In this document: one piece after another, positions 1 through 64,000 of the stretch
How positions within the stretch are numbered: position 1 is the first letter of the stretch
How the letters are laid out: each line of letters begins with the position of its first letter
Assembly (NCBI GenBank): GCA_018262985.1
Contig: JADFDI010000003.1
Location: forward strand, 347,577 to 411,576
DNA: 64,000 nucleotides
Origin: Spirochaetota bacterium
Lineage (GTDB): Bacteria > Spirochaetota > Spirochaetia > Treponematales > UBA12059
Direction of reading: 5' to 3'
Program-made: the position numbers and the translations under genes
Notes under the pieces: model-generated
Told to the model about the DNA's origin: nothing
Database searches by the model: none
Seen by the model: the letters and a program-made list of their open reading frames with translations, nothing else

Positions 1-998
1 TCGTTGCCGGCGGCCGCGACGAAGAGGATGTCCGCGGCGTTGGCGCGCTCGATGGCGTCCTGGAGGCCCTGCGAGAAGGCGCCGCCGCCCCAGGAGTTGT
101 TGGTGGCGGGCAACGCGAGCCCGTGCCGGAGCTTGAGGTCGGTCAGGTAGTCGACCGCGAGGATGGCGTTCTCGGTGGTCCCTCCGGTCTGCCCGAGGAA
201 TTTCGCCGTGATTATGGTGACGTTCCAGCTGACCCCGACCACGCCGAGGGCGTTGCCGCCGATGGCGCCGATGGTGCCCGAGACGTGGGTGCCGTGGTCG
301 TCCGAGGCGCCGTCGTAGGTCGTGTTGTCGCCGGCCGCGAAGTCCCAGCCGTGCACGTCGTCGATATAGCCGTTGCCGTCGTTGTCCTTGCCGTCGACGG
401 GGTCGTAGGGATTGGTCCAGATCTGGCCCGAGAGGTCCGTGTGCGCCCACATGGCGCCCTCGTCGATGACGCCGATGTGGACGGTCTTCGAGCCGACGTT
501 GCCGCGGGCCCAGGCCTCGCCGGCCTGGCTGCCGTACTGGTTGGCCGGGCTCGTGCCGTCGCCGTACATGCCCCAGAGCTGGCCGCCGGTGTAGTAGGGG
601 TCGTTCGAGACGGCCGCGTGGGTGTAGATCCAGTTCGGCTCCGCGAAGACGACGCCCTCGAGCTTCTTGACTATGCCCGCCGCCTCGAGCGCGTTCATCG
701 GAACCTTGAGGACGACGATGCCCTCGTCGTCCCCGAAGCGCTTCATGGCGGCGCTCAGGATGGTGCGGTCGACCGCGCCCTTCGCGGCGCGGATGGCGGC
801 GCCGCGGGCTTCCGCCGAGGTTCCCGGCGCGAACTTGACCAGCAGCTCGCCGGGGACGTAGTCCCCGAGGGTCGAGGCGGACGCGGCGCGGGCCTCGAGT
901 TCGTCGGCGGCGACCTCGACGGGCGCGGCGGGCTCGAGGCTGCACGACAGCGCCGCCAGCGCGGCGAGCGAGACGAGGGCGAGAACGATTTTCCTCAT
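1..998 (-). CDS. Subtilisin-like (S8) serine protease lipoprotein, 3' end outside window
   Basis: Reading the minus strand from an ATG at 998 gives an open frame of about 332 residues that runs off the left edge. The N-terminus is a lipoprotein signal with a lipobox ending LSC. It is followed by an inhibitor-I9-like propeptide region containing PGELLVKF. The S8 catalytic Asp lies in VIDEG, the catalytic His in DDHGTHVSGT, and the oxyanion-hole Asn region in AAAGN at the window edge. The catalytic Ser lies beyond the window. A GGGAGG ribosome-binding site precedes the start. The protein is probably exported, lipidated and proteolytic at the cell envelope; its substrate is unknown. The frame is unmistakably S8 even though the C-terminus is missing. 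Confidence 0.9.
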   Translation of the reverse strand, partial: MRKIVLALVSLAALAALSCSLEPAAPVEVAADELEARAASASTLGDYVPGELLVKFAPGTSAEARGAAIRAAKGAVDRTILSAAMKRFGDDEGIVVLKVPMNALEAAGIVKKLEGVVFAEPNWIYTHAAVSNDPYYTGGQLWGMYGDGTSPANQYGSQAGEAWARGNVGSKTVHIGVIDEGAMWAHTDLSGQIWTNPYDPVDGKDNDGNGYIDDVHGWDFAAGDNTTYDGASDDHGTHVSGTIGAIGGNALGVVGVSWNVTIITAKFLGQTGGTTENAILAVDYLTDLKLRHGLALPATNNSWGGGAFSQGLQDAIERANAADILFVAAAGN

Positions 999-1092
999 GA
1001 TGCCTCCCGGTACGGACAGACTTGCCCGGCGACGACATCGCGCCGGATTGGAAGGCTGTACCCGCGCCGCGGGCTTCGGTTGCCGGGAAAAT

Positions 1093-1127
1093 AAAAAAAA
1101 ACGGCGGCCGACGTCGGGCCGGCCGCC
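1093..1127 (-). terminator. Rho-independent terminator after the 1151-1789 gene
   Basis: On the minus strand a GGCGGCC/GGCCGCC stem is followed by a run of nine T residues. It lies just downstream of the stop codon of the gene at 1151-1789 and upstream of the protease gene start. Confidence 0.8.
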
Positions 1128-1150
1128 TTCGGGGCGTCGCCCCGGTCGCG

Positions 1151-1789
1151 TCAGCCCAGGAGTTCGCGGAACATGGCCCAGGCGCCCTCGTCCGCGAGCG
1201 CGGCGTCCGGCTTGCCCGCGGGCAGGCGGACCGCCACGTGCGCGAGGCCAGGGGCGCGTTCGAGGAAACGCAGGGATGGGCGGAGACGTTCGGCGGTCGC
1301 GTCGGCCGGCCTCGTCGCCTCGCCTTCCTTCTGGGCTTGCCAGGCGTGCAGGACCAGGTAGCTGGCCGTGAAGTGCCGGTCGGCGTTGCCGCGGCGGCTC
1401 GCGCCTTCCTCGATTTCGAGCACGAATTTGGTCGGCCTGCCGCCGAGCTCCAGCTCCATGCCGCCCTGCACGTGGAGCTTGTAGGAGCCGACGCGGCCCG
1501 GCAGCTTGAAGCCGGCGCCGCGGGCGTCCGGTCCGACCTTGAGGCTGAAGCTGAGCGTAGAGCCGGTCTTGGTGCTGAAATGGATTTCCTCCGGCTTCGG
1601 ATACCCGACCGAGTCGAGGAAGGCGGCGGTGGCCCGGAGCCCGAGGTAACGTCCGCCGAGGGCGGCGACCCGGCGCCTGAAGGCCGCCGCGGGCGAGGCC
1701 CGTTTCTGCAGGATCGGACCGGCGACGGCCAACGCCGCCGCCAGGATGAGTATCGGGATACCTATGTTCATGATCTGCGCGTCGGTCAT
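1151..1789 (-). CDS. Hypothetical membrane-anchored protein
   Basis: This protein of about 212 residues has no family I recognise. After the start at MTDAQIMN there is one hydrophobic segment (about residues 7-25), then a soluble domain with beta-rich stretches such as GSTLSFSLKVG and ELGGRPTKFVLEIEE. That suggests a single-pass protein with a cytoplasmic or periplasmic beta domain. I chose the ATG at 1789 because a GGAG sequence lies about 9 bases upstream; the frame stays open to 1873, and an ATG at 1771 is also possible but has no good ribosome site. It sits between two exported proteins on the same strand and has its own terminator. Function unknown. Confidence 0.6.
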   Translation of the reverse strand: MTDAQIMNIGIPILILAAALAVAGPILQKRASPAAAFRRRVAALGGRYLGLRATAAFLDSVGYPKPEEIHFSTKTGSTLSFSLKVGPDARGAGFKLPGRVGSYKLHVQGGMELELGGRPTKFVLEIEEGASRRGNADRHFTASYLVLHAWQAQKEGEATRPADATAERLRPSLRFLERAPGLAHVAVRLPAGKPDAALADEGAWAMFRELLG

Positions 1790-1890
1790 CCGGCGAACTC
1801 CGTGCGGATAGGATCGGACCGCGGCTACGTTGGCCCGTATCGACATTCTTTGCCATCGGCCGGAAGAGCGCAAGCGGAACCTCGATACTG

Positions 1891-1931
1891 AAAATGAAGG
1901 GCCGCGCCGGGATTCGTTCCCTGCGCGGCCC
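1891..1931 (-). terminator. Terminator-like hairpin after the 1955-2755 gene
   Basis: On the minus strand a 9-bp stem, GGGCCGCGC with GCGCGGCCC, is followed by a T-rich stretch (TTCATTTTC). It lies directly downstream of the lipoprotein gene. Confidence 0.65.
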
Positions 1932-1954
1932 CCGTCGTATCCAGGCTCGGTTTC

Positions 1955-2755
1955 CTAGCGGAAGTAGAGCCCCGCGATGACGTTGTCCTCGGCCGCGTCG
2001 ACGCCGAAGAAGTCGCCGAGCGTGTCGCGGTCGCCCGCGGGGATGCCGAGCTCCGCGAAGAGCGAGTTGACCATGGTCGAGCAGTTGGTCGAGAAGAGGC
2101 TGTACTGGACTGTCAGGCCCGCGTCGTGGTTGCGGTTGAAATTCTTCGCCGCGACGATGATGGCTTTGAGGAAGGCGTCGGTCGAGGCGTAGCCGCGGGT
2201 CGAGAGGGAGTAGGGAACGCGGTGCCCCTCGAAGTCGTAGTCCGGCTTCCACCAGTAGATGTACTTGGCGGGATTGACCTGCTCCTTGACGGAGTCGGCG
2301 TCCGAGACCTGGTTGAACACCTCGATGATGTTCCCCGAGATGCTGCCGTCGTCGGTGAAGGCGCCGATGGTCGTGTAGTAGACCATGAGGCCCTTCTGGT
2401 TCGCGTAGGCCTTGTACGTCACCCCGTAGCCCGCGGCGACGGCGTCGGCCTGGGCCTTCGAGCCGTAGACGATGGTGATGAACTGGTGGTTGCCGATGGG
2501 CGAGGAGTCCATGTCGCGCGCCGACCAGTACACGCCGTAGATCGTGGACAGGCTGGTCGCGTTCTTCATGTAGTCTTCGAGGTACCACAGGGTCACGGCG
2601 CGCGAGGCGTCGAGGCCCCCCTGCGCGTCCGCGTCGAGCGGGACGACGGCGTCCTCCTCGAGGCCCATGAGCGGCGAGGAACAGGAACCGAGGGCGAGGA
2701 GCAGGGCCGCGGCCGCGAGCAGGGCCGCGAGGGCGGGAACGACGGACTTTTTCAA
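1955..2755 (-). CDS. Lipoprotein with possible permuted papain-like fold
   Basis: The 266-residue product begins with a lipoprotein signal ending LALGSC. The mature part contains IGNHQFITIVYG (about residue 90) and, far downstream, FSTNCSTMVNSLF (about residue 225). A His-bearing beta strand before an NC-containing helix is the order found in circularly permuted papain-like enzymes (LRAT/YiiX type within the NlpC/P60 superfamily). This assignment is an inference from those two short motifs. A promoter is visible upstream (2812-2839) and a terminator downstream, so the gene is probably monocistronic. Alternatively it is an uncharacterised spirochaete lipoprotein with no enzymatic role. Confidence 0.65.
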   Translation of the reverse strand: MKKSVVPALAALLAAAALLLALGSCSSPLMGLEEDAVVPLDADAQGGLDASRAVTLWYLEDYMKNATSLSTIYGVYWSARDMDSSPIGNHQFITIVYGSKAQADAVAAGYGVTYKAYANQKGLMVYYTTIGAFTDDGSISGNIIEVFNQVSDADSVKEQVNPAKYIYWWKPDYDFEGHRVPYSLSTRGYASTDAFLKAIIVAAKNFNRNHDAGLTVQYSLFSTNCSTMVNSLFAELGIPAGDRDTLGDFFGVDAAEDNVIAGLYFR

Positions 2756-2811
2756 GACGCCTCCTTTTTGCAGCGCGCGTCGGCGCGCTTCCCGTTTCGG
2801 GATTGCATGAC

Positions 2812-2839
2812 ATTATCCACGCGAGTGTAAAGCTGTCCA
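2812..2839 (-). promoter_or_regulatory. Sigma-70-like promoter for the 1955-2755 lipoprotein gene
   Basis: The minus strand carries TGGACA, a 16-bp spacer and GATAAT, about 57 bases before the start codon. It lies in the short gap between the lipoprotein gene and the end of the upstream activase gene. Confidence 0.5.
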
Positions 2840-2842
2840 GTC

Positions 2843-5800
2843 CTATCGAGGCGCCGCGCTCCCCTTCCGCGCGAAGGCCAGGTAGGGCGCGACGGCGTCG
2901 TTCTTCGGCGAGCCCGTGCCGTCGTAGGTGACGGTGACGACGGGCACGCCCGTGACGCGCTCGATCTCCTTCGACATGGCCTCGGTGATGATCGAGGGAC
3001 AGCAGAAGGCGGGGCTGGCCTGCACGAAGAGCGCGAGGTCCGGGTGGGTCTCGAGCAGGCGGAGGATCTTGAGCGTGTTGTCGAAGCACTCGCCCTCGTG
3101 GTCTTCCGAAATGCCGAAGAGACCGAGCTTTTCCGCGTAGCCGGGATTGCTCCAGGACTGCGACCTGCCGAACCAGTCGGACGCGGCGAGCGACAGCGTT
3201 CGCTCGACGGCCAGCACGATGGCGTGGGCCGCCTTGGTCCGGGCCCAGGCGCCGTAGCGGCGGTCCTTGAGCAAGCGGCGGAACATCGGGTCGAGCGCGG
3301 ACTTGAGGTACTCGATGTACGAGGTGGTGACGGCCTCGCCGCCGGCCTCCTCGATGGCGCGCACGAGGCCCTGGTTGAACACCTCGTTGTCGCGGGCGTA
3401 GAAGTCGCCGAAGACGGCCACCTTCGGGCGGTCGCGCGGACCGGTCGGAATCGCGGCGAAGGGCTCGAAGGCCGCGCGGTAGGCGGCTTCCCGGTTCGTC
3501 CCCCGCTCGAAGGCGTCGACCAGTACGGCGAGCGAGCGTTCGAGCTGCCGGTCGGTCGCTCCCTTCTCGAGCTCGTAGGGCCGCGTGCGGCAGGCGAACT
3601 TGGCCAGGGCCCCGCCGGCCGAGAAGGCGTGGAAGGCGCCGACGGACACCGCGGGTCCGAAGCGGAGGAAGGTGACGTCGTCGACGAGCACCTCGAGCCT
3701 CTCCATGCCGCCGCCCTGCTTTTCCATGAGCGACTTGATGAAGTGCGGATAGAGGGGGATGTTGCAGGGCCACTTGCTCGTCGGCACCCAGAGGACGGTT
3801 TTCGCGGGGTCGAGCTTTTCGCGGTCGACGGCCTCGACGCACTCGCGGGCGATGACGTTCATGGGGATGCACTGGCCCGTGTTGGTGCCCATGGCGCGGC
3901 GTATCGAGAGGGGGCTCTCCTCGAGGACTCGGACGTCCATGCCGGCCGCGCGGAGATTGGCCGCCAGCAGGGGACAGACGTAGGGATCCCAGGCGGGGAA
4001 GAGCAGGGTCTTGCCCTTCGGGTCGACGCGGGGAAGGGCCGGTTCCGGTCGGGCGGCCGCCGCGCGCGGCTTCGCGCGCGCCGTTCCGCCGCGGGCGCCG
4101 GGCGCGCCTTCGCCGGCGGGAGTCGCGGGCGCGGGCGTCGGCTCGGGCGCTCGCCCTTGGGCGGACGGGGCGAAGGACGCCGGGGTTTCCGCGGCGCGCC
4201 GGAAATGGTTGCGGAACGAGCGCAGGCCCGCCTCGATGCGGGTCTCGTAGCCGACGGCCGAGTCGTGGTCGTCGACCTGGAGCACCAGGTAGGGCTTGCC
4301 CGAGGCGTCCATCACGCGGCGGAACCACTCGATGGCGATGGAGTCGGGCGAGCACTTGAAGGTAGTGACCAGCACGGGGTACCAGCGGGGATGGCGCGCG
4401 CACCAATGCGCGGCCTCGAGGAGCTCGGCGGCGTAGCGCCAGTGGAAGGCCGCGAGCATCGGGTCGATGGCCGCCTCGCCCTCCGCCGCGCGGCCGGGCA
4501 GCATGTCCGCGTACCAGAGTTCCTCCGCCTGCCTGCGGAGCACGTCCACGATGCCCTTGCCCATGGCGTCCGACAGGACCGCGTAGGGCCGGCCGACCAC
4601 GACCACGGCCATGCCCTCCGCGTCGCGCTCGCGGGCGTGGATGCCGCGGACCGCGTGGCGCGCCAGGGCCTTCGCCTCGAGGCAGGCGGCGTAGGCCTTT
4701 TCCAGGGTTTTCCGCGCGGGGGCGCGTACGCCCCAGGGCGCGAGCGCGGCCTCGAGAGACTCGCGGAGCGCCTCCATGGCCCGCGAGGCGTCGCCGCGTC
4801 GCCCGACGAGCACGGGGCTCACGATGCGCGGCCGTTCCCGCTCCTCCGCGGCGCGCGTCACGACCGGCGCGTACTGCGCGAAGTTGCAGTAGCTGCGGGT
4901 CGCCTCGCCCTCGCGCAGCCGCTCCGGCTTTTCCGCGAGGTAGGTCGGCAGGAAGACGAGGTCCGCCTTTTCGAGCAGGGCGTCCGCCTGGCCGTGGAAC
5001 ATGGCCATGGGGGCGCAGAACTCGGCGCCCGCGAGGCGTTTGCCGGCGCGGAGCGTCTCGGGGCCGTCGTCAGCCATGACGGCGCGGAAGCCGAGCCGCT
5101 CGAAGAAGGCCTTCCAGAAGGGCGCGTCCTCGTGCAGGTAGAGCGCGCCCGGTATGCCGACGCTCGGCCAGCCCGCGCGGGGCGGCGAGCTGCGCTCGAC
5201 CCGCGCGTACGCGGTTTCGATGGCCCGCTTCCGCTCCGCGAGCAGGTCTCGCCCGCCTTCCTTCACGTAGCGCCGCGTGGCCTGGTCGCGGCCGCAGAGG
5301 AAGCCGTAGGCCACATCCTCGCCGTCCACGTCCACGACGCGGAGGCGGCAGTCGTTCGGGCAGAGCCCGCAGCGGTCCACCCGCGAAACCAGGTCGAGCT
5401 CGTGGAGGCGGAAGCCGCGGAAGGCCGTGGCGCCGCCTTTCCCCCGGAGCGAGTCGCGGGCTTCGAGCGCCGCGCCGATGGCCCCGGTCAGGTGGCAGAA
5501 TTTCGAGACGCGCACCGGTTTCCCGAGCCGCTTCTCGAAGGCGGCCACCAGGGCGCGGTTGCGCGCGGTCGCGCCCTGGAAGGCGACGCGCTTCCCGATG
5601 GAGCCCTCTCGCGCCACCTTCCCGAGGTAGTTGTCGCAGACCGAGAAGAGCGAGGCCGCGAGCAGCTCGCCCGTCGCGTAGCCCCGTCCCCGGAAATGGT
5701 TCAGGTCGCGCTCCATGAAGACCGTGCAGCGGTCGCTCGTGAGGGGCGCCTTGTTCCCGGCGGCCCGGGGCGCGAAGTCCGCGAGGCCCACGCCGAGCCG

Positions 5801-7255
5801 GCCCGCCTGTTCCTCGAGGAAGCTGCCCGTGCCCGCGGCGCAGACCGCGTTCATCTGGCTGAAGGTGACGACGCCTCCCGAGAGCGAGGTGAACTTCGAG
5901 TCCTGGCCGCCGATCTCGATGATGGTGTCGGTCTCGGGGTCGAGCTCGAGGGCGGCGCGCGCGTGCGCGGTGATCTCGTCGACGGCGGCGTCCGCGCCGA
6001 TGACGGTCCCGACGAATTTCCTGCCCGAGCCCGTGGTCGCGGCGAGCGTGACCTCGAATGACGCTCCTTCCTCGCGCGCGACGCGCTCGGCCGCCTCGAA
6101 GATGGACTGCGTCGCCTCGAGCGGCTTGCCCGCGGTGCGCGTGTAGAAACCCGCGAGCACCGATCCCCCGGGAGCGACCAGGGCGGCCTTGGTGCTGGTC
6201 GAGCCGATGTCGATGCCGAGCAGGACGGGAAGGGGGGCCGGGGACGCGAGCGGCTCGTAGACGTCGACCTCGACGGGGTTCCCCGGGCCGTTCTTCCGGG
6301 CGACGTGGAGGAAGCGCCTGCGCGAGGCGAAGTCCGGGTAGCCTTCCGACGGCTCGCCGAGCCCCTCGTCCGCGTACTCGCGCGTGAGCTCGTCGAAGAT
6401 CTCGATGTCGGCGACGCGGAAAGCTTCGCCGGAGCGCTCCGGGGCGGCCGCGCGCGCTTCCGGCTCCGCGGCCAGCAGCCTGAGCGCCGCGCCGATGGCG
6501 CCGTACAGGTGGGAGAAGGCGTCGACCTCGATGCGGGAGCCGGCCAGGGCTTCCAGGTGCTTGAGCACCGCCCGGTTCCGCGAGACGCCGCCCGCCATGA
6601 CGATCGGCGCTTCCGGCTTCTCCCCGGGGAAGAGGGTGTCGGCGATGTTGCGCGCGAGCCCGTTGCAGAGGCCGTCGCAGATCTCCTCGAGGCTCCAGCC
6701 CTCGGCCTGCGCGTGGGTCAGGTCGGTCTTGGCGAAGACCGAGCAGCGCGACGCGATCGAAGGGAATTCGCCCGGGTTCGCGAGGGCGCGCTCGGCCAGG
6801 GCCGCGCTGCCGCCCGGAAGCCCGAGCCGGGCCGCCTGCTGGTCGAGGAAGCTGCCGGTGCCGGCCGCGCACGAGGAGTTCCGGCGCATGCGGAGGTACT
6901 TCCCGCGCCCGTCGAAGCTCATGCGGGCGAAACGCTCGGCGCCGACCACGAGCAGGGTCCGCGCCCCGGGGTGGAAGCGGCGCAGGGCCTCGATCTCGGC
7001 CACGTGGCTGTCGACCGCGAAGCTTTCCCGGCCCGCGGCACGGGCGTCCGGGGCGGAGGAACTGCGCGCGAGGCCGCCGACGTACGCGTCGCCGACGGAG
7101 GCGGTCAGGGAGCCGAGCAGCGCGCGCAGGATTTCGGTCGCCTTTCCATGATGGAAGCCGGACGCGTGGGCGACCAGGTTCCCCGCGAGGTCGAGCGCGA
7201 CGACGGAACACGAGGCGGAGCCGGAATCGATGCCTATCACCAGACGTTCAAGCAT
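2843..7255 (-). CDS. Giant 2-hydroxyacyl-CoA dehydratase activase-related protein (tandem BadF ATPase domains)
   Basis: The product has 1470 residues. Two ASKHA/BadF-type ATPase domains occur in tandem. The first starts with VIGIDSGSASCS and has SCAAGTGSF near residue 130; the second starts with GIDIGSTSTKAAL near 340 and contains IIEIGGQDSKF and VCAAGTGSF. The CAAGTG cysteines match the 4Fe-4S-bridging positions of activases such as HgdC. A short Cys cluster, CGLCPNDC, follows near 625. Next come an activase-associated domain, a Pro/Ala-rich linker around 1020-1080 and a C-terminal HgdB-like module (LLFPAWDPYVCPLL). The family is widespread in anaerobes. Its presumed role is ATP-driven low-potential electron transfer, but the partner is unknown and no hgdA/hgdB lie nearby. 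It starts at ATG 7255 and appears to be monocistronic. Confidence 0.9.
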   Translation of the reverse strand: MLERLVIGIDSGSASCSVVALDLAGNLVAHASGFHHGKATEILRALLGSLTASVGDAYVGGLARSSSAPDARAAGRESFAVDSHVAEIEALRRFHPGARTLLVVGAERFARMSFDGRGKYLRMRRNSSCAAGTGSFLDQQAARLGLPGGSAALAERALANPGEFPSIASRCSVFAKTDLTHAQAEGWSLEEICDGLCNGLARNIADTLFPGEKPEAPIVMAGGVSRNRAVLKHLEALAGSRIEVDAFSHLYGAIGAALRLLAAEPEARAAAPERSGEAFRVADIEIFDELTREYADEGLGEPSEGYPDFASRRRFLHVARKNGPGNPVEVDVYEPLASPAPLPVLLGIDIGSTSTKAALVAPGGSVLAGFYTRTAGKPLEATQSIFEAAERVAREEGASFEVTLAATTGSGRKFVGTVIGADAAVDEITAHARAALELDPETDTIIEIGGQDSKFTSLSGGVVTFSQMNAVCAAGTGSFLEEQAGRLGVGLADFAPRAAGNKAPLTSDRCTVFMERDLNHFRGRGYATGELLAASLFSVCDNYLGKVAREGSIGKRVAFQGATARNRALVAAFEKRLGKPVRVSKFCHLTGAIGAALEARDSLRGKGGATAFRGFRLHELDLVSRVDRCGLCPNDCRLRVVDVDGEDVAYGFLCGRDQATRRYVKEGGRDLLAERKRAIETAYARVERSSPPRAGWPSVGIPGALYLHEDAPFWKAFFERLGFRAVMADDGPETLRAGKRLAGAEFCAPMAMFHGQADALLEKADLVFLPTYLAEKPERLREGEATRSYCNFAQYAPVVTRAAEERERPRIVSPVLVGRRGDASRAMEALRESLEAALAPWGVRAPARKTLEKAYAACLEAKALARHAVRGIHARERDAEGMAVVVVGRPYAVLSDAMGKGIVDVLRRQAEELWYADMLPGRAAEGEAAIDPMLAAFHWRYAAELLEAAHWCARHPRWYPVLVTTFKCSPDSIAIEWFRRVMDASGKPYLVLQVDDHDSAVGYETRIEAGLRSFRNHFRRAAETPASFAPSAQGRAPEPTPAPATPAGEGAPGARGGTARAKPRAAAARPEPALPRVDPKGKTLLFPAWDPYVCPLLAANLRAAGMDVRVLEESPLSIRRAMGTNTGQCIPMNVIARECVEAVDREKLDPAKTVLWVPTSKWPCNIPLYPHFIKSLMEKQGGGMERLEVLVDDVTFLRFGPAVSVGAFHAFSAGGALAKFACRTRPYELEKGATDRQLERSLAVLVDAFERGTNREAAYRAAFEPFAAIPTGPRDRPKVAVFGDFYARDNEVFNQGLVRAIEEAGGEAVTTSYIEYLKSALDPMFRRLLKDRRYGAWARTKAAHAIVLAVERTLSLAASDWFGRSQSWSNPGYAEKLGLFGISEDHEGECFDNTLKILRLLETHPDLALFVQASPAFCCPSIITEAMSKEIERVTGVPVVTVTYDGTGSPKNDAVAPYLAFARKGSAAPR

Positions 7256-7343
7256 GATGTCGTCAATCCTACACCGGGGGTCAAGGTGTCATGCAAGCCC
7301 CGGCAGGGCGAGCGCGCGTTCGTCGAACGCCGCAGCCGAGCCG

Positions 7344-7465
7344 CCCGGAAGCTTCGTGACAGCTCCCGCTCCATGCCGCCCGGAAGCTTCGTGACACCTC
7401 CCGCTCTATGCCACCCGGAAGCTTCGTGACAGCTCCTGTCGCAGCAATCCGGAAGCTTCGTGACA
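7344..7465 (+). repeat. Four-copy array of the 18-bp CCCGGAAGCTTCGTGACA repeat (array A)
   Basis: Copies lie at 7344-7361, 7379-7396, 7414-7431 and 7448-7465, spaced 35, 35 and 34 bp apart with non-identical 17-bp spacers. The last copy begins TCCGG instead of CCCGG. The array lies in the 343-bp divergent gap between the activase gene and the potassium cassette. The repeat is the same sequence as the terminal inverted repeats of the insertion sequence at 48040-49277. Confidence 0.95.
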
Positions 7466-7494
7466 CCCGCTTCCCGTTGCCTCGCGCGGGGGGG
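7380..7494 (+). repeat. Left copy of a 115-bp direct repeat flanking the potassium cassette
   Basis: These 115 bases match 12292-12406 with one mismatch (T at 7407, C at 12319). The identity includes the spacers between 18-mer copies and the following C- and G-rich tail, so it is a true block duplication rather than two independent arrays. The G run here has 10 residues, against 7 in the right copy. Confidence 0.95.
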
Positions 7495-7514
7495 GGGCGG
7501 GAGGCGTCGCGGAC

Positions 7515-7561
7515 TAAGGGTGCCTTAAGGGATGCGCCCGGTAAATTAACGGCGCGTTAAT
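7515..7561 (+). promoter_or_regulatory. Two palindromes upstream of the potassium cassette (candidate operators)
   Basis: TAAGG-GTG-CCTTA occupies 7515-7527 and ATTAACG-GCG-CGTTAAT occupies 7545-7561, both perfect dyads, 37 bases or more before the kinase start. They are AT-rich islands in a GC-rich gap, which suits regulator or RNA-polymerase binding. Autoregulation by the KdpE-like regulator is possible but unproven. Confidence 0.45.
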
Positions 7562-7597
7562 GTACGCGCCGCGGGCCACGGTGCTAGGCTCGCGGGC

Positions 7598-9523
7598 ATG
7601 GAAGCAGGTTCGGAGAAGGGAAGGGTGCCGGGACTCGGCGGCCGCTACCTCGTGGCGGTCAGCGGGAGCGGCAACTCCGAATATCTCGTGCGCTGGACCG
7701 AGGCGGCCGCGCGGCGCCTCGACGCCAAGTGGATAGCCCTCCACGTCCGGGGACCGCGCCCGGAGCCCGACCCCGCCGCCCTCGAGCGGAACCTCGGTCT
7801 GGCCGCCAGCCTCGGCGCCGAGGTCGTCACCGCGCAGGGCGACGACGTCGCCGAGGCGATAATCCGCCACGCGCGCATGCTGAAGGCCTCGGCCCTGGTC
7901 ATCGGCAAGGCCGACGAGGTTCCCGCGCAGTTCCTCGGAAGGCGTAGCCTCACCGAGGAGATAGTCCGCGAGTCCGGCGACCTGGACCTCATCGTGCTCC
8001 GGGGCGAGAATCCCGTGCCCCTTCCGAAGCGTCGCCGCGGCCGGCCGCTTCCGCCACCGCGCCTCCGCGACGGGCTCATCGCGCTCGGCGCCCTGGCGGC
8101 CGTCACCGCGCTCGGCCTCGTCGCCCGCCCGGCGCTCGGCTACCGCTCCATCTCGATCCTCTACCTGCTGGCCATCATCAGCCTGCCCTTCGCCTGCGGG
8201 CGGAGGACGGTGATCGCGGCCGCGGCCCTGAGCGCCCTGCTCTGGAATTTCGTGTTCATCCCGCCGCAGCTCACCTTCTCGATCGGCAGCCTCGAGGACC
8301 TGCTCATGTTCGCCGCCTTCTTCCTCGCGGCCTTCGCCGGCGGCATCATGACCTCGCGGCTGCGCGAGAAGGAGGAGGCGCTGTCGCTGCGCGAAAGGCG
8401 CACCGCCCTCCTCTACGGCCTCACCCAGAGTCTGACCCGCGTGCGCGGGGTCGAGGAGATCGCAGCGCTCGGCTCGGCCTTCGCCGCCGAGCACCTCGGC
8501 GCCGTTGTCGGCTTTTGGCTGCGCGGTCCGGACGGCGCTCTCGAATCGGGCAAGCCGCTCCGGCCGGCCGCGGGCAGGTCGCGTCGCGCCGACCCCGACC
8601 CGGGCGCCGCGCGCACGGCGTTCACCATGAACACCGCCGTGGAGGACGGGGCCGCCTGCCTTTACCTTCCCCTCCGCGCGCCGGACGCCGCCATCGGCGT
8701 GGTCGTCGCCGAGGGTCCCGGGCGGAAGCCCTTCCGCGGCGAAAGCCGCGAACTTCTGGCCACCCTCGCCGGCAACATGGCGCTGGCTTTCGAGCGGGAG
8801 CTGCTCGCCGCCGCCAACGAGGAACACAAGCTGCTCGACGAGTCGGCGCGCCTCTCGCGCGTCCTGCTCAACCACGTCTCGCACGAGCTCAGGACCCCGC
8901 TCACGACCATCAAGGGTTCGGTCAGCGGCCTGCTCGACGGCAGCGCCGGCGAGGACCCGGTCTTCCGCGAGGAACTCCTCGGCGAGACCCTCAAGGCCGC
9001 GGACAAGCTCAACGCCCTGGTGGAGGACCTGCTCTCGATGAGCCGCCTCGAGACCGGCTCGCTCAGGCTCCGGCGCGAGCGGACCTGCGTCGCGGAGCTC
9101 GTCGCGACCGCGCAGGGCGGTCTCGCCGACGAGCTCGCCGGTCGGACGGTGCGCATGGACGGGTCCTGCGCCGAGGCGGAGTTCGAAGTCGACCCGGCCC
9201 TCATGGTCCAGGTGTTCCGGAACATCCTGAGGAACTACGCCGCCTACACGCAGGACGGGGCCGTCCTCGAGGTGCGCGCGACGACGCTCTGGGAGGATCT
9301 CGCGGTGAGCTTCTCCGACGACGGCCCCGGCGTCCCGCCCCGCGAGCTTCCCTCCCTCTTCGACACCTTTTACCGAGGCTCGAACGGCGCGCGGAAGCCG
9401 GGCTCCGGGCTCGGACTGTCCATCTGCAAGGGAATAGTCGAAGCCCACGGCGGCACCGTCGCCGCCCGTCCCTCCGCCTCGGGCGGGCTCGAGATCGCGC
9501 TCAGGCTGCCGAGGAAGCCATGA
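7598..9523 (+). CDS. KdpD-like sensor histidine kinase (USP-DUF4118-GAF-HisKA-HATPase)
   Basis: The 641-residue kinase begins with a universal-stress-protein-like domain (about 15-135). Four closely spaced membrane segments of the DUF4118 type (about 158-252) and a GAF-like region (about 265-400) follow. The phosphoacceptor His429 lies in NHVSHELRTPLTTIKGS, and the ATPase carries an N box (RNILRNY), DDGPGVP and GSGLGLSICKG. It has the C-terminal architecture of KdpD but lacks the N-terminal KdpD Walker-A domain. It overlaps the regulator gene by four bases (ATGA). Its likely signal is potassium or turgor, since channel genes follow rather than kdpFABC. Confidence 0.9.
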   Translation: MEAGSEKGRVPGLGGRYLVAVSGSGNSEYLVRWTEAAARRLDAKWIALHVRGPRPEPDPAALERNLGLAASLGAEVVTAQGDDVAEAIIRHARMLKASALVIGKADEVPAQFLGRRSLTEEIVRESGDLDLIVLRGENPVPLPKRRRGRPLPPPRLRDGLIALGALAAVTALGLVARPALGYRSISILYLLAIISLPFACGRRTVIAAAALSALLWNFVFIPPQLTFSIGSLEDLLMFAAFFLAAFAGGIMTSRLREKEEALSLRERRTALLYGLTQSLTRVRGVEEIAALGSAFAAEHLGAVVGFWLRGPDGALESGKPLRPAAGRSRRADPDPGAARTAFTMNTAVEDGAACLYLPLRAPDAAIGVVVAEGPGRKPFRGESRELLATLAGNMALAFERELLAAANEEHKLLDESARLSRVLLNHVSHELRTPLTTIKGSVSGLLDGSAGEDPVFREELLGETLKAADKLNALVEDLLSMSRLETGSLRLRRERTCVAELVATAQGGLADELAGRTVRMDGSCAEAEFEVDPALMVQVFRNILRNYAAYTQDGAVLEVRATTLWEDLAVSFSDDGPGVPPRELPSLFDTFYRGSNGARKPGSGLGLSICKGIVEAHGGTVAARPSASGGLEIALRLPRKP

Positions 9524-10203
9524 AGGAGATCCTGGTCGTCGACGACGAGCTCGCGATCCGCAGGTTGCTCAGGCTCTGCCTCGAGCGCGAGGGCTACGCC
9601 GTGTCCGAGGCCGGCTCGGGGGGCGAGGGCTTGAACCGCTTCATGGGCTCCAAGCCCGACCTGGTCCTCCTCGACCTCGGTCTGCCCGACATGGACGGCC
9701 GGGAGCTGCTCGGCCGGATCCGTGCCCGCGGAGACACGCCCGTCGTCATCCTCTCGGTGCGCGACGCCGAGGCCGACATCATGGACCTGCTCGACTCGGG
9801 CGCCGACGACTACCTCACCAAGCCCTTCGGCACCGGCGAGCTCCTCGCGCGCGTCCGCGTCGCGCTCCGCCATCGGACCCCGCAGGCCATGAGCGGCCGC
9901 CGCGTGACCGTCGGCGCCATCGAGGTGGACATGGACACCCGCGAGGCCTTCCGCGGCGAGGCGGAGGAGAAGCTCACCCCCACCGAATGGGCGCTGCTCC
10001 TCGCCTTCCTCAGGAACTCCGGCAAGATCATGACGCGCCGCCAGATCCTCCGGGAAGTTTGGGGGCCTAACATGGAGGAGGAGTACAACAACCTCCGCGT
10101 CTACGTGAACCAGCTCAGACGGAAAATCGAGCCGGACCCGTCCGTGCCCACGGTGCTGCTGACCGAACCCGGCGTCGGTTACCGGCTCCGGATCGCGACC
10201 TGA
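9520..10203 (+). CDS. KdpE-like OmpR-family response regulator
   Basis: The 227-residue protein has a receiver domain with acidic pair D8/D9, phosphoacceptor D52 in LLDLGLPDMDG, and K101 in YLTKPF. An OmpR/PhoB winged-helix domain (about 130-225) ends in NLRVYVNQLRRKIE and GVGYRL, close to the KdpE consensus. The ATG at 9520 overlaps the kinase stop codon, so translation is coupled. It should regulate the downstream Ktr genes and perhaps its own operon. Neighbours and motifs agree on the assignment. Confidence 0.92.
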   Translation: MKEILVVDDELAIRRLLRLCLEREGYAVSEAGSGGEGLNRFMGSKPDLVLLDLGLPDMDGRELLGRIRARGDTPVVILSVRDAEADIMDLLDSGADDYLTKPFGTGELLARVRVALRHRTPQAMSGRRVTVGAIEVDMDTREAFRGEAEEKLTPTEWALLLAFLRNSGKIMTRRQILREVWGPNMEEEYNNLRVYVNQLRRKIEPDPSVPTVLLTEPGVGYRLRIAT

Positions 10204-10204
10204 C

Positions 10205-11527
10205 ATGGGCAGAAGCGAACCCTCCGACGCGCTCTTCCTCGTCGGATTCTTCGCCCTCGCCATCCTCGCGGGCACCGTCGCCCTGTCCGTGCCGGCCGCG
10301 TGGGCGGGGCCGGGGAGCCTCGCCTTCATCGACTCCTTCTTCATCGCCACCTCCGCGGTTTGCGTGACCGGCCTCGCGACCGTGGACGTCGCCGACTTCA
10401 GCCGCTACGGGCAGCTCGTCGTCCTCTCCCTGATCCAGGTCGGGGGGCTCGGCATCATCTCGTTCACCTCGCTCTTCCTCCTCATGCCGGGGCGGCGCCT
10501 GCCGTTCCGCCGCCTCGGCTCCATCAGGAGCTTCTCGCTCGGCGACGTGGAGCACGATCCCCGTCGCATAGTCCGGAACATCGTGGCCTTCACGCTGATC
10601 ATCGAGCTCGCGGGCGCGGCGGCGCTGTTCGCAGCCTTCTCCCGGGCCGGCGTCGCGGACGCCGCGTTCGCGGCGGTCTTCCACTCCGTCTCGGCCTTCT
10701 GCAACGCGGGCTTCTCGCCCTTCCGGGACAGCCTGGAGGGTTTTTCCGGTAATCCGGTCGTGCTCGGCGTCATCGCGGTCCTGGTGGTCGCCGGCGGCAT
10801 CGGCTTCATCGTCATCCAGGACCTCGAGCGCAGGTTCCGCGGGAAGCGCCGGGCACTGAGCGCGCACACGAAGCTGGTGCTCTCCGTCACCGCCTTCCTC
10901 GTCATCTCGTCGGGCATGGCCTTCTGGCTCATCGAGCGCGAAGGCGCCTTCGCCGGCATGTCCCCGCTCGACGCGGCGGCCAACGCCGCCTTCCAGGCGA
11001 TCACCCCGCGTACCGCTGGCTTCGACGCGGTGCCGCAGGCGGGCCTCGCCGACGCATCGAAGGCCCTGACCGTCGCGCTCATGTTCATAGGCGGGGCGCC
11101 GGGCTCCATAGCGGGCGGCATCAAGGTCTCGACCGCTTTCCTCGTCGTGCTGGCCGCGCTCGGGCGGCGTAACGCGCGGGGCGAGATCAATGCCTTCGGG
11201 CTTCGGTATCCGGCGGAGACGACCGACCGGGCGGTGCGCTACTTCCTCAAGGCGGGGCTCCTGCTCGTGGCCGCCACCGCGGCCCTGGGCTTCGCGGAAG
11301 GTCCGCGAGGGGCCGGCTTCGGCTCGTCGGTCTTCGAGACGGTGTCCGCGTTCGGCACGGTCGGGCTCTCGCTCGGCTTGACGAAGGCCCTCGGCGTCGC
11401 GGGGAAGCTGGTGGTCATGGCGACCATGTTCGCTGGCCGGGTGGGTCTGGTGGCGCTCGCGTTTCCCGCGCGCGCCGGCCGCGCCGTCTACGCGGTCTAT
11501 CCTGAGGCCGAAGTGCTCGTGGGGTGA
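10205..11527 (+). CDS. ktrB: TrkH/KtrB-family potassium channel subunit
   Basis: The 440-residue protein is very hydrophobic. It carries the four pore-loop signatures of the Trk/Ktr superfamily: SAVCVTGLATVD, FCNAGFSPF, TPRTAGFDAVP and FGTVGLSLGL. Each has the conserved filter glycine. Its length matches KtrB (about 440-450) better than TrkH (about 480). It starts one base after the regulator stop codon and runs into the gene for the cytoplasmic RCK subunit, so the two proteins should form a potassium uptake channel gated by nucleotide binding. It may depend on sodium, as known KtrB proteins do. Confidence 0.92.
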   Translation: MGRSEPSDALFLVGFFALAILAGTVALSVPAAWAGPGSLAFIDSFFIATSAVCVTGLATVDVADFSRYGQLVVLSLIQVGGLGIISFTSLFLLMPGRRLPFRRLGSIRSFSLGDVEHDPRRIVRNIVAFTLIIELAGAAALFAAFSRAGVADAAFAAVFHSVSAFCNAGFSPFRDSLEGFSGNPVVLGVIAVLVVAGGIGFIVIQDLERRFRGKRRALSAHTKLVLSVTAFLVISSGMAFWLIEREGAFAGMSPLDAAANAAFQAITPRTAGFDAVPQAGLADASKALTVALMFIGGAPGSIAGGIKVSTAFLVVLAALGRRNARGEINAFGLRYPAETTDRAVRYFLKAGLLLVAATAALGFAEGPRGAGFGSSVFETVSAFGTVGLSLGLTKALGVAGKLVVMATMFAGRVGLVALAFPARAGRAVYAVYPEAEVLVG

Positions 11528-11532
11528 GGGGT

Positions 11533-12261
11533 ATGAAGCAATTCCTCGTGATCGGACTCGGGTATTTCGGCAGGAACGTCCTCGACGAGCTTCTCGAGCT
11601 CGGCGCCGAGGTGCTGGTCATCGACCGCGACCGCGAGCTCCTCGACCGCTACCAGGGAAGGCGCATCAGCGCCTACGCCATCGAATCGCTGAGCGAAGCG
11701 AGCCTGCGCCGCATCCTGCCCGGACCCGTGGACGGGGTGGTCATCGACATGGGCGAGCGGGTCGAGTCCTCGATACTCGCGACGAGCTACTGCCGGAAGC
11801 TCGGCATCGCCCAGATCGTCGTCAAGGCAGAGGACGGGGAACACGCCGAGATCCTCGAGCTGGTGGGCGCCACCCGCATCGTCTTCCCCAACCGCGAGGC
11901 GGCCAAGCGGGTGACGCCCCTCATGCTCTCGTCGGCCCTGCTCAACTACCTGCCGGTCTCGGGCAAGCTCGCCATCGCTGAGATCGCAGTGCCGGATTCC
12001 TTCGTCGGCCGCAACGTGCTCGAGGTCGGGCTCAGGAAGAACCACGGACTCAATCTGATCTCGGTCAAGAACGGCGACGAGGACTACGGTCCCTTCGTGC
12101 CCGAGTACGCGTTCCGCACGGGCGACGTCGCGCTGGTCTCCGGCACCGACGCCCAGCTCGAGGCTTTCGCCGCCTCCGCGGGCCGGGGGAACGGGCGGGC
12201 GGGGCGGCGGGCCCGGGCGGAGCTCAGGTTCGGCAAGCTGTTCGGTTTGGGCCGTCGCTGA
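11533..12261 (+). CDS. ktrA: KtrA/TrkA-type RCK potassium channel regulatory subunit
   Basis: The 242-residue cytoplasmic protein has an RCK_N Rossmann fold starting VIGLGYFGRNV, an acidic residue at the end of strand 2 (VIDRDRE) and a C-terminal RCK_C domain with LRKNHGLNLISVK. It binds NAD(H) or ATP/ADP in known homologues and gates KtrB. I favour the ATG at 11533. A GTG at 11524 overlaps the ktrB stop codon and would add three residues; the ribosome site does not settle the choice. The gene closes the four-gene cassette. The right-hand 115-bp direct repeat begins 30 bases after its stop. Confidence 0.9.
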   Translation: MKQFLVIGLGYFGRNVLDELLELGAEVLVIDRDRELLDRYQGRRISAYAIESLSEASLRRILPGPVDGVVIDMGERVESSILATSYCRKLGIAQIVVKAEDGEHAEILELVGATRIVFPNREAAKRVTPLMLSSALLNYLPVSGKLAIAEIAVPDSFVGRNVLEVGLRKNHGLNLISVKNGDEDYGPFVPEYAFRTGDVALVSGTDAQLEAFAASAGRGNGRAGRRARAELRFGKLFGLGRR

Positions 12262-12290
12262 GTCCGTCGGGCCCCCTCCGGTCTCCGTCA

Positions 12291-12377
12291 TCCGGAAGCT
12301 TCGTGACACCTCCCGCTCCATGCCACCCGGAAGCTTCGTGACAGCTCCTGTCGCAGCAATCCGGAAGCTTCGTGACA
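12291..12377 (+). repeat. Three-copy array of the 18-bp repeat (array B)
   Basis: Copies occur at 12291-12308, 12326-12343 and 12360-12377, with 35- and 34-bp spacing and the same orientation as array A. They lie between ktrA and the ABC transporter gene. Apart from the first base, the array corresponds to the last three copies of array A. Confidence 0.95.
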
Positions 12378-12406
12378 CCCGCTTCCCGTTGCCTCGCGCG
12401 GGGGGG
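12292..12406 (+). repeat. Right copy of the 115-bp direct repeat
   Basis: It matches 7380-7494 at 114 of 115 positions. The two copies are 4912 bp apart and enclose exactly the four potassium genes. The repeat ends in a G7 tract, where the left copy has G10. Confidence 0.95.
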
Positions 12407-12418
12407 CCGCGCTATCAT
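12389..12418 (+). promoter_or_regulatory. Candidate promoter for the ABC transporter, with a G7 tract in its spacer
   Basis: TTGCCT at 12389-12394 and TATCAT at 12413-12418 are separated by 18 bp that include seven consecutive G residues. The -35 element lies inside the 115-bp repeat and the -10 element lies outside it. The ABC transporter ATG follows 38 bases later. Confidence 0.4.
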
Positions 12419-12456
12419 CCGGCGCCGTCCTCCGTCCCGGCCGAACAGGAACACCC

Positions 12457-15400
12457 ATGAAATCCGTTTTCCGCCGCTTCCTCGAACGCGTCCTCTTCAT
12501 CAACGTGCCCGCCTGGAAGCGGGCCATCGCCGGAAGCGGCTCCTGGGATCCGTCCCTTTCCGAGCTGCCGCCCGGACTCGACGTTCGCCGGACCTCGTGG
12601 CGCGACGCCCACCTCGACGCCCGATCGGAACTCGCCCTCATCTTCTCCATGTGGAAGCCCGGTCGCGCCTGGATAGCCCGCGCGGTCCTCCTCGACTCGA
12701 GCTACGCCCTGCTCTCGGTGGCGCTCGTTCGCCTCCTCGAGACCGCGCTCACGCTGATCGAGCGGCCCGGCTCGGGCGCCCTCGCCGCCCTGCTGGAGTC
12801 GACCGGCCTGGCGCGCCTCGTCGCCCCGCCCCCGGGCGGCTTCGACTCTCTGCGCGAAGGCCTTTTCTGGAGCTTCCTCATCCTGCTCGTCGGCGCGTTG
12901 TCCGCCCTGGCGCGCTCGCACGCCACGCGCTGCAACGTGACCGGCGCCACCTTCATCCAGGGCGTCTCGGTGCCGGCCTTCTTTTCGCGCGTCCTTGACC
13001 TGCCACCGGAGGTCCGGCGCGCCGAAAGCTCGGGCAGCCTCCAGGAGAAGGTCTGGCGCGACGTGACGGACGCCTCGTTCGCCGCCTGCTACGTTTCCGA
13101 CGGCTTCGCGACTCCCATCCGGCTAGTCCTGTTCACCGTCACGCTCTTCCAGCTCGTGGGCGCGTCGGGAATCGCGGCCCTGCTCGCCATCGCGCTGGCC
13201 ATCGGCGTCTCGTCCGCGCTCGGCCGCGCGCTCCGCCACCGCACGCGCGAACTCCGCGACCGGCGTTCCGAACGGGTCAACCTGGTCACCAGGACCGTGC
13301 AGGCCGTCCGCGTGGTCAAGGCCTTCGTCCTCGAGACCTTCTTCCGAGGCCGCGTGCAGGAGCAGCGCAGGGTCGAGATGGGCCTCGTGCGGCGCGTCAT
13401 GACCCTCGAGGCGGGCCTCGCGGTCATGAACATCGCGAGCCGGGTGCTGGTCGCCCTGGCAACTTTCGGCGCCTACACCCTGCTCGGGAACGAGCTCACG
13501 CCCTCCATCGTCTTCACCACGCTCTTCGTGCTCAAGGGCATCGAGTCCGAGCTCTCGATGATCAACGACATCATCAGGAACGTCTCGCGGGTGCGCAGCT
13601 CGGGAGCCCGGCTCCTGCCCCTCGCGCGCGCGAAGGGCGTCGGTGCGCCACCCTCGATCGACGAAGCGGAAGCGCCCGGCGCCGCGCTCGCGTTCGAGGG
13701 CTACACGGCGCGCCACGACGACGCGGAAGCGCCCTGCCTCCGGAACCTGGAGCTCCGCGTGGCGCGCGGCGAGGCCGTGGCCGTGGTGGGGGCGGTGGGC
13801 TGCGGGAAGTCCTCGCTCTTCAAGGCCCTGCGCAAGCAGCTCGTGACGGTCGCGGGCCGCGTCGCGACGGTCCGGCGCGAGGGCCGGGAGGCGAGGCTCG
13901 GCTGGGCCTCCCAGGATCCCTTCGTCATGAACGCCTCCCTGCGGGAAAACATCGATTTCGGCTCGGGGGTGGACGCGGCCGCGCTCGAACGGATCATCGA
14001 CGCCTGCGCCCTCCGCGCCGACCTCGAGGCCATGCCCGCAGGCCTCGACACCGAGATCGGCGAGAACGGCCTCAACCTTTCCGGGGGACAGAAGGCCCGG
14101 GTCCAGCTCGCGCGCGTCGCCGCGCAGGATCCGGACCTCGTGTTGCTCGACGACCCCTTGTCCGCGGTGGACCACCACACCGAGGCGGAGCTGCTCGAGC
14201 GCCTCGTCTTCGGTCTGTGGAAGGATGCGACGCGCGTGGTGGCGACCCACCGGCTCGGCTCGCTCGGGCGCTTCGACCGCGTGGTCTTCATGGTCGACGG
14301 CGCCGTGGCCGCGACGGGCGGCCACGAGGAACTGCTGACCTCGTGCCCCGACTACGCGGCCTTCGTGTCGCACCACGCCGCCGTCGAGGGCGAGGCGAAG
14401 GGGCCGAGGGAGGCGGCGTCGGCCCAAGCGCTCGAAGGCGGGCCAGCGGACGCTTCGGGGGGCAGGGTGACGGTCGAGGAGGCGACGAGGACGGGCAAGG
14501 GCGGAAAGCCCGCGCTGCTCGTCCTGCTTTCCGACCTGATGGACGGATCGGGCATGGGGAGGGCCGGCTTCGCCGCGCTGCTCGCCCTGGCCGTCTCGGC
14601 CTGGGCCGTGTTCCGGCTCCTCCCCGACGCCTGGCTCGCGGCCTGGAGCGGAGAGCGCGACGCTTCCTTCATCGGACCCCTCCTTGCGCCCCTGCTCGGG
14701 AGCGCGGGCGCGAACCTGCTCGCCTACGCCGGGCTTTCCGCGCTCCTCCTCGTCGTCGACGCGGGACTTTCGATAGCCTGGATGCTGCTCATGACCGCCC
14801 TCGCGACGCGGACGCACGAGCGCATGCTCTCCGCGCTGCTCGCCGCGCCGACGCGCTTCTTCGACTCGACGCCCTCGGGACGGATCGTCAACCGTTTCTC
14901 GATCGACCTCGGCGAGGTCGACTCGACGCTCGGCTCGGCGGGCATCCTCTTCCTGCGCGGCGCGCTCGAGATCTCGCTCTCGATCGTCTTCTGCCTGCTC
15001 CTCGTGCCCTCCACCGTCCTGGTGTTCCCGCCGGTCGTCGCGCTCTTCCTGCTCCTCAACCGCGTGAACCTGCCCCTGAGCCGGGCCCAGCGCAAGTACG
15101 GCTCGGCGCAGACCGGCAAGGCGCTCTCGCTCGTCAAGGAAGGGGCCGCGGGCGCGGAGACCGTCGCGGCGCACGGGCGTGGCGCCTGGTTCGAGCGGCT
15201 GCTCAGGGAGCGGCTCGCGGCGCACAACGCGGTGGAGCTCGCGCGCATGGCCACGCGCACCTGGTACGGCGTCCGCGCCGAGACCCTGCCCGCCCTGATG
15301 CTCTCGGCCGTCGCCGCGCTCGCCTTCCTGTCGCGCTCGGGCGGGGGCGCCTCGGTCGCCGCCGTGGCCGGGCTGGCCCTGGTCTACGCCCAGGCGGTGG

Positions 15401-16239
15401 GCTCGGGTTTCGGCCGCATCATGTGGAGCTGGAACCAGAGCGAGATCGCCTTCGTCGGCTACGAGCGCTGCAAGGAGTACGCCGACCTCGAGCGCGAGGC
15501 GCCGACGACGCGCGCCCCGGTCCTCTCGCCCGAGGCGCCCTGGCCGACGGAAGGCCGCGTCGAATTCCGCGAGACGACGCTGCGCTACGCCGAAGAGCTG
15601 CCGCTCGTCCTCAAGGGCGTCTCGTTCGAGGTCTCAGGCGGCGCGCACGCGGGACTCGTCGGGCGCACGGGCTGCGGGAAGAGCACGCTACTGCAGGCCC
15701 TGCTCCGCTTCGTCGAGCTCGAGTCGGGTTCGATACTCGTGGACGGCGTCGACGTCGCTTCCATTCCCCTCGAGCGGCTCAGGCGAGCCATCGCCTTCAT
15801 TCCCCAGGATCCTGTGCTCTTTCCCGGCACGCTCCGCTCGAACCTCGACCCGCTCGGGCGCCGGGAGGACGCGGCGCTGCTCTCGGCGCTCGCCCGCGCC
15901 GGGCTCTTCCGGCTCGCGACCGCGGGCGGCCTCGAATCGGAGGTGCAGGGCGCGGGCGAGAACCTGAGCCGCGGCGAGCGCCAGCTCGTGTGCCTGGCGC
16001 GGGCTTTCCTTCTCGAGGCGCGCATCATCCTGCTCGACGAGGCCACAGCCAGCGTCGACGTGGCGACCGACACCGCCATCCAGCGCGTGGTCGAGCGCGA
16101 ATGCCGCGGCCTCACCGTGCTGACCGTTGCGCACCGGCTCGGCACCCTCAAGGCCGCCACCCGCGTCGTGGAGCTGTCCGCGGGGAAGGTCGTCGCCGTC
16201 AGGGACCGGGCGCGCGCGGATGATCCCGTGCCCGCCTGA
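12457..16239 (+). CDS. Full-length single-chain ABC exporter resembling the ABCC/MRP subfamily
   Basis: The 1260-residue protein has the order TMD1 (about 70-370), NBD1, TMD2 (about 690-1000), NBD2. NBD1 has Walker A GAVGCGKSS near 445, signature LSGGQKARV near 540 and Walker B LVLLDDPLSAVDHHT. NBD2 has GRTGCGKST near 1066, the degenerate signature LSRGERQL and ILLDEATASVD. DDPLSAVD in NBD1 is a hallmark of eukaryotic-type ABCC (MRP/CFTR) proteins, whereas most bacterial exporters are half-transporters. The substrate cannot be predicted; organic anions or conjugates would be the family default. It appears to be transcribed on its own, possibly followed by the esterase gene. Confidence 0.9.
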   Translation: MKSVFRRFLERVLFINVPAWKRAIAGSGSWDPSLSELPPGLDVRRTSWRDAHLDARSELALIFSMWKPGRAWIARAVLLDSSYALLSVALVRLLETALTLIERPGSGALAALLESTGLARLVAPPPGGFDSLREGLFWSFLILLVGALSALARSHATRCNVTGATFIQGVSVPAFFSRVLDLPPEVRRAESSGSLQEKVWRDVTDASFAACYVSDGFATPIRLVLFTVTLFQLVGASGIAALLAIALAIGVSSALGRALRHRTRELRDRRSERVNLVTRTVQAVRVVKAFVLETFFRGRVQEQRRVEMGLVRRVMTLEAGLAVMNIASRVLVALATFGAYTLLGNELTPSIVFTTLFVLKGIESELSMINDIIRNVSRVRSSGARLLPLARAKGVGAPPSIDEAEAPGAALAFEGYTARHDDAEAPCLRNLELRVARGEAVAVVGAVGCGKSSLFKALRKQLVTVAGRVATVRREGREARLGWASQDPFVMNASLRENIDFGSGVDAAALERIIDACALRADLEAMPAGLDTEIGENGLNLSGGQKARVQLARVAAQDPDLVLLDDPLSAVDHHTEAELLERLVFGLWKDATRVVATHRLGSLGRFDRVVFMVDGAVAATGGHEELLTSCPDYAAFVSHHAAVEGEAKGPREAASAQALEGGPADASGGRVTVEEATRTGKGGKPALLVLLSDLMDGSGMGRAGFAALLALAVSAWAVFRLLPDAWLAAWSGERDASFIGPLLAPLLGSAGANLLAYAGLSALLLVVDAGLSIAWMLLMTALATRTHERMLSALLAAPTRFFDSTPSGRIVNRFSIDLGEVDSTLGSAGILFLRGALEISLSIVFCLLLVPSTVLVFPPVVALFLLLNRVNLPLSRAQRKYGSAQTGKALSLVKEGAAGAETVAAHGRGAWFERLLRERLAAHNAVELARMATRTWYGVRAETLPALMLSAVAALAFLSRSGGGASVAAVAGLALVYAQAVGSGFGRIMWSWNQSEIAFVGYERCKEYADLEREAPTTRAPVLSPEAPWPTEGRVEFRETTLRYAEELPLVLKGVSFEVSGGAHAGLVGRTGCGKSTLLQALLRFVELESGSILVDGVDVASIPLERLRRAIAFIPQDPVLFPGTLRSNLDPLGRREDAALLSALARAGLFRLATAGGLESEVQGAGENLSRGERQLVCLARAFLLEARIILLDEATASVDVATDTAIQRVVERECRGLTVLTVAHRLGTLKAATRVVELSAGKVVAVRDRARADDPVPA

Positions 16240-16303
16240 CGCGACCGCCGCGTTCCGGCGCCGGCGCTGGCGCCGCGCCGCGTTTTATGCGAACATCGGG
16301 CCC

Positions 16304-17368
16304 ATGATGCAGAAAGCGGGCGGGAAGGGCGGACGGAAGGGATTGAGGATCGCGCTCGTCGCGGCGGGAACGCTGGCGGCGCTCGCGCTCGGCGCGCTCA
16401 CGGTGACGCGGCACGGCCTGGTGCCGCCGGGCACGGGCTTCATGATACGAGCCCGCGCCGTCCTGTCCGCGCTCGAGCCGGTTCCCTACGAGGCCGTCGC
16501 CCGTCGCGCGGCGGGCGAAGCCGATCTCGACATCGTCGCGAGCCCTCCCCGGGCACTCGTCGACGCGCGCGACCTCTCCATCGAAGGCCCGGGCGGCGCG
16601 CTCCCCGTGCGGCTCTACCGCGCGGAAGGCGCGCCGAAGGGACCCGCGCCCGTCCTCCTCTTCATGCACGGAGGCGGCTGGGTCCAGGGGAGCGTCGGAA
16701 CCTACGACGCGCTCTGCCGCTGGCTCGCCGTGGAGTCCGGCGCCCTGGTCGCGAGCCTCGAGTACCGCCTCGCGCCCGAGCACCCGTATCCCGCCGCCGT
16801 CGAGGACGCGCTCGCCGCCTACCGCTGGCTGCTCTCGGGCGGCGCGGGAACGGACGCCGACGCCGCGCGCGTCTTCGTCTCGGGCGACTCGGCGGGCGGC
16901 AACCTCGCCGCCGTCCTCTGCCTGGCCGCACGCGAGACGGGGCTCCCGCAGCCCGCGGGCCAGATACTCCTGTATCCCGCCACCGACCTTTCCCGCACCG
17001 ACACCGAGTCGCGCGCCAAATACGGCTCGGGCTACCTGCTCGACGCCGAGGCGATGGACTGGTTCATGGACCAGTACGTGCCCGACCGGGCCGAGCGCTC
17101 CGACTGGCGCGTCTCGCCGCTGCTCGCGCCGTCCCACGCGGCTCTTGCTCCCGCCTTGGTCTACACGGCGGAGTACGACGCCCTCCGCGACGAGGGCGAA
17201 GCCTACGCCGCGGCCCTCGCCGCCGACGGCACCCGGGTCGTCTTGAGGCGCGTGGAAGGGCAGGTCCACGGCTTCGCGTCCACCAACCGCTTCTCCCGGG
17301 CCGCCTACCGCGTCTACCGCGAGGCGGGCGCCTTCATCCGCGAGGGAACGCTGCCGGCCGACCGGTGA
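16304..17368 (+). CDS. HSL-family alpha/beta-hydrolase (esterase/lipase)
   Basis: The product has about 354 residues and an N-terminal hydrophobic segment (about 15-35) acting as signal anchor or signal peptide. It contains the oxyanion motif HGGGW, the nucleophile motif GDSAGGN, an Asp in EYDALRDEG and a catalytic His in QVHGF, the full set for the hormone-sensitive-lipase family. I chose the ATG at 16304 over the open-frame extension back to 16127 because the extension is Arg/Pro-rich and overlaps the transporter gene; another ATG is directly adjacent at 16307. The gene starts 65 bases after the transporter stop and may be co-transcribed with it. Confidence 0.88.
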   Translation: MMQKAGGKGGRKGLRIALVAAGTLAALALGALTVTRHGLVPPGTGFMIRARAVLSALEPVPYEAVARRAAGEADLDIVASPPRALVDARDLSIEGPGGALPVRLYRAEGAPKGPAPVLLFMHGGGWVQGSVGTYDALCRWLAVESGALVASLEYRLAPEHPYPAAVEDALAAYRWLLSGGAGTDADAARVFVSGDSAGGNLAAVLCLAARETGLPQPAGQILLYPATDLSRTDTESRAKYGSGYLLDAEAMDWFMDQYVPDRAERSDWRVSPLLAPSHAALAPALVYTAEYDALRDEGEAYAAALAADGTRVVLRRVEGQVHGFASTNRFSRAAYRVYREAGAFIREGTLPADR

Positions 17369-17407
17369 GAGCCGGATCCGGCGGACCAAAAACCTCCACC
17401 CGACCGC

Positions 17408-17436
17408 TTGACACTTTCGCGTCGTTCCGGTAATTT
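17408..17436 (+). promoter_or_regulatory. Strong sigma-70 promoter for the tRNA operon
   Basis: TTGACA at 17408-17413, a 17-bp spacer and TAATTT at 17431-17436 lie 19 bases before the tRNA-Gln 5' end. The -35 box matches consensus and the -10 box at 4 of 6. Confidence 0.8.
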
Positions 17437-17454
17437 CTCCCTCGTTCCGAGCGC

Positions 17455-17525
17455 TCCCCGGTTGTGTAATGGTAGCACGGCAGACTCTGGATCTGCTTGT
17501 GGGGGTTCAAATCCTCCCTGGGGAA
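17455..17525 (+). tRNA. tRNA-Gln (anticodon CUG)
   Basis: The acceptor stem is TCCCCGG with CTGGGGA, with discriminator A at 17525. The anticodon loop CTCTGGA, closed by GCAGA/TCTGC, presents CUG. The T-arm contains GGTTCAAAT. CCA is not encoded. It is the first gene of a two-tRNA transcript. Confidence 0.95.
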
Positions 17526-17561
17526 TACCGGCGCCGACCCAACCCGGCGCGCAATGCAGAC

Positions 17562-17633
17562 GGCCCCTTCGTCTATCGGTTAGGACACAAGATTCTCAAT
17601 CTTGGAAGAGGAGTTCGACTCTCCTAGGGGCTA
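17562..17633 (+). tRNA. tRNA-Glu (anticodon CUC)
   Basis: The acceptor arms are GGCCCCT and AGGGGCT, with a G1:U72 wobble at the end. The anticodon loop TTCTCAA within CAAGA/TCTTG presents CUC. The T-arm has GTTCGACT. CCA is not encoded. The last 17-20 bases of this gene recur in direct and inverted orientation downstream. Confidence 0.95.
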
Positions 17634-17644
17634 ACAGAAAATCC

Positions 17645-17680
17645 AAGAGACCGGCCGCAAGGCCGGTCTCTTGCTTTATA
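17645..17680 (+). terminator. Terminator 1 after tRNA-Glu
   Basis: A 12-bp perfect stem (17645-17656 with 17661-17672) closes a GCAA loop and is followed by TGCTTTAT. It terminates the tRNA transcript. The same hairpin, with compensated base changes, recurs 198 and 396 bases downstream. Confidence 0.85.
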
Positions 17681-17687
17681 GGCAGGC

Positions 17688-17831
17688 GCCCCTAGGAGAG
17701 TCGAACTGCGGAAGCCCCGTCCCGAGCGCATAGCGAGGGCGAGGCGCATGGAAGCGCCGAGAGGGGCTGGAGCCGGTCGAGGGGAGCGAGCAGGAAGCTC
17801 GCGACCCGAGACTCGACTCTCCTAGGGGCTA
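17688..17831 (+). ncRNA. Candidate structured element, copy 1, closed by the tRNA-Glu end hairpin
   Basis: The inverted tRNA end (17688-17707) can pair over about 17 bp with the direct copy at 17815-17831. Inside are an outer stem AGCCCC (17713-17718) with GGGGCT (17763-17768), an inner hairpin GGCGC-ATGGAA-GCGCC (17743-17758) and a GCGAGC-AGGAA-GCTCGC hairpin. Copy 2 has the same layout with different, still complementary stem bases. Whether it is transcribed or acts as DNA is unknown; no terminator-free path from the tRNA promoter exists. Confidence 0.5.
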
Positions 17832-17842
17832 ACAACGAAATC

Positions 17843-17870
17843 CAAAGACCGGCCGATAGGCCGGTCTTTG
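17843..17870 (+). terminator. Terminator 2 in the tRNA-Glu-derived array
   Basis: A perfect 12-bp CAAAGACCGGCC/GGCCGGTCTTTG stem with a GATA loop is followed by CTTTATT. It lies 198 bp from terminator 1. Confidence 0.8.
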
Positions 17871-17884
17871 CTTTATTGGCAGGC

Positions 17885-18028
17885 GCCCCTAGGAGAGTCG
17901 AACTCCGGAGTCGCCGTCGCGACCGATGAGGGAGCGCGAGGCCCATGGATGGGCCGAGAGGCGACGCAGGCGGTTTTCGGGAGCGGGCACGAAGCCCGCT
18001 CCCGAAAACTCGACTCTCCTAGGGGCTA
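17885..18028 (+). ncRNA. Candidate structured element, copy 2
   Basis: The inverted tRNA end at 17885-17904 pairs with 18012-18028. The outer stem is GTCGCC (17910-17915) with GGCGAC (17960-17965). The inner hairpin is GGCCC-ATGGAT-GGGCC (17940-17955), followed by the unpaired GAGA that copy 1 also has. The third hairpin is longer than in copy 1: a 15-bp stem around an ACGAA loop ending near 18009. Confidence 0.5.
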
Positions 18029-18039
18029 TCAAACAAACC

Positions 18040-18068
18040 CGAACGACCGGCCTTCGGCCGGTCGTTCG
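18040..18068. terminator. Terminator 3, bidirectional
   Basis: A 13-bp perfect stem CGAACGACCGGCC/GGCCGGTCGTTCG has a TTC loop. On the minus strand it is followed by GGTTTGTTTG, so it can also end the oxidoreductase transcript arriving from 18175. Confidence 0.75.
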
Positions 18069-18174
18069 CATTTCCGGTGGCGTCCCCTGGGAGAGCGCGC
18101 CTTCGGCGCTTTCGGTGCGGAAACGATCATCGTGCGCCCGCGGCCGCGCGTCCTCATCGAAGTCCGGAGCGCAG

Positions 18175-19764
18175 TCAGCTCCTCATGCACTTCTTCGCCG
18201 CTATCCGGCCCGTCATGATGGCGGTAGGTCCGCCGGCCGGGCTGTACACCCACTTGCCCGCGGCGTACACGTCGGGCAGCGCGGTCTTCACCGAATCGGC
18301 CATGCGGAACATGCTCGTGGTCACCGGGACCTCCTCCTCGAAGGACCAGCCCACGATGGAGCCTTCCGAGCTTCCCACCCGCTCGCGGATCGACGAGGGC
18401 GAGGCGGAGAAGCTGAACAGGACGTGGTCCTTGAGGCCGGGGTAGAGGCTCCCGGAAATCGTCTCGATGAAAGCCTTCTCGACGTGGCGCTTTAACTCGT
18501 CGTGCCAGCCCTCCGCGCGGATCCGCTCGCTCAAGGCGTAGTCGAACAGGGCGCTGATGATGAGCCCGGTCTTGCCCGCGGGCGCCGCGTCGCCGTCGCG
18601 CAGGGCCGGGATCGAGATCTCGAAGGTGTTGTAGCGGCAGAAGCGGCCGAGCCATTCCAGCACCTCGTCCTTCGGCAGCGCGCCCCGGCGTCCGAGCAGC
18701 GCCGTGAGCTCGTCGGTGTGGATGGCGCCGAGGCCCCGGCGGTCCGGCGTGTGGAAGACGTGGGCGCTCGCGCGGCCGCCGAAGTGGTCGGGCGGCAGGT
18801 CGGCGGCCAGGAAGACCGAGAAGACCGATTCGGCGCCGTGGCGCTTCAGCACCGCCTCCTTCGTCCGCGCGAACAAGGCCTTTTCCTTCGGCGCGAGCCC
18901 GGCGTCGGCGCTCAGGGCGTACAGGGTCTTGAGGTCGCCGGTCCAGATCAGCTTGCCGTACCGGTAGGCATTTCCCGCGGCGTCGGTAAGGGTCTTCGCG
19001 GCGGGGTCGACGGCCACGATCTCGGTATCGAGCCGCAGACCGCCGCCGCGCCGCGTTATCGCGTCCGCCATGGCCTCGATGAAGGCGCCGACTCCGCCCT
19101 TCGGATAGACGTAGTCGCCGTAGAGCGCGAAGTAGCTCAGGGCGAAGAACACTGGCGTCTTCCGGAAGAAGTGCTGGCCGATGATGTCCTTGAGCGAGCG
19201 GTTGGCGGAGAGTTCGTCGAGTCGCTCTTCGAAAGGCGTGTCCATCCTGGAAATGCGGTACATGGTCCGCATGAACTTGAACATCCACGCGAGCATCGCG
19301 GGAACGAGGACGAGGACGTTCTTCCGCTTCCGGGCGAAGAGGGGGCTGTCGACGCCGTAGAGCGTCTTCATGTCGCCGATGACCGCGCGGATGGCGTCGA
19401 CGATCCGGTCGACGTCCTCGCCGCTTTCGGGGTAGAGGCTTTTCAGGAGCTCCGCGTACGCGTCGAGGCTCCGTTCCCCTTCGATCTTGAGCACGCGGTC
19501 CTCGACGCCCAGCGTGATGGGGTTGGGGAGCATCTCGACGTCGAGGCCGAATTCCTTGACGAGGGGCTTCACGAGGCCGGCGTTGACCAGGGCCCGCGCG
19601 CCGCCCTCGAAGCGGAAGCCGTCGCGGACGAAGGAGTTCATGAGTCCGCCGCACGTTTCGTTCTTCTCGAGGAGGAGCACCTCCTTCCCCTTGTTCGCCA
19701 GGCTCAAGGCCGCGGTTAGTCCCGCGATGCCGCCGCCGACCACGATGACGTCCTTGCGCGTCAT
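18175..19764 (-). CDS. Phytoene-desaturase/carotenoid-isomerase-like FAD oxidoreductase
   Basis: The product has 529 residues. The N-terminus is a dinucleotide-binding motif, VIVVGGGIAGLTAAL, followed by an acidic strand end (LLLEK). The C-terminus has VYAAGKWVYSPAGGPTAIMTGRIAA, the FAD-contacting end motif of the CrtI/CrtISO/RetSat family. Carotenoid genes are absent nearby, so the substrate may be another lipid or polyene. The start overlaps the SDR stop by four bases (ATGA). The frame stays open far upstream, but that part is the SDR gene in another frame and is not coding here. Confidence 0.85.
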   Translation of the reverse strand: MTRKDVIVVGGGIAGLTAALSLANKGKEVLLLEKNETCGGLMNSFVRDGFRFEGGARALVNAGLVKPLVKEFGLDVEMLPNPITLGVEDRVLKIEGERSLDAYAELLKSLYPESGEDVDRIVDAIRAVIGDMKTLYGVDSPLFARKRKNVLVLVPAMLAWMFKFMRTMYRISRMDTPFEERLDELSANRSLKDIIGQHFFRKTPVFFALSYFALYGDYVYPKGGVGAFIEAMADAITRRGGGLRLDTEIVAVDPAAKTLTDAAGNAYRYGKLIWTGDLKTLYALSADAGLAPKEKALFARTKEAVLKRHGAESVFSVFLAADLPPDHFGGRASAHVFHTPDRRGLGAIHTDELTALLGRRGALPKDEVLEWLGRFCRYNTFEISIPALRDGDAAPAGKTGLIISALFDYALSERIRAEGWHDELKRHVEKAFIETISGSLYPGLKDHVLFSFSASPSSIRERVGSSEGSIVGWSFEEEVPVTTSMFRMADSVKTALPDVYAAGKWVYSPAGGPTAIMTGRIAAKKCMRS

Positions 19765-20723
19765 GGCGCCACCCCCTTCGCGTCGAGGAGTTCGAGGGTC
19801 CGCTTCCACAGGGCCTCCGCCGCCTCCGCGTCCCGGGCCGGCGGCGTCAGTTCCTCTTCCGTCGTCAGGTGGAAGAAGGCGTCGCTCCTTCCCGCCATCT
19901 CGCCCGAGGCGCCGAGCCAGTAGAGCGCCTCGGCCGAGACTTCGGGCGAGTCCGAGTTCCGGTCGATGACGTTCCGTTTGTACCACTTGTAGAAGCGGCC
20001 GTTGTCCCTGCCGGTCTCCGTCCGCACCATGCCCGGGTGCATCGCGATGATGGTCGCGCCCGAGGACCCGAGCTCTTTCGCGAAGACGTGCATCGACAGG
20101 AGCTGCGCGATCTTCCCGGCCCCGTAGGCCTTGAGGCCCGAGTAGCGCCTGCGCCGCCACTCCAGGTCGTCCAGGTCGAGGCCCCAGACCGCGAAGCGGT
20201 AACCCTCCGAGCCGACCAGGATGACCCTGGCCTTCCCCTCGCGCTTGAGCTTCGGGAGGAGCAGCTTCGTGATGACGAAGGGGGCGAGGTAGTGCACGGC
20301 GAAATTCGTCTCGAAGCCGTCGGGCGTCTCCGTCCGCGCGTCCAGGTGGAGCCCCGCGTTGTGGATGAGGACGTCGATAGGCGCTTCGAGGGCCGCCAGG
20401 GCGCGCCCGACCCGTTGCATGTCCTCGAGGACTGACAGGTCGGCGACGAGGGTCTCGACCTCGACGCCGAACTCGGCGGCCAGCTCCGCGCGCACGCGTT
20501 CGGACTTCTCCGGATTCCGGTTGACCAGGAGCAGTCGCGCGCCCATGGACGCGTACTTCCGCGCCGTGCGGTAGCCGACCCCGGAAGTGGCGCCGGTGAT
20601 GACGACCAGCTTTTCGCGGAAGGGCTCGTCGCAGCGCTTCGGGGCGACCTTCATGTTCTTCAGCATCGCGAACACGTTCGACCACTCGTACTGCGGCCAA
20701 TAGCGGCGGATGGCGGGGTTCAT
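19761..20723 (-). CDS. Short-chain dehydrogenase/reductase
   Basis: The 320-residue SDR has the cofactor motif VITGATSGVGYRTA, then HNAG, and a catalytic YGAGK (YxxxK) preceded by VILVGSEGY, where the Ser sits. An N-terminal extension of about 40 residues precedes the Rossmann fold. The architecture resembles retinol-dehydrogenase/WW-oxidoreductase-type SDRs. It is the first gene of a two-gene operon with the FAD oxidoreductase, which suggests successive redox steps on one hydrophobic substrate. The start ATG at 20723 has an AAGGAG site and a promoter upstream. Confidence 0.88.
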   Translation of the reverse strand: MNPAIRRYWPQYEWSNVFAMLKNMKVAPKRCDEPFREKLVVITGATSGVGYRTARKYASMGARLLLVNRNPEKSERVRAELAAEFGVEVETLVADLSVLEDMQRVGRALAALEAPIDVLIHNAGLHLDARTETPDGFETNFAVHYLAPFVITKLLLPKLKREGKARVILVGSEGYRFAVWGLDLDDLEWRRRRYSGLKAYGAGKIAQLLSMHVFAKELGSSGATIIAMHPGMVRTETGRDNGRFYKWYKRNVIDRNSDSPEVSAEALYWLGASGEMAGRSDAFFHLTTEEELTPPARDAEAAEALWKRTLELLDAKGVAP

Positions 20724-20753
20724 GCACGGCGCTCCTTGGGCTGTCGCCGGCTG

Positions 20754-20782
20754 ATTGTAGTCGCTCGACCGGCTCCGGGCAA
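20754..20782 (-). promoter_or_regulatory. Sigma-70 promoter for the SDR-oxidoreductase operon
   Basis: The minus strand shows TTGCCC, a 17-bp spacer and TACAAT, about 30 bases upstream of the SDR start codon. Confidence 0.7.
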
Positions 20783-20897
20783 GGAAAAGGAAAAGCCGGG
20801 CGGCCACCGGGGCCGGGCTTCCGGCCGCTGGTTCCGAACCTTCCACGCACGCGACGGCCGTTGCCTTCCGCCCCGAAGCATGCTCCAATGTCAGACC

Positions 20898-21497
20898 ATG
20901 AAGACCAAGCACGTGCTGGCGCTCTTCCTCGCCCTCATGGCGGTCCTGATCGTCCTCGCCCTCGTCTTCCGGGAAGGGTTCCTCGCGCTGCTCGACCAAC
21001 CCGGCCTGCTCGCGCACGCCCGCTTCGTCCATATCGCGGCGGCCACCCTCTTCCTCGCCAACGCGGCGTTCGGCATGGTCTGGGAAGCGCGGAGCCTGAA
21101 ATCCGGACGTCCTGGACCGCTCGTCCACACCTACGCCACCGTGGCTTGGCTGGACGCGCGACTCTCTTCGCCCCTCATCGTGCTCTCGCTCCTGTCCGGC
21201 CTCATGCTCGCCGCGGGCTCGGGCGACCTGTGGAGCGTCGGCTGGCTTTCGAACGCCTTCGTCCTCTTCATCCTGTCAGGAGTCGTGTGGGTGGCGAGCG
21301 ACATCCCGACCCAGGGCAAGGTCCGGCGCCTGATGGCCGCCCTGGACCCCGCGGGCGTCGCGCTCCCCGCCGAGCTCGTCCGCGTACTCAGGCTGCGCCT
21401 GTGGATAGGCCTCGCCGGCGTCCTCCCCCTCGTCGCCGTCCTCGCCCTCATGGTCTACAAGCCCGAGGTCAAAGCCGTCGCGACCTGGTTCCGCTGA
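20898..21497 (+). CDS. DUF2269-like integral membrane protein
   Basis: The 199-residue protein has about five hydrophobic segments (about 7-24, 42-58, 85-105, 115-133, 165-185). The pattern HARFVHIAAATLFLANAAFGMVWEA resembles the predicted heme-like, His-containing membrane proteins grouped as DUF2269. It is divergent from the SDR operon and convergent with recJ. I chose the ATG at 20898; the frame upstream is open but lacks membrane character. Function unknown. Confidence 0.75.
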   Translation: MKTKHVLALFLALMAVLIVLALVFREGFLALLDQPGLLAHARFVHIAAATLFLANAAFGMVWEARSLKSGRPGPLVHTYATVAWLDARLSSPLIVLSLLSGLMLAAGSGDLWSVGWLSNAFVLFILSGVVWVASDIPTQGKVRRLMAALDPAGVALPAELVRVLRLRLWIGLAGVLPLVAVLALMVYKPEVKAVATWFR

Positions 21498-21617
21498 GTT
21501 CGGCGAAGCGCCTCGCGGCCCCCCGCAGAACAGCATTCAACCAGGCAACGCACCCGCCCCGAGACAACGCTCCTCGTTCTACATGCGGGCGCGGCGTGAT
21601 GGCGCAAACCCGGCGTA

Positions 21618-21728
21618 GCGCCGCGCGGAAGCCGGTAGCACGGCGGGTGACGAACGGAAACGCGCTCCCGACCGAGAGCTTGAGGGAGTGGAGTGCGTTT
21701 CCGTTCGTCAGGCCCCGCGCGGCAGGGC
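21618..21728. terminator. Long imperfect inverted repeat between convergent genes
   Basis: The arms 21649-21663 and 21695-21709 are perfectly complementary over 15 bp, around a 31-base loop. Additional GCCGCGCGG/CCGCGCGGC pairing lies outside them. It separates the convergent DUF2269 and recJ genes and probably acts as a bidirectional terminator, though no T-run is present. Confidence 0.5.
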
Positions 21729-21752
21729 TCCGATAACGCCCTTCGCCGCAGT

Positions 21753-23885
21753 TTACTCCGATCCCGCCCTGCGCGCGTCGAGCACCACGAGCTGCGCGGT
21801 CGAACTCCCGTTCCACCAGTTCCGCTGCACGTTGAAGGCCACGTCGAGCCTGTCCACGCGCTCGAACTCGCGGCCGAGCTTCTCGGCGGCGTTCCACCAG
21901 AGGGCGGGGAAGGGGTGCTTGCCGAAGTCGAGGGTCAGCTTCAGATGGCTCGACTCGCGCTTGCCGACGATGTCGATGGCCGCGATCGGCACGTTCCGGG
22001 CTACGAACACGAGCTTGGGGTTCTTCTCGCCGAAGGGCTCGAAGCGGTCCACCAGGTCGAGGAGCTCGGGCCGGAGGTACTCGTGCGGCAGCTCCGCGTC
22101 GACGGCGAGCGTCTCTTCCTCGGGTACGGCGTCGAGCTCGACGCCCTCCACGAAGCGGGCGGTGCGCGCGACGAACTCGTCCCACTTCCCGCGCGGCAGC
22201 GAGAAGCCCGCCGCGGCATCGTGGCCGCCGTAGTCGATGAAGAGCTCCGCGCTCGCTTCGAGCAGTCCCCGCACGTCGAAGCCCGTCTTCGAGCGGATCG
22301 AGCCGACGGCTATCCCCGAGGGCAGGAAGGCCACCATGACCGCGGTCGCCTTGAAGGCCGCCGAGAGCCGGCTCGCGATGATGCCGGTGATGCCCCGGTG
22401 CACGTCGTCGCGCCCGACCAGCACGAGCTTCCCGCCGTGGGCCTGGAGGCTCGCCTCCGCGTCGGGACGCACCGCCTCCCAGGCGGCCGCGCCGAGGGCT
22501 TTCCGCTCTTCGTTCAACGCGATCACCTGGTCCGCGAGCTCGACCCTCCGCCGCGCGTCCTCCGCCAGCAAGAGCTCCACGGCGAGCTCCGGCTTGCCCA
22601 TGCGCCCCGCCGCGTTGATGACGGGCGTGAGCTGCCACGAGATCTCGTTGGCGCTGAGCTTGCGGTTGGCCAGGTTGAGCTTGCCGACCAGCTCGGCCAG
22701 TCCCGGCCGCGGGGCGGCGGCCAGGGCCGCCAGGCCCTCGCGCACCAGGATGCGGTTCTCGTTGCGGAGCGGCATCATGTCGGCCACGGTGCCGATCGCG
22801 GCCAGCTGGAGCGCGGCGCGGTCGGCGCCCGAATCGGGCAGGGCGCGCGCCAGCACCCAGCCCGTGAACAGGTTCTCGAACACGTCGAGCTCGCCGACCT
22901 CGGCGCCCGAGTAGCGCGCGAGGCGCGACATGCCCGCGAGCCGCACGAGGCTCGCGCCGCGCGCCGCGGGTATCGCCTCGCCGATCTCGGGGGCCGCGTC
23001 GTAGCATTGCACCTCGGCCGAGGCGCCGAACACCTTGGCGAGCAGGCGCTTCTGGAGGGCGCCGTCCCACACGAAGATCTGCCGCCCCTCGAGGAAGGGC
23101 ACGAGCCGCGTGCGCGACAGGTCCACCATGCCCGGCACGATGGTCTCGGCGACGCGGCCGATCTCCACGAGGTTCCGGAGCCGCACGGCCTCGACGATGT
23201 AGCTGTCGGCGGCCGGCCGCACGTTGAGCAGGGCGATGTCCTGCTTGTAGAAGCCCGAGCGCGCGAAGGCGAGGGCCCGGAGCGCCTTCCAGGCCACGCC
23301 CACGCCCGCTAGGTCGCGGAAGGGGTAGCCGGAGTCCGGCAGCTTCGGGTCGACCACGGCCACCGCCTCGGGCGGCTCCGGGGCCTGCAGGTTGTGGTGG
23401 TCGAGCACCACGAGGTCGATGCCGAGCTCGAGCGCCCTGTCCGCCTCCTCGTGGTTCGAGATGCCGCAGTCGACGGTGATCACCAGGGTGCCGCCCGCGG
23501 CCGCGAACTCCTCGAGCGCGGCGACCGTCAGGCCGTAGGGCTCGTCCGCGCGCGGCACCCGCCACGATACGTCGGCGCCGAGGGCCCGGAGCCCCTCCAC
23601 CATGAGCGCGGTCGAGGTGACGCCGTCCGTGTCGCGGTCGCCGAACACGAGCAGCTTCTCGCCCTCGTCGAGGGCCTGGAGCATGCGGTCGACCGCGTCC
23701 TCCATCCCGTCGAGCAGGAAGGGGTTGTGGAGGTGGCGGAGGCCCTCCTCCACGAACCAGCGCGCCTCCTCCGGCGCCGCGAGCCCCCGCCGCGCCATGA
23801 TGGAGGCGGAGAGCAGGTCGACCCCGTAGCGCGCGGCCGTCTCCTTGACGGTTTCCGGGGCGATATCCTTCCGGACCCAGTCCAT
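21753..23885 (-). CDS. recJ: Single-stranded-DNA-specific exonuclease RecJ, long form
   Basis: The 710-residue protein has DHH-family motif I GDRDTDGVTS (about residue 82), an Asp in VITVDCGISNHEEAD, the DHH motif VVLDHHNLQAPE, and DHHA1 GGHDAAAGFS near 570. Typical bacterial RecJ has about 560-580 residues. The excess lies mainly in a roughly 130-residue segment after the DHH motif (about 215-350), a feature I associate with spirochaete RecJ. Its role is 5'-3' ssDNA degradation in recombination and mismatch repair. It starts three bases after the phosphorylase stop and is co-transcribed with it. Confidence 0.92.
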   Translation of the reverse strand: MDWVRKDIAPETVKETAARYGVDLLSASIMARRGLAAPEEARWFVEEGLRHLHNPFLLDGMEDAVDRMLQALDEGEKLLVFGDRDTDGVTSTALMVEGLRALGADVSWRVPRADEPYGLTVAALEEFAAAGGTLVITVDCGISNHEEADRALELGIDLVVLDHHNLQAPEPPEAVAVVDPKLPDSGYPFRDLAGVGVAWKALRALAFARSGFYKQDIALLNVRPAADSYIVEAVRLRNLVEIGRVAETIVPGMVDLSRTRLVPFLEGRQIFVWDGALQKRLLAKVFGASAEVQCYDAAPEIGEAIPAARGASLVRLAGMSRLARYSGAEVGELDVFENLFTGWVLARALPDSGADRAALQLAAIGTVADMMPLRNENRILVREGLAALAAAPRPGLAELVGKLNLANRKLSANEISWQLTPVINAAGRMGKPELAVELLLAEDARRRVELADQVIALNEERKALGAAAWEAVRPDAEASLQAHGGKLVLVGRDDVHRGITGIIASRLSAAFKATAVMVAFLPSGIAVGSIRSKTGFDVRGLLEASAELFIDYGGHDAAAGFSLPRGKWDEFVARTARFVEGVELDAVPEEETLAVDAELPHEYLRPELLDLVDRFEPFGEKNPKLVFVARNVPIAAIDIVGKRESSHLKLTLDFGKHPFPALWWNAAEKLGREFERVDRLDVAFNVQRNWWNGSSTAQLVVLDARRAGSE

Positions 23886-23888
23886 GGC

Positions 23889-25193
23889 TTAGGAGATTTC
23901 CTCGAGCACGAGCGGCGACTTCGCGGGCGCCTCGGTCCCGAACTCGAAGGCCGCCTCGATGAGCGCGCGCGCGGACTCGAGGCTGCCCTCGTCCTTGCCC
24001 CAGACGGTGCAGACCGTCTCGCCCTTCCGCACCTTCTCGCCGGACTTGCGCGCGAAGTGGAAGCCCACGTCCGGCGCCACGGGGTCGGAGGTCTTGTTGC
24101 GGCCGACGCCGAGGTGCACGCCCGCGAGCCCGATGTTCCACGCGTCGATGCGCCGGACGAAGCCGTCCGCGGGCGCCTTCACCTCGAACGAGTGCTTCGA
24201 GCGGTACTTCCCGCGGAGCGCGAGCATCTGGTCCACGTCGCCGCCCTGGGTCCGCACGTTCGCCAGGAACAGCTTGAGCGCCGAGCCGTCGGCGATGGCC
24301 GCGCGGCAGGCGGCCAGGCCTGAGTCGAGGTCCTTCTCGATGCCGGCGGCCACGAGCATCCAGGCGCCGAGGCGGTAGGTCACCTCCATGAGGTCGTCCG
24401 GGCCCTTCCCCTCGAGGCAGTCGAGGGTCTCCTCGATCTCGAGGAAGTTGCCGACCATGCGGCCGAGGGGCTCGGACATGTCGGTGATGCAGGCGATGAC
24501 GCGCTTGCCCATCGCGGTGCCCGTGCCCACGAGGCTCTCGGCCAGGCGCCGCGCGTCCGGAAGCGTCTTCATGAAGGCGCCGGGCCCGCACTTGACGTCG
24601 AACACGAGGCTGTCGGCGCCCTCGGCCACCTTCTTCGAGAGGATGGACGCCGTGATGAGCGGCACGCTCTCCACGGTCGCGGTGACGTCGCGGAGCGCGT
24701 ACAGCTTCTTGTCCGCCGGCACGATCTCGGCCGTCTGGCCGGTCATGGCGAAGCCGTCCTTCTTGATGAAGTCGCGGAACTCGGCGTTGGAAAGGCCCGT
24801 GCGGTAGCCGGGTATCGACTCGAGCTTGTCGAGGGTGCCGCCCGTGTGCCCGAGGGCGCGGCCGCTCATCATGGGCACCTTCGCGCCGCGCGCGGCCACC
24901 ATCGGAGCGAGCACGAGCGAGACCTTGTCGCCGACGCCGCCCGTGGAGTGCTTGTCCACGAAGGGCCCGGCCAGGCCCGAAAGGTCCATGCTGGCGCCCG
25001 AGCGCAGCATCAGGTCGGTCAGGTCGGCGGCCTCGCGGCTCGTCATGCCCTTGAAGAACACGGCCATCAGCCACGAGCTCACCTGGTACTCGGGAATCTC
25101 GCCCTTCACGTAGCCCTCGACCAGGAAGGCGATTTCCTCGCGCGAGAGCTCGTGCCCGTCGCGCTTCCTCATGATGATGTCGACTGCGCGCAT
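23889..25193 (-). CDS. deoA: Thymidine/pyrimidine-nucleoside phosphorylase
   Basis: The 434-residue protein contains the family signature region SGRALGHTGGTLDKLESIPG, the phosphate-binding KHSTGGVGDKVS, and FDVKCGPGAFMKT. The C-terminal domain ends in the typical hammerhead region (VGRNKTSDPVAPDVGF). It cleaves thymidine, deoxyuridine or uridine with phosphate. Length and motifs cannot separate DeoA from the broader Pdp. A clear GGAG site precedes the ATG. It supplies sugar phosphate and free base, and fits the UPRTase and nucleotidase genes a few kb away. Confidence 0.93.
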   Translation of the reverse strand: MRAVDIIMRKRDGHELSREEIAFLVEGYVKGEIPEYQVSSWLMAVFFKGMTSREAADLTDLMLRSGASMDLSGLAGPFVDKHSTGGVGDKVSLVLAPMVAARGAKVPMMSGRALGHTGGTLDKLESIPGYRTGLSNAEFRDFIKKDGFAMTGQTAEIVPADKKLYALRDVTATVESVPLITASILSKKVAEGADSLVFDVKCGPGAFMKTLPDARRLAESLVGTGTAMGKRVIACITDMSEPLGRMVGNFLEIEETLDCLEGKGPDDLMEVTYRLGAWMLVAAGIEKDLDSGLAACRAAIADGSALKLFLANVRTQGGDVDQMLALRGKYRSKHSFEVKAPADGFVRRIDAWNIGLAGVHLGVGRNKTSDPVAPDVGFHFARKSGEKVRKGETVCTVWGKDEGSLESARALIEAAFEFGTEAPAKSPLVLEEIS

Positions 25194-25224
25194 GCGTATC
25201 TCCTTTAAGCCTTCGGTTTCCGTA

Positions 25225-25262
25225 ACGAAAGAACGGCCGGCCGCTTCCGCGGCCGGAACCGG
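25225..25262 (-). terminator. Terminator-like hairpin between thpR and deoA
   Basis: On the minus strand CCGGCCGC-GGAA-GCGGCCGG is followed by CCGTTCTTTCG. It may end or attenuate the upstream thpR transcript before the deoA-recJ pair. Nothing else is visible in 25263-25403. Confidence 0.55.
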
Positions 25263-25403
25263 GGGCGGGCCCTCACGCTCGCCGTACCCTCCACGGGGCC
25301 CCGCGGCGCCTTTCCCGTCTCGGGCGGCGCCCGATAGGTCCGCGGCCGCCAGCGGGCGTTTCGAGTCCGCTCCTCGCGCCCCGTCCCGCGCCGGCCGGCG
25401 GGT

Positions 25404-26018
25404 TCAGGGCGTAAGGCGCGCGCGTTCGAGCGCCTCGTAGCGGGCGCCTCCCGGCCCGAGGACGGACCTGAAGAGCGTCACCGCCAGAAAGCGCGCGCTC
25501 GCTTGCGCGGAAACCGGCATTGTAGCGAATTCCCGTGCCGCGTCGAAAGGGGGCGCGCCCTTCCTTCCCGGTCCCGAGGGGGCGCGCGCGAGGGTCAGGT
25601 GGCAAAGGAAGGCCCGGTCGGCCTCCGCGTCGGGGTTCGCGATTCCCCGCGTCCGGGCGGCGGCTTCGAGCGCCGAGCCGACGCGCGCGCGGAGGGCCGC
25701 CGCGGAGCGGACTCCTCCCGAGGCGCCGTCCGCGCCGAGCGCCAGCACGCGGGGTTTCCGGCGCGAGGGCAGGAGGACGAACCTTTCGAAGCGGATTTCC
25801 GGCGCCGGAAGGCCCGCCGCCGAGCGGACGGCCTCGCGGGCGGCTTCGACGGCGGGGCTTCCGTCCTCCCCGAGCTCCCCGAGGAAGGCGAGGGTCAGGT
25901 GCCGCCCTTCCGCGCGGGTCCAGCGCCAGTCGGGAAGGGGCGCGCGCCACGCCGCGCAGCCGGCCTCGAGGGTTTCGAGCCAGGCGCGCCCGGGTTCGAG
26001 GGCGATGAAGCATCTCAC
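25404..26018 (-). CDS. thpR: RNA 2',3'-cyclic phosphodiesterase / 2'-5' ligase family
   Basis: The 204-residue protein carries two HxTx motifs of the 2H phosphoesterase superfamily: HLTLAFLG near residue 40 and HLTLARAP near 140. It has the usual ThpR length and N-terminus MRCFIALEP. In known members it hydrolyses 2',3'-cyclic phosphate ends or ligates tRNA halves in vitro; the cellular role is unclear. The gene lies in a minus-strand run after recO but is separated from it by a copy of the dispersed 18-mer. Confidence 0.88.
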   Translation of the reverse strand: MRCFIALEPGRAWLETLEAGCAAWRAPLPDWRWTRAEGRHLTLAFLGELGEDGSPAVEAAREAVRSAAGLPAPEIRFERFVLLPSRRKPRVLALGADGASGGVRSAAALRARVGSALEAAARTRGIANPDAEADRAFLCHLTLARAPSGPGRKGAPPFDAAREFATMPVSAQASARFLAVTLFRSVLGPGGARYEALERARLTP

Positions 26019-26070
26019 GCGAGGCTCCGCGCGCGTCGCGCGGACGGCATCCGCCCCCGGCGACGGGTTT

Positions 26071-26088
26071 CCCGAAGCTTCGTGACAC
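26071..26088 (+). repeat. Solo dispersed 18-mer, one-base variant
   Basis: CCCGAAGCTTCGTGACAC lacks one G relative to CCCGGAAGCTTCGTGACAC. It lies in the 109-bp gap between thpR and recO. Confidence 0.85.
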
Positions 26089-26127
26089 CCTTCGAAGGAT
26101 GCCGTCGCCGATCCGCTCCCCGGGACC

Positions 26128-26901
26128 TCACAATATGCCGCTCCCGGTCTGGACGCTGCGCAGGGGACCCTCGCAGGCGGCCGCGGCCAGCTCGAAGGCG
26201 ACGAGCTTCAGGGCCGCGAGCGAGCGGGCCTCGACGCCCGCGCGCAAGGAGTCGCGGAAAGGCAGGTCTTCCGTCGACTCGAGGTAGCGCGCGGCGCCCG
26301 CGCCCAGTTCAGGCGCGCGCGCGAGCCCGCCCTCGCGTCCCGAGGCCTCGGCGCAGGGGGCGCAGAGGAAGCCTTCCTCCGACGAGAGCCGCAGGGCTTC
26401 CCCCGGCGCGAAGGCGCGGCCGCAGCGGGCGCACGATCGCGTGTCGGGCTTGACGCCGAGGAGGCCCGCGAGCCGCCAGGCGAACTGGACGGCGGCGTAG
26501 TCCACCTTGTCGCCCTCGGCCTCGCGGAGCGCGGACAGGGCATCGACGAAGAGCGCGTGGCCGGCCGCGTGCTCGCCGCCGCCCGAATCGGTGCGCATGA
26601 GGCACTCCGCGGCGAAGCTCGCGGCCCAGATGCGGCGCAGGTCCTCGCGGAGGCCGGGGAAGGATTCGGTCGCGTCGAAGTCCGTGAGCTTCACGAGCTC
26701 GCGGGCCGGGTCGCGGTAGATCCAGGCGCGGCCCGAGTTCCAGGGCGAGGCCAGCGAGCGCAGCTTGCTCTTGCCGCCGCCGAAGACGAAGGCGTCCACG
26801 AGGCCCGCCTCGGGCGAGAGCAGGGTGACTATTCGGATGCCTGAAGGGCCTTCGCGGCCGTGGAGCACGACCGCGTCGAAGCACTGGGTGCGCGGGGCCA
26901 C
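26128..26901 (-). CDS. recO: DNA repair protein RecO
   Basis: The 257-residue protein has an OB-fold N-terminus (FDAVVLHGREGPSGIRIVTLLSPEAGL) and a C-terminal zinc finger with SCARCG near residue 158 and CAPCAEA near 183, matching RecO. It loads RecA with RecR in the RecFOR pathway and anneals ssDNA. It is the third gene of a minus-strand set with an outer-membrane protein and a rhomboid protease (4-bp gap to the latter). Its function fits recJ nearby. Confidence 0.9.
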   Translation of the reverse strand: MAPRTQCFDAVVLHGREGPSGIRIVTLLSPEAGLVDAFVFGGGKSKLRSLASPWNSGRAWIYRDPARELVKLTDFDATESFPGLREDLRRIWAASFAAECLMRTDSGGGEHAAGHALFVDALSALREAEGDKVDYAAVQFAWRLAGLLGVKPDTRSCARCGRAFAPGEALRLSSEEGFLCAPCAEASGREGGLARAPELGAGAARYLESTEDLPFRDSLRAGVEARSLAALKLVAFELAAAACEGPLRSVQTGSGIL

Positions 26902-26905
26902 GGCG

Positions 26906-27679
26906 CTACTCGAGGATGGTCCACTCGACGCCGTCCGAGGCGCCCGAGACCGGGGGCCTCGGACGCGCGCCTCCCGCGAGCTTGGCCAGCAGCCAACCCG
27001 CGGCGAAGCCGCCGACGTGGGCCATCCAGGCCACTCCGCCCGAGGCGCCGCCGAGTCCGTTCACCAGCTGCAGGACGAACCAGAGCCCGATGACGAACAG
27101 GGCGGGCAGGCCCGTCGGCACGAAGCCGAAGGCCAGCACGTAGACGCGGTTCCGCGGGAAGAAGGCCAGGTAGGCGCCGAGCACGCCGGAGATGGCGCCC
27201 GAGGCGCCTATCATCGGCGAGAGGAGGCCCCGCCCCGTCAGCGCGGCTTCCGCCACATGGGCCGCGACCCCCGCGACGCCGGAAAGCAGGTAGAGCAGCG
27301 CGAAGCGCGTCCTCCCCATCCGGTCCTCGACGTTGTCGCCGAAGATCCACAGGTAGAGGAGGTTCCCGAAGAGGTGGCCGAAGCTTCCGTGCAGGAACAT
27401 CGAGGTGATCGCCGTCAGGTAGACCCAGACCGGCGTCTCGCCGAGGCCGGGCGCGAGGTAGACGCGGCGCGTCCACGGGTCCGCCACGCGCCGGTCCTGA
27501 GTCGTGAGGTCGCGGCCCTCGATCAGCTCTTGCGGTACGGCCCCCAGCGAAGCGGCCGCGCGCGGGTCGGCCCCGCACTGCTGCAGGAAGAGGAAGACCG
27601 CGACGTTGAGCGCCACGAGGGCCAGGACGACGGGCGTCGGGCCGCGGCGGCGCCCGTTCTCGTCGCCGATCGGGAACAC
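26906..27679 (-). CDS. Rhomboid intramembrane serine protease
   Basis: The 257-residue membrane protein has the rhomboid motifs FLHGSFGHLFGNLLYLWIFG, the catalytic Ser in MIGASGAISGVLGAY and the catalytic His in MAHVGGFAAG. About six membrane segments can be drawn. The long loop L1 (about residues 45-90) is typical. Substrates are unknown. It is translated from the same transcript as the outer-membrane protein gene, three bases after its stop codon. Confidence 0.93.
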   Translation of the reverse strand: MFPIGDENGRRRGPTPVVLALVALNVAVFLFLQQCGADPRAAASLGAVPQELIEGRDLTTQDRRVADPWTRRVYLAPGLGETPVWVYLTAITSMFLHGSFGHLFGNLLYLWIFGDNVEDRMGRTRFALLYLLSGVAGVAAHVAEAALTGRGLLSPMIGASGAISGVLGAYLAFFPRNRVYVLAFGFVPTGLPALFVIGLWFVLQLVNGLGGASGGVAWMAHVGGFAAGWLLAKLAGGARPRPPVSGASDGVEWTILE

Positions 27680-27682
27680 GGC

Positions 27683-28159
27683 TTACTTGCCGGAGATCCG
27701 GTAGCGGACGCCGAGGCCGCCGCCCCCCACGAAGTCGGTGGCGGGTACCAGGGCCATGCCGAGGGCCAGCTCGAGGTAGAGCTCGATCGGAGCCTTGCGG
27801 AAGGTGTAGTCGAGGCCGAAGGGCAGCATCAGCGCCACGGAGATCGGGTCGCCGATCGAGACCAGCGCGCCGGCGCCGACGAAGGGCACGATGTCCTCGC
27901 CCTCTATTACGAAGGTGCCGGGAAAGGCCAGCACGTAGTCCGCGCGGAGCGAAAGCCGGGCGCCGTTCGCGTTGGCGAAGTCCCAGGCCACCACGCCGTC
28001 GATCCAGCTCGAGCGGGTCAGGTCGAAGCCGACGGTCAGGCCCGTCGGCGAGCCGAGGTAGACGCCGAGGCCGACGGGGCCGCGGGCGGGCGCGGCGAGG
28101 ACGGGGGCCGCGAGGGCGGCCACGACGAGGACGAGGACCAGGGCGGGCTTGCTGCGCAT
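27683..28159 (-). CDS. Small outer-membrane beta-barrel-like protein (BAPKO_0422/DUF3996-like)
   Basis: The 158-residue product starts with a Sec signal peptide ending VLAAPA. The mature part alternates short amphipathic strands rich in Gly and aromatic residues (GLGVYLGSPTGLTVGFDL) and ends GGGLGVRYRIS, as in eight-stranded barrels. The N-terminal strand pattern resembles the spirochaete DUF3996/BAPKO_0422 family, but this is by eye. It heads an operon with the rhomboid protease and recO. Confidence 0.7.
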   Translation of the reverse strand: MRSKPALVLVLVVAALAAPVLAAPARGPVGLGVYLGSPTGLTVGFDLTRSSWIDGVVAWDFANANGARLSLRADYVLAFPGTFVIEGEDIVPFVGAGALVSIGDPISVALMLPFGLDYTFRKAPIELYLELALGMALVPATDFVGGGGLGVRYRISGK

Positions 28160-28242
28160 GCTTTGCTCCGATGATGGCGTTCGTTCCGGCTTCCGTCAGG
28201 GCGGCGCGCGCCCCCCGACAGGCCGGTCTGCGGTCAGGGCAT

Positions 28243-28270
28243 AGCATAACGAAATCGGTATCCGGAGCAA
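28243..28270 (-). promoter_or_regulatory. Candidate promoter for the OMP-rhomboid-recO operon
   Basis: The minus strand shows TTGCTC, a 16-bp spacer and TATGCT, about 84 bases before the start codon. A dispersed 18-mer lies 35 bases upstream of the -35 box. Confidence 0.45.
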
Positions 28271-28304
28271 AGGCCCGCGGCCGACGGGCCTGTCCCGGGC
28301 CCGA

Positions 28305-28322
28305 CCCGGAAGCTTCGTGACA
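28305..28322 (+). repeat. Solo dispersed 18-mer
   Basis: A perfect CCCGGAAGCTTCGTGACA lies in the divergent promoter region between the OMP gene and the HAD gene. Confidence 0.95.
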
Positions 28323-28373
28323 CCCCGTTCGTATTGCCCCCCCGCCCGCGCCCGTGCTATCTAGAGAAGCAAC

Positions 28374-29042
28374 ATGATCAAGCGCCTCCTCCTCGACCTC
28401 GACTCGACCCTCTACCATCCCTCCGTCGGCATGGAGGCGGAGATCATCGCCCGCATGAACGCCGTCGTCGCGCGGCTGCTCGGCCTCCCCCTCGAGGAAG
28501 CCGCCGAGCTCCGGCGCGTCAGCGCGAAGGCCTACGGCACCACGCTCGAGTGGCTCATGGCCGAGCACGGCTTCGACGACCCGGACGGCTACTACGCCGA
28601 GGTGCATCCCGAGGGAGAGGAGTACATGCTCCGCCCCGACCCGGCGCTCCGCGCCACGCTCGAGGCCATCCCCTTGCCCAAGGCCATCTTCACCAACGCG
28701 CCCGCCGAACACGCCGAGCGCGTAATCCGCCGCCTCGGCCTCGAGGGCGTCTTCGACCGGGTCTTCGACATACGCTGGAACGGCAACCGCGGCAAACCGC
28801 ACGCCGACGCCTTCCGCCGCGTGTGCGCCGAGCTCGGCGTGGAGCCGCGCGAGGCGGTCTTCGTCGACGACATACCCCGTTACGTCGCGGGCTTCATCGC
28901 CTGCGGCGGCCACGGCGTGCTCATCGACCACGACGACAGGCGGCCCGACGCCGACATGGTCCGCGTGCGGACCCTGGACGAGCTCGGGCCCCTCCTCCGG
29001 GACGGCGCCTTCGCCTGGCGCCAGGCCGGCATGTTCGACTGA
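28374..29042 (+). CDS. HAD-family pyrimidine 5'-nucleotidase-like phosphatase
   Basis: The 222-residue protein has HAD motif I LLLDLDSTLYHPS, motif II IFTNAP near 105, a Lys in GKPHADAF near 142 and motif IV VFVDDIPRYV near 165. The DLDSTLYHP opening and helical cap match the SDT1/PHM8-type pyrimidine 5'-nucleotidases. Likely reaction: dephosphorylation of UMP/CMP or similar. It begins a plus-strand set with a small membrane protein and PduL. Confidence 0.85.
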   Translation: MIKRLLLDLDSTLYHPSVGMEAEIIARMNAVVARLLGLPLEEAAELRRVSAKAYGTTLEWLMAEHGFDDPDGYYAEVHPEGEEYMLRPDPALRATLEAIPLPKAIFTNAPAEHAERVIRRLGLEGVFDRVFDIRWNGNRGKPHADAFRRVCAELGVEPREAVFVDDIPRYVAGFIACGGHGVLIDHDDRRPDADMVRVRTLDELGPLLRDGAFAWRQAGMFD

Positions 29043-29059
29043 GCGCGCGAGGAGCCTCC

Positions 29060-29599
29060 ATGAACTTCCCGAATCCCTTCGATCGCGCTCCCGCCCTCCG
29101 GCGCTCCGGCGACGCCCTGACGCTCGGACCGAATCCGGCGCGCCGCTTCGTCTTCCCGCTCTCGGGGCTCGCCATCCTCTTCGCCTTCGGCGGCGGCATT
29201 CCGAAGCCCCTCTTCTGGGTCCTCGCCGCCACCGCGGCCGTCGCCCTGCTCGGCGTCGACTCGTGGAGCTTCGACCTCCGCCGGCGCGTCGTCCGGCGCC
29301 GCGTCGGCGTACTGCCCTTGGCCCGCTCCTGGGGCTTCGACTTCGACCAAGTGTCCGACGTCCGGCTCTCCGAGGCCCTGCCGCCGCAGCGCGCGCGGGC
29401 CGGCATGGAGGCGGCCCCCCGCGATCCCGCCGCGGCCCTCCTCGGCGCCGACCGCCCCGGCTGGCACAGCCTCTCGCTCGACCTCGAGAACGGCAAGAGC
29501 GTCACCCTCGCCGCCGTCCCGCCCTTCGCCGCCGCAAAGCTCGAGGCCGTCGCCGCGACCCTCTCGGAGCAGTGCGGCTTCTACCTCTCGCGTTCTTGA
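29060..29599 (+). CDS. Hypothetical two-helix membrane protein
   Basis: The 179-residue protein has two adjacent hydrophobic segments (about 32-45 and 50-65) and then a soluble domain of PH-like character (WSFDLRRRVVRRRVGVLPL), as in small proteins with a bacterial PH-like (DUF304) layout. No firm family is recognised. The start ATG at 29060 has a GCGAGGAG site. It is co-directional with the HAD gene, 17 bases after its stop. Confidence 0.65.
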   Translation: MNFPNPFDRAPALRRSGDALTLGPNPARRFVFPLSGLAILFAFGGGIPKPLFWVLAATAAVALLGVDSWSFDLRRRVVRRRVGVLPLARSWGFDFDQVSDVRLSEALPPQRARAGMEAAPRDPAAALLGADRPGWHSLSLDLENGKSVTLAAVPPFAAAKLEAVAATLSEQCGFYLSRS

Positions 29600-29694
29600 C
29601 CCATCGGGGAAGTCCGGCCTAAGCTGTGGCGATACCGACAGGCATCGACCACGCGAATCCGGGCCGCCATCCCGAGCCCGGGAAGGATAGCCCC

Positions 29695-30276
29695 ATGAGC
29701 AAGAAGACCGTCCTCGTCAACCTCTCCAACCGCCACATGCACCTTTCGCGCGCCGACGTCGAAGCCCTCTTCGGCCCCGGCTACCAGCTCTGCAAGACCA
29801 AGGACCTCATGCAGCCGGGGCAGTTCGCCTGCGAGGAAGGCGTCTCCGTGGTCGGCCCCAAGGGCCGCTTCGACAACGTGCGCATCCTGGGGCCCGAGCG
29901 CCCCGAGACCCAGGTCGAGATCATGGCCTCCGACGCCTTCAAGCTCGGCGTCAAGGACGTGCCCTGCCGCGAGTCCGGCAAGATCGAGGGCACGCCCGGC
30001 TTCACGCTCGAGGGCCCCTACGGCAAGGTGGTCAAGGACAAGGGCCTCATCGTGGCCATGCGCCACGTCCACCTCGACCCCGCCAGCGCCGCGCGCATGG
30101 GACTCGCCGACAAGCAGCTCGTCAAGCTCCGGGTGGGAAGCGAGCGCGCCGCCACCTTCGAGAAGGTCCTGCTCCGCGTCAGCGACAAGTTCGCCGCCGA
30201 GGCCCACCTCGACTTCGACGAGGGCAACGCGGTCGGCATCGGCAACGGCGCCGAGGGCGAGATCATCGTCGACTGA
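29695..30276 (+). CDS. pduL: PduL-type phosphate acyltransferase
   Basis: The 193-residue protein has two duplicated beta-barrel halves, each with the zinc-binding His motif: [16 protein letters not shown] near residue 13 and [16 protein letters not shown] near 120. It converts acyl-CoA plus phosphate to acyl-phosphate plus CoA. There is no microcompartment encapsulation peptide at the N-terminus and no shell gene nearby, so it probably acts as a housekeeping phosphotransacetylase for acetate formation. I chose the ATG at 29695; the open frame before it is non-coding. Confidence 0.93.
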
Positions 30277-30359
30277 CCCGAGCCCGGAGCGCCGCCCGGG
30301 GACGCCGCTCCTCGGGCGGCGCCCGCGTCGACCGCACACGACTATCCGACGGAGGCGAC

Positions 30360-31424
30360 ATGAACCGCGTGGTGCTCAAGGCCCAGGACCTGGACGGCTA
30401 CCTGACCGAATCCGACAAGGCGCAACTCGAGCGCATGGACGCCCTCTACCGCGAGGCCATGCTCTCCTTCTCGATTCTCTCCTCGTCGCGATCGGACGCC
30501 GAGCGCCGCCGCGAGGAGACGCGCCTCATCGACCGCTACAACGAGATGGGCGCCTTCATGAAGGAGATCTGCGCCGCCGAGCCGCGCGTCCAGGTCTATT
30601 CCTTCACCACCCCGCAGGAGAACCACGGCGAGGCGAGCCGCCTCATCGCCAAGCTCCGAGACCAGCGCACCCAGCGCCAGGAGTTCGTCTACTACACGCA
30701 GCGCGCGTACGAGCTCCTGTTCAACCAGGCCTGGGGCCAGGCCAAGAGCGAGAACAAGAACTACCTCATCGTCAAGACGCCCGTCGCCCTGCCCGTGCAG
30801 AACTTCGCGGTGCACAAGATCCCGAACATCGACCACGAGATCAACGAGACGGTCATGTGCGTCATGCTCCGGGGCGCGCTCCTGCCCTCGATCATCGTGT
30901 CGAAGGAAATCCAGGAGTACTCGTCCACCGGCTACGTCACGCCCTTCGCCCTGTTCAAGATCAAGCGCGACGATACCAAGCACGAGGACACCATGGAGTA
31001 CGTCCTCGACCTCGACCGCTCCTACTTCAAGCCCGAGGAGCTCGACGGCAAGGACCTCGTGTTCGCCGACCCCATGAACGCCACGGGCGGCTCCCTCGTC
31101 ACCGTGGTCAAGTACATCCTCGACCTCGGGGTCAAGCCGCGCTCCATCCGCTTCTTCAACATCATCAGCGCCCTGAAGGGCGCGCTCCGCATCGTGCGCG
31201 CCGTGGACAACATGACCGTCCACACGCTCTGGATGGACCCGGTGCTCAACGAGCTCGCCTACATCATGCCGGGCCTGGGGGACGCGGGCGACCGCATCAA
31301 CGGCCGGGACGAGGACGAGACCCCGCGCGACATCCTCCAGCTCATCGCCGACTACGGCGCCAACATCGCCAACCTCTACCGCTCGCAGATCCGCACCATT
31401 GAAGAGACGGTCCTCAGGCGATGA
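30360..31424 (+). CDS. Uracil phosphoribosyltransferase-like protein with N-terminal extension
   Basis: The 354-residue product has a C-terminal UPRTase-like domain: [13 protein letters not shown], the PRPP loop [14 protein letters not shown] (about 235) and the uracil-binding [12 protein letters not shown] (about 303). The N-terminal 130 residues (two or three helices rich in charged residues) have no counterpart in the standard 208-residue Upp. It probably converts uracil plus PRPP to UMP. The extension may be regulatory or make this a divergent phosphoribosyltransferase. The stop codon overlaps the next start (ATGA). Confidence 0.85.
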
Positions 31425-32158
31425 GTGTCACGAAGCTTCCGGGACGAAGGCGACCGGGGCCCGCGCGGTTCCGCGCGGTACTCTTGCTCGCGCTGCTCGT
31501 CCCATGGGCCCCGCTCCAGCTGTCGTCCTGCGCCTCGGCCCCCGAGCGGCGCCTCCTCGCGGCCGAGTGGTTCGCGCTGGGCAACGCCCGCTTCGCGAAA
31601 AAGGAATGGACCGAGGCCGCCGCCGCCTACGAGCGAGCCCTCGCGTTCGACGAGGACCTCGCCGGCGCCCGCTTCAACCTCGCGCGCTCGCTCGCCGAGC
31701 TCAAGCGCGCCGCCGCTGCCCTCGAGGCCCTCGGGCCGCTCGTGGAGTCCGCGCCGGAAAACTCCGAGTACCTCTCGCTCAAGGCCTACGTGCTCTGGCT
31801 CTCGGGCGACGCCGAGGCGGCGCGCGAAGCTTACGCGGCGCTCGCGGCCCTCGTGCCGGAGGACCCGAAAACGAAGTACAACCTGGCCGTCCTCGACGAG
31901 GCCGCCGGGAATTTCGCGGCCGCGCGGGACGCCTTCGCGGCCCTGGCCGCCCTCGACCCGAAGGACGCCGACTCGCTCGGCCGCCTCGCGGCCTGCGAGG
32001 AAGCCCTCGGGAACCTGCCCGCCGCCATCGCCGCGCTCGAGGCCTACCTCAAGCTGAAGGGCGGAGACGCCGCCGCGAAGGCGAAGCTCGAGGCGCTCAA
32101 GGCCCCTCCCGCGCCGCCGGCGGACGAGGGCGCGACGCCCGGGGCCGACGCCCCGTAG
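31421..32158 (+). CDS. TPR lipoprotein whose first codons are a dispersed repeat
   Basis: The 245-residue protein starts [12 protein letters not shown]. Codons 2-7 are the reverse complement of the dispersed 18-mer (31426-31443). A signal sequence with lipobox LQLSSC (about residue 37) follows, then TPR-like repeats ([20 protein letters not shown], and [14 protein letters not shown]). The C-terminus is Pro/Ala-rich. Translation is probably coupled to the upstream gene. TPR lipoproteins usually assemble envelope complexes; no partner is evident. Confidence 0.8.
31426..31443 (-). repeat. Dispersed 18-mer at an operon junction
   Basis: TGTCACGAAGCTTCCGGG is a perfect copy, inverted relative to the 28305 copy. 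With the two flanking upstream bases it matches all 20 bases of the insertion-sequence terminus. It overlaps the start of the TPR gene. Confidence 0.95.
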
Positions 32159-32171
32159 CGCGGCGTCCGGG

Positions 32172-32206
32172 TCCGGGCTTTCCCGCGGGCCCGGCCTAAT
32201 TTTTTA
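32172..32206 (+). terminator. Terminator after the TPR gene
   Basis: A CCGGGC/GCCCGG stem is followed by CCTAATTTTTTAT, directly downstream of the TPR lipoprotein stop codon. The remaining gap up to 32343 shows only an isolated TATACT-like box at 32233. Confidence 0.6.
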
Positions 32207-32343
32207 TCGCGCACTTCGAAAGCGTGGTGGCGTATACTGCCCAGCCGTGCCGGAGCAACCCGGTGGCGGACCGCGGCGGTCCGCCCGGGGGGAGGGAAAC
32301 CCGCGCGCCTTCCCGCGCCTTCCCGCCGGATACAGGTGGCCGC

Positions 32344-34179
32344 ATGGAAAACCGCACGGTCGGCATCGAGTTCCGCATCCTCGCCACGTTCCTCCTGTCG
32401 CTGCTCTTCCTTTCGGTCTCCCTCCTCGCCATCGGCATTCCCGCCATACGCTCCATCGGACACGATTCCGCGCTCTCCATGGGCCGGCTCAAGATGTCCG
32501 GCGACGTCGAGGCGCTCCGGAGCTATTTCGAGTTCGCCTACGGTGAGCTCCGGCTCCGCGACGGCCGGCTGGTCGACGCGTCGGGCGAGGGCATCGAGAA
32601 CCGCTTCGAGGTGATCGACCGCGTCTCCGCGGAGCTCGGCGTCGTCGCGACGGTCTTCGTCGTCGACGGCGAAGATTTCAGGCGGGTCCTGACCAGCATC
32701 CGCGACGCCGAGGGCAAGCGGGTGGTCGGCTCCATGCTCGGGAAGGCCAGCGCCGCGTACGGGCCGCTCCGGAAGGGGCTCGGCTACCTGGGCGCCGCGA
32801 CGATACTCGGCGGCGAGTACATGACGGGGTACAAACCCATCCTCGACCGCTCCGGCGCCATGATCGGCGCCTGGTTCGTCGGCACCGGCATGTCGAACCT
32901 CAACGCGCTGATCGGGACCGGGGTCCGCGTCCAGGTGACCCGCCTGCTGGTCGCGACCGGCGTCATCCTCGCCGCGAGCCTGGTCTTCGGCATCCTGATC
33001 GTTCGGCGCTCGGTCACGCGCCCCTTGCGGCGCGCGGTGGCCGTGTTGCGCGAGGTCTGCGAGGACGAGACCCGGCTCGACCTCACCCGCCGGCTCGACG
33101 CGCGCGGCCGCCACGAGGTCGGCGCGATGGGCGCCTACGTCAACCTGACGCTCGACAAGGTCCGAGACCTGGTGCTGGAGATCTACGGGCAGTCGGGCTC
33201 GCTCTCGCGATCGGTCGAGTCGCTCTCCGACGGGATGGCCGAGGCGTCCGGTTCGGTCGGGCAGATCGGCGCCGACATCGGGGAAATCCGGCGCCGCATC
33301 GAGGCGCAGAACGGCAGCGTCCGGCTTTCGCTCGAGGCCTTGTCGCGGATCACCGAGCGCATCGGCAGGCTCGACGCCGACATCGAGCGGCAGGCTTCGA
33401 GCGTCACCGAGAGCTCGGCCTCCGTGGAGCAGCTGATCGCGAGCATACAGGCGGTCAACGCCACGCTGGCCGGGAACGCGGAGAACGTCGCCTCGCTCGC
33501 CCGAGCCTCCGCGGCGGGCCGGAGCGACCTCGAGGCCGTCACCGCGCGCGTGCGGGACGTCGCGCGCCGCTCGGAGGACCTGCTCGCCATCAGCGAGGTC
33601 ATCCAGGGCGTGGCCAGCCAGACCGACCTGCTTTCCATGAACGCCGCGATCGAGGCCGCCCACGCGGGCGAGGCCGGACGGGGCTTCTCGGTGGTCGCCG
33701 ACGAGATCCGCAAGCTCGCCGAGAGCTCCGCCGCGCAGTCGCGCACGGTCTCGGACGCGCTCCAGGGCATCATCGAGGAGATGCGCGCCATCTCCAAGGC
33801 CACCGAGGCGGTCACCGCGCAGTTCGAGTCCATCGACGGGCGCATCGCCGACGTGTCCGACCGCGAGCGCGGCATCCGCGACGCCATGGAGGAGCAGGGC
33901 GCGGGCTCGAAGGAGATCCTGTCCGCGGTCGGAGAGCTCAACGAAATCACGAGCCGCGTCAAGGAAGGCTCCGCCGAGATGCTCTCCGGCAGCCGCGAGG
34001 CGCGGGCTTCGGGCGACGCGCTCGAATCGCTTTCCGCCGAGGTGGCGGCCGGCGTCGCGCGCATCGCGGAGGGGCTCGTCCACATCGAGAAGGCCATGGC
34101 CGCGGTCGAGTCGGCTTCCGGCGGCACCGCGGCCAGCGTCGCCGCGCTCTCAGCCCAGGTGTCGCGGTTCAAGGCATGA
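32344..34179 (+). CDS. Methyl-accepting chemotaxis protein
   Basis: The 611-residue receptor has an N-terminal membrane segment (about 10-32), a periplasmic Cache-like sensor (about 35-195), a second membrane segment (about 200-222), HAMP, and a cytoplasmic signalling domain whose hairpin tip reads [35 protein letters not shown]. The tip Glu and Asn residues that contact CheA and CheW are present. The frame is open upstream but has no membrane-protein character before the ATG at 32344. It transduces a chemical signal to the CheA kinase. Its stop overlaps the next start by four bases. Confidence 0.93.
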
Positions 34180-35396
34180 GCGCAGGACGCGCCGTCCCGG
34201 ACGTCCCGTCGGCCCCGGCGGCGGGGCGCGCCCGCTTCGCCTCGATCGACCTGGTCCGCGGCGTCGTCATGCTCCTCATGCTGCTCGACCACGTGCGCGC
34301 CACCTGGAACGGCGGTACGGGGGTCGACCCGCTCGATCCCGCGGCCACGACGCCGCTCCTCTTCCTGACCCGCTGGATAACCCACTTGTGCGCGCCCGCC
34401 TTCGCCCTGCTCGCGGGCGCGGGCGCCCGGCTCGCGCTCGACGCGGCGGCGGATTCCGGCGGTCCGCGCGGCCCGGCCGCTCGCGTCGCGGCGCGGCTCC
34501 TCGCCCTGCGCGGAATCGTCGTCGTCGCGCTCGAGCTCTTCGTCATTTCCCCGGCGCGCGGGCTCGTGCCCTTCGCGAGCGGGATCATCTTCCAGGTGCT
34601 CTGGGCGCTCGGCGCGTCGATGCCGTTGCTCGCCGCGCTCCGGCGCCTGCCCGCCGCGGCACTCGGCCTCGCGGGGCTCGCCGTCATCGCCCTGCACGGG
34701 CTGCTCCCCGCTTCGGTCGGCGCGACGGGCGCGGGAGCCTTCGCCTGGAACCTGATCTTCTCGCGCGGCGCGACCGTCCTCGCGCCCCGCTGGATCCTCG
34801 ACGTCTGGTATCCGCTCTTCCCCTGGGCGGGCGTCGTCCTTACGGGGTACTGGCTCGGCGGCCTCTGGCGGGCCGAGGTCCCGCCCAGGCTCCGCGTCCG
34901 CCTCCTCGCCGCGCTGGGCGTCGCCTGCGTCGCGCTCTTCCTCGCCCTCAGGCTCCCGGGCGGCTACGGCGATCCGGTTCCCTTCGCGGCCGCGCCCGGC
35001 TCCGCGCTCCGGACGGCGTACTTCCTACTCGACGCGGAAAAGTACCCGCCCTCGCTCCAGTACCTCCTCATGACGCTCGGCCCGGTCCTCCTCGCCCTCT
35101 CGGCCCTCGACCGGGCGCGGCCCGCTCCCTCCAATCCGCTCCTCGTCTTCGGCCGCGTGCCGCTATTCTTCTACGTGGTCCACGTCTGGCTCAACGTCCT
35201 CGTCGCCGCCCTCGCGCTCGGCCTGCTCGCCCCGGCCGGCGCCGTGCGCGGCCTCGAGGGCGCCATTCCGTTCCGCTTCGGCCTCGGCGCCACCTACTCG
35301 GTCTGGCTCGCCCTCGCGCTCGCGCTCTACCCGGCCTGTACGGCCTACGGCGCGCTCAAGGCTTCGCGCCGCCAGCGATGGACGGCGTACCTGTGA
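34176..35396 (+). CDS. DUF1624/heparan-acetyltransferase-like multi-pass membrane protein
   Basis: The 406-residue protein starts [21 protein letters not shown], the characteristic first helix of the DUF1624/HGSNAT/YeiB group. It has about ten membrane segments and ends [15 protein letters not shown] with further helices. Members probably move acyl groups across membranes, but none close to this one is characterised to my knowledge. Translational coupling to the chemoreceptor (ATGA) is clear, though a functional link is not obvious. Confidence 0.82.
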
Positions 35397-36022
35397 GCGC
35401 CCGGGCCGCGGGGCGCGGTTCGCATCCCCCCGATGACCTGGCTCCGACGGGAGACGCGGCGACCGAGCTCGTGCCGTTGGGCGGCGACGCCGCGCTCATG
35501 GCCTCGGCGGCCCGCGCGCTCTTCGAGTCGTTCCGCGACGCCCACCCCGACGCCTGGCCGACGCCCGAGTCCGCCGCGCGCGAGGTGGAGGAGTGCGTCG
35601 AGGCGCCGAACGTCTGCGTCGCGCTCGTGGTCGACGGCGTCCTCGCGGGCTGGGGCGGGCTCCGGCCGATGTACGAACGCACCTGGGAGCTCCATCCGCT
35701 CGTCGTCGACGCGGCCTTCCGGGGACGCGGCTACGGCCGCGCCCTGCTCGAAGGCCTCGAGGCGGAAGGGCGGAAGCTCGGCCTCTCCGGCATCGCGCTC
35801 GGCTCGGACGACGAGGACGGATCGACGAGCCTCGGGCGGCCCGGGCTCGGCGGCCCGGGCTTCCTCGACGAGCTCCGCGCGCTCCGCAACCTGAAGGGCC
35901 ACCCGTACTCGTTCTACGAGCGCTGCGGCTACGCGGTGGTGGGCGGCATACCCGACGCCAACGGTCCGGGCAAGCCCGACATCTGGCTGTGGAAAGGGCT
36001 AGGCCCTTCGCCGGGTCGCTAG
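35393..36022 (+). CDS. GNAT acetyltransferase resembling aminoglycoside 6'-N-acetyltransferases
   Basis: The product has about 209 residues. The acetyl-CoA loop is GRGYGRALLEGLEAEGRKLG. The C-terminal part reads YSFYERCGYAVVGGIPDANGPGKPDIWLWK, which strongly resembles the end of AAC(6')-I enzymes (GVLPDANG, KPDI). I prefer the GTG at 35393, which overlaps the preceding stop; an ATG at 35378 would add five residues. It may acetylate an amine substrate; resistance activity is not shown. Its stop overlaps the convergent DDAH gene's stop. Confidence 0.82.
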   Translation: MSARAAGRGSHPPDDLAPTGDAATELVPLGGDAALMASAARALFESFRDAHPDAWPTPESAAREVEECVEAPNVCVALVVDGVLAGWGGLRPMYERTWELHPLVVDAAFRGRGYGRALLEGLEAEGRKLGLSGIALGSDDEDGSTSLGRPGLGGPGFLDELRALRNLKGHPYSFYERCGYAVVGGIPDANGPGKPDIWLWKGLGPSPGR

Positions 36023-36804
36023 AACCTCAGCGAGAGGCAGGAAAGCCCGCCGTCGATCTTGCGGAACTCCGACATCTCGAGCTCGATCGGGTCGAGGCCC
36101 GCCGCGCGGACGGCGGCCAGGGTTTTCGGGTACCCGGCGGGCACCAGCACGCGCCCGTTCACGCGCACGCAGTTGGCCGCGTAGCGTTCCGCCGGGTCGA
36201 CCATGATCCGCGAGAAGTCCCGGAACTCCTCGTGCTCCGCGAAGCCCGCGTCCACGAGCAGCCAGCCGTCCTCCAGGTAGGAAAGCCCGGTCTTGAGGTG
36301 GAGCGTCGGCGGCATGGGCACGGCGATGGCGCCGTAGCCCGCGCTTTCGAGCAGGGCGGCGAAGCGCGAGAAGCCCGCGCGGTTGGTGCGCGCGGAGAGG
36401 CCGACGTAGAAGATCTTCCCGACCATCATCACGTCGCCGCCTTCCAGGGTGCCCGGCGCCTCGATCCGCTCGACGCGCGCGTAGTGCCGCGAAAGCACTT
36501 CCGCCACGCCCTCGGTCTCGCCCGCGCGCGACCTCGCTCCGGGAGCGGTCACGACGGCCAGGCCCGGGGCGCAGACCGCGACGTCCTCCACGAAGCAGGA
36601 GTCCGGGAACTCCTCGAGCGCGGGCAGCACCTCGACCGAAAGGCCGCAGCGTTCGAGCGCCGCCACGTAGGCGTCGTGCTGGCGGAGCGCCGTTTCGTAG
36701 TCGGGCTTGCCGAGCTCCGGGTGCGCGGTGAGGCCCTCGGCCACCGAGCGCCCCGGCCGCCTCGCTATCGCCTTCGTGAACATCGCCCCTTCTCCGTCGT
36801 CCAT
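36019..36804 (-). CDS. Dimethylarginine dimethylaminohydrolase-like amidinotransferase-fold hydrolase
   Basis: The 261-residue protein has DSCFVEDVAV (Asp/Glu substrate contacts), EGGDVM, a catalytic His in PPTLHLKTGLSYL and the catalytic Cys in GGLSCLSLRF, matching DDAH (dimethylarginine to citrulline plus dimethylamine) and relatives acting on guanidino groups. The ATG at 36804 is preceded by GGGGAGG. An ATG at 36783 (MFTKAIARRP) also has a good site and matches family N-termini better, so either may be used. Convergent with the GNAT gene. Confidence 0.88.
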   Translation of the reverse strand: MDDGEGAMFTKAIARRPGRSVAEGLTAHPELGKPDYETALRQHDAYVAALERCGLSVEVLPALEEFPDSCFVEDVAVCAPGLAVVTAPGARSRAGETEGVAEVLSRHYARVERIEAPGTLEGGDVMMVGKIFYVGLSARTNRAGFSRFAALLESAGYGAIAVPMPPTLHLKTGLSYLEDGWLLVDAGFAEHEEFRDFSRIMVDPAERYAANCVRVNGRVLVPAGYPKTLAAVRAAGLDPIELEMSEFRKIDGGLSCLSLRF

Positions 36805-36826
36805 CGCGTCCTCCCCGTCCCGTTCC

Positions 36827-37744
36827 CTACAGCTCCAGCCCGACCAGCACCCGGATGCGCGACGATTCGTACGAAGCGACGTCGAACAGGTCGAGCGGCC
36901 GGAACGCGAAGCGCGACCAACCGAGGCCGAGGCTCGGCCGACGCTCCCCGATGGGTACGGTGACCGAGAACGCGCCGTCGATCGCCGTCGATTCGTAGAC
37001 GTATTCCGTCGCGACGCCCGAGGCGATGGCGACGGTGTGCCCGATGTGCCTCAACCAGGATCCTTCCGCGCGCATGGCCCAGCCCCCGCCGAGCGCCACG
37101 CGGCCGGTCGCGGAGACCAAGGTTTCGAAGCCCTCGTCGGCCAGGTCGAACGCTTCCGCGGTTCCCACCGTCGAGTAAATGCCTGCGCCGGAAACGTACT
37201 CGTTCAGGGTGAAAGGCCAGCTGGTGCGGTAGGCGATCTCCAGGTCCGCGGGACCGAGTGCCAGGGTCAGGTCCGCGGCCAGCAGGGGCTTGAGCCAGAG
37301 CGTGCGCGTGTCCTGGTAGTAGACGTAGGCCGCGGGGCCGGTGCCGCCGTGGCCGTAGCGCTCCTCGTCGAGCACGACCCCGTTCGCCACGAGCCCGCCG
37401 CCGAGCCAGGCGCCGACGGATCCGGAGCCGAAGCCCAGGACGCCGCCGGGCACCCGGAGGATGTCGAGGTCGAGGACCTTTTCCGAGCGGAGCGAAGTCG
37501 ACTCGCCGCCCGTTTCGGTCCACTCGCTCACCGTCGTGCGCGCCGAGAATCGCGCCCCCGACTCGAGGAAGGGCAGCCAGCGCCACGAGAGCGCCGCCGA
37601 CGCGTCGAGCGTCCCGTCGACGCCGGGCGCCACGCGCAGGTCGAAGGAAAGCGGCGACTGGGCCGCGAGCGGCGCTGCGGCCATGCAGGCCAGGGCGATG
37701 AGTGCGAAGGGGAGGGTGGGGCGGAAGGCGCGACTGGTTTTCAT
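36827..37744 (-). CDS. Predicted outer-membrane or periplasmic beta-rich protein
   Basis: The 305-residue product begins with a signal peptide ending ACMAAAPLAAQ. The rest is beta-rich, with alternating hydrophobic strands, many Gly/Ser/aromatic residues and a final strand (SSRIRVLVGLEL). It may form a 10- to 12-strand barrel. No family recognised. The start is the ATG at 37744; upstream codons lack signal-peptide character. It lies just upstream of the DDAH gene, co-directional, with 22 bases between. Confidence 0.65.
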   Translation of the reverse strand: MKTSRAFRPTLPFALIALACMAAAPLAAQSPLSFDLRVAPGVDGTLDASAALSWRWLPFLESGARFSARTTVSEWTETGGESTSLRSEKVLDLDILRVPGGVLGFGSGSVGAWLGGGLVANGVVLDEERYGHGGTGPAAYVYYQDTRTLWLKPLLAADLTLALGPADLEIAYRTSWPFTLNEYVSGAGIYSTVGTAEAFDLADEGFETLVSATGRVALGGGWAMRAEGSWLRHIGHTVAIASGVATEYVYESTAIDGAFSVTVPIGERRPSLGLGWSRFAFRPLDLFDVASYESSRIRVLVGLEL

Positions 37745-37840
37745 GATGGCTCCGGGTTGCTGGACGTTTCGGTATGCGGGCCGCTTCCCGGCCCGCCGTC
37801 CAGTCTGGCGCCGCACCGTCGTCCTGTAAACCCGTTCCCG

Positions 37841-37868
37841 TTGAAATCGTCCCCGATCGCACTATACT
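37841..37868 (+). promoter_or_regulatory. Sigma-70 promoter for the Kelch lipoprotein gene
   Basis: TTGAAA at 37841-37846 and TATACT at 37863-37868 with a 16-bp spacer lie about 62 bases before the ATG. Confidence 0.7.
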
Positions 37869-37929
37869 GCCTGTCATACAACGAACGTTCGGCTGCGTGC
37901 GCCCCGATCCCGCGGGGCCGGAAAACGCC

Positions 37930-39168
37930 ATGAAACGAAAGTCCCCCGCCGCGCGCATCGCCCCGACCACGCCCGCCGCCGCGCTCGCCCTCGTCCTCCT
38001 CGCCGCCGCGCTGGCCATGGGCTGCCAGGAGATCGCGGTGAACACCGAAACCGTCGACGAGCCCGGCTTCGACATGGCCGCGGGGCCGTACGCGCTCGAG
38101 TTCGACGTGGCGCTGACCCACGCCGATCCGCTGGCCGTCATACGCTACACGACCGACGGCACGACTCCCACCGCGAGCTCTCCCCCTTACACGGCGCCGA
38201 TCCACATCGCCTTCGGCGAGACCACGATTAAAGCGATCGCGACCAAGCCGGGTCTGGCGCCCTCGGCGGTAGTGTCGCGGCGCTACGCGGTGCCGTGGAA
38301 GACCCTTGCCGACATGCCGGGTCCGCCACGACTTGGAAGCATTTCCGCCGCGGTTCTCGGCGATTCCATCCACGTGACGGGATTCCTGGATACGGATGGC
38401 CATCCGATCGGTTCGCGTCTCGTCTATTCGATTTCCGGAGACACGCCCGATACATGGAGTGTCGTGGATTCGGGTGTGCCGACGCCCTCCAGGAACAGCG
38501 CGGGGAGCGTCGTGTTCGGGGGTCAATTCTTCCTCATCGGCGGCGCGAAGTATGAAAGTGGCTGGACGACTCTCTCGAACGTCGATTCGTTCTCCGACGC
38601 CGAGTGGGCCGCGAAAGGCTCGCTGGCTGCCCCGCGCGAACTCTGCGGCTCCGCCGCGACGGCAGCTGGAATATTCGCCGTCGGCGGATACGGCGGCGGA
38701 TATCTCTCTTCGGTCGAGTACTTCGACGGCTCGGCGTGGTCTGCCTCGACCACGCTGCCGGTCGCTTTGCAGGCGCCCGCATGCTCGGTGGTCGGAGAAA
38801 CCTTGTATGCGTTCGGCGGCTATAATGCGTCTGGAGCATCCAAGGAAATATTTGCCTTGGCCACGGATCCCCTCGGTACGGAGTGGATCGATGCCGGGGA
38901 CCTGCCGTCGCCGCTCACGGACATCGCCTCGGTAACCAAGGGAGACACCGTCTTCCTCTTCGGAGGCAAGGACGGCGACGGTGAGAGCGTCAGCGCCGTC
39001 CATGCATTCAGCGGCGGGACGCTGGAGGCCAGGACTTCCATGCCGCGCAAGCTCAAGGGCTCGGTCGCGTTGACGGCTGGAGATTTCATATACGTGGTGG
39101 GCGGGGCCGATGGCATCACCCCCTACCCTGGCTTGATGGTATACGATCCTTCGGTCGACCATCCGTAG
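37930..39168 (+). CDS. Kelch-repeat lipoprotein with chitobiase C-terminal-like domain
   Basis: The 412-residue product has a lipobox ending LAMGC. An Ig-like CHB_HEX_C-type module follows (about 45-115: YTTDGTTPTASSPPYTAPI). Kelch-type beta-propeller repeats then run from about 125 to the end, with motifs such as FFLIGGAKYESGW, IFAVGGYGGGYLSSVEYFDG, LYAFGGYNASG, VFLFGGKDGDGESV and YVVGGADG. This is a surface-anchored binding protein. The propeller part (about 38310-38960) is visibly less GC-rich than its surroundings, suggesting a distinct origin for that module. Confidence 0.85.
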   Translation: MKRKSPAARIAPTTPAAALALVLLAAALAMGCQEIAVNTETVDEPGFDMAAGPYALEFDVALTHADPLAVIRYTTDGTTPTASSPPYTAPIHIAFGETTIKAIATKPGLAPSAVVSRRYAVPWKTLADMPGPPRLGSISAAVLGDSIHVTGFLDTDGHPIGSRLVYSISGDTPDTWSVVDSGVPTPSRNSAGSVVFGGQFFLIGGAKYESGWTTLSNVDSFSDAEWAAKGSLAAPRELCGSAATAAGIFAVGGYGGGYLSSVEYFDGSAWSASTTLPVALQAPACSVVGETLYAFGGYNASGASKEIFALATDPLGTEWIDAGDLPSPLTDIASVTKGDTVFLFGGKDGDGESVSAVHAFSGGTLEARTSMPRKLKGSVALTAGDFIYVVGGADGITPYPGLMVYDPSVDHP

Positions 39169-39186
39169 CGGGCGTCGCGGATCCGG

Positions 39187-39221
39187 GGCCGCCCTGCAGG
39201 CGAATGGCATGCAGGGCGGCC
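39187..39221. terminator. Bidirectional terminator between convergent genes
   Basis: An 11-bp perfect stem GGCCGCCCTGC/GCAGGGCGGCC has a 13-base loop. It lies between the convergent Kelch and tail-fibre-like genes. Confidence 0.7.
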
Positions 39222-39231
39222 GCCTGGTCGG

Positions 39232-40629
39232 TCAGGAGACTTGCGTCGCCATCCATGCTATTTGGAACGTCTTCCCGTCGAAGAAGGAATCGTTGGTGTT
39301 CGGGGCGGCTCCCGTCGCGTCCTGTACCGAGACCAGCAGCTTGGTGCCGCCGTTTCCCGCCTGGACCTGCGCGACGAAGTAGGGCGAGTTCGCTCCCGAC
39401 GCTGTCGTGCGCAGATGGACCGTGGCGAAGGCCCTGATCTTCGCGTCGACGGCGCCGAGCCCGGCGATCGGGACCTCGAGCGGCACCGCCGCGTTTCGGG
39501 CGGCGATCGACGAGATGCCCGAGAGCGCGTTGAGCGGCAACGTGGACGGGAAGCCGGTGAGCGTACCGTCTCCGAGTTGATGAGCGTGCCCCGCGCTCGC
39601 GAAGTCCCCGTGCGCGCCCGGGATGGCCGCGTGCGCCGTGACGGCGCCGGAGCTCTCGTAAGCGTTCGACGCGTGCAGCACCGTGGACACGTCGGCCACC
39701 TTGGTCCCGTCGGAGGCGTTCGCGAGCTCGATGCCGTTCGAGGGCGTCCCGGCGCCTTTCGCGAGATAATGGATCGGGTTCGAGGAGGAGTCCTTCGCGG
39801 GCGCGTACTCCGCCGAGCCGGTCGCCGGCGCGTAGCCCGACGGCACGTCGCCTGCCGGCGTGGTCGCGTCCCAGACCTTCGGCGCCTTGGCCGTGAGGTC
39901 CGAAGCCTTCGCGTAGCCTGACGGCACGTCGGCGGTCGGCGTGGTCGCGTCCCAAACCTTCGGCGCCTTGCCGTCCAGGTCTCCCTTGTCGGCGTAGCCG
40001 TTCACGTCCGCGCTCTTCGGAGCGTAGCGCGCGTCGTTGTGCGCGTCGTGGTATGCGTCGTGCGAGGCCGGCGCATAGACCCCGTGCGCCGCGGGGTCGC
40101 CCGCGTGCGCGCCGAAGGCCGCGACCGTCACGCCGCCGGCCGCGCCGGGTATCGACACCTTGGCCACGCCGGGGCGTCCCGGAATCGACTCGACCGCGAC
40201 GCCCTCGATCTCGAGCCGGTACGCCCACAGGGTCGAACCGTCCGTGAGCTTGACCTGGATCCGCCCGTAGCGGCGCTTGCAGAAGGGGTAGATGCGGCAG
40301 AGTCGGCAAGGCCCGCAACAGCAGCAGCAGCAGAGGAAATTCTCGAAATAGGGGAAGACCCGGCTGTCCTTGAGGACGCCCGCGAGCAGGTCGGGCCGGT
40401 CCCCCGTCTTGAACGCGGCAAGCGCGTCCTTCGGTATCTTCGCCGCGGCGAGGAATTCAGCGGCCTCGGGCGCGTCCCAGTCCAGGTCCTTGAGTATGGC
40501 CCGCGCGTCCGCCGCGCCGAGCGCGAGCGGCGTCCCCGCCGGCCTCTTGCCCGCCGAGGCCTCGAACGCCGCCTCCAGGAACCGTCGCGCGCCCGCGGGA
40601 AGCGCGTCCTTCCGTTCGAACAAACCCAT
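39232..40629 (-). CDS. Tail-fibre-like protein with a hexacysteine cluster
   Basis: The 465-residue protein has no clear signal peptide. Nine Cys lie in 18 residues: C100-C105 contiguous, then C108, C111 and C117 (GPCRLCRIYPFC). It then shifts to beta-rich, Gly/Ala/His-rich repeats resembling phage tail fibres. KAPKVWDATTP is repeated with an 81-bp period (39830 and 39911), with several AHxH-type stretches. The C-terminal part (about 395-465) looks like a compact head domain. The start at 40629 has a GGAGG site. Other phage genes are absent. It may be an adhesin, fibre or contractile-system part. Confidence 0.7.
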   Translation of the reverse strand: MGLFERKDALPAGARRFLEAAFEASAGKRPAGTPLALGAADARAILKDLDWDAPEAAEFLAAAKIPKDALAAFKTGDRPDLLAGVLKDSRVFPYFENFLCCCCCCGPCRLCRIYPFCKRRYGRIQVKLTDGSTLWAYRLEIEGVAVESIPGRPGVAKVSIPGAAGGVTVAAFGAHAGDPAAHGVYAPASHDAYHDAHNDARYAPKSADVNGYADKGDLDGKAPKVWDATTPTADVPSGYAKASDLTAKAPKVWDATTPAGDVPSGYAPATGSAEYAPAKDSSSNPIHYLAKGAGTPSNGIELANASDGTKVADVSTVLHASNAYESSGAVTAHAAIPGAHGDFASAGHAHQLGDGTLTGFPSTLPLNALSGISSIAARNAAVPLEVPIAGLGAVDAKIRAFATVHLRTTASGANSPYFVAQVQAGNGGTKLLVSVQDATGAAPNTNDSFFDGKTFQIAWMATQVS

Positions 40630-40682
40630 GGTTGCCTCCTTGCCACTTTTAAAAGATTCCGGCGCGTCGGGCGCCGTCGAAG

Positions 40683-40712
40683 AGTATCGACCCGATCGCA
40701 AGCGTCGGTCAA
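40683..40712 (-). promoter_or_regulatory. Candidate promoter for the tail-fibre-like gene
   Basis: The minus strand shows TTGACC, an 18-bp spacer and GATACT about 54 bases upstream of the start. Confidence 0.5.
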
Positions 40713-40810
40713 CGTTCCGTGCTAAAAGGCGCGAATCGGGGTTTCGAAGATGGGGAAAGGGCGATTCGTCCGCCCTCGACGCGCGCTGAAACTACCTGCT
40801 ACGATGGCGC

Positions 40811-41665
40811 ATGCCCTCCAGTATGCACCCGCCAGCCCGCTTCGCCTTCCGCGGCCCCGAAGTCCTCGCGCGTTCCCCGGTTCAAGGCGGCGAGCCCGAC
40901 CCGCGACCCGCCCCCTGGCCCCAGCTTCCGGTCCCCGAGGGCGCCGAGCTCTTTCCGCTCGCCGTCGGCGCCGCGATCCGCCCCGGCCTCGAGGGCTCGG
41001 CGCTCGCCGTTCCCCCGGAGACGCCCGCGCCCGAGGGCCACGAGTGGGCGCCTTTGCGCTCCTTCATCAACGCCGCGTCCGAGGAGCATGAATGGTTCCC
41101 CGCGGCGCGCGCCCTCGCCCTGGCCAACTGGCGCGCGGCCACCCGCTTCTGCGGTCGCTGCGGTTCGCCGAACGGCGACAAGGCCGACGAGAGCGCGCGG
41201 CTCTGTCCCGCCTGCGGCGCCCTCCAGTACCCGCGCCTCTCGCCCGCGGTGCTCGCCCTCGTGCGCAAGGGCGACCGCATCCTCCTGGCGCGCAACGCCC
41301 GCTCCCCCGTGGCCGGCATGCAGTCCATCCTCGCGGGCTTCGTGGAACCCGGCGAGACCTTCGAGGACTGCGTCGTCCGCGAGGTGCGCGAGGAAGTGGG
41401 CATAGAGGTGGCGAACGCGCGCTACGCAGGCAGCCAGCCCTGGCCCTTCCCCGACAGCCTCATGGTGGGCTTCGAGTGCGACTGGGTCTCGGGCGAACTC
41501 GCGCCCGACGGCGTCGAGATCGTGGAAGCCGGCTGGTACGGCCCCGACGCTCACCCCCTGCTCCCGGGCCCGGGTTCCCTCTCGCGCCGCCTCGTCGAGC
41601 GCGCCTTCACGCAGATCCGCGCGCGTTCCGGCGTCCGCGCCGCCGTCCCGGGGACCGCGCCGTGA
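40811..41665 (+). CDS. nudC: NADH pyrophosphatase (Nudix, NudC)
   Basis: The 284-residue protein has a zinc-ribbon (CGRCG near 115, CPACG near 135), the Nudix box GFVEPGETFEDCVVREVREEVGI and the NudC-specific SQPWPFPDSLMVGF. It hydrolyses NADH to NMNH and AMP and can remove NAD caps from RNA. An in-frame ATG at 40823 is an alternative start. The stop overlaps the next gene's GTG, giving coupled translation. Confidence 0.93.
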   Translation: MPSSMHPPARFAFRGPEVLARSPVQGGEPDPRPAPWPQLPVPEGAELFPLAVGAAIRPGLEGSALAVPPETPAPEGHEWAPLRSFINAASEEHEWFPAARALALANWRAATRFCGRCGSPNGDKADESARLCPACGALQYPRLSPAVLALVRKGDRILLARNARSPVAGMQSILAGFVEPGETFEDCVVREVREEVGIEVANARYAGSQPWPFPDSLMVGFECDWVSGELAPDGVEIVEAGWYGPDAHPLLPGPGSLSRRLVERAFTQIRARSGVRAAVPGTAP

Positions 41666-42618
41666 CCCGGGCGGATTACCTCCGCCGCGAGTACGAGGGC
41701 CGCGTCAACCGCGCCATCGACTTCGTGTACGCGAACTTCTCCCGCGACTTCGACCTCGACGAGCTGGCGGACGCGGCCGCCTTCAGCCGTTTCCATTTCC
41801 ACCGGGTCTTCCACGCCCTGACGGGCGAGACCCTGGCCGGCTTCGTCCGCCGCGTCCGCCTCGCCCGCTCCGCGGACCTGCTCCGTTCGGCGCCCGGCCT
41901 CGACGTCACGCAGGTCGCGCTCGAGTGCGGCTTCTCGGGGCCCTCGGTCTTCTCGCGAGCCTTCCGCGATCGCTACGGTTGTTCCCCGAGCGAGTGGCGC
42001 TCAGGCGACTTCCCCGCCCCGCGCTCCGCCCGCGACGAGAGCAAGCAAGGTCAAGCGGACGGCAAGGGCGGTGATGCGGGCGGTCCGGAAACCGGCTACC
42101 CTTCAAGCATCGAACGACCCTTTAGGAGGGAACCCGTGACGAAGCTGAAGTACGAAGTCGAGGTCAAGGAGCTGCCCGAGCTGACCGTGGCCTACGCGCG
42201 CCACGTCGGGCCGTACAACGAGGTGGGCGAGGCCTTCGGCCGCCTCGGCCGCTGGGCCGGCCCCCGCGGCCTCTTCCGCCCCGGCGCCCTCTCGCTCGCC
42301 GTCTACCACGACAGCCCCGAGACCACCGAGGCCGCGAAGCTCCGCTCGAGCGCCTGCCTCTCCGTCCCGCCCGGCACTCCGGTCGACGGCGACATCGGCC
42401 TCATGAGCATCCCCGGCGGCACGTTCGCGGTGGGCCGCTTCGAGATCGCCGCCGACCAGTTCGGCGAAGCCTGGGACGCCCTCATGGGCGAGTGGCTCCC
42501 CGCCTCCGGCTGGCAGCCCGACGACCGCCCCTGCTACGAGGTCTACCTCAACGACCACGAGCAGCACCCGCGGAAGCACTTCATCATCGACATCTGCCAG
42601 CCCGTGAAACCCCTCTGA
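41662..42618 (+). CDS. AraC-family regulator with C-terminal GyrI-like effector domain
   Basis: The 318-residue protein has an N-terminal AraC/XylS DNA-binding domain (about 12-115) with two helix-turn-helix units: LDELADAAAFSRFHFHRVF and VTQVALECGFSGPSVFSRAFR. A low-complexity linker follows. The GyrI-like/SOUL-fold domain (about 155-318) contains YARHVGPYNEVGEAFGRL and YEVYLNDHEQHPRKHFIIDIC. Such fusions (Rob/SbmC-like) sense small cationic or amphipathic molecules. The GTG start overlaps the nudC stop. The last codons are duplicated about 410 bp downstream. Confidence 0.88.
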   Translation: MTRADYLRREYEGRVNRAIDFVYANFSRDFDLDELADAAAFSRFHFHRVFHALTGETLAGFVRRVRLARSADLLRSAPGLDVTQVALECGFSGPSVFSRAFRDRYGCSPSEWRSGDFPAPRSARDESKQGQADGKGGDAGGPETGYPSSIERPFRREPVTKLKYEVEVKELPELTVAYARHVGPYNEVGEAFGRLGRWAGPRGLFRPGALSLAVYHDSPETTEAAKLRSSACLSVPPGTPVDGDIGLMSIPGGTFAVGRFEIAADQFGEAWDALMGEWLPASGWQPDDRPCYEVYLNDHEQHPRKHFIIDICQPVKPL

Positions 42619-42652
42619 GCGCCGGCGCCGCCCGGAGGGCCGGCGGCCCCCG

Positions 42653-42915
42653 CGGTAAACCCCCAAGCCGCCCGAAGGGCCGGCTTGGGAGTCTACCGAA
42701 CCGCAAGTCCGACGCCACCCCGCCACGGTAAACCCCCAAGCCGCCCGAAGGGCCGGCTTAGGGGTTTACCGAACCGCAGGTCCGGCGCCACCCCCCGCGG
42801 TAAACCCCCAAGCCGCCCGAAGGGCCGGCTTGGGAGTCTACCGAACCGCAGGTCCGACGCCCCCCGCCACGGTAAACCCCCAAGCCGCCCGAAGGGCCGG
42901 CTTAGGGGTTTACCG
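42653..42915 (+). repeat. Four tandem 72-bp repeats, each a 46-bp palindrome
   Basis: Palindromes lie at 42653-42698, 42726-42771, 42798-42843 and 42870-42915, giving 73-, 72- and 72-bp periods. Each has the form CGGTAAACCCC, AAGCC, a GAA loop region and the complement. Arms vary as TTGGGAGTCTACC in copies 1 and 3 and TTAGGGGTTTACC in copies 2 and 4. They fill most of the gap between the AraC gene and gltS, and resemble a REP/BIME cluster. Confidence 0.92.
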
Positions 42916-42965
42916 AACCGCTGGCTTGAGCGGCTCGCGAAGCGAGTCCGCTCGAAGCACGCGGA

Positions 42966-42995
42966 GCGAACGCGGCCCGAAGGGTCCGCGTTCGC
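42966..42995 (+). repeat. Extra hairpin after the palindrome array
   Basis: A 30-base dyad GCGAACGCGG...CCGCGTTCGC has one G-T pair in the stem. It could be a terminator without a T-run. Confidence 0.55.
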
Positions 42996-42996
42996 C

Positions 42997-43041
42997 ATCA
43001 TCGGCATTGCCAGCCCGTGAAGCCGCTCCGAGCGTCGGGGC
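42997..43041 (+). repeat. Degenerate duplicate of the AraC-GyrI gene tail
   Basis: It aligns with 42583-42626 at roughly four in five positions with one gap, including GCCAGCCCGTGAA and GAGCG. It follows the palindrome array, so the array sits between two copies of the gene end. Nothing else is evident up to 43255. Confidence 0.7.
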
Positions 43042-43255
43042 CCCGGATGGATGAGGGGGTCCGGGAGGGGAAGGAAGGACGGCCGCGGCGCTCAGGCGAG
43101 CGCGCCCGCGCGGGCCGCCGCCGGCCTTCCTTTCCCCCCGGCCGATCCCGTCTCCCGGGGCGCGACCCGGGGACCCGTCGGGCGTTTCGGAGGCGCGCCC
43201 GCTCGCCTCCCATGCCTGAAACCTGGAAACATCCCCAGATTGACAATAAGCTCGC

Positions 43256-43284
43256 TTGCCGTCATCCTCGGTCACCGCTAATCT
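43256..43284 (+). promoter_or_regulatory. Candidate promoter for gltS
   Basis: TTGCCG at 43256-43261, a 17-bp spacer and TAATCT at 43279-43284 lie 20 bases before the ATG. Confidence 0.4.
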
Positions 43285-43303
43285 GGTGGCGGAGGTGCAC
43301 AAC

Positions 43304-44728
43304 ATGGGCATGTCGTGGAAGATCGTGATCGACGCGGGGGCCATCTCGGTGGCGCTCCTTTTGGCTACCTTCCTGCGCGCGAAACTGCGCTTCCTGCAGC
43401 GCTTCATGGTGCCGAACGCGCTGACCGCGGGCTTCATCCTGCTGCCGTTCTACAACTGGGCCATGCCTGCGCTCGGCTACGGCACCCACCGCCTCGGCGA
43501 GCTCGTGTACCACCTGCTCAACGTCTCGTTCATCGCCATGACCCTGCGCGCGCCGCACCCGAAGTCGAAGGACGAGCGCGGCGGCCCGCTCATGATCAGC
43601 GTCGCCATACTCTGGCAATACGCCATCCAGGCCCTCGTAGGCCTCCTCGCGGGCTTCGCCCTGCTCAGGCTCTTCTGGCCGGGGCTCTCGCCCGCGTTCG
43701 GACTCTTCCTGCCGCTCGGCTTCGCGCTCGGTCCCGGACAGGCCTTCGCCATCGGGCGCGGCTGGGAGCCCCTGGGCTTCGAGGGCGCCGCCACGGTGGG
43801 ACTCGCCTTCGCCGCCGTCGGCTACCTCTGGTCGAGCTTCGTCGGCGTGCCGCTCATCACCTGGGGCATCAAGCGGGGCCGGGTCGGCAAGGCCGCCCTC
43901 GAAGCCTTCAAGGACCGCACGCTCATGACCGGCATCGTGGAGAAGGGCCGGCAGGGCGGCGAGGCCGGCAGGCTGACCACGGACAGCGAGGCCATCGACA
44001 GCTTGAGCTTCCACGCGGGACTCGTGGTCTTCACCTACCTGCTCTCGTACCTGCTGCTCTCGGGCCTGACGAAGCTGCTCGCTTTCGCCGGACCGACCGG
44101 CGTCGAGCTCGCCACGAACCTTTGGGGTATCAACTTCATCTTCAGCTCGGTGACGGCCATGCTCGTGCGCGTCTGCCTGAAGGCCCTGGGAATCCAGCGC
44201 CTGGCCGACGACGCCACGCTGACCCGGCTCTCGGGCTTCGCGGTGGACTACATGGTGGCGGGCTCCATCGCCGCCATAGCCGTCACCTTCGTGGCGCGCT
44301 ACTGGGCGCCGCTCCTCGTCGTCACCACGCTCGGCGGCGTCGTCGTGACCGTGACGACCATCTGGATGGCGTCGCGGCTCTTCCGCGACCACCCCTACGA
44401 GCGCATGCTCATGGTCTACGGCTGCTCGACCGGCACGCTCTCGACGGGCCTGGCCCTGCTCCGCGTGCTCGACCCCGAGTTCCGCACGCCCGTGGCCTCG
44501 GACTACATGAAGAGCGCGGGCATCAGCTTCCTGGCGGCCATCCCCTTCATCCTCTCCATCAACCTGCCGGCCAAGACCGGGCAGACCGGCGACTGGTCCT
44601 ACTTCTGGACCATGATCGCCGTGTCGGCGGCCTACCTCGTCGTCACGAGCGTCGCCTTCCTGGTCATGGCTCGCGGCCGCGGCCTCAAGGCTCCCGGCAA
44701 GCTCTGGCTGGACGGGCCGAAGGCCTGA
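43304..44728 (+). CDS. gltS: Sodium/glutamate symporter (GltS/ESS family)
   Basis: The 474-residue protein has two inverted five-helix halves with re-entrant loops carrying GFALGPGQAFAIG (first half) and MVYGCSTGTLSTGLALLRVLDPEF (second half), matching ESS glutamate:Na+ symporters. The cytoplasmic loop (about 190-240) is charged. I chose the ATG at 43304 because of the GGAGG site 8 bases before it; the frame is open from 43256. It imports glutamate with sodium. A terminator follows. Confidence 0.85.
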   Translation: MGMSWKIVIDAGAISVALLLATFLRAKLRFLQRFMVPNALTAGFILLPFYNWAMPALGYGTHRLGELVYHLLNVSFIAMTLRAPHPKSKDERGGPLMISVAILWQYAIQALVGLLAGFALLRLFWPGLSPAFGLFLPLGFALGPGQAFAIGRGWEPLGFEGAATVGLAFAAVGYLWSSFVGVPLITWGIKRGRVGKAALEAFKDRTLMTGIVEKGRQGGEAGRLTTDSEAIDSLSFHAGLVVFTYLLSYLLLSGLTKLLAFAGPTGVELATNLWGINFIFSSVTAMLVRVCLKALGIQRLADDATLTRLSGFAVDYMVAGSIAAIAVTFVARYWAPLLVVTTLGGVVVTVTTIWMASRLFRDHPYERMLMVYGCSTGTLSTGLALLRVLDPEFRTPVASDYMKSAGISFLAAIPFILSINLPAKTGQTGDWSYFWTMIAVSAAYLVVTSVAFLVMARGRGLKAPGKLWLDGPKA

Positions 44729-44798
44729 GCGCGGACGCGCGGAACGGAAAAGAGGGTAGGGGAGGGAAGGCGACTCGGTCGCCCTCCCGCATCCCGAG

Positions 44799-44828
44799 AA
44801 GGCCGTCGCGGCACGCGGCGGCCTTTTT
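44799..44828 (+). terminator. Rho-independent terminator after gltS
   Basis: A GGCCGTCGC/GCGGCGGCC stem with a GGCAC loop is followed by TTTTT. Confidence 0.85.
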
Positions 44829-44867
44829 CGCATGCACCCGATGGCTCGCGCGACCTTCCCGCCGCAT

Positions 44868-44985
44868 CCGCGGTGCGGCGCCCGTCCGCCCGTTCGCGGC
44901 GCCCGCGCGGGCGGGGTGCGGCCCCGTCGGACGCGCGGTGCGGCGCCCCCCCCCCCCCCCCCCCCCGCGTTCGCGGCGACCGCGC
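44868..44985 (+). repeat. Degenerate direct repeat containing a 21-base C tract
   Basis: GCGGTGCGGCGCCC near 44870 and again near 44936 are each followed by CGTTCGCGGCG. In the second copy the two parts are separated by the 21-C run at 44946-44966. Homopolymers this long are slippage-prone. No gene fits in 44829-45115. Confidence 0.75.
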
Positions 44986-45047
44986 CGTAGTATCGCCGCT
45001 CGACTCCGTTCAGCTCCCGGAAGTTCCTTTAAAGCGCTGAATATGTC

Positions 45048-45076
45048 TTGCAGTATCCCCAAAGTTGACGTATGCT
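45048..45076 (+). promoter_or_regulatory. Promoter for the HTH-hydrolase operon
   Basis: TTGCAG, 17 bp and TATGCT lie 40 bases before the start codon and about 80 bases downstream of the C21 tract. Confidence 0.65.
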
Positions 45077-45115
45077 CCTTAATGCTCCCATTTCGAGGGG
45101 CGCAAGGAGGCGGGC

Positions 45116-45577
45116 ATGGCCGATCGCTTCTACTCGGTCGAGGAGCTCTCGACCATCCTCAAGCTGCACCCGAAGACCGTGCTCCGCTTCATCCGCGAAG
45201 GGCGCATCGCGGCGCGGAAGCTCGGCCGGTCCTGGCGGGTGACCCGCGAGGCGCTCGAAGCCTACGCGCACGCGGAGTTCGCCTCGGGTCCTGGGCCCGA
45301 GGGACCGGTCGACCTCGCGGCCGCCGCGCGTCGCGCGCGGGTGTCGGCGATCGTCGAGATCGACGCGGAGGACTCGGCGGAGGCTTCGCGGCTCTCGAAC
45401 ACCCTGATGGCGGCGCTCAACTGCAAGGACCCCGCCTGGGGCGAGTCGCGCTTCGACTTCCTCTACTTTCCGGAGCTCCGGAAGGCGAAGTACGCGCTCT
45501 ACGGCACGCCGCGCTTCATCGCGGAAATCATGGCCATGCTCGACCGCCTCGGCGCCACGGAAGGGGGAGGGACATGA
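45116..45577 (+). CDS. Helix-turn-helix regulator with C-terminal ligand-type domain
   Basis: The 153-residue protein has an excisionase/MerR-like N-terminus (YSVEELSTILKLHPKTVLRFIREGRIAARKLGRSWRVTREALEAY). The C-terminal half has no clear family but contains IVEIDAEDSAEASRLSNTLMAAL and looks like an alpha-beta domain. An AAGGAGG site lies upstream. It overlaps the hydrolase gene (ATGA), so it probably regulates or serves with it. Confidence 0.8.
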   Translation: MADRFYSVEELSTILKLHPKTVLRFIREGRIAARKLGRSWRVTREALEAYAHAEFASGPGPEGPVDLAAAARRARVSAIVEIDAEDSAEASRLSNTLMAALNCKDPAWGESRFDFLYFPELRKAKYALYGTPRFIAEIMAMLDRLGATEGGGT

Positions 45578-46428
45578 AAGCCTCGGTCTGGAAGACGGAA
45601 GCGGGCCGCGACCTGGTCCTCGCGAGGTACCGCGCCCACCTGGACTCGAGCCTCGGCGAGGGTACCGAGCGGCGCTTCCTCGATACCTCGTACGGCCCGA
45701 CCTTCACGGTCGGCATGGCCGCGCCCGGGAAGCCGCCCGTGGTGCTCCTCCACGGCTCGGCCTCGAACAGCGCGAGCTGGCTCGGCGTCCTGCCGCTCTA
45801 CGCGCGGCGCCTTTCCGCGCATTGCCTCGACATCCCCGGCGAGCCGGGCCTGAGCTCGCCCGAGCGCCTCCGCCTCGCCTCCGACGCCCCCTCGCGCTGG
45901 CTCGGGGAGTGCCTCGACGCGCTCGGCCTCGAGCGCGTCGCCTTCGTCGGCATGAGCCTCGGGGGCTGGTACGCTCTCGACTTCGCCGCGCGGCATCCGG
46001 AGCGGGTATCGGCGCTCTCGCTCTTCGCCGCGGGCGGCATAGCGCCGCAGCGGATCGGCTTCCTCTTCACCGCGCTCGCCTGCCTGGCGCTCGGCGCGAA
46101 GGGTCGGCGCCTGCTCGCCCGGGCGATCTACCGCGACGCCGAGATTCCGGAGGAGCTGCTAGAATACCAGGCCCTCGTGTCGCGGCACTTCAGGCCGCTC
46201 GCCGAACCGCTCCCGATCTTCCCCGACTCATCGCTCGCGCGGCTTGCCATGCCGCTCCAGTACATCGCCGGCGAGCATGACGCCCTGCTCCGCGCGGCGG
46301 ACTCGGTGGCGCGGCTCGAGGCCCTGCTGCCGGGCGCGGACGCGCGTCTCGTCGCAGGAGCGGGCCACGCCATAATCGACCGCTTCGGGGAGTCGGAAGC
46401 CTTCCTGGCGGGCGCCCTGCTGGCGTAG
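45574..46428 (+). CDS. Alpha/beta-hydrolase
   Basis: The 284-residue protein has an oxyanion loop VVLLHGSASNSASW, a nucleophile elbow FVGMSLGGWYALD, a cap region and a distal GAGHAIIDRFGE with the catalytic His. An Asp in GEHDALLR probably completes the triad. Typical of esterases, peptidases and related enzymes; the substrate cannot be told. Coupled to the HTH gene. Confidence 0.87.
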   Translation: MKASVWKTEAGRDLVLARYRAHLDSSLGEGTERRFLDTSYGPTFTVGMAAPGKPPVVLLHGSASNSASWLGVLPLYARRLSAHCLDIPGEPGLSSPERLRLASDAPSRWLGECLDALGLERVAFVGMSLGGWYALDFAARHPERVSALSLFAAGGIAPQRIGFLFTALACLALGAKGRRLLARAIYRDAEIPEELLEYQALVSRHFRPLAEPLPIFPDSSLARLAMPLQYIAGEHDALLRAADSVARLEALLPGADARLVAGAGHAIIDRFGESEAFLAGALLA

Positions 46429-46701
46429 AGCCGCCGCCTTTCGGGTGCGGCGGGAAGGCGAAGCGAGCCTGCGGGTGCTTTCGGGAAGGCGCCCGTCCGC
46501 CGCGGCCGGTCTTATCCGCCCGCGGCGAAGGCGCCCGAGTTGCCCTTCCCCCATCCCCGCCCCTATCCGTATTCCTCTACCTTCTTTTTCCTTCTCTTCT
46601 CTGTGCCTGCGTCGCTTCGCGCCGCTTTCGGAATGGAAGGATTCAGTGCCCGCGCTTCGCGCAGGCGACCTCATCTGCGCCTCCGTGGTTGATCTTCAAG
46701 A
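46429..46701. other. Intergenic gap with polypyrimidine tract
   Basis: No gene is seen. 46541-46606 is almost pure pyrimidine on the plus strand. A small perfect dyad TTGATCTT-C-AAGATCAA at 46689-46705 overlaps the stop codon of the acyltransferase gene and may help end its transcript. Confidence 0.5.
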
Positions 46702-47964
46702 TCAAAGCGGCATCGTGAAGGCCCTGCCCGCGGGCTCCGGCTGTTCGCCGCGCAGCTCCGCGAGGAACTCGAGGGCGGCCTGCCACTTGCGGCCGGAGCA
46801 CCAACGCCGCGCGAAACGGACCTGGTAGAGGGCCTTGCCGTCGTAGAACTCGAAGAGGTGCTGCTTGAGCGTGCCCACGCCCGAGAGCGAGGCGAGGGGG
46901 AAGGATAGCCGCCCGCCCACGAGCGGCGCGAGCTCGAGGCGGTCCGGGAAGAGCACGAGCGAACCCGTGCGCACCCGCCGCAAGGGGTTCATCTTGCGGC
47001 CCCGGAGCAGGGCGACGCCGGAGTCGGAGAAGAGCGGGGCGTCCGGGTGCTTCCTCGAACGCTCCTCGAGCCAGGCGCGGAAGGCGGCGCCCTGCCAGAG
47101 GTCCCACGCGCGGATGTCGCGGAAGCGGAAGCCCTTCGAATCGCCGATCGGGACGAAGCCGCCGCGGCGGTCGACCCGGGCGAGGGCGCCGCACCCGTGG
47201 CAGCGGAAGCGGTTGCGGAAGCTGCGGAGGCCGCCGACCTTGCCGCATTCGGGACACATGAAGAGGGCGAGCTCGAGGTGCTCGGCGCGCGCCCGGCCGC
47301 GCCAGGAGATCCGCCGTTCCCCGAGCCACGCGAACTCGTCGTGGGCCATTGCCGCGACGAGCCTTTCGTGGATTGCGTCGGCGTCGAGGGTCTTGAGCTC
47401 CTCGGACTCGAAGGCCCGCTTGAATTCGAGCTCGACGAGGCCCCGGCGCCGGCGCCACGACCAGCGGGGGAGCGAGAGGTACACGCCTTTCAGCACCACG
47501 ACGAAGACGGGCACCTTGAGCAGCTTGAGGAGCTTCGCGGTGCTCGGGAACACGCCCTGGGTGCGGCCGTCCCAGCTGGCCTGCCCCTCGGCGAAAATGC
47601 CCACGACGCCGCGCTTCTTCCGCACGACGTCCACCATCATGCCCACGGTCTCGAGGTCGGGTATGGCCTTGCTCTTCGGGATCGAGCCCACGAGGCGGAG
47701 CAGCGAGCGCATGAGGCGCGTGCGCATGTTGCCGTCGCTCGTCACCCAGTACACCGGTTCCGGCACCAACGAGCCGACCATGAAGGGGTCGATCATGCTG
47801 GCGTGAGTCGGGATGACCACGTAGGGCGGGCGCGTCGCGCGGACGGCCTCGAGCCCGACGGTTTCGACCTTGTAGGCCCGTTTGAGCCAGGCGCCGAAGC
47901 TGATCCTGAGCAGGCGGTTGAAGAAGCGGTAGTTGTTCGGGCTGTAACGGCTGCGGGACGGCAT
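46702..47964 (-). CDS. PlsC-type acyltransferase fused to a C-terminal zinc-ribbon domain
   Basis: The 420-residue protein has an N-terminal lysophospholipid acyltransferase domain with IPTHASMIDPF (the HX4D block) and GIFAEGQASWDG (the EGxxS-type substrate block). Past residue 230 comes a distinct part containing CPECG and CHGCG in about 25 residues, forming a zinc ribbon, and a further beta-rich domain (LSGVGTLKQHLFEFYDGKAL) resembling a GRAM- or PH-like fold. The known domain makes phosphatidic acid or remodels lysolipids; the added part could sense or bind another ligand. Divergent from the insertion sequence. Confidence 0.82.
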   Translation of the reverse strand: MPSRSRYSPNNYRFFNRLLRISFGAWLKRAYKVETVGLEAVRATRPPYVVIPTHASMIDPFMVGSLVPEPVYWVTSDGNMRTRLMRSLLRLVGSIPKSKAIPDLETVGMMVDVVRKKRGVVGIFAEGQASWDGRTQGVFPSTAKLLKLLKVPVFVVVLKGVYLSLPRWSWRRRRGLVELEFKRAFESEELKTLDADAIHERLVAAMAHDEFAWLGERRISWRGRARAEHLELALFMCPECGKVGGLRSFRNRFRCHGCGALARVDRRGGFVPIGDSKGFRFRDIRAWDLWQGAAFRAWLEERSRKHPDAPLFSDSGVALLRGRKMNPLRRVRTGSLVLFPDRLELAPLVGGRLSFPLASLSGVGTLKQHLFEFYDGKALYQVRFARRWCSGRKWQAALEFLAELRGEQPEPAGRAFTMPL

Positions 47965-48039
47965 CGGCGCTCCTTATCGTGGGCCGGCAGGGCGTCATTC
48001 GAGGCTAGCGGAAGCGCGGCTGAATGGCAACCCGTGACT

Positions 48040-49277
48040 AGTGTCACGAAGCTTCCGGGTACCTATCAATCCAGGGCATAAGCCGGGATGCGGCCGATCC
48101 AGTCGGTGCCCGGTGTCGGGAAGAGCTTCAGCCAAGCCCTCATCCCCGGGGTCGTCAGGGAGCTTCGTGAAAAGAACGCCCGCGCCTGGTAGAAGAGTCC
48201 CTCAAGCCCGAGCCGGACACCCTTGGGTATTCCCGCGACATCCGCATGTTTCCGCCTGTCGTTTCCGCGAGAGCCGACCAAGTAACGTTTCCGGTAATTA
48301 TGGTACCGCGCATAACACCAGAACCGAGCCATCCCGTTCGAGGCGCTGCGCGCGTGGCAGGTCGTTTCGCGTCGATGGGCTGCCTGGTCCTTCCTCAGCT
48401 CACGGTCCCAGTAATTCACGGGAAAGAGTGGATTCCAGCCGGTGCGCGGCTTCCGTGAACTCACGAGAACCCGCGCGACCCTATCCTTCCCGAGGGATCC
48501 CAGCGGATGCGCCGCAAGAGCCGACGTGTATTCCTTCTTAAGATCGGTGACGAGGACGAGGGGCTGATCCTTTCTCGGCGGCCGGTCACGGGCGAGTTGG
48601 TCGAGCAGCTCAGCGAACGACCGCTCGATCGCGCTCGCTTCGTAGGCCACCGCCCGGTCGTGCGCCGCACGCTTCGCCTTCTGGTCAGTTGTCATCGAGC
48701 CCGACCGCCTCAAGGTCGCGTGCGTCGCTTCAAGAAGGAAGCGCGAATCGCCGGCGACCGAAATGGTGATGTTGTTGGGAAAGAACTGCGACCGGTCGAA
48801 GCTCTGGAATCCGTCGATGGCGACCGGCTCCCGAGGATCGGCGAAGGCCCGCAGGTGGGAGTGGACCGCGAGCGCCTGACGCGAAAGTCGGTCGACGCGG
48901 TTCTGGACGCTGTCCGGGGACAGCCCGAAGTGCCGACCGAGCGCGCGACCGCTCATTGAGGAGGCGAGCAGCTCCTCGAACTCCCGATAGTCGACCACCT
49001 TTTTTGCATAGTAGTCGACGCGGAAAGTCTGCGTGGAAAAGTTCCGTCCACAGGCCTTGCAGCGGAACCGGGGAACACTGCCGAACGCGCGGGTTTCATG
49101 GTGCCCGTCACGTTCGAACCAGGACTGTTCAACCGGCGAAAGGTGGTGGACACACCCGGGTCGAGGGCAGAAGGGCGGATCCAAGGTCGGGCCGGGAAGG
49201 GCGAGGAGCTTATGCATGCCGGACTATCGTCGGCCCTCGGTTCTCTTGCTTGCGTTTCCCGGAAGCTTCGTGACACT
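48040..49277 (-). mobile_element. Insertion sequence with 20-bp perfect terminal inverted repeats
   Basis: AGTGTCACGAAGCTTCCGGG occurs at 48040-48059 and its exact reverse complement at 49258-49277, enclosing one transposase gene of 383 codons with 6 to 40 bases to each end. The element is 1238 bp long. I see no target-site duplication in the immediate flanks (GACT on the left, CAAC on the right), so it either makes none or is old or rearranged. The ends equal the 18-mer found elsewhere in this window. Confidence 0.88.
48066..49217 (-). CDS. DDE-type transposase with N-terminal zinc finger
   Basis: The 383-residue protein starts with a zinc-binding region (CPRPGC near 17, then FRCKACGRNFS near 52), typical of IS1/IS1595/ISL3-like transposases. 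A helix-turn-helix-like stretch (GRALGRHFGLSPDSVQNRVDR) follows. Acidic candidates for the catalytic core are VAIDGFQSFD, LVLVTDLKKE and a later Glu near NYWDREL/HRRET, after which comes ARFWCYARYHNYRKRYL. The frame is intact, so it may be functional. An exact IS family cannot be named without a search. Confidence 0.85.
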   Translation of the reverse strand: MHKLLALPGPTLDPPFCPRPGCVHHLSPVEQSWFERDGHHETRAFGSVPRFRCKACGRNFSTQTFRVDYYAKKVVDYREFEELLASSMSGRALGRHFGLSPDSVQNRVDRLSRQALAVHSHLRAFADPREPVAIDGFQSFDRSQFFPNNITISVAGDSRFLLEATHATLRRSGSMTTDQKAKRAAHDRAVAYEASAIERSFAELLDQLARDRPPRKDQPLVLVTDLKKEYTSALAAHPLGSLGKDRVARVLVSSRKPRTGWNPLFPVNYWDRELRKDQAAHRRETTCHARSASNGMARFWCYARYHNYRKRYLVGSRGNDRRKHADVAGIPKGVRLGLEGLFYQARAFFSRSSLTTPGMRAWLKLFPTPGTDWIGRIPAYALD

Positions 49278-49286
49278 CAACACGCC

Positions 49287-49316
49287 TTGCTTCGCGGCGC
49301 TGGCATAAGCTAGCAT
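49287..49316 (+). promoter_or_regulatory. Candidate promoter for the moxR/bat operon
   Basis: TTGCTT, an 18-bp spacer and TAGCAT begin 10 bases after the insertion-sequence right end and end 47 bases before the moxR ATG. Confidence 0.4.
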
Positions 49317-49363
49317 GGCCTGTCGCGCGCGGACCCGAGCCGGCGCGCGATCCGGAGGTCCCC

Positions 49364-50376
<1,013 letters not shown>

Positions 50377-50380
<4 letters not shown>

Positions 50381-51270
50381 GTTCGACCGGCGACCTGGCG
50401 ACGAACCGTCTGCTCAGGCGGCTCAAGTTCGCTTCGCCGATGGTCAGCCGCTCGCTGGCCTCGGGCGAATTCCGATCGGCCTTCAAGGGGCGCGGCGTGG
50501 AGTTCGACGGCCTGCGCGACTACGACGGCGCCGACGACGCCTCGCTCATCGACTGGAACGCGAGCGCCCGCTTCGGCCGCCCCTTCGTCAAGACCTTTCG
50601 CGAGTCGCGCGACCTGGCCCTTTTCGTCGTGTTCGACGCCTCCGCCTCCATGGACTTCGGCTCGCCGCGCTCGAAGCGCGAGACGGCCGCGGCGGCCTGC
50701 GGCCTTTTGTGCCTGGCGGCGGAGGAGGGCGGGAATCCTTCGGGAGCGCTCGTTTTCGCCGCAGCGCCGCTCCGCCTCGACCCGCCCGCCCACGGCCGCT
50801 CCCACGCCCTCGCCCTCGCCGAGCGCTTCGCCGCGCTTCGGCCTGAAGCGGGCGAGGGGGGCTCGGCCCTCGGCGACGCGCTCCGGGCGGCGAGCGCCGA
50901 CCTGAAGCGGCGCTCCGTCGTCGTCGTCGCGAGCGACTTCCTGAGCGCGGGCTGGGAACGTCCCTTCGCGGAGCTCGCCCGACGGCACGACGTCATAGCC
51001 CTGCGCGTGACCGACGGCGCCGACGGCGCCCTCCCGGCCCTGGCCGGAGCCTGCGCGGTGCGCGACGCGGAATCGGGCCGCGTGGCCGTGATCGACCCGC
51101 GTTCGGCCGACTGGACCGAATCCCGCGCGGCCTCCGGCGCGGAACGCAGGCTAGCGTGGCTCCGCGCCGTGGCTCGCGCCCGAGCCTCGCGCCTCGAGAT
51201 CGACACGGGCGAGGATCCTGCCCTGGCCTTGCTGCGCTTTTTCGACCGCCGCTCGCGGGGGGCGTCGTGA
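50377..51270 (+). CDS. DUF58-domain protein of the Bat operon
   Basis: The 297-residue protein carries the DUF58 core RGVEFDGLRDYDGADDASLIDWNASARFGRPFVKTFRE followed by VFDASASMDFG, a VWA-like MIDAS motif (DxSxS). DUF58 proteins sit next to MoxR in most such operons and are thought to be its substrates. The ATGA overlap with moxR and the GTGA overlap with the next gene show coupling. Confidence 0.92.
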
Positions 51271-52190
51271 GCGGCCGGCGCGTACCCGGGATCCCGGCCG
51301 TCGGGGGGCGGCGCTTCGCCGCGATCCTCGTCGCGTCGGCCTTCGTCGCGTCGGCCTTCGCGGCTCCGGTCAAGGTGCTGTCGGCCGGCTTCTCGCCGCC
51401 GCGCCGCTTTCCCGGAGATCTAGTCGAGGCGACCATCGTCTTCGATCCGGGCGCGCGGAAGCCCGCGGAGGGCCGCGTCGCCTTCCCGCCGCCGGCCGCC
51501 GGCTTCCGGGGCGAGACCGAGCTGGTCGAAGCCTCGCTCTTCCGGGCCGAGGGGCGCTGGACCTGCGCGGTTCGTTTCCGCGTATGGGAGCCGGGAACCC
51601 TGGAACTTCCCGGCTTCTCCGTCGGCGATTTTTCCTTCCCGCCCCTCGCCGTCTCCGTGGAATCGGCGCTGACCGCCTTCGGCCGCGAGAACCCGCTTCC
51701 CGCCGCCCAGCTCGAGCTTCCGGGAACGCGGACCCTGGTCCTGGGCGGCGCCGGGGCCCTGCTCGCCTTCGTCGCGCTCGCGTTCGCCGTGGTTTTCAAG
51801 CTCCTTCCCTGGCTGCGCGCGCTGATGGCGGAGTGGCGCTCCGGAAGGACCCGACGCGAACTGCTCGCGGCCATAGCCTGGCTCGAGCGGCGCGGGGACG
51901 AGCTCGAGGCCGCCGCCGCGTGGGCGCTCCTGTCCTCGCGCGTCCGGGCCTGGCTGGCCCACGCGGCCTTTCCCGCGGTCGCCGCCCTGACCGCCCGCGA
52001 GCTGGAAACCGCCCGCCCGGAGGCCTTCGCCGAGGAGGCCTGGAACCCCCTCGCTCGCCTGCTCGCCCGGAGCGAGGCGGTCCGTTTCGCCGGCCTCCCC
52101 GCGTCGGCGGGCGAGATCGCCGAGGCCTGCGCGGCCGCGCGCGCGGCGCTCGAGGCCTGGGAGGAGGCGGACCATGCCCGGCTTCGCTGA
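51267..52190 (+). CDS. Bat-operon membrane protein of unknown function
   Basis: The 307-residue product has an N-terminal signal or anchor segment (about 18-33), an extracytoplasmic beta-rich domain (about 40-150), one membrane helix (about 158-178) and a cytoplasmic helical tail. This resembles the DUF4381-type members of Bat operons in layout. It starts with GTG overlapping the DUF58 gene and ends inside the batA gene. Confidence 0.72.
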   Translation: MSGRRVPGIPAVGGRRFAAILVASAFVASAFAAPVKVLSAGFSPPRRFPGDLVEATIVFDPGARKPAEGRVAFPPPAAGFRGETELVEASLFRAEGRWTCAVRFRVWEPGTLELPGFSVGDFSFPPLAVSVESALTAFGRENPLPAAQLELPGTRTLVLGGAGALLAFVALAFAVVFKLLPWLRALMAEWRSGRTRRELLAAIAWLERRGDELEAAAAWALLSSRVRAWLAHAAFPAVAALTARELETARPEAFAEEAWNPLARLLARSEAVRFAGLPASAGEIAEACAAARAALEAWEEADHARLR

Positions 52191-53193
52191 TCCTTTCGCG
52201 TTGATCCTCCTGCCTTTGCCGGCCCTAGTCCTGGCGGCGGCCGCCTTCCTCGCGCGGGTGGGGGGCCGGCCGGATCGGCCCGAGGGCTATCGACTGCCGC
52301 TGCTCGTCTGGGGCGCCGACGGGGGAACGCCTTCCGCGACGGGCTTCAGGCGCGCCGCGCGCCTCGCTTCCCGCGCGGCCTTCGCGCTGGCCTACGCCGC
52401 GGCCGCGGTCGCGGCGGCGGGTCCCTACACGGTGGAACACCGCTCGTACTGGCTCACGCGCGGCGCCGACGTCGTCTTCGCGCTCGACGTCTCGCCGAGC
52501 ATGGCGGCCCGCGACATCGAGCCGGATCGGCTGTCCGCCGCCAAGGCCCTCGTCCGCGCCTACCTCGAGGCGGGCAGGACCGAGGCCGTCGGCGTCGTCC
52601 TCTTCGGGCGCGAGGCCGCCCTGCTCGCGCCGCCGAGCGCCGACCACGGGGCGGTCGCGGCTCGCCTCGAGGAGGCCCAGCCGGGGGTGCTCGGCGACGG
52701 GACCGCCGTGGGACTCGGCCTCGCGGTGGCCGTCCGCCACGTGCACGCCGCCCGGGGCCTCGTCGACCGCGTGGTGCTGGTCACCGACGGCGAGAACAAC
52801 GCGGGCTCCGTCGCCCCCGAGGACGCCGCCGACCTCGCTCGCCGCTACGGCGTCGAGCTCGTCGTGGTGGGCGTCGGAGGTCCGGGAGAGGCGGACATCG
52901 TCTACCGCGATCCGGTCACGGGACGCACGGTATCGGGCGCCTACGCGTCCTCCTTCGACGAGACCTCGCTCAAGGACCTGGCCGCCCGCGCGGGAGGCGC
53001 CTACTTCTCCGCGACGGACTCGGCCGCGCTCGCGCGGGCCTTCGACTGGGCCGCCGAGCGCTCGGCGGGCTCCGCGGGGCGGCGCTCGGTCGAACGGCGC
53101 CTCGACCGCAGCCGCGCCTGGCTCATATTGGCCGCGGCCTTCGCGGCGGCCGCGTGGCTGCTCTCGCGCGCGGCCAACGGAGGGGCGGAATGA
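52174..53193 (+). CDS. batA: VWA-domain protein BatA
   Basis: The 339-residue protein has two N-terminal membrane segments (about 10-28 and 65-85), a von Willebrand A domain with MIDAS DVSPSMAARD (about 109-118), a Thr in LGDGTAVGLGL and an Asp in LVTDGENN, and a final membrane helix (about 313-330). In Leptospira and Bacteroides, BatA and BatB form a membrane complex linked to oxidative-stress or envelope functions. The start overlaps the previous gene by 17 bases. Confidence 0.92.
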   Translation: MPGFADPFALILLPLPALVLAAAAFLARVGGRPDRPEGYRLPLLVWGADGGTPSATGFRRAARLASRAAFALAYAAAAVAAAGPYTVEHRSYWLTRGADVVFALDVSPSMAARDIEPDRLSAAKALVRAYLEAGRTEAVGVVLFGREAALLAPPSADHGAVAARLEEAQPGVLGDGTAVGLGLAVAVRHVHAARGLVDRVVLVTDGENNAGSVAPEDAADLARRYGVELVVVGVGGPGEADIVYRDPVTGRTVSGAYASSFDETSLKDLAARAGGAYFSATDSAALARAFDWAAERSAGSAGRRSVERRLDRSRAWLILAAAFAAAAWLLSRAANGGAE

Positions 53194-54173
53194 CGGTCGA
53201 CTCGCCCGAGCTCCTTTGGCTGCTGCTCCTCGTCCCCGCGCTCGGCGCGCTCGGCGTCCGGGCGGCCGTCCGCGCCTCGCGCTTCGCCTCCGTGTGCTCC
53301 CCCTCGTCCGCCGCGGAATCCGCCGGCCGCCGCGCCCTCGCTCTCGGCCTGGCCATGGCGGCCTCCGAGGCGGTCGTCGCGGCCTCGGTCATACTCGGGC
53401 TTTCCGGCGTCTCGATCGGACGGGAGCCGATGCCCGCCGAAGGGGGCGGCCTCGAGGTGGCCATCGTGATCGACGTCTCCAATTCCATGCTCGCGACCGA
53501 TTCCGTCCCGAGCCGGCTCGGCCGCGCCGTCGCGGTGGCCCGCTCGCTGCTCGCGGCGCGGCCCGCGCTGGCCTGGAGCCTCGTCGCCTCGCGCGGCGGC
53601 GCCTCGCTCCTGGTGCCGCCGACCGACGACGTCGCGGCGGTCGACGAGGCCCTCGAGTACGCCTCGCCCGACGCCGTCACCCTGCCGGGCACCAGGCTCG
53701 GCTCGGGCGTGCGCGAGGCGCTCCGCGCGGGAGGGGCCGGACGGCGGGTCGTCGTGGTCATGAGCGACGGCGACGACCGCTCCTCGGATCTTGGCCGCGT
53801 GGCCGCGGAAGCCCGGGCCTTCGGGGCGGCCGTCATCGCGGTGGCCTTCGGCGGCGACGCGCCCGTCGAGGTGTCCGACGCGGCGGGCCGCCCGGTCCTC
53901 TCCGTCGACGGCAGCCGGGCCGCGAGCGCGCGCCGGGCGGAGGGGCTGATCCGGCTCGCCGCCCTTTCAGGCGGCGCCTTCTTCGACGGCGACGACCCGG
54001 CGAGCGTCGGCGGCATCCTCGAAGCCATCGACGCGGCGGGTTCGGGCGCCCCGGGCTCGATCGCCCGGACCATGCCCGCGGACCGGTCGGGCGCCTTCGC
54101 CTTCGTCGCGGCGCTGGCGCTGCTCGCCCGGGTCCTGCTTTCGCGCCTGCGCTCGCGGGGGGCGCTCGCGTGA
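53190..54173 (+). CDS. batB: VWA-domain protein BatB
   Basis: The 327-residue protein has an N-terminal hydrophobic region, MIDAS IVIDVSNSMLATD (about 95), PGTRLGSGVREAL, VVMSDGDDRSS and a C-terminal membrane helix. The order after BatA and the size match BatB. An ATGA overlap precedes it and a GTGA overlap follows. Confidence 0.92.
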   Translation: MTVDSPELLWLLLLVPALGALGVRAAVRASRFASVCSPSSAAESAGRRALALGLAMAASEAVVAASVILGLSGVSIGREPMPAEGGGLEVAIVIDVSNSMLATDSVPSRLGRAVAVARSLLAARPALAWSLVASRGGASLLVPPTDDVAAVDEALEYASPDAVTLPGTRLGSGVREALRAGGAGRRVVVVMSDGDDRSSDLGRVAAEARAFGAAVIAVAFGGDAPVEVSDAAGRPVLSVDGSRAASARRAEGLIRLAALSGGAFFDGDDPASVGGILEAIDAAGSGAPGSIARTMPADRSGAFAFVAALALLARVLLSRLRSRGALA

Positions 54174-54781
54174 GGCGGGCGAGCTCTCCCCTCGCCCGGA
54201 GGCGGAACGGCCCCGCCCCGATCCTCGCCGCCTTCGCCTCGGCGGTCCTCGCGCTCGCCTCCTCGTGCTCGAACGCGGCCGCGAGGCTCGCCGTGCTCGA
54301 AGGCAACGCCGCCTTCGCCCGGGGCGAACGGCAGGACGCCCTCGCGCGCTACCTGGCGGCCGGACCCGGCGAGGTGCAGTCCTTCGACCTGGGCAACGTC
54401 TACGCGGCCATGGGCGAGGCCGAGGCGGCGAGGTCGCTGCTTTCGCCCCTGCGGGACGCCTCCGACCCGCGCGTCGCCTTCGGCGCCGCCTACAACCTGG
54501 GCCTCCTCGAGCTCGAACTCGGCCGCCACGACGAGGCCATCGCCGCGCTTCGCGCCGCGCTGCGCGCGCGCCCCGGCGAGATCGAGGCCAAGCGCGCCCT
54601 CGAGCTGGCCGTGGAGGCCTCCCGCAACGCCCGCAGCGCCTCGGCGGCCTCCCGCTCCCCGACGGCCGAAGGGCCGGATTCAGGCGGGGACGAGCTGTTC
54701 GGCATCCTGCGCGAACTGGAAACCGGGCGCTTCCGGGCGCCGCGCCCCGCGTCGACGGCCCCCGCGCCGGATGACCACTAG
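54170..54781 (+). CDS. batC: TPR lipoprotein BatC
   Basis: The 203-residue protein has a signal with lipobox ASSC (about residue 33), two or three TPR units (VLEGNAAFARGERQDALARYL and AAYNLGLLELELGRHDEAIAAL) and a Ser/Ala-rich tail. BatC-type TPR proteins sit at this position in other spirochaetes. GTG start overlapping the batB stop. Confidence 0.88.
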   Translation: MRRASSPLARRRNGPAPILAAFASAVLALASSCSNAAARLAVLEGNAAFARGERQDALARYLAAGPGEVQSFDLGNVYAAMGEAEAARSLLSPLRDASDPRVAFGAAYNLGLLELELGRHDEAIAALRAALRARPGEIEAKRALELAVEASRNARSASAASRSPTAEGPDSGGDELFGILRELETGRFRAPRPASTAPAPDDH

Positions 54782-54799
54782 ATGCGAGGAAACGATACG

Positions 54800-56515
54800 A
54801 TGACGCGAGACGCGCGCGGCCGGACGGCCTCGACCCTGCTGCCGCTCCTCTTTTTCGTTCTGATCGTCCTCCTCGCCGCCCCGGCGCGGGCCCAGGAAGC
54901 CGCGCTGAGCTGGGAGCCCGCCGCGCCGGTTCCGGGCCGGGGCTTCACGGTGGTCCTGGTCCTGCCCGGCGTGGACGTCCGCGACCTCGACGTCGAAGCC
55001 GGCCGCGGCGCCGCCGGCATGGAATTCGTCTCGGCCGCGTCCTTCCCGATCCGCGGCGAGGGGTCGGCCGCGCCGGCCGCTCGGGTCGAGCTCAGCTTCC
55101 TCGTATTGGCCGAGGGCGAACTCTCGACCGGCCCGATCACGGTGCGCTCGCGCGGGACGACCCTGACCTTCGACGCCGTCCGCGTGCGCGCCGCGCCGTC
55201 CGGCACCGGGCCCGAGCCTGAGTACGCCGAGTGGATCGCGCCGGAGCGCGTGAACCGCTACGGCGCCTTCCGGATCGCGGCCGCGCTCCCGGACGGCAAG
55301 TACGCGGAGCTGGAACCCTTCGCGTCGCCGGGGCTTTCGACCTTCGACGCGCCCGACGGCGCCCTCCTGGCCCTGGCCCTCGAACCGGGACGCGTGGAGC
55401 TGCCCCGCGCCGTGCCCGCCCTTCCGGGCGTCGAATTCCGGGCCGCCGCGGTCGAGGTGGCTGAGCTTCCCCCGACCGTCCGCGCCTCGCGGGCCGTGGG
55501 TCGCTTCTCGCTCCGGCTCGAGCCGGGCCTCGCGAAGGTCCGGGCCGGAAGCGCCTTCTCCTTCGCGCTCGTCCTCGAAGGCTCGGGCTCCCTGCCCGTC
55601 GTCGTCCTGCCCGCGCTCTCGGTGGAAGGTCCCTCGGGACCGGTTCCCGCCGCGGACCTGGCGGTGACGCGCCGCGACGGTTTCCGGGCGGGACCGGACG
55701 GCTTCGAGGGCACCGTGATCCTCGATTGCGCCGTCGTGGCCCGCGAGGCCGGCGACTACAGCGCCGGCTTCGAGTCGCTGGAATACCTCACGCCCGACGG
55801 GGAGCTCAAGCGCCTCGTCGTGAAGCCCCTGGCCCTCGAGGCCGTCCCGGCGACGGATCCCGCCGTCCTCGCCGCCGCGTACGGCCGGCTCGAAGCGCTC
55901 CCGGCATCCCGCTCGGGAGGAAGCCGCGCCGCCGGCCTGGCCCGCGCGGCCCTGGCAGCCCGCGCCGCGGGTGACGAAGCCGCCTTCGTCCTCGCGCTCC
56001 ACGGCGCCGAGCGCGCGCTGGGTCCTTTCGAGCGGGCCCTCGGCGCGACCCTCGGCGCGGCCCTCGACGCGCGCGAAGCCGCCCTGCGCCTGCCCGAGCG
56101 CCCGCGCGACGTCCTGCCCCGTCCGTTAGCGCTCCTCGCGCCAGCGCTCGCGCTTCTCGCCGTAGCGGCGCCGCTCCTGGCGCTCGAATACCGCCAGGCC
56201 CGGCGCCGCCTGCGCTTCGGCCCCGTCCGCCGCTTCCGCGCCTCCCGACCCGTCGCCGCCTGCCTCGCCCTCGGCCTGCTGCTGGCGCTCGCGCTCGGCG
56301 CCTCGCTCGCCGAACGCGCGCGCGATTTCGCCCTCGTCGGTCCCGGTCCCGTCCGCGCCGTGCCCTCGGAGTCCGGCGGGGCTTCCTTCACCCTGGACGC
56401 AGGCGCGGCGGCCCGGGTGCTCGCGCGCGAAGGCGGATGGGCGCGCGTATCCTTCGCCGACGGGCGCTCCGGTTGGGTGCCCGAGCTTGCGGCGCTGTCC
56501 TACGGAGGTTTCTGA
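54800..56515 (+). CDS. batD: BatD-like protein with C-terminal SH3-like domain
   Basis: The product has about 571 residues, with a signal peptide ending ARAQ, repeated Ig-like or oxygen-tolerance (BatD) beta domains (about 35-320), a helical region (about 345-430), two membrane segments (about 440-460 and 480-500) and a final SH3b-like domain (VLAREGGWARVSFADGRSGWVPE). I prefer the ATG at 54800 because of GAGGA about 10 bases upstream; an ATG at 54782 has no site. The SH3b end could touch peptidoglycan. Confidence 0.88.
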   Translation: MTRDARGRTASTLLPLLFFVLIVLLAAPARAQEAALSWEPAAPVPGRGFTVVLVLPGVDVRDLDVEAGRGAAGMEFVSAASFPIRGEGSAAPAARVELSFLVLAEGELSTGPITVRSRGTTLTFDAVRVRAAPSGTGPEPEYAEWIAPERVNRYGAFRIAAALPDGKYAELEPFASPGLSTFDAPDGALLALALEPGRVELPRAVPALPGVEFRAAAVEVAELPPTVRASRAVGRFSLRLEPGLAKVRAGSAFSFALVLEGSGSLPVVVLPALSVEGPSGPVPAADLAVTRRDGFRAGPDGFEGTVILDCAVVAREAGDYSAGFESLEYLTPDGELKRLVVKPLALEAVPATDPAVLAAAYGRLEALPASRSGGSRAAGLARAALAARAAGDEAAFVLALHGAERALGPFERALGATLGAALDAREAALRLPERPRDVLPRPLALLAPALALLAVAAPLLALEYRQARRRLRFGPVRRFRASRPVAACLALGLLLALALGASLAERARDFALVGPGPVRAVPSESGGASFTLDAGAAARVLAREGGWARVSFADGRSGWVPELAALSYGGF

Positions 56516-57336
56516 TGCCCGGCTTCGGCGAGATTTTCGAGGAATGGGAGCGCCTCAATTCCGACGCGGAAAAGGCGGCCCGGAAGCGAGCGCAAAAACC
56601 GGGACCAGGCAAGCTCGCCAATCCGAGGCGCGTGGCCGAGGCCGAGGCCGAGGCCGAGCGGGAGGCCGCCGAACGGGCCGCGCGAGACGCCGCGCGGAAG
56701 GGCGGCCCGGCCGTCCCCGCCCGGGCCTCGGGCGTAAAGGGCGCCGCGCGCGACCCGAACGCCGTCATGGCGGCCTGGCTTCGCCGCCACGGCGCCCCCA
56801 AGGCCCTCGAGCGCGAGACCCTCGACGAGGACGCCGCCGGCCTCGAGCCCGGCGCTCCGGCCTCCCCGGGCCGAGGCGGCCGCCGCGCCGGGCCTTCCGC
56901 GGACCGCGACGGGGCCGGCGAAGGCGACGCCAACGTGCTCCTCTCCGAATGGCTCGACCGCTACGGCGCGCCCGCCGCCCGCGAGGCGAGCGAGCGCGAC
57001 GCCCCATCCTCGGGCGGCCGCGCCTCAGGCCCCTCGCAGCGCGAGCTCGAGGCCCTGCCCGTGGACGCCAGCGTCGACCTCCACGGCCTCCGCGCGGCCG
57101 AGGCCGAGGAGCGCCTCGAGGCCTTCCTCCGCGACTCGGCGGCCACGGGCGCGCGCAAGGTGCTCGTCGTCCACGGCAAGGGCAACCACTCCCCCGACGA
57201 GCCCGTCCTCAAGGCCGTCGCGCGCCGCGTCCTCGAGCGCTCGCCCCACGCGGGCCGCTCCGGCCCCGCCCCCAAGTCCCAGGGCGGCTCCGGCGCCACC
57301 TGGGTCCTCCTCCGCCCCTCCTCGCGGAAGCATTGA
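56515..57336 (+). CDS. Smr-domain protein
   Basis: The 273-residue protein has a long charged and Ala/Arg-rich N-terminal part (possible coiled coil about 45-65). Its C-terminal Smr domain carries DLHG (about 187) and HGKG (about 223). Smr domains are nucleases or nucleic-acid binders related to the MutS2 tail. Its stop/start overlap with batD (TGATG) places it at the end of the operon. The link to Bat is inferred only from position. Confidence 0.87.
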   Translation: MPGFGEIFEEWERLNSDAEKAARKRAQKPGPGKLANPRRVAEAEAEAEREAAERAARDAARKGGPAVPARASGVKGAARDPNAVMAAWLRRHGAPKALERETLDEDAAGLEPGAPASPGRGGRRAGPSADRDGAGEGDANVLLSEWLDRYGAPAAREASERDAPSSGGRASGPSQRELEALPVDASVDLHGLRAAEAEERLEAFLRDSAATGARKVLVVHGKGNHSPDEPVLKAVARRVLERSPHAGRSGPAPKSQGGSGATWVLLRPSSRKH

Positions 57337-57342
57337 ACCAGG

Positions 57343-57377
57343 GAAACAAACGCCGAAGGCCGCCTTGCGGGCGGCCT
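57343..57377. terminator. Hairpin between convergent smr and infA
   Basis: A GGCCGCC/GGCGGCC stem with a TTGCG loop is followed on the minus strand by TTCGGCGTTTGTTT. It probably ends infA, and perhaps both transcripts. Confidence 0.6.
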
Positions 57378-57412
57378 CGGTTCCGGGGGCGGTATGCTGT
57401 GCGGGGGACGGT

Positions 57413-57631
57413 CTACCGCTCGCGGTAGATGATGCGGCCGCGGTTCAGGTCGTAGGGCGAGAGCGCCACCTTGACGGTGTCGCCCGGCACGATGCGGATG
57501 TAGTGCTTGCGCATCTTGCCGGAAAGGTGGGCCAGGATGACGTGCCCGTTGGACAGCTCTACCCTGAACATGGTGTTCGGGAGGGCTTCCTTGACCTTGC
57601 CCTCTACCTCGATCGCTTCTTCTTTCGCCAC
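57413..57631 (-). CDS. infA: Translation initiation factor IF-1
   Basis: The 72-residue protein has an OB-fold with the IF-1 consensus [35 protein letters not shown] and [18 protein letters not shown]. The start is GTG at 57631 with AGGAGA four bases upstream; no ATG is in frame at the right place. IF-1 blocks the ribosomal A site during initiation. It is monocistronic. Confidence 0.95.
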
Positions 57632-57694
57632 GGCCTCTCCTAAAATTCGGTCGGTATTCGACCTTGTCTTGAAAAGGCCGCTCCGAGAGTTACA

Positions 57695-57723
57695 ATAGTA
57701 TGGGCCTGCGCGGACCGTGTCAA
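57695..57723 (-). promoter_or_regulatory. Strong sigma-70 promoter for infA
   Basis: The minus strand carries TTGACA, 17 bp and TACTAT. It predicts a leader of about 55 bases. Confidence 0.8.
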
Positions 57724-57794
57724 CCGGGTTGACTTTTACCCGGCGCTGCGACATGGTAGCCGCGCTTTTTCACTATGACCCAAGGGGGCCCTTC

Positions 57795-58151
57795 GTGGAC
57801 AAGGTAAACACCGACAGCATGCGTGAACTGCTCATCCAGCAGAAGAAGGAGATCCTCGACAACCTCGCGGCGACCAACGCGGACTTCCGCGCCATCGTCG
57901 AGGAGATGGACCCCAAAGACTTCGCCGACGTCGCCGCGGACGACATCGACCGCCGCATGATCGAGGCCCTCGGCTCCCAGGAGATCAAGCGCATGCGGGC
58001 CATCGACGCAGCCCTCGCGCGCATCCAGCAGGGCCGCTACGGCTCCTGCATGAAGTGCTCGAAGAAGATCCCGACGGAGCGCCTCACGGCCATCCCCTAC
58101 GCGGTGCTCTGCATCGAATGCCAGAAATCCGAGGAACGCCGCAACCGCTGA
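57795..58151 (+). CDS. DksA/TraR-type zinc-finger transcription factor
   Basis: The product has about 118 residues, with a helical coiled-coil part (about 10-75) including DPKDFADVAADDID and a C4 zinc finger CMKCSKKIPTERLTAIPYAVLC-IEC (CxxC-17-CxxC). It resembles DksA/YocK-type secondary-channel regulators that act with ppGpp on RNA polymerase, though the coiled-coil tip residues are not the exact E. coli DksA set. I favour the GTG at 57795 (AGGGGG upstream); an ATG at 57753 is possible. Confidence 0.85.
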   Translation: MDKVNTDSMRELLIQQKKEILDNLAATNADFRAIVEEMDPKDFADVAADDIDRRMIEALGSQEIKRMRAIDAALARIQQGRYGSCMKCSKKIPTERLTAIPYAVLCIECQKSEERRNR

Positions 58152-58185
58152 CGCCTTCCCGAGGCCCCGCTTCCCCCCGACCCGT

Positions 58186-58216
58186 CCGGAACCCCGCTTC
58201 CGGGCGGTTCTCTTTT
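58186..58216 (+). terminator. Terminator-like hairpin after the DksA-type gene
   Basis: CCGGAA-CCCCGC-TTCCGG is followed by GCGGTTCTCTTTT. Confidence 0.5.
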
Positions 58217-58350
58217 GTCGGGGTCCGGGCTTCCGGGCGGAGAGGGGGGGAGGCCGGGACCATGCGGTTCCTTTCCCCCGAGGCGGCGCCCTTCGCGGGT
58301 CCGGGGCGGCGCGGCCTTAAGAGCGCGCCGCATGGCCGGCCTCAGGGAAA

Positions 58351-59217
58351 TCACTCCAGGGCGACGTCCGCCCAGTTCCCCTTCGAAAGGACGCGGAGCT
58401 CGCGGTAACCGGCCTCGCGGGCCAGCTCGCGCCCATGGCGCCTCCATTCGTCGGCCAGGTGCCCCGGCGCGTGGGCGTCGGCGTTGATCTGGACGGCCAC
58501 GCCGCGCGCGCGGAACTCCTTCAGCCAGCGGAGGGCCGGGTAGGGCGAGTCGGACTTGCCGCGCGCCATGCCGCCCGTGTTGATCTCCACCACCGCGCCC
58601 GAGGCCGCCACGGCCTCCACGGCCTCCATGGCCGCGTCGACGTAGGGCTTCGATTCCTCGTCGATGAAGCGCGCGGAGCCCCGGTTGTTCTTGCGGATCA
58701 GGTCGAAGTGGCCGAGCACCTCGAAGCCGCCCGCGCGGGCCAGCTCGGCCAGGGCCTTGAAGTAGGCCCGCGCGAGCGCCACGCCGTCGCCCGCCCAGCG
58801 CAGCGCGAATTCCCGCGCGAACTCGTGCGCGGGGCTGTCGACGGCGGTGTAGCGGTACTCGGGCGGCCCGCCCCGCGCCCCGGGCGCGGGCACCATGTGG
58901 ACGGAGCCGATGCGGTAGTCGAAGTTCCCCGCATCGAGCCGGCCGTCGCCGGGAGCGCAGGCGCCCGCCACCCAGTCGGCCTCGATGCCGAGCAGGATCT
59001 CGATCCGTCCCTCCAGCCTCGCGGCCAGGGCGCGCACGGCGTCGCGGTACTCCCCGAGACGCTCCATCGGCAGCACGCCCGGGTAGGGGAAGGGCAGGGG
59101 GTTGTGGCTCGAGAAGCCGAGGATGCCGTAGCCTTCGGCGATGGCGGCTTGGGCCATGTCCTCGAGGGATGACCTGCCGTCGCAGAAGTCCGAGTGGGTG
59201 TGGTAGCTGGCTTTCAT
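58351..59217 (-). CDS. hisK: Histidinol-phosphatase, PHP family
   Basis: The 288-residue protein starts KASYHTHSDFCDG (the HTH metal motif) with further metal ligands in SHNPLPFP, GIEADWV, GSVHMV, GHFDLIRKNN and NADAHAPGHL, matching HisJ/HisK-type histidinol phosphatases. It dephosphorylates L-histidinol phosphate. No his operon is near. It may be a housekeeping orphan or another PHP phosphatase. Confidence 0.85.
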   Translation of the reverse strand: MKASYHTHSDFCDGRSSLEDMAQAAIAEGYGILGFSSHNPLPFPYPGVLPMERLGEYRDAVRALAARLEGRIEILLGIEADWVAGACAPGDGRLDAGNFDYRIGSVHMVPAPGARGGPPEYRYTAVDSPAHEFAREFALRWAGDGVALARAYFKALAELARAGGFEVLGHFDLIRKNNRGSARFIDEESKPYVDAAMEAVEAVAASGAVVEINTGGMARGKSDSPYPALRWLKEFRARGVAVQINADAHAPGHLADEWRRHGRELAREAGYRELRVLSKGNWADVALE

Positions 59218-59317
59218 GTGGGCGCCAGTATAGCGGAACGGGCGGAGGCGCGTCGCCTGGCGGGCCGGGAGCGTCCGTGGCCCGGCCCGGGTTTCGGACG
59301 GGGCCTCGGACGGGGCT

Positions 59318-61687
<2,370 letters not shown>

Positions 61688-61697
61688 GCCCGGCTTC

Positions 61698-62987
61698 CTA
61701 GAAGTTGGCCTTGAGGACCTCGAGGGTCTTCCGGACCATCTCGTCGGGGCCCATGGGCTTGACGAGGTAGCTCCTGACGCCCGCCTGGAAGGCCCGGACC
61801 ACGGCCTCGCGCTGCGAGACCGCGGACAGCACGATCACCGGCAGGTCCAGGTCGCGCGCGTGGAGCTCCGCGAGCACGTCGAAGCCGTTCTTTTCCGGCA
61901 TCAGCAGGTCGAGGAACACCAGGTCGAATTCGGACGAACCGATGGCTTCGAGGAACTCGCGGCCGTTCCCGAAGGCGCTCACCTCGGCGTCCGCGCGCTC
62001 GAACACGGTGCGCACGAGCTCCTGGGTGACGAAGTCGTCGTCCACCACCGCCACCCGGAGATCCTTCCAGGCTTCGCGCAGCGACTCGATGTCGGGCGCG
62101 GACTTCGCGTCGCGCGGGCGCTCGGCGCCGAAGCGCATCTCGAGCGCCTCCTTGCCCTCGGAACCGCTCTGGGCCCTGAGCACGCGGTCGGCGACCAGGT
62201 GGGCCTTGCCTTCCTCGAGCTCCGAGCCCGGGTCGATCTCTGCCAGCAGGCCGTCGAGGGCGTACTGCAGGTTCGACACCACCTCGATGTCGCGGAATTC
62301 CTGGCGGCCGACGACGAAGTCGCGCACGAACTTCTCGTTGGTGATGACGCGGATGTGCCGGTGCTTCGCGCCCGAGGCCTCGACCACGGTGGAGAGCAGG
62401 GCTTCGAGGTTGGCGCCGTCCACGAACGAGAGCGAGAGGTCGCTCATGAGGAGGATGACGCGGGGCTTGCGGATGGCGTAGAGCTCGAGCAGCTCGGCGA
62501 TCTTGAAGCGCAGGAGGTCGATCTTCTCGCGGTTCAGCCCCTGGGCTATCTCGACGAAGACGATGTCGTCGTTGACGTGGGCCTCGAGGATGCAGGGCGT
62601 CGCGTCGACCTCGATCGGCGTGCCGAGCAGCTCCGAGAGGGCGGCGTAGAAGGCGTCGATGCGGATGGGCTTGGTGAAGACCTTGCGGATGTTGAAGGGC
62701 ATGAGCTCGAGGAGCCGCCGCTTGTCGATCTTCTGGGCGGTCAGGAGCACGGGGGCGGCGGCGGTGTTGGGGTCGGCCTTCTTGTCCGCGAGGACGTCGC
62801 GGGCCGGGCGCCGCGTCACGTGGTAGTCCAGCACCACGAGGTCGGGCAGGACCTCGCGGATGCGGGCCGCGCCGTCGAGCCCGTTGATGGCGGTCTCGAC
62901 CCGGAAGCCGAAGCGCTCGAGCTTGCCCTTCATGTACTGCCTGAACAGGTCCGACTCGTCGATGATCAGGACGGTTTTCTTCGGCAT
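61698..62987 (-). CDS. Response regulator of REC-STAS-like-REC type
   Basis: The 429-residue protein has receiver 1 (about 3-120; LIIDESD, VVLDYH, TKPIR) and a middle domain (about 125-255) whose pattern RVILLMSDLSLSFVDGANLEALLSTVV fits a STAS (anti-sigma-antagonist-like) fold. Receiver 2 (about 305-425) has AVVDDDFVTQEL, VFLDLLMPEKNG and LVKPMGPDE. It has no DNA-binding domain. It probably takes part in a phosphorelay with the adjacent kinase and acts through protein-protein contacts. Confidence 0.88.
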   Translation of the reverse strand: MPKKTVLIIDESDLFRQYMKGKLERFGFRVETAINGLDGAARIREVLPDLVVLDYHVTRRPARDVLADKKADPNTAAAPVLLTAQKIDKRRLLELMPFNIRKVFTKPIRIDAFYAALSELLGTPIEVDATPCILEAHVNDDIVFVEIAQGLNREKIDLLRFKIAELLELYAIRKPRVILLMSDLSLSFVDGANLEALLSTVVEASGAKHRHIRVITNEKFVRDFVVGRQEFRDIEVVSNLQYALDGLLAEIDPGSELEEGKAHLVADRVLRAQSGSEGKEALEMRFGAERPRDAKSAPDIESLREAWKDLRVAVVDDDFVTQELVRTVFERADAEVSAFGNGREFLEAIGSSEFDLVFLDLLMPEKNGFDVLAELHARDLDLPVIVLSAVSQREAVVRAFQAGVRSYLVKPMGPDEMVRKTLEVLKANF

Positions 62988-62990
62988 CTC

Positions 62991-64000
62991 CTACCTCGCC
63001 TTGGCCAGCCGGAGCGGCTGCTGGGTGGCTTCCACGGCGTCGCGCCACAGGCTGCCCTCGGGGTCGACCTTCGCGCGGCGCGCCACCGCGGTGGCGGCCG
63101 GGATGTGGACGAACTCGTTGTTGACCATGCCGACCACGAGGCGGGTCTTTCCCGCCATGGCGGCGTGCACCGCGTTGTTGCCGAGCCGCTCGCAGTAGAC
63201 GGAGTCGGTGGGAATGGCGGGCGCGGAGCGGATCATGTAGCTCGGGTCGATGTACTTGAGGTTGATCTCGACGCCCTTCGCCCGGAAGTGGTCCTGGATG
63301 CGGTCGCGCAGGTAGGCGCCGATGTCGCCGAGCCGGCGGTTGCCCGAGGCGTCCGTGCCCTCGCTCTTCGCCAGTATCTCCTGCCCCGCGCCCTCCGCGG
63401 CCACCACGACGGCGTGGCCGCGCCGTTCGAGCCTGGCTTCCAGCGCCGCGAGCAGGCCGTCGGGGCCCTCGAGCTCGAAGGGCGCCTCGGGAATCAGCAC
63501 GAAGTTGGCCTCGTGCACCGCGAGCACCGTATGCACCGCGATGAAGCCGGAGTCGCGCCCCATGAGCTTGACGAGGCCGATGCCGTTCATGGAGGAATGG
63601 GCCTCCGCGTGCGCCGCGGTGACGGCGGCGGCGGCCTCGGCGACGGCCGTCTCGAAGCCGAAGCTGCGGTCGATGTAGAGCAGGTCGTTGTCGATGGTCT
63701 TCGGGATGCCGACCACGGCGATCTTGAGGCCGCGGCGCTCCACCTCGTCGGCGATGGCTATGGCGCCCTTCAGGGTGCCGTCGCCGCCGATCGCGAAGAG
63801 CATGTTGAGGTTGAGCCGCTCGATGGCGTCCACGATCTCGCTCGTCCGCTCCCCCCCGCCCCGCGAGGATCCGAGTATGGAGCCGCCGATCTTGTGGATG
63901 TCGTCGACCACGTCGGGGTCGAGGGGCTTGACCGCCAGGTTGTGCTCCGGCAGGAAGCCCTGGTAGCCGTAGCGCACGCCGACCACGCGCCGGACGCCGT
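62991..64000 (-). CDS. 6-phosphofructokinase, N-terminus outside window
   Basis: About 336 residues are visible; the frame continues past the right edge. It has GGDGTLKGA, the substrate motif [21 protein letters not shown] and the MGRDSGFIA motif. A Gly in GGDG (rather than the GGDD of pyrophosphate-dependent enzymes) points to ATP, while the Lys in PKTIDND is shared with the PPi-dependent and long clades. So the cofactor is uncertain. It lies first in an operon with the REC-STAS-REC regulator (3-base gap). Confidence 0.9.

Follow-up and report, generated by a model that had tools for sequence, protein, structure and literature searches.

The tRNA-Glu(CTC) gene in the 64,000-nucleotide stretch of spirochaete DNA analysed here (the window) is followed by two tandem copies of a hairpin whose core is conserved at the 3' ends of tRNA and tmRNA genes across a Treponema-like order, whose arms match the local gene, and whose 3' junction lies at C56. 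The structure of the arrays relative to the chromosome is that expected for insertion of units at, or their removal from, the T-loop, and statistically the stems keep their Watson-Crick pairing, G-U being hardly favoured over A-C. The hairpin has the look of an insertion or recombination element, so far undescribed. We give about equal measures of belief and doubt to a reading of the locus as two array units of a hairpin element that has no genes and is matched to its target, with units going in and out at the T-loop. A first-pass annotation had noticed the array from its letters alone; that observation is confirmed as correct, the array being one member of a large family.

The array behind tRNA-Glu(CTC)

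All features of the window locus lie on the plus strand. A tRNA-Gln gene (17455-17525) adjoins tRNA-Glu(CTC) (17562-17633; ARAGORN, Rfam RF00005), the host gene of the array. Each unit of about 198 bp consists of the tRNA end (positions 56-73), a terminator, an inverted tRNA end and a core of about 100-105 nt, and a last copy of positions 56-73 closes the array. The first unit begins inside the ARAGORN call with copy A, tRNA-Glu positions 56-73 themselves (17616-17633), followed in the spacer 3' of the tRNA by the terminator-like hairpin T1 (17644-17673, inverted repeat I18). The inverted tRNA 3' end B1 (17688-17707, complementary to the tRNA at 20 of 20 positions, I4) provides the 5' arm of hairpin 1, and the 3' arm is A'1 (17813-17831), a direct copy of tRNA positions 55-73. 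Between them lies core 1 (17708-17812), with P2, which carries P3 and P4, then P5, and G-A rich internal loops in between; it is supported by its fold (z -7.4), by covariation in the family and by a covariance-model match at G000:C16:365270-365400 (96.7 bits).

The second unit repeats this layout, with the terminator-like hairpin T2 (17843-17870, I23), the 5' arm B2 (17885-17906, an inverted tRNA 3' end matching at 22 of 22 positions, I2), core 2 (17907-18009; fold z -10.8; covariance-model match G000:C16:365467-365597, 93.3 bits) and the 3' arm A'2 (18010-18028), again a direct copy of positions 55-73. In both units, B, core and A' form one hairpin. The architecture is common to the two cores; most stem sequences have been replaced, and the arms are still those of the tRNA. 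The direct copies begin at 17813 and 18010, with spacings of 198 and 197. A third terminator-like hairpin, T3 (18035-18073, I12), precedes B3 (18082-18095), a degenerate terminal inverted copy that marks the right end of the array; in the sister genome G001 an intact counterpart of 14 nt stands before the same flank. The P5 of window unit 2 (17973-18009) is a perfect palindrome, as are P5 or inner hairpins at loci L041 and L052.

The tandem tRNA-Glu 3' ends, their inverted copies with a degenerate third, and the terminators were thus all confirmed. Exact matches of 17-22 nt inside 400 nt are far above chance expectation. With a score of 12 or more required within 300 nt of a tRNA, an inverted copy of the gene's own 3' end stands behind 12 of 44 tRNAs in the window genome and 11 of 43 in a sister genome, against 15 of 1802 and 13 of 1718 for mismatched tails. 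The possibility of an assembly artefact, raised with the original observation, is unlikely, since such arrays also occur in genomes assembled as single contigs (G034, G027, G358 and G419).

A common core at tRNA and tmRNA 3' ends

The first-pass annotation had proposed searching relatives with BLAST and a covariance model, and the search places the unit at many other tRNA ends. A BLAST search of 30 relatives with the locus as query located the core at further tRNAs, with arms that are the inverted and direct ends of the local tRNA at Gly, Val, Met, Leu, Pro, Thr, Ala and Glu-TTC loci. A covariance model of the hairpin was built from 16 copies; 88% of cells in its alignment are paired, 26 of 44 pairs show double changes, and the covariation score is 0.466, compared with 0.14 after shuffling and 0.05-0.08 when the structure is slid along. 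The model has matches in 22 of 23 genomes of the family and in 143 of 244 sampled genomes of the order (55 of 82 genera), the other 101 being without; among genomes sampled from the phylum it also matches 11 that belong to the class but not to the order, and 2 from outside the class. An exact core pattern run against 84,980 species returned 16 matches, all in spirochaete MAGs; the same exact pattern, run against 2.9 million viral contigs to look for phage carriage, returned none.

We read 242 distinct copies. For 198 of these the same strand carries a tRNA upstream, usually at a distance of about 53 nt, and the unit is always 3' of the tRNA and co-oriented with it. Compared with a library of 142 tails of other amino acids, the arms fit the local tRNA better than any of these tails in 187 of the 198, and 30 isoacceptors are represented. 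Of the other 44 copies, 16 directly follow either tmRNA or the truncated end of a tRNA or tmRNA gene; the rest are later array units or copies at contig edges. ARAGORN places tmRNA just upstream at five loci (L198, L024, L135, L141 and L124). The arrays behind a truncated tRNA or tmRNA 3' half (such as L170, L245, L216, L033 and L126) are apparently the far ends of large islands that split the same genes and carried the arrays off.

The two ends of the unit differ in precision. Across 188 copies, identity of the 3' arm to the tRNA jumps from 5% at position 55 to 96% at C56, stays at 94-99% over 57-65, lies between 81 and 92% over 66-73, drops to 57-68% at 74-78 and is at background further on. 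As the model needs the T-stem part of the arms, the identity at 57-65 is partly ascertained, whereas that at 66-73 is not. In the 74 copies without a recognisable spacer copy, identity is 94% (57-65) and 76% (66-73), against 62% and 35% for a null of unrelated tRNAs. Over 57-65 B agrees with the tRNA at about 95%, over 66-73 at only about half of sites, its match frequently stopping at 64-66 or at 71-72; something other than pairing with B must therefore preserve the acceptor part of A'. C56 is a fixed junction, and the opposite junction is variable.

That an element targeting the tRNA 3' end had grown there, as first suggested, is now well supported by the 30 isoacceptors and tmRNA with units always 3' of the gene, by arms that fit the local gene, by the tandem arrays, and by occupied and empty sites in sister genomes. 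The other initial suggestion, tandem duplication of tRNA end, terminator and hairpin, holds for some arrays and fails as the whole story, because the core is common to different tRNAs. The statement that no named family has this layout stands within what was searched. Rfam, applied to the window and 20 loci, gave no match of the element above a gathering score, the only families recognised being neighbouring tRNA, tmRNA and SRP RNA and a single fragment of a group II intron; no description of the layout was found in the literature, where subscription journals were mostly outside our coverage, so that an earlier description is possible.

Within a genome, cores that belong to different tRNAs mostly share about 65% identity, 87% at most, and are no closer to each other than cores of different genomes; core identities within genomes revealed no recent jump between unlike tRNAs. 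Those near-identical copies that were observed belong to serine tRNAs sharing a T-arm, such as Ser-cga and Ser-gga of G032. The Ser-gct element is common to several genera and hence old, and G000 (the window genome) and G002 differ there by a compensatory pair. Retargeting to unlike tRNAs must have happened often over time, and the element is not simply a recent transposon.

Other repeats occur in the same loci. The loci behind tRNA-Pro(GGG) (L071) and tRNA-Cys (L060), and the sister loci L298 and L296, carry another type of unit, whose arms follow the same logic and whose core is different: inverted acceptor end, TTTTTCAAGGAAATTCATTGTATG, a small hairpin, TGTAA and a direct acceptor end, repeated in tandem with a unit of about 135 nt. 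A distinct REP-like repeat (ggtcgc..gcgacc..acaatccattcc..ccgaaagcggcgc..) is concentrated in or beside arrays at L021, L043, L063 and L066, and at L301 it is inserted inside the A' of a Thr-cgt element.

Fold and proposed movement

RNA would accept G-U pairs far more readily than A-C. In the core stems G-U outnumbers A-C by only 1.6-fold (152 to 98); T-stems of the tRNAs in the same loci give 86 to 4, or 21-fold (Fisher P about 1e-11), acceptor-stem counts having been excluded for register errors. The core stems thus lack the tolerance of G-U far above A-C that marks RNA, which argues for a folded DNA strand rather than RNA. The strands are also unequal: where pairs of the model are mismatched, the tRNA-sense strand mostly shows G-A (734, against 46 C-U), and with DNA energies that strand is the better folder in 226 of 231 copies. 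Both observations are in keeping with folded single-stranded DNA.

These counts bear directly on the idea that B, core and A' form a functional RNA: read-through from the tRNA promoter would transcribe it, and its arms would serve as a switch, decoy or processing signal by pairing with the tRNA 3' half or by mimicking it. The strong conservation of structure with covariation, the compensatory pair between the orthologous Ser-gct elements of G000 and G002, the NGGA motifs in the loops, an orientation always the same as that of the tRNA, and the fact that B could pair with the tRNA 3' half would all suit such an RNA. Besides the low share of G-U, it is opposed by the conservation of the acceptor part of A', although that part is often unpaired with B, by the position of the unit, usually downstream of a terminator with too little space for a promoter of its own, and by its absence from so many genomes of the order. 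We regard a functional RNA as rather unlikely. The loops of P4 and P5 (for example window 17743-17748 and 17792-17796) read ANGGAN or AGGAN and resemble CsrA-binding motifs; this is probably a coincidence if the fold acts as DNA, and the idea of a CsrA sponge was dropped because the stems do not evolve as RNA does.

Template-switch repair of stems also yields Watson-Crick pairs (PMC8794818), and one may ask whether a mobile element is needed at all: tRNA end and terminator hairpin would make a natural quasi-palindrome, template switching during replication would generate the inverted copies and perfect the stems, and slippage and homologous recombination would add and remove units. Hairpins can arise and persist by template switching (PMC8794818), copying at the DNA level fits the low G-U, and the perfect palindromes of window unit 2, L041 and L052 are the pattern expected from template switching during replication. 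Core-less palindromes in which B is fused to A', at Ser-gct in G001 and Ser-gga in G013, point the same way. Template switching would, however, close the internal loops, which are open in most copies, and it leaves inexplicable why the same core with its G-A loops occurs at dozens of unrelated tRNAs and at tmRNA, and why the C56 junction is fixed at all of them. An origin without a mobile element is therefore unlikely in our view, if worth bearing in mind.

Sister genomes differ in their occupancy in a manner that suits a mobile, target-matched hairpin. In a serine tRNA operon, Ser-tga is occupied in G018 and empty in G006 and G016; in G018 the former downstream sequence tcggacgctttcgggcgc now lies behind A', and 27 bp from C56 are duplicated. 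Within genus g9, G017 carries an element at Ser-tga where G015 and G010 have an empty site, the duplication being essentially the tRNA end alone. Conversely, Ser-cga is empty in G018 and occupied in G006, and Gly-tcc is occupied in G000, not in G001. Leu-gag and one Met locus have an extra tRNA-proximal unit in G001 compared with G000; for Leu-gag, precise loss of the unit in G000 is possible, since G002 has it also. Pro-cgg has two recognisable units, whose order in G000 is opposite to that in G001 and G002. Deletion or duplication by ordinary recombination at short direct repeats could lie behind several of these differences. The core-less scars mentioned above are L285 (Ser-gct) and L319 (Ser-gga), in which B and A' form a short palindrome; that at L285 apparently arose by slippage between GAACCGA repeats.

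The reading that we prefer has the T-loop as the point of insertion and the hairpin as the structure that recombines or inserts. The tRNA-sense strand would fold while single-stranded, and a recombinase, a transposase or the replication machinery would join the 3' end of the core to C56 in the T-loop. B may arise when the target strand is copied back onto itself, a step that would account for both the variable length of B and its fit to any tRNA; alternatively, template switching may keep B matched. Positions 56-73 would be regenerated at every event, each insertion or excision making a copy the working 3' end of the tRNA; A' would for this reason stay tRNA-like through its acceptor part. Our account of how arms come to fit each new tRNA is inference, and so would be any benefit to the host; given the patchy distribution, selfish persistence is the simplest view. 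Tentatively, and with somewhat more doubt than confidence, we propose a new minimal kind of mobile DNA: a gene-less folded-strand cassette that enters the T-loop of any tRNA or tmRNA gene and builds its recombination arms by copying the target, every copy thus suiting its host gene and a working tRNA 3' end being regenerated.

The element seems worth attention on either outcome. Hundreds of copies sit at essential genes throughout a whole bacterial order, among whose members are many spirochaetes both free-living and host-associated; none of the described families that were searched covers these copies. If the units insert and excise, they would be the smallest site-specific cassettes known to us and the first with target-written arms, and they would connect folded-DNA recombination of the integron type with integration at tRNA genes. 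Should the units be immobile, they remain a striking example of a hairpin that is conserved at the level of DNA and serves some function at tRNA genes.

Candidate enzymes and known systems

The linked recombinase that had been suggested was not found at the locus: intI is absent among the ORFs listed around the window array, and no gene lies in any unit examined (135-300 bp, the longest spacings included). A reverse transcriptase (PF00078) is missing from the window genome and from 20 of 23 family genomes, and a model based on this enzyme, with the element as a SINE-like or group II derived retroelement, was dropped for that reason. IntI-like integrases occur in 10 of 23 family genomes, including the element-free G009, and are lacking in several element-rich ones; IntI was dropped as a necessary enzyme because its occurrence is uncorrelated with the elements. 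The window genome itself has an IntI-like gene on contig C13 (L263:6926-8239, minus strand), whose 437-aa product scores above the TIGR02249 cut-off, with no recognisable cassette array and no cassette-like repeats around it. XerC/D-type recombinases are possible enzymes.

A conventional tyrosine-integrase system could take two forms: an integron whose secondary attI sites are tRNA genes, or a satellite that exploits the T-loop site of tRNA-targeting islands. A tRNA gene with a displaced 3' fragment is the island signature, the T-loop is one crossover subsite (PMC4383910), and IntI-like genes are present in the group. A classical island, on the other hand, pairs one attP with one tRNA, so that a common core with arms for 30 isoacceptors is unexpected, and the gene-less units, the failure of IntI to track the elements, the lack of a GTTRRRY box and the junction sequence described below also speak against this explanation, which we consider very improbable.

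A close parallel is the integron attC site, a bottom-strand hairpin conserved in structure rather than in sequence, with inverted arms that match the site (PMC2727003). Like attC and cassette arrays such as the V. cholerae VCR (PMC2727003), the element is a structure-conserved imperfect hairpin with strand asymmetry; its arms repeat the insertion site in inverted and in direct orientation, its arrays lie beside the primary site, and unit order varies among relatives. Unlike attC, it has no RYYYAAC...GTTRRRY boxes; its arms are tRNA positions 57-73, and the junction falls between T55 and C56 (GTT|C), not G|TT. Its units are gene-less, with arms of 12-18 bp that differ for each tRNA, and its primary site is any tRNA or tmRNA gene, with no linked integrase or attI.

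Islands in tRNA and tmRNA genes restore the gene, displace a fragment and can use a T-loop subsite (PMC4383910). The islands catalogued by Islander share with the element the target from T-loop to 3' end of tRNA and tmRNA genes, and tandem arrays exist (PMC4383910); as with such islands, the original flank lies behind the displaced 3' fragment in the Ser-tga and Ser-cga comparisons. In contrast to islands, which are not called below 2 kb (PMC4383910), the units measure 135-300 bp and contain no integrase or other gene; they also have an extra inverted copy, and one core family serves 30 isoacceptors and tmRNA in place of a single-tRNA attP. Template-switch hairpins (PMC8794818) show the same perfect stems and multi-base compensatory changes at the DNA level, but they have no core common to different loci and no fixed junction.

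The element is short, gene-less, palindromic and dispersed, and in this it is like REP/BIME, MITEs and the Rickettsia palindromic elements. The terminal repeats of those families are their own and independent of the target, whereas the arms here are target sequence. The element resembles attC sites and tRNA-targeting islands, but it fails defining features of both.
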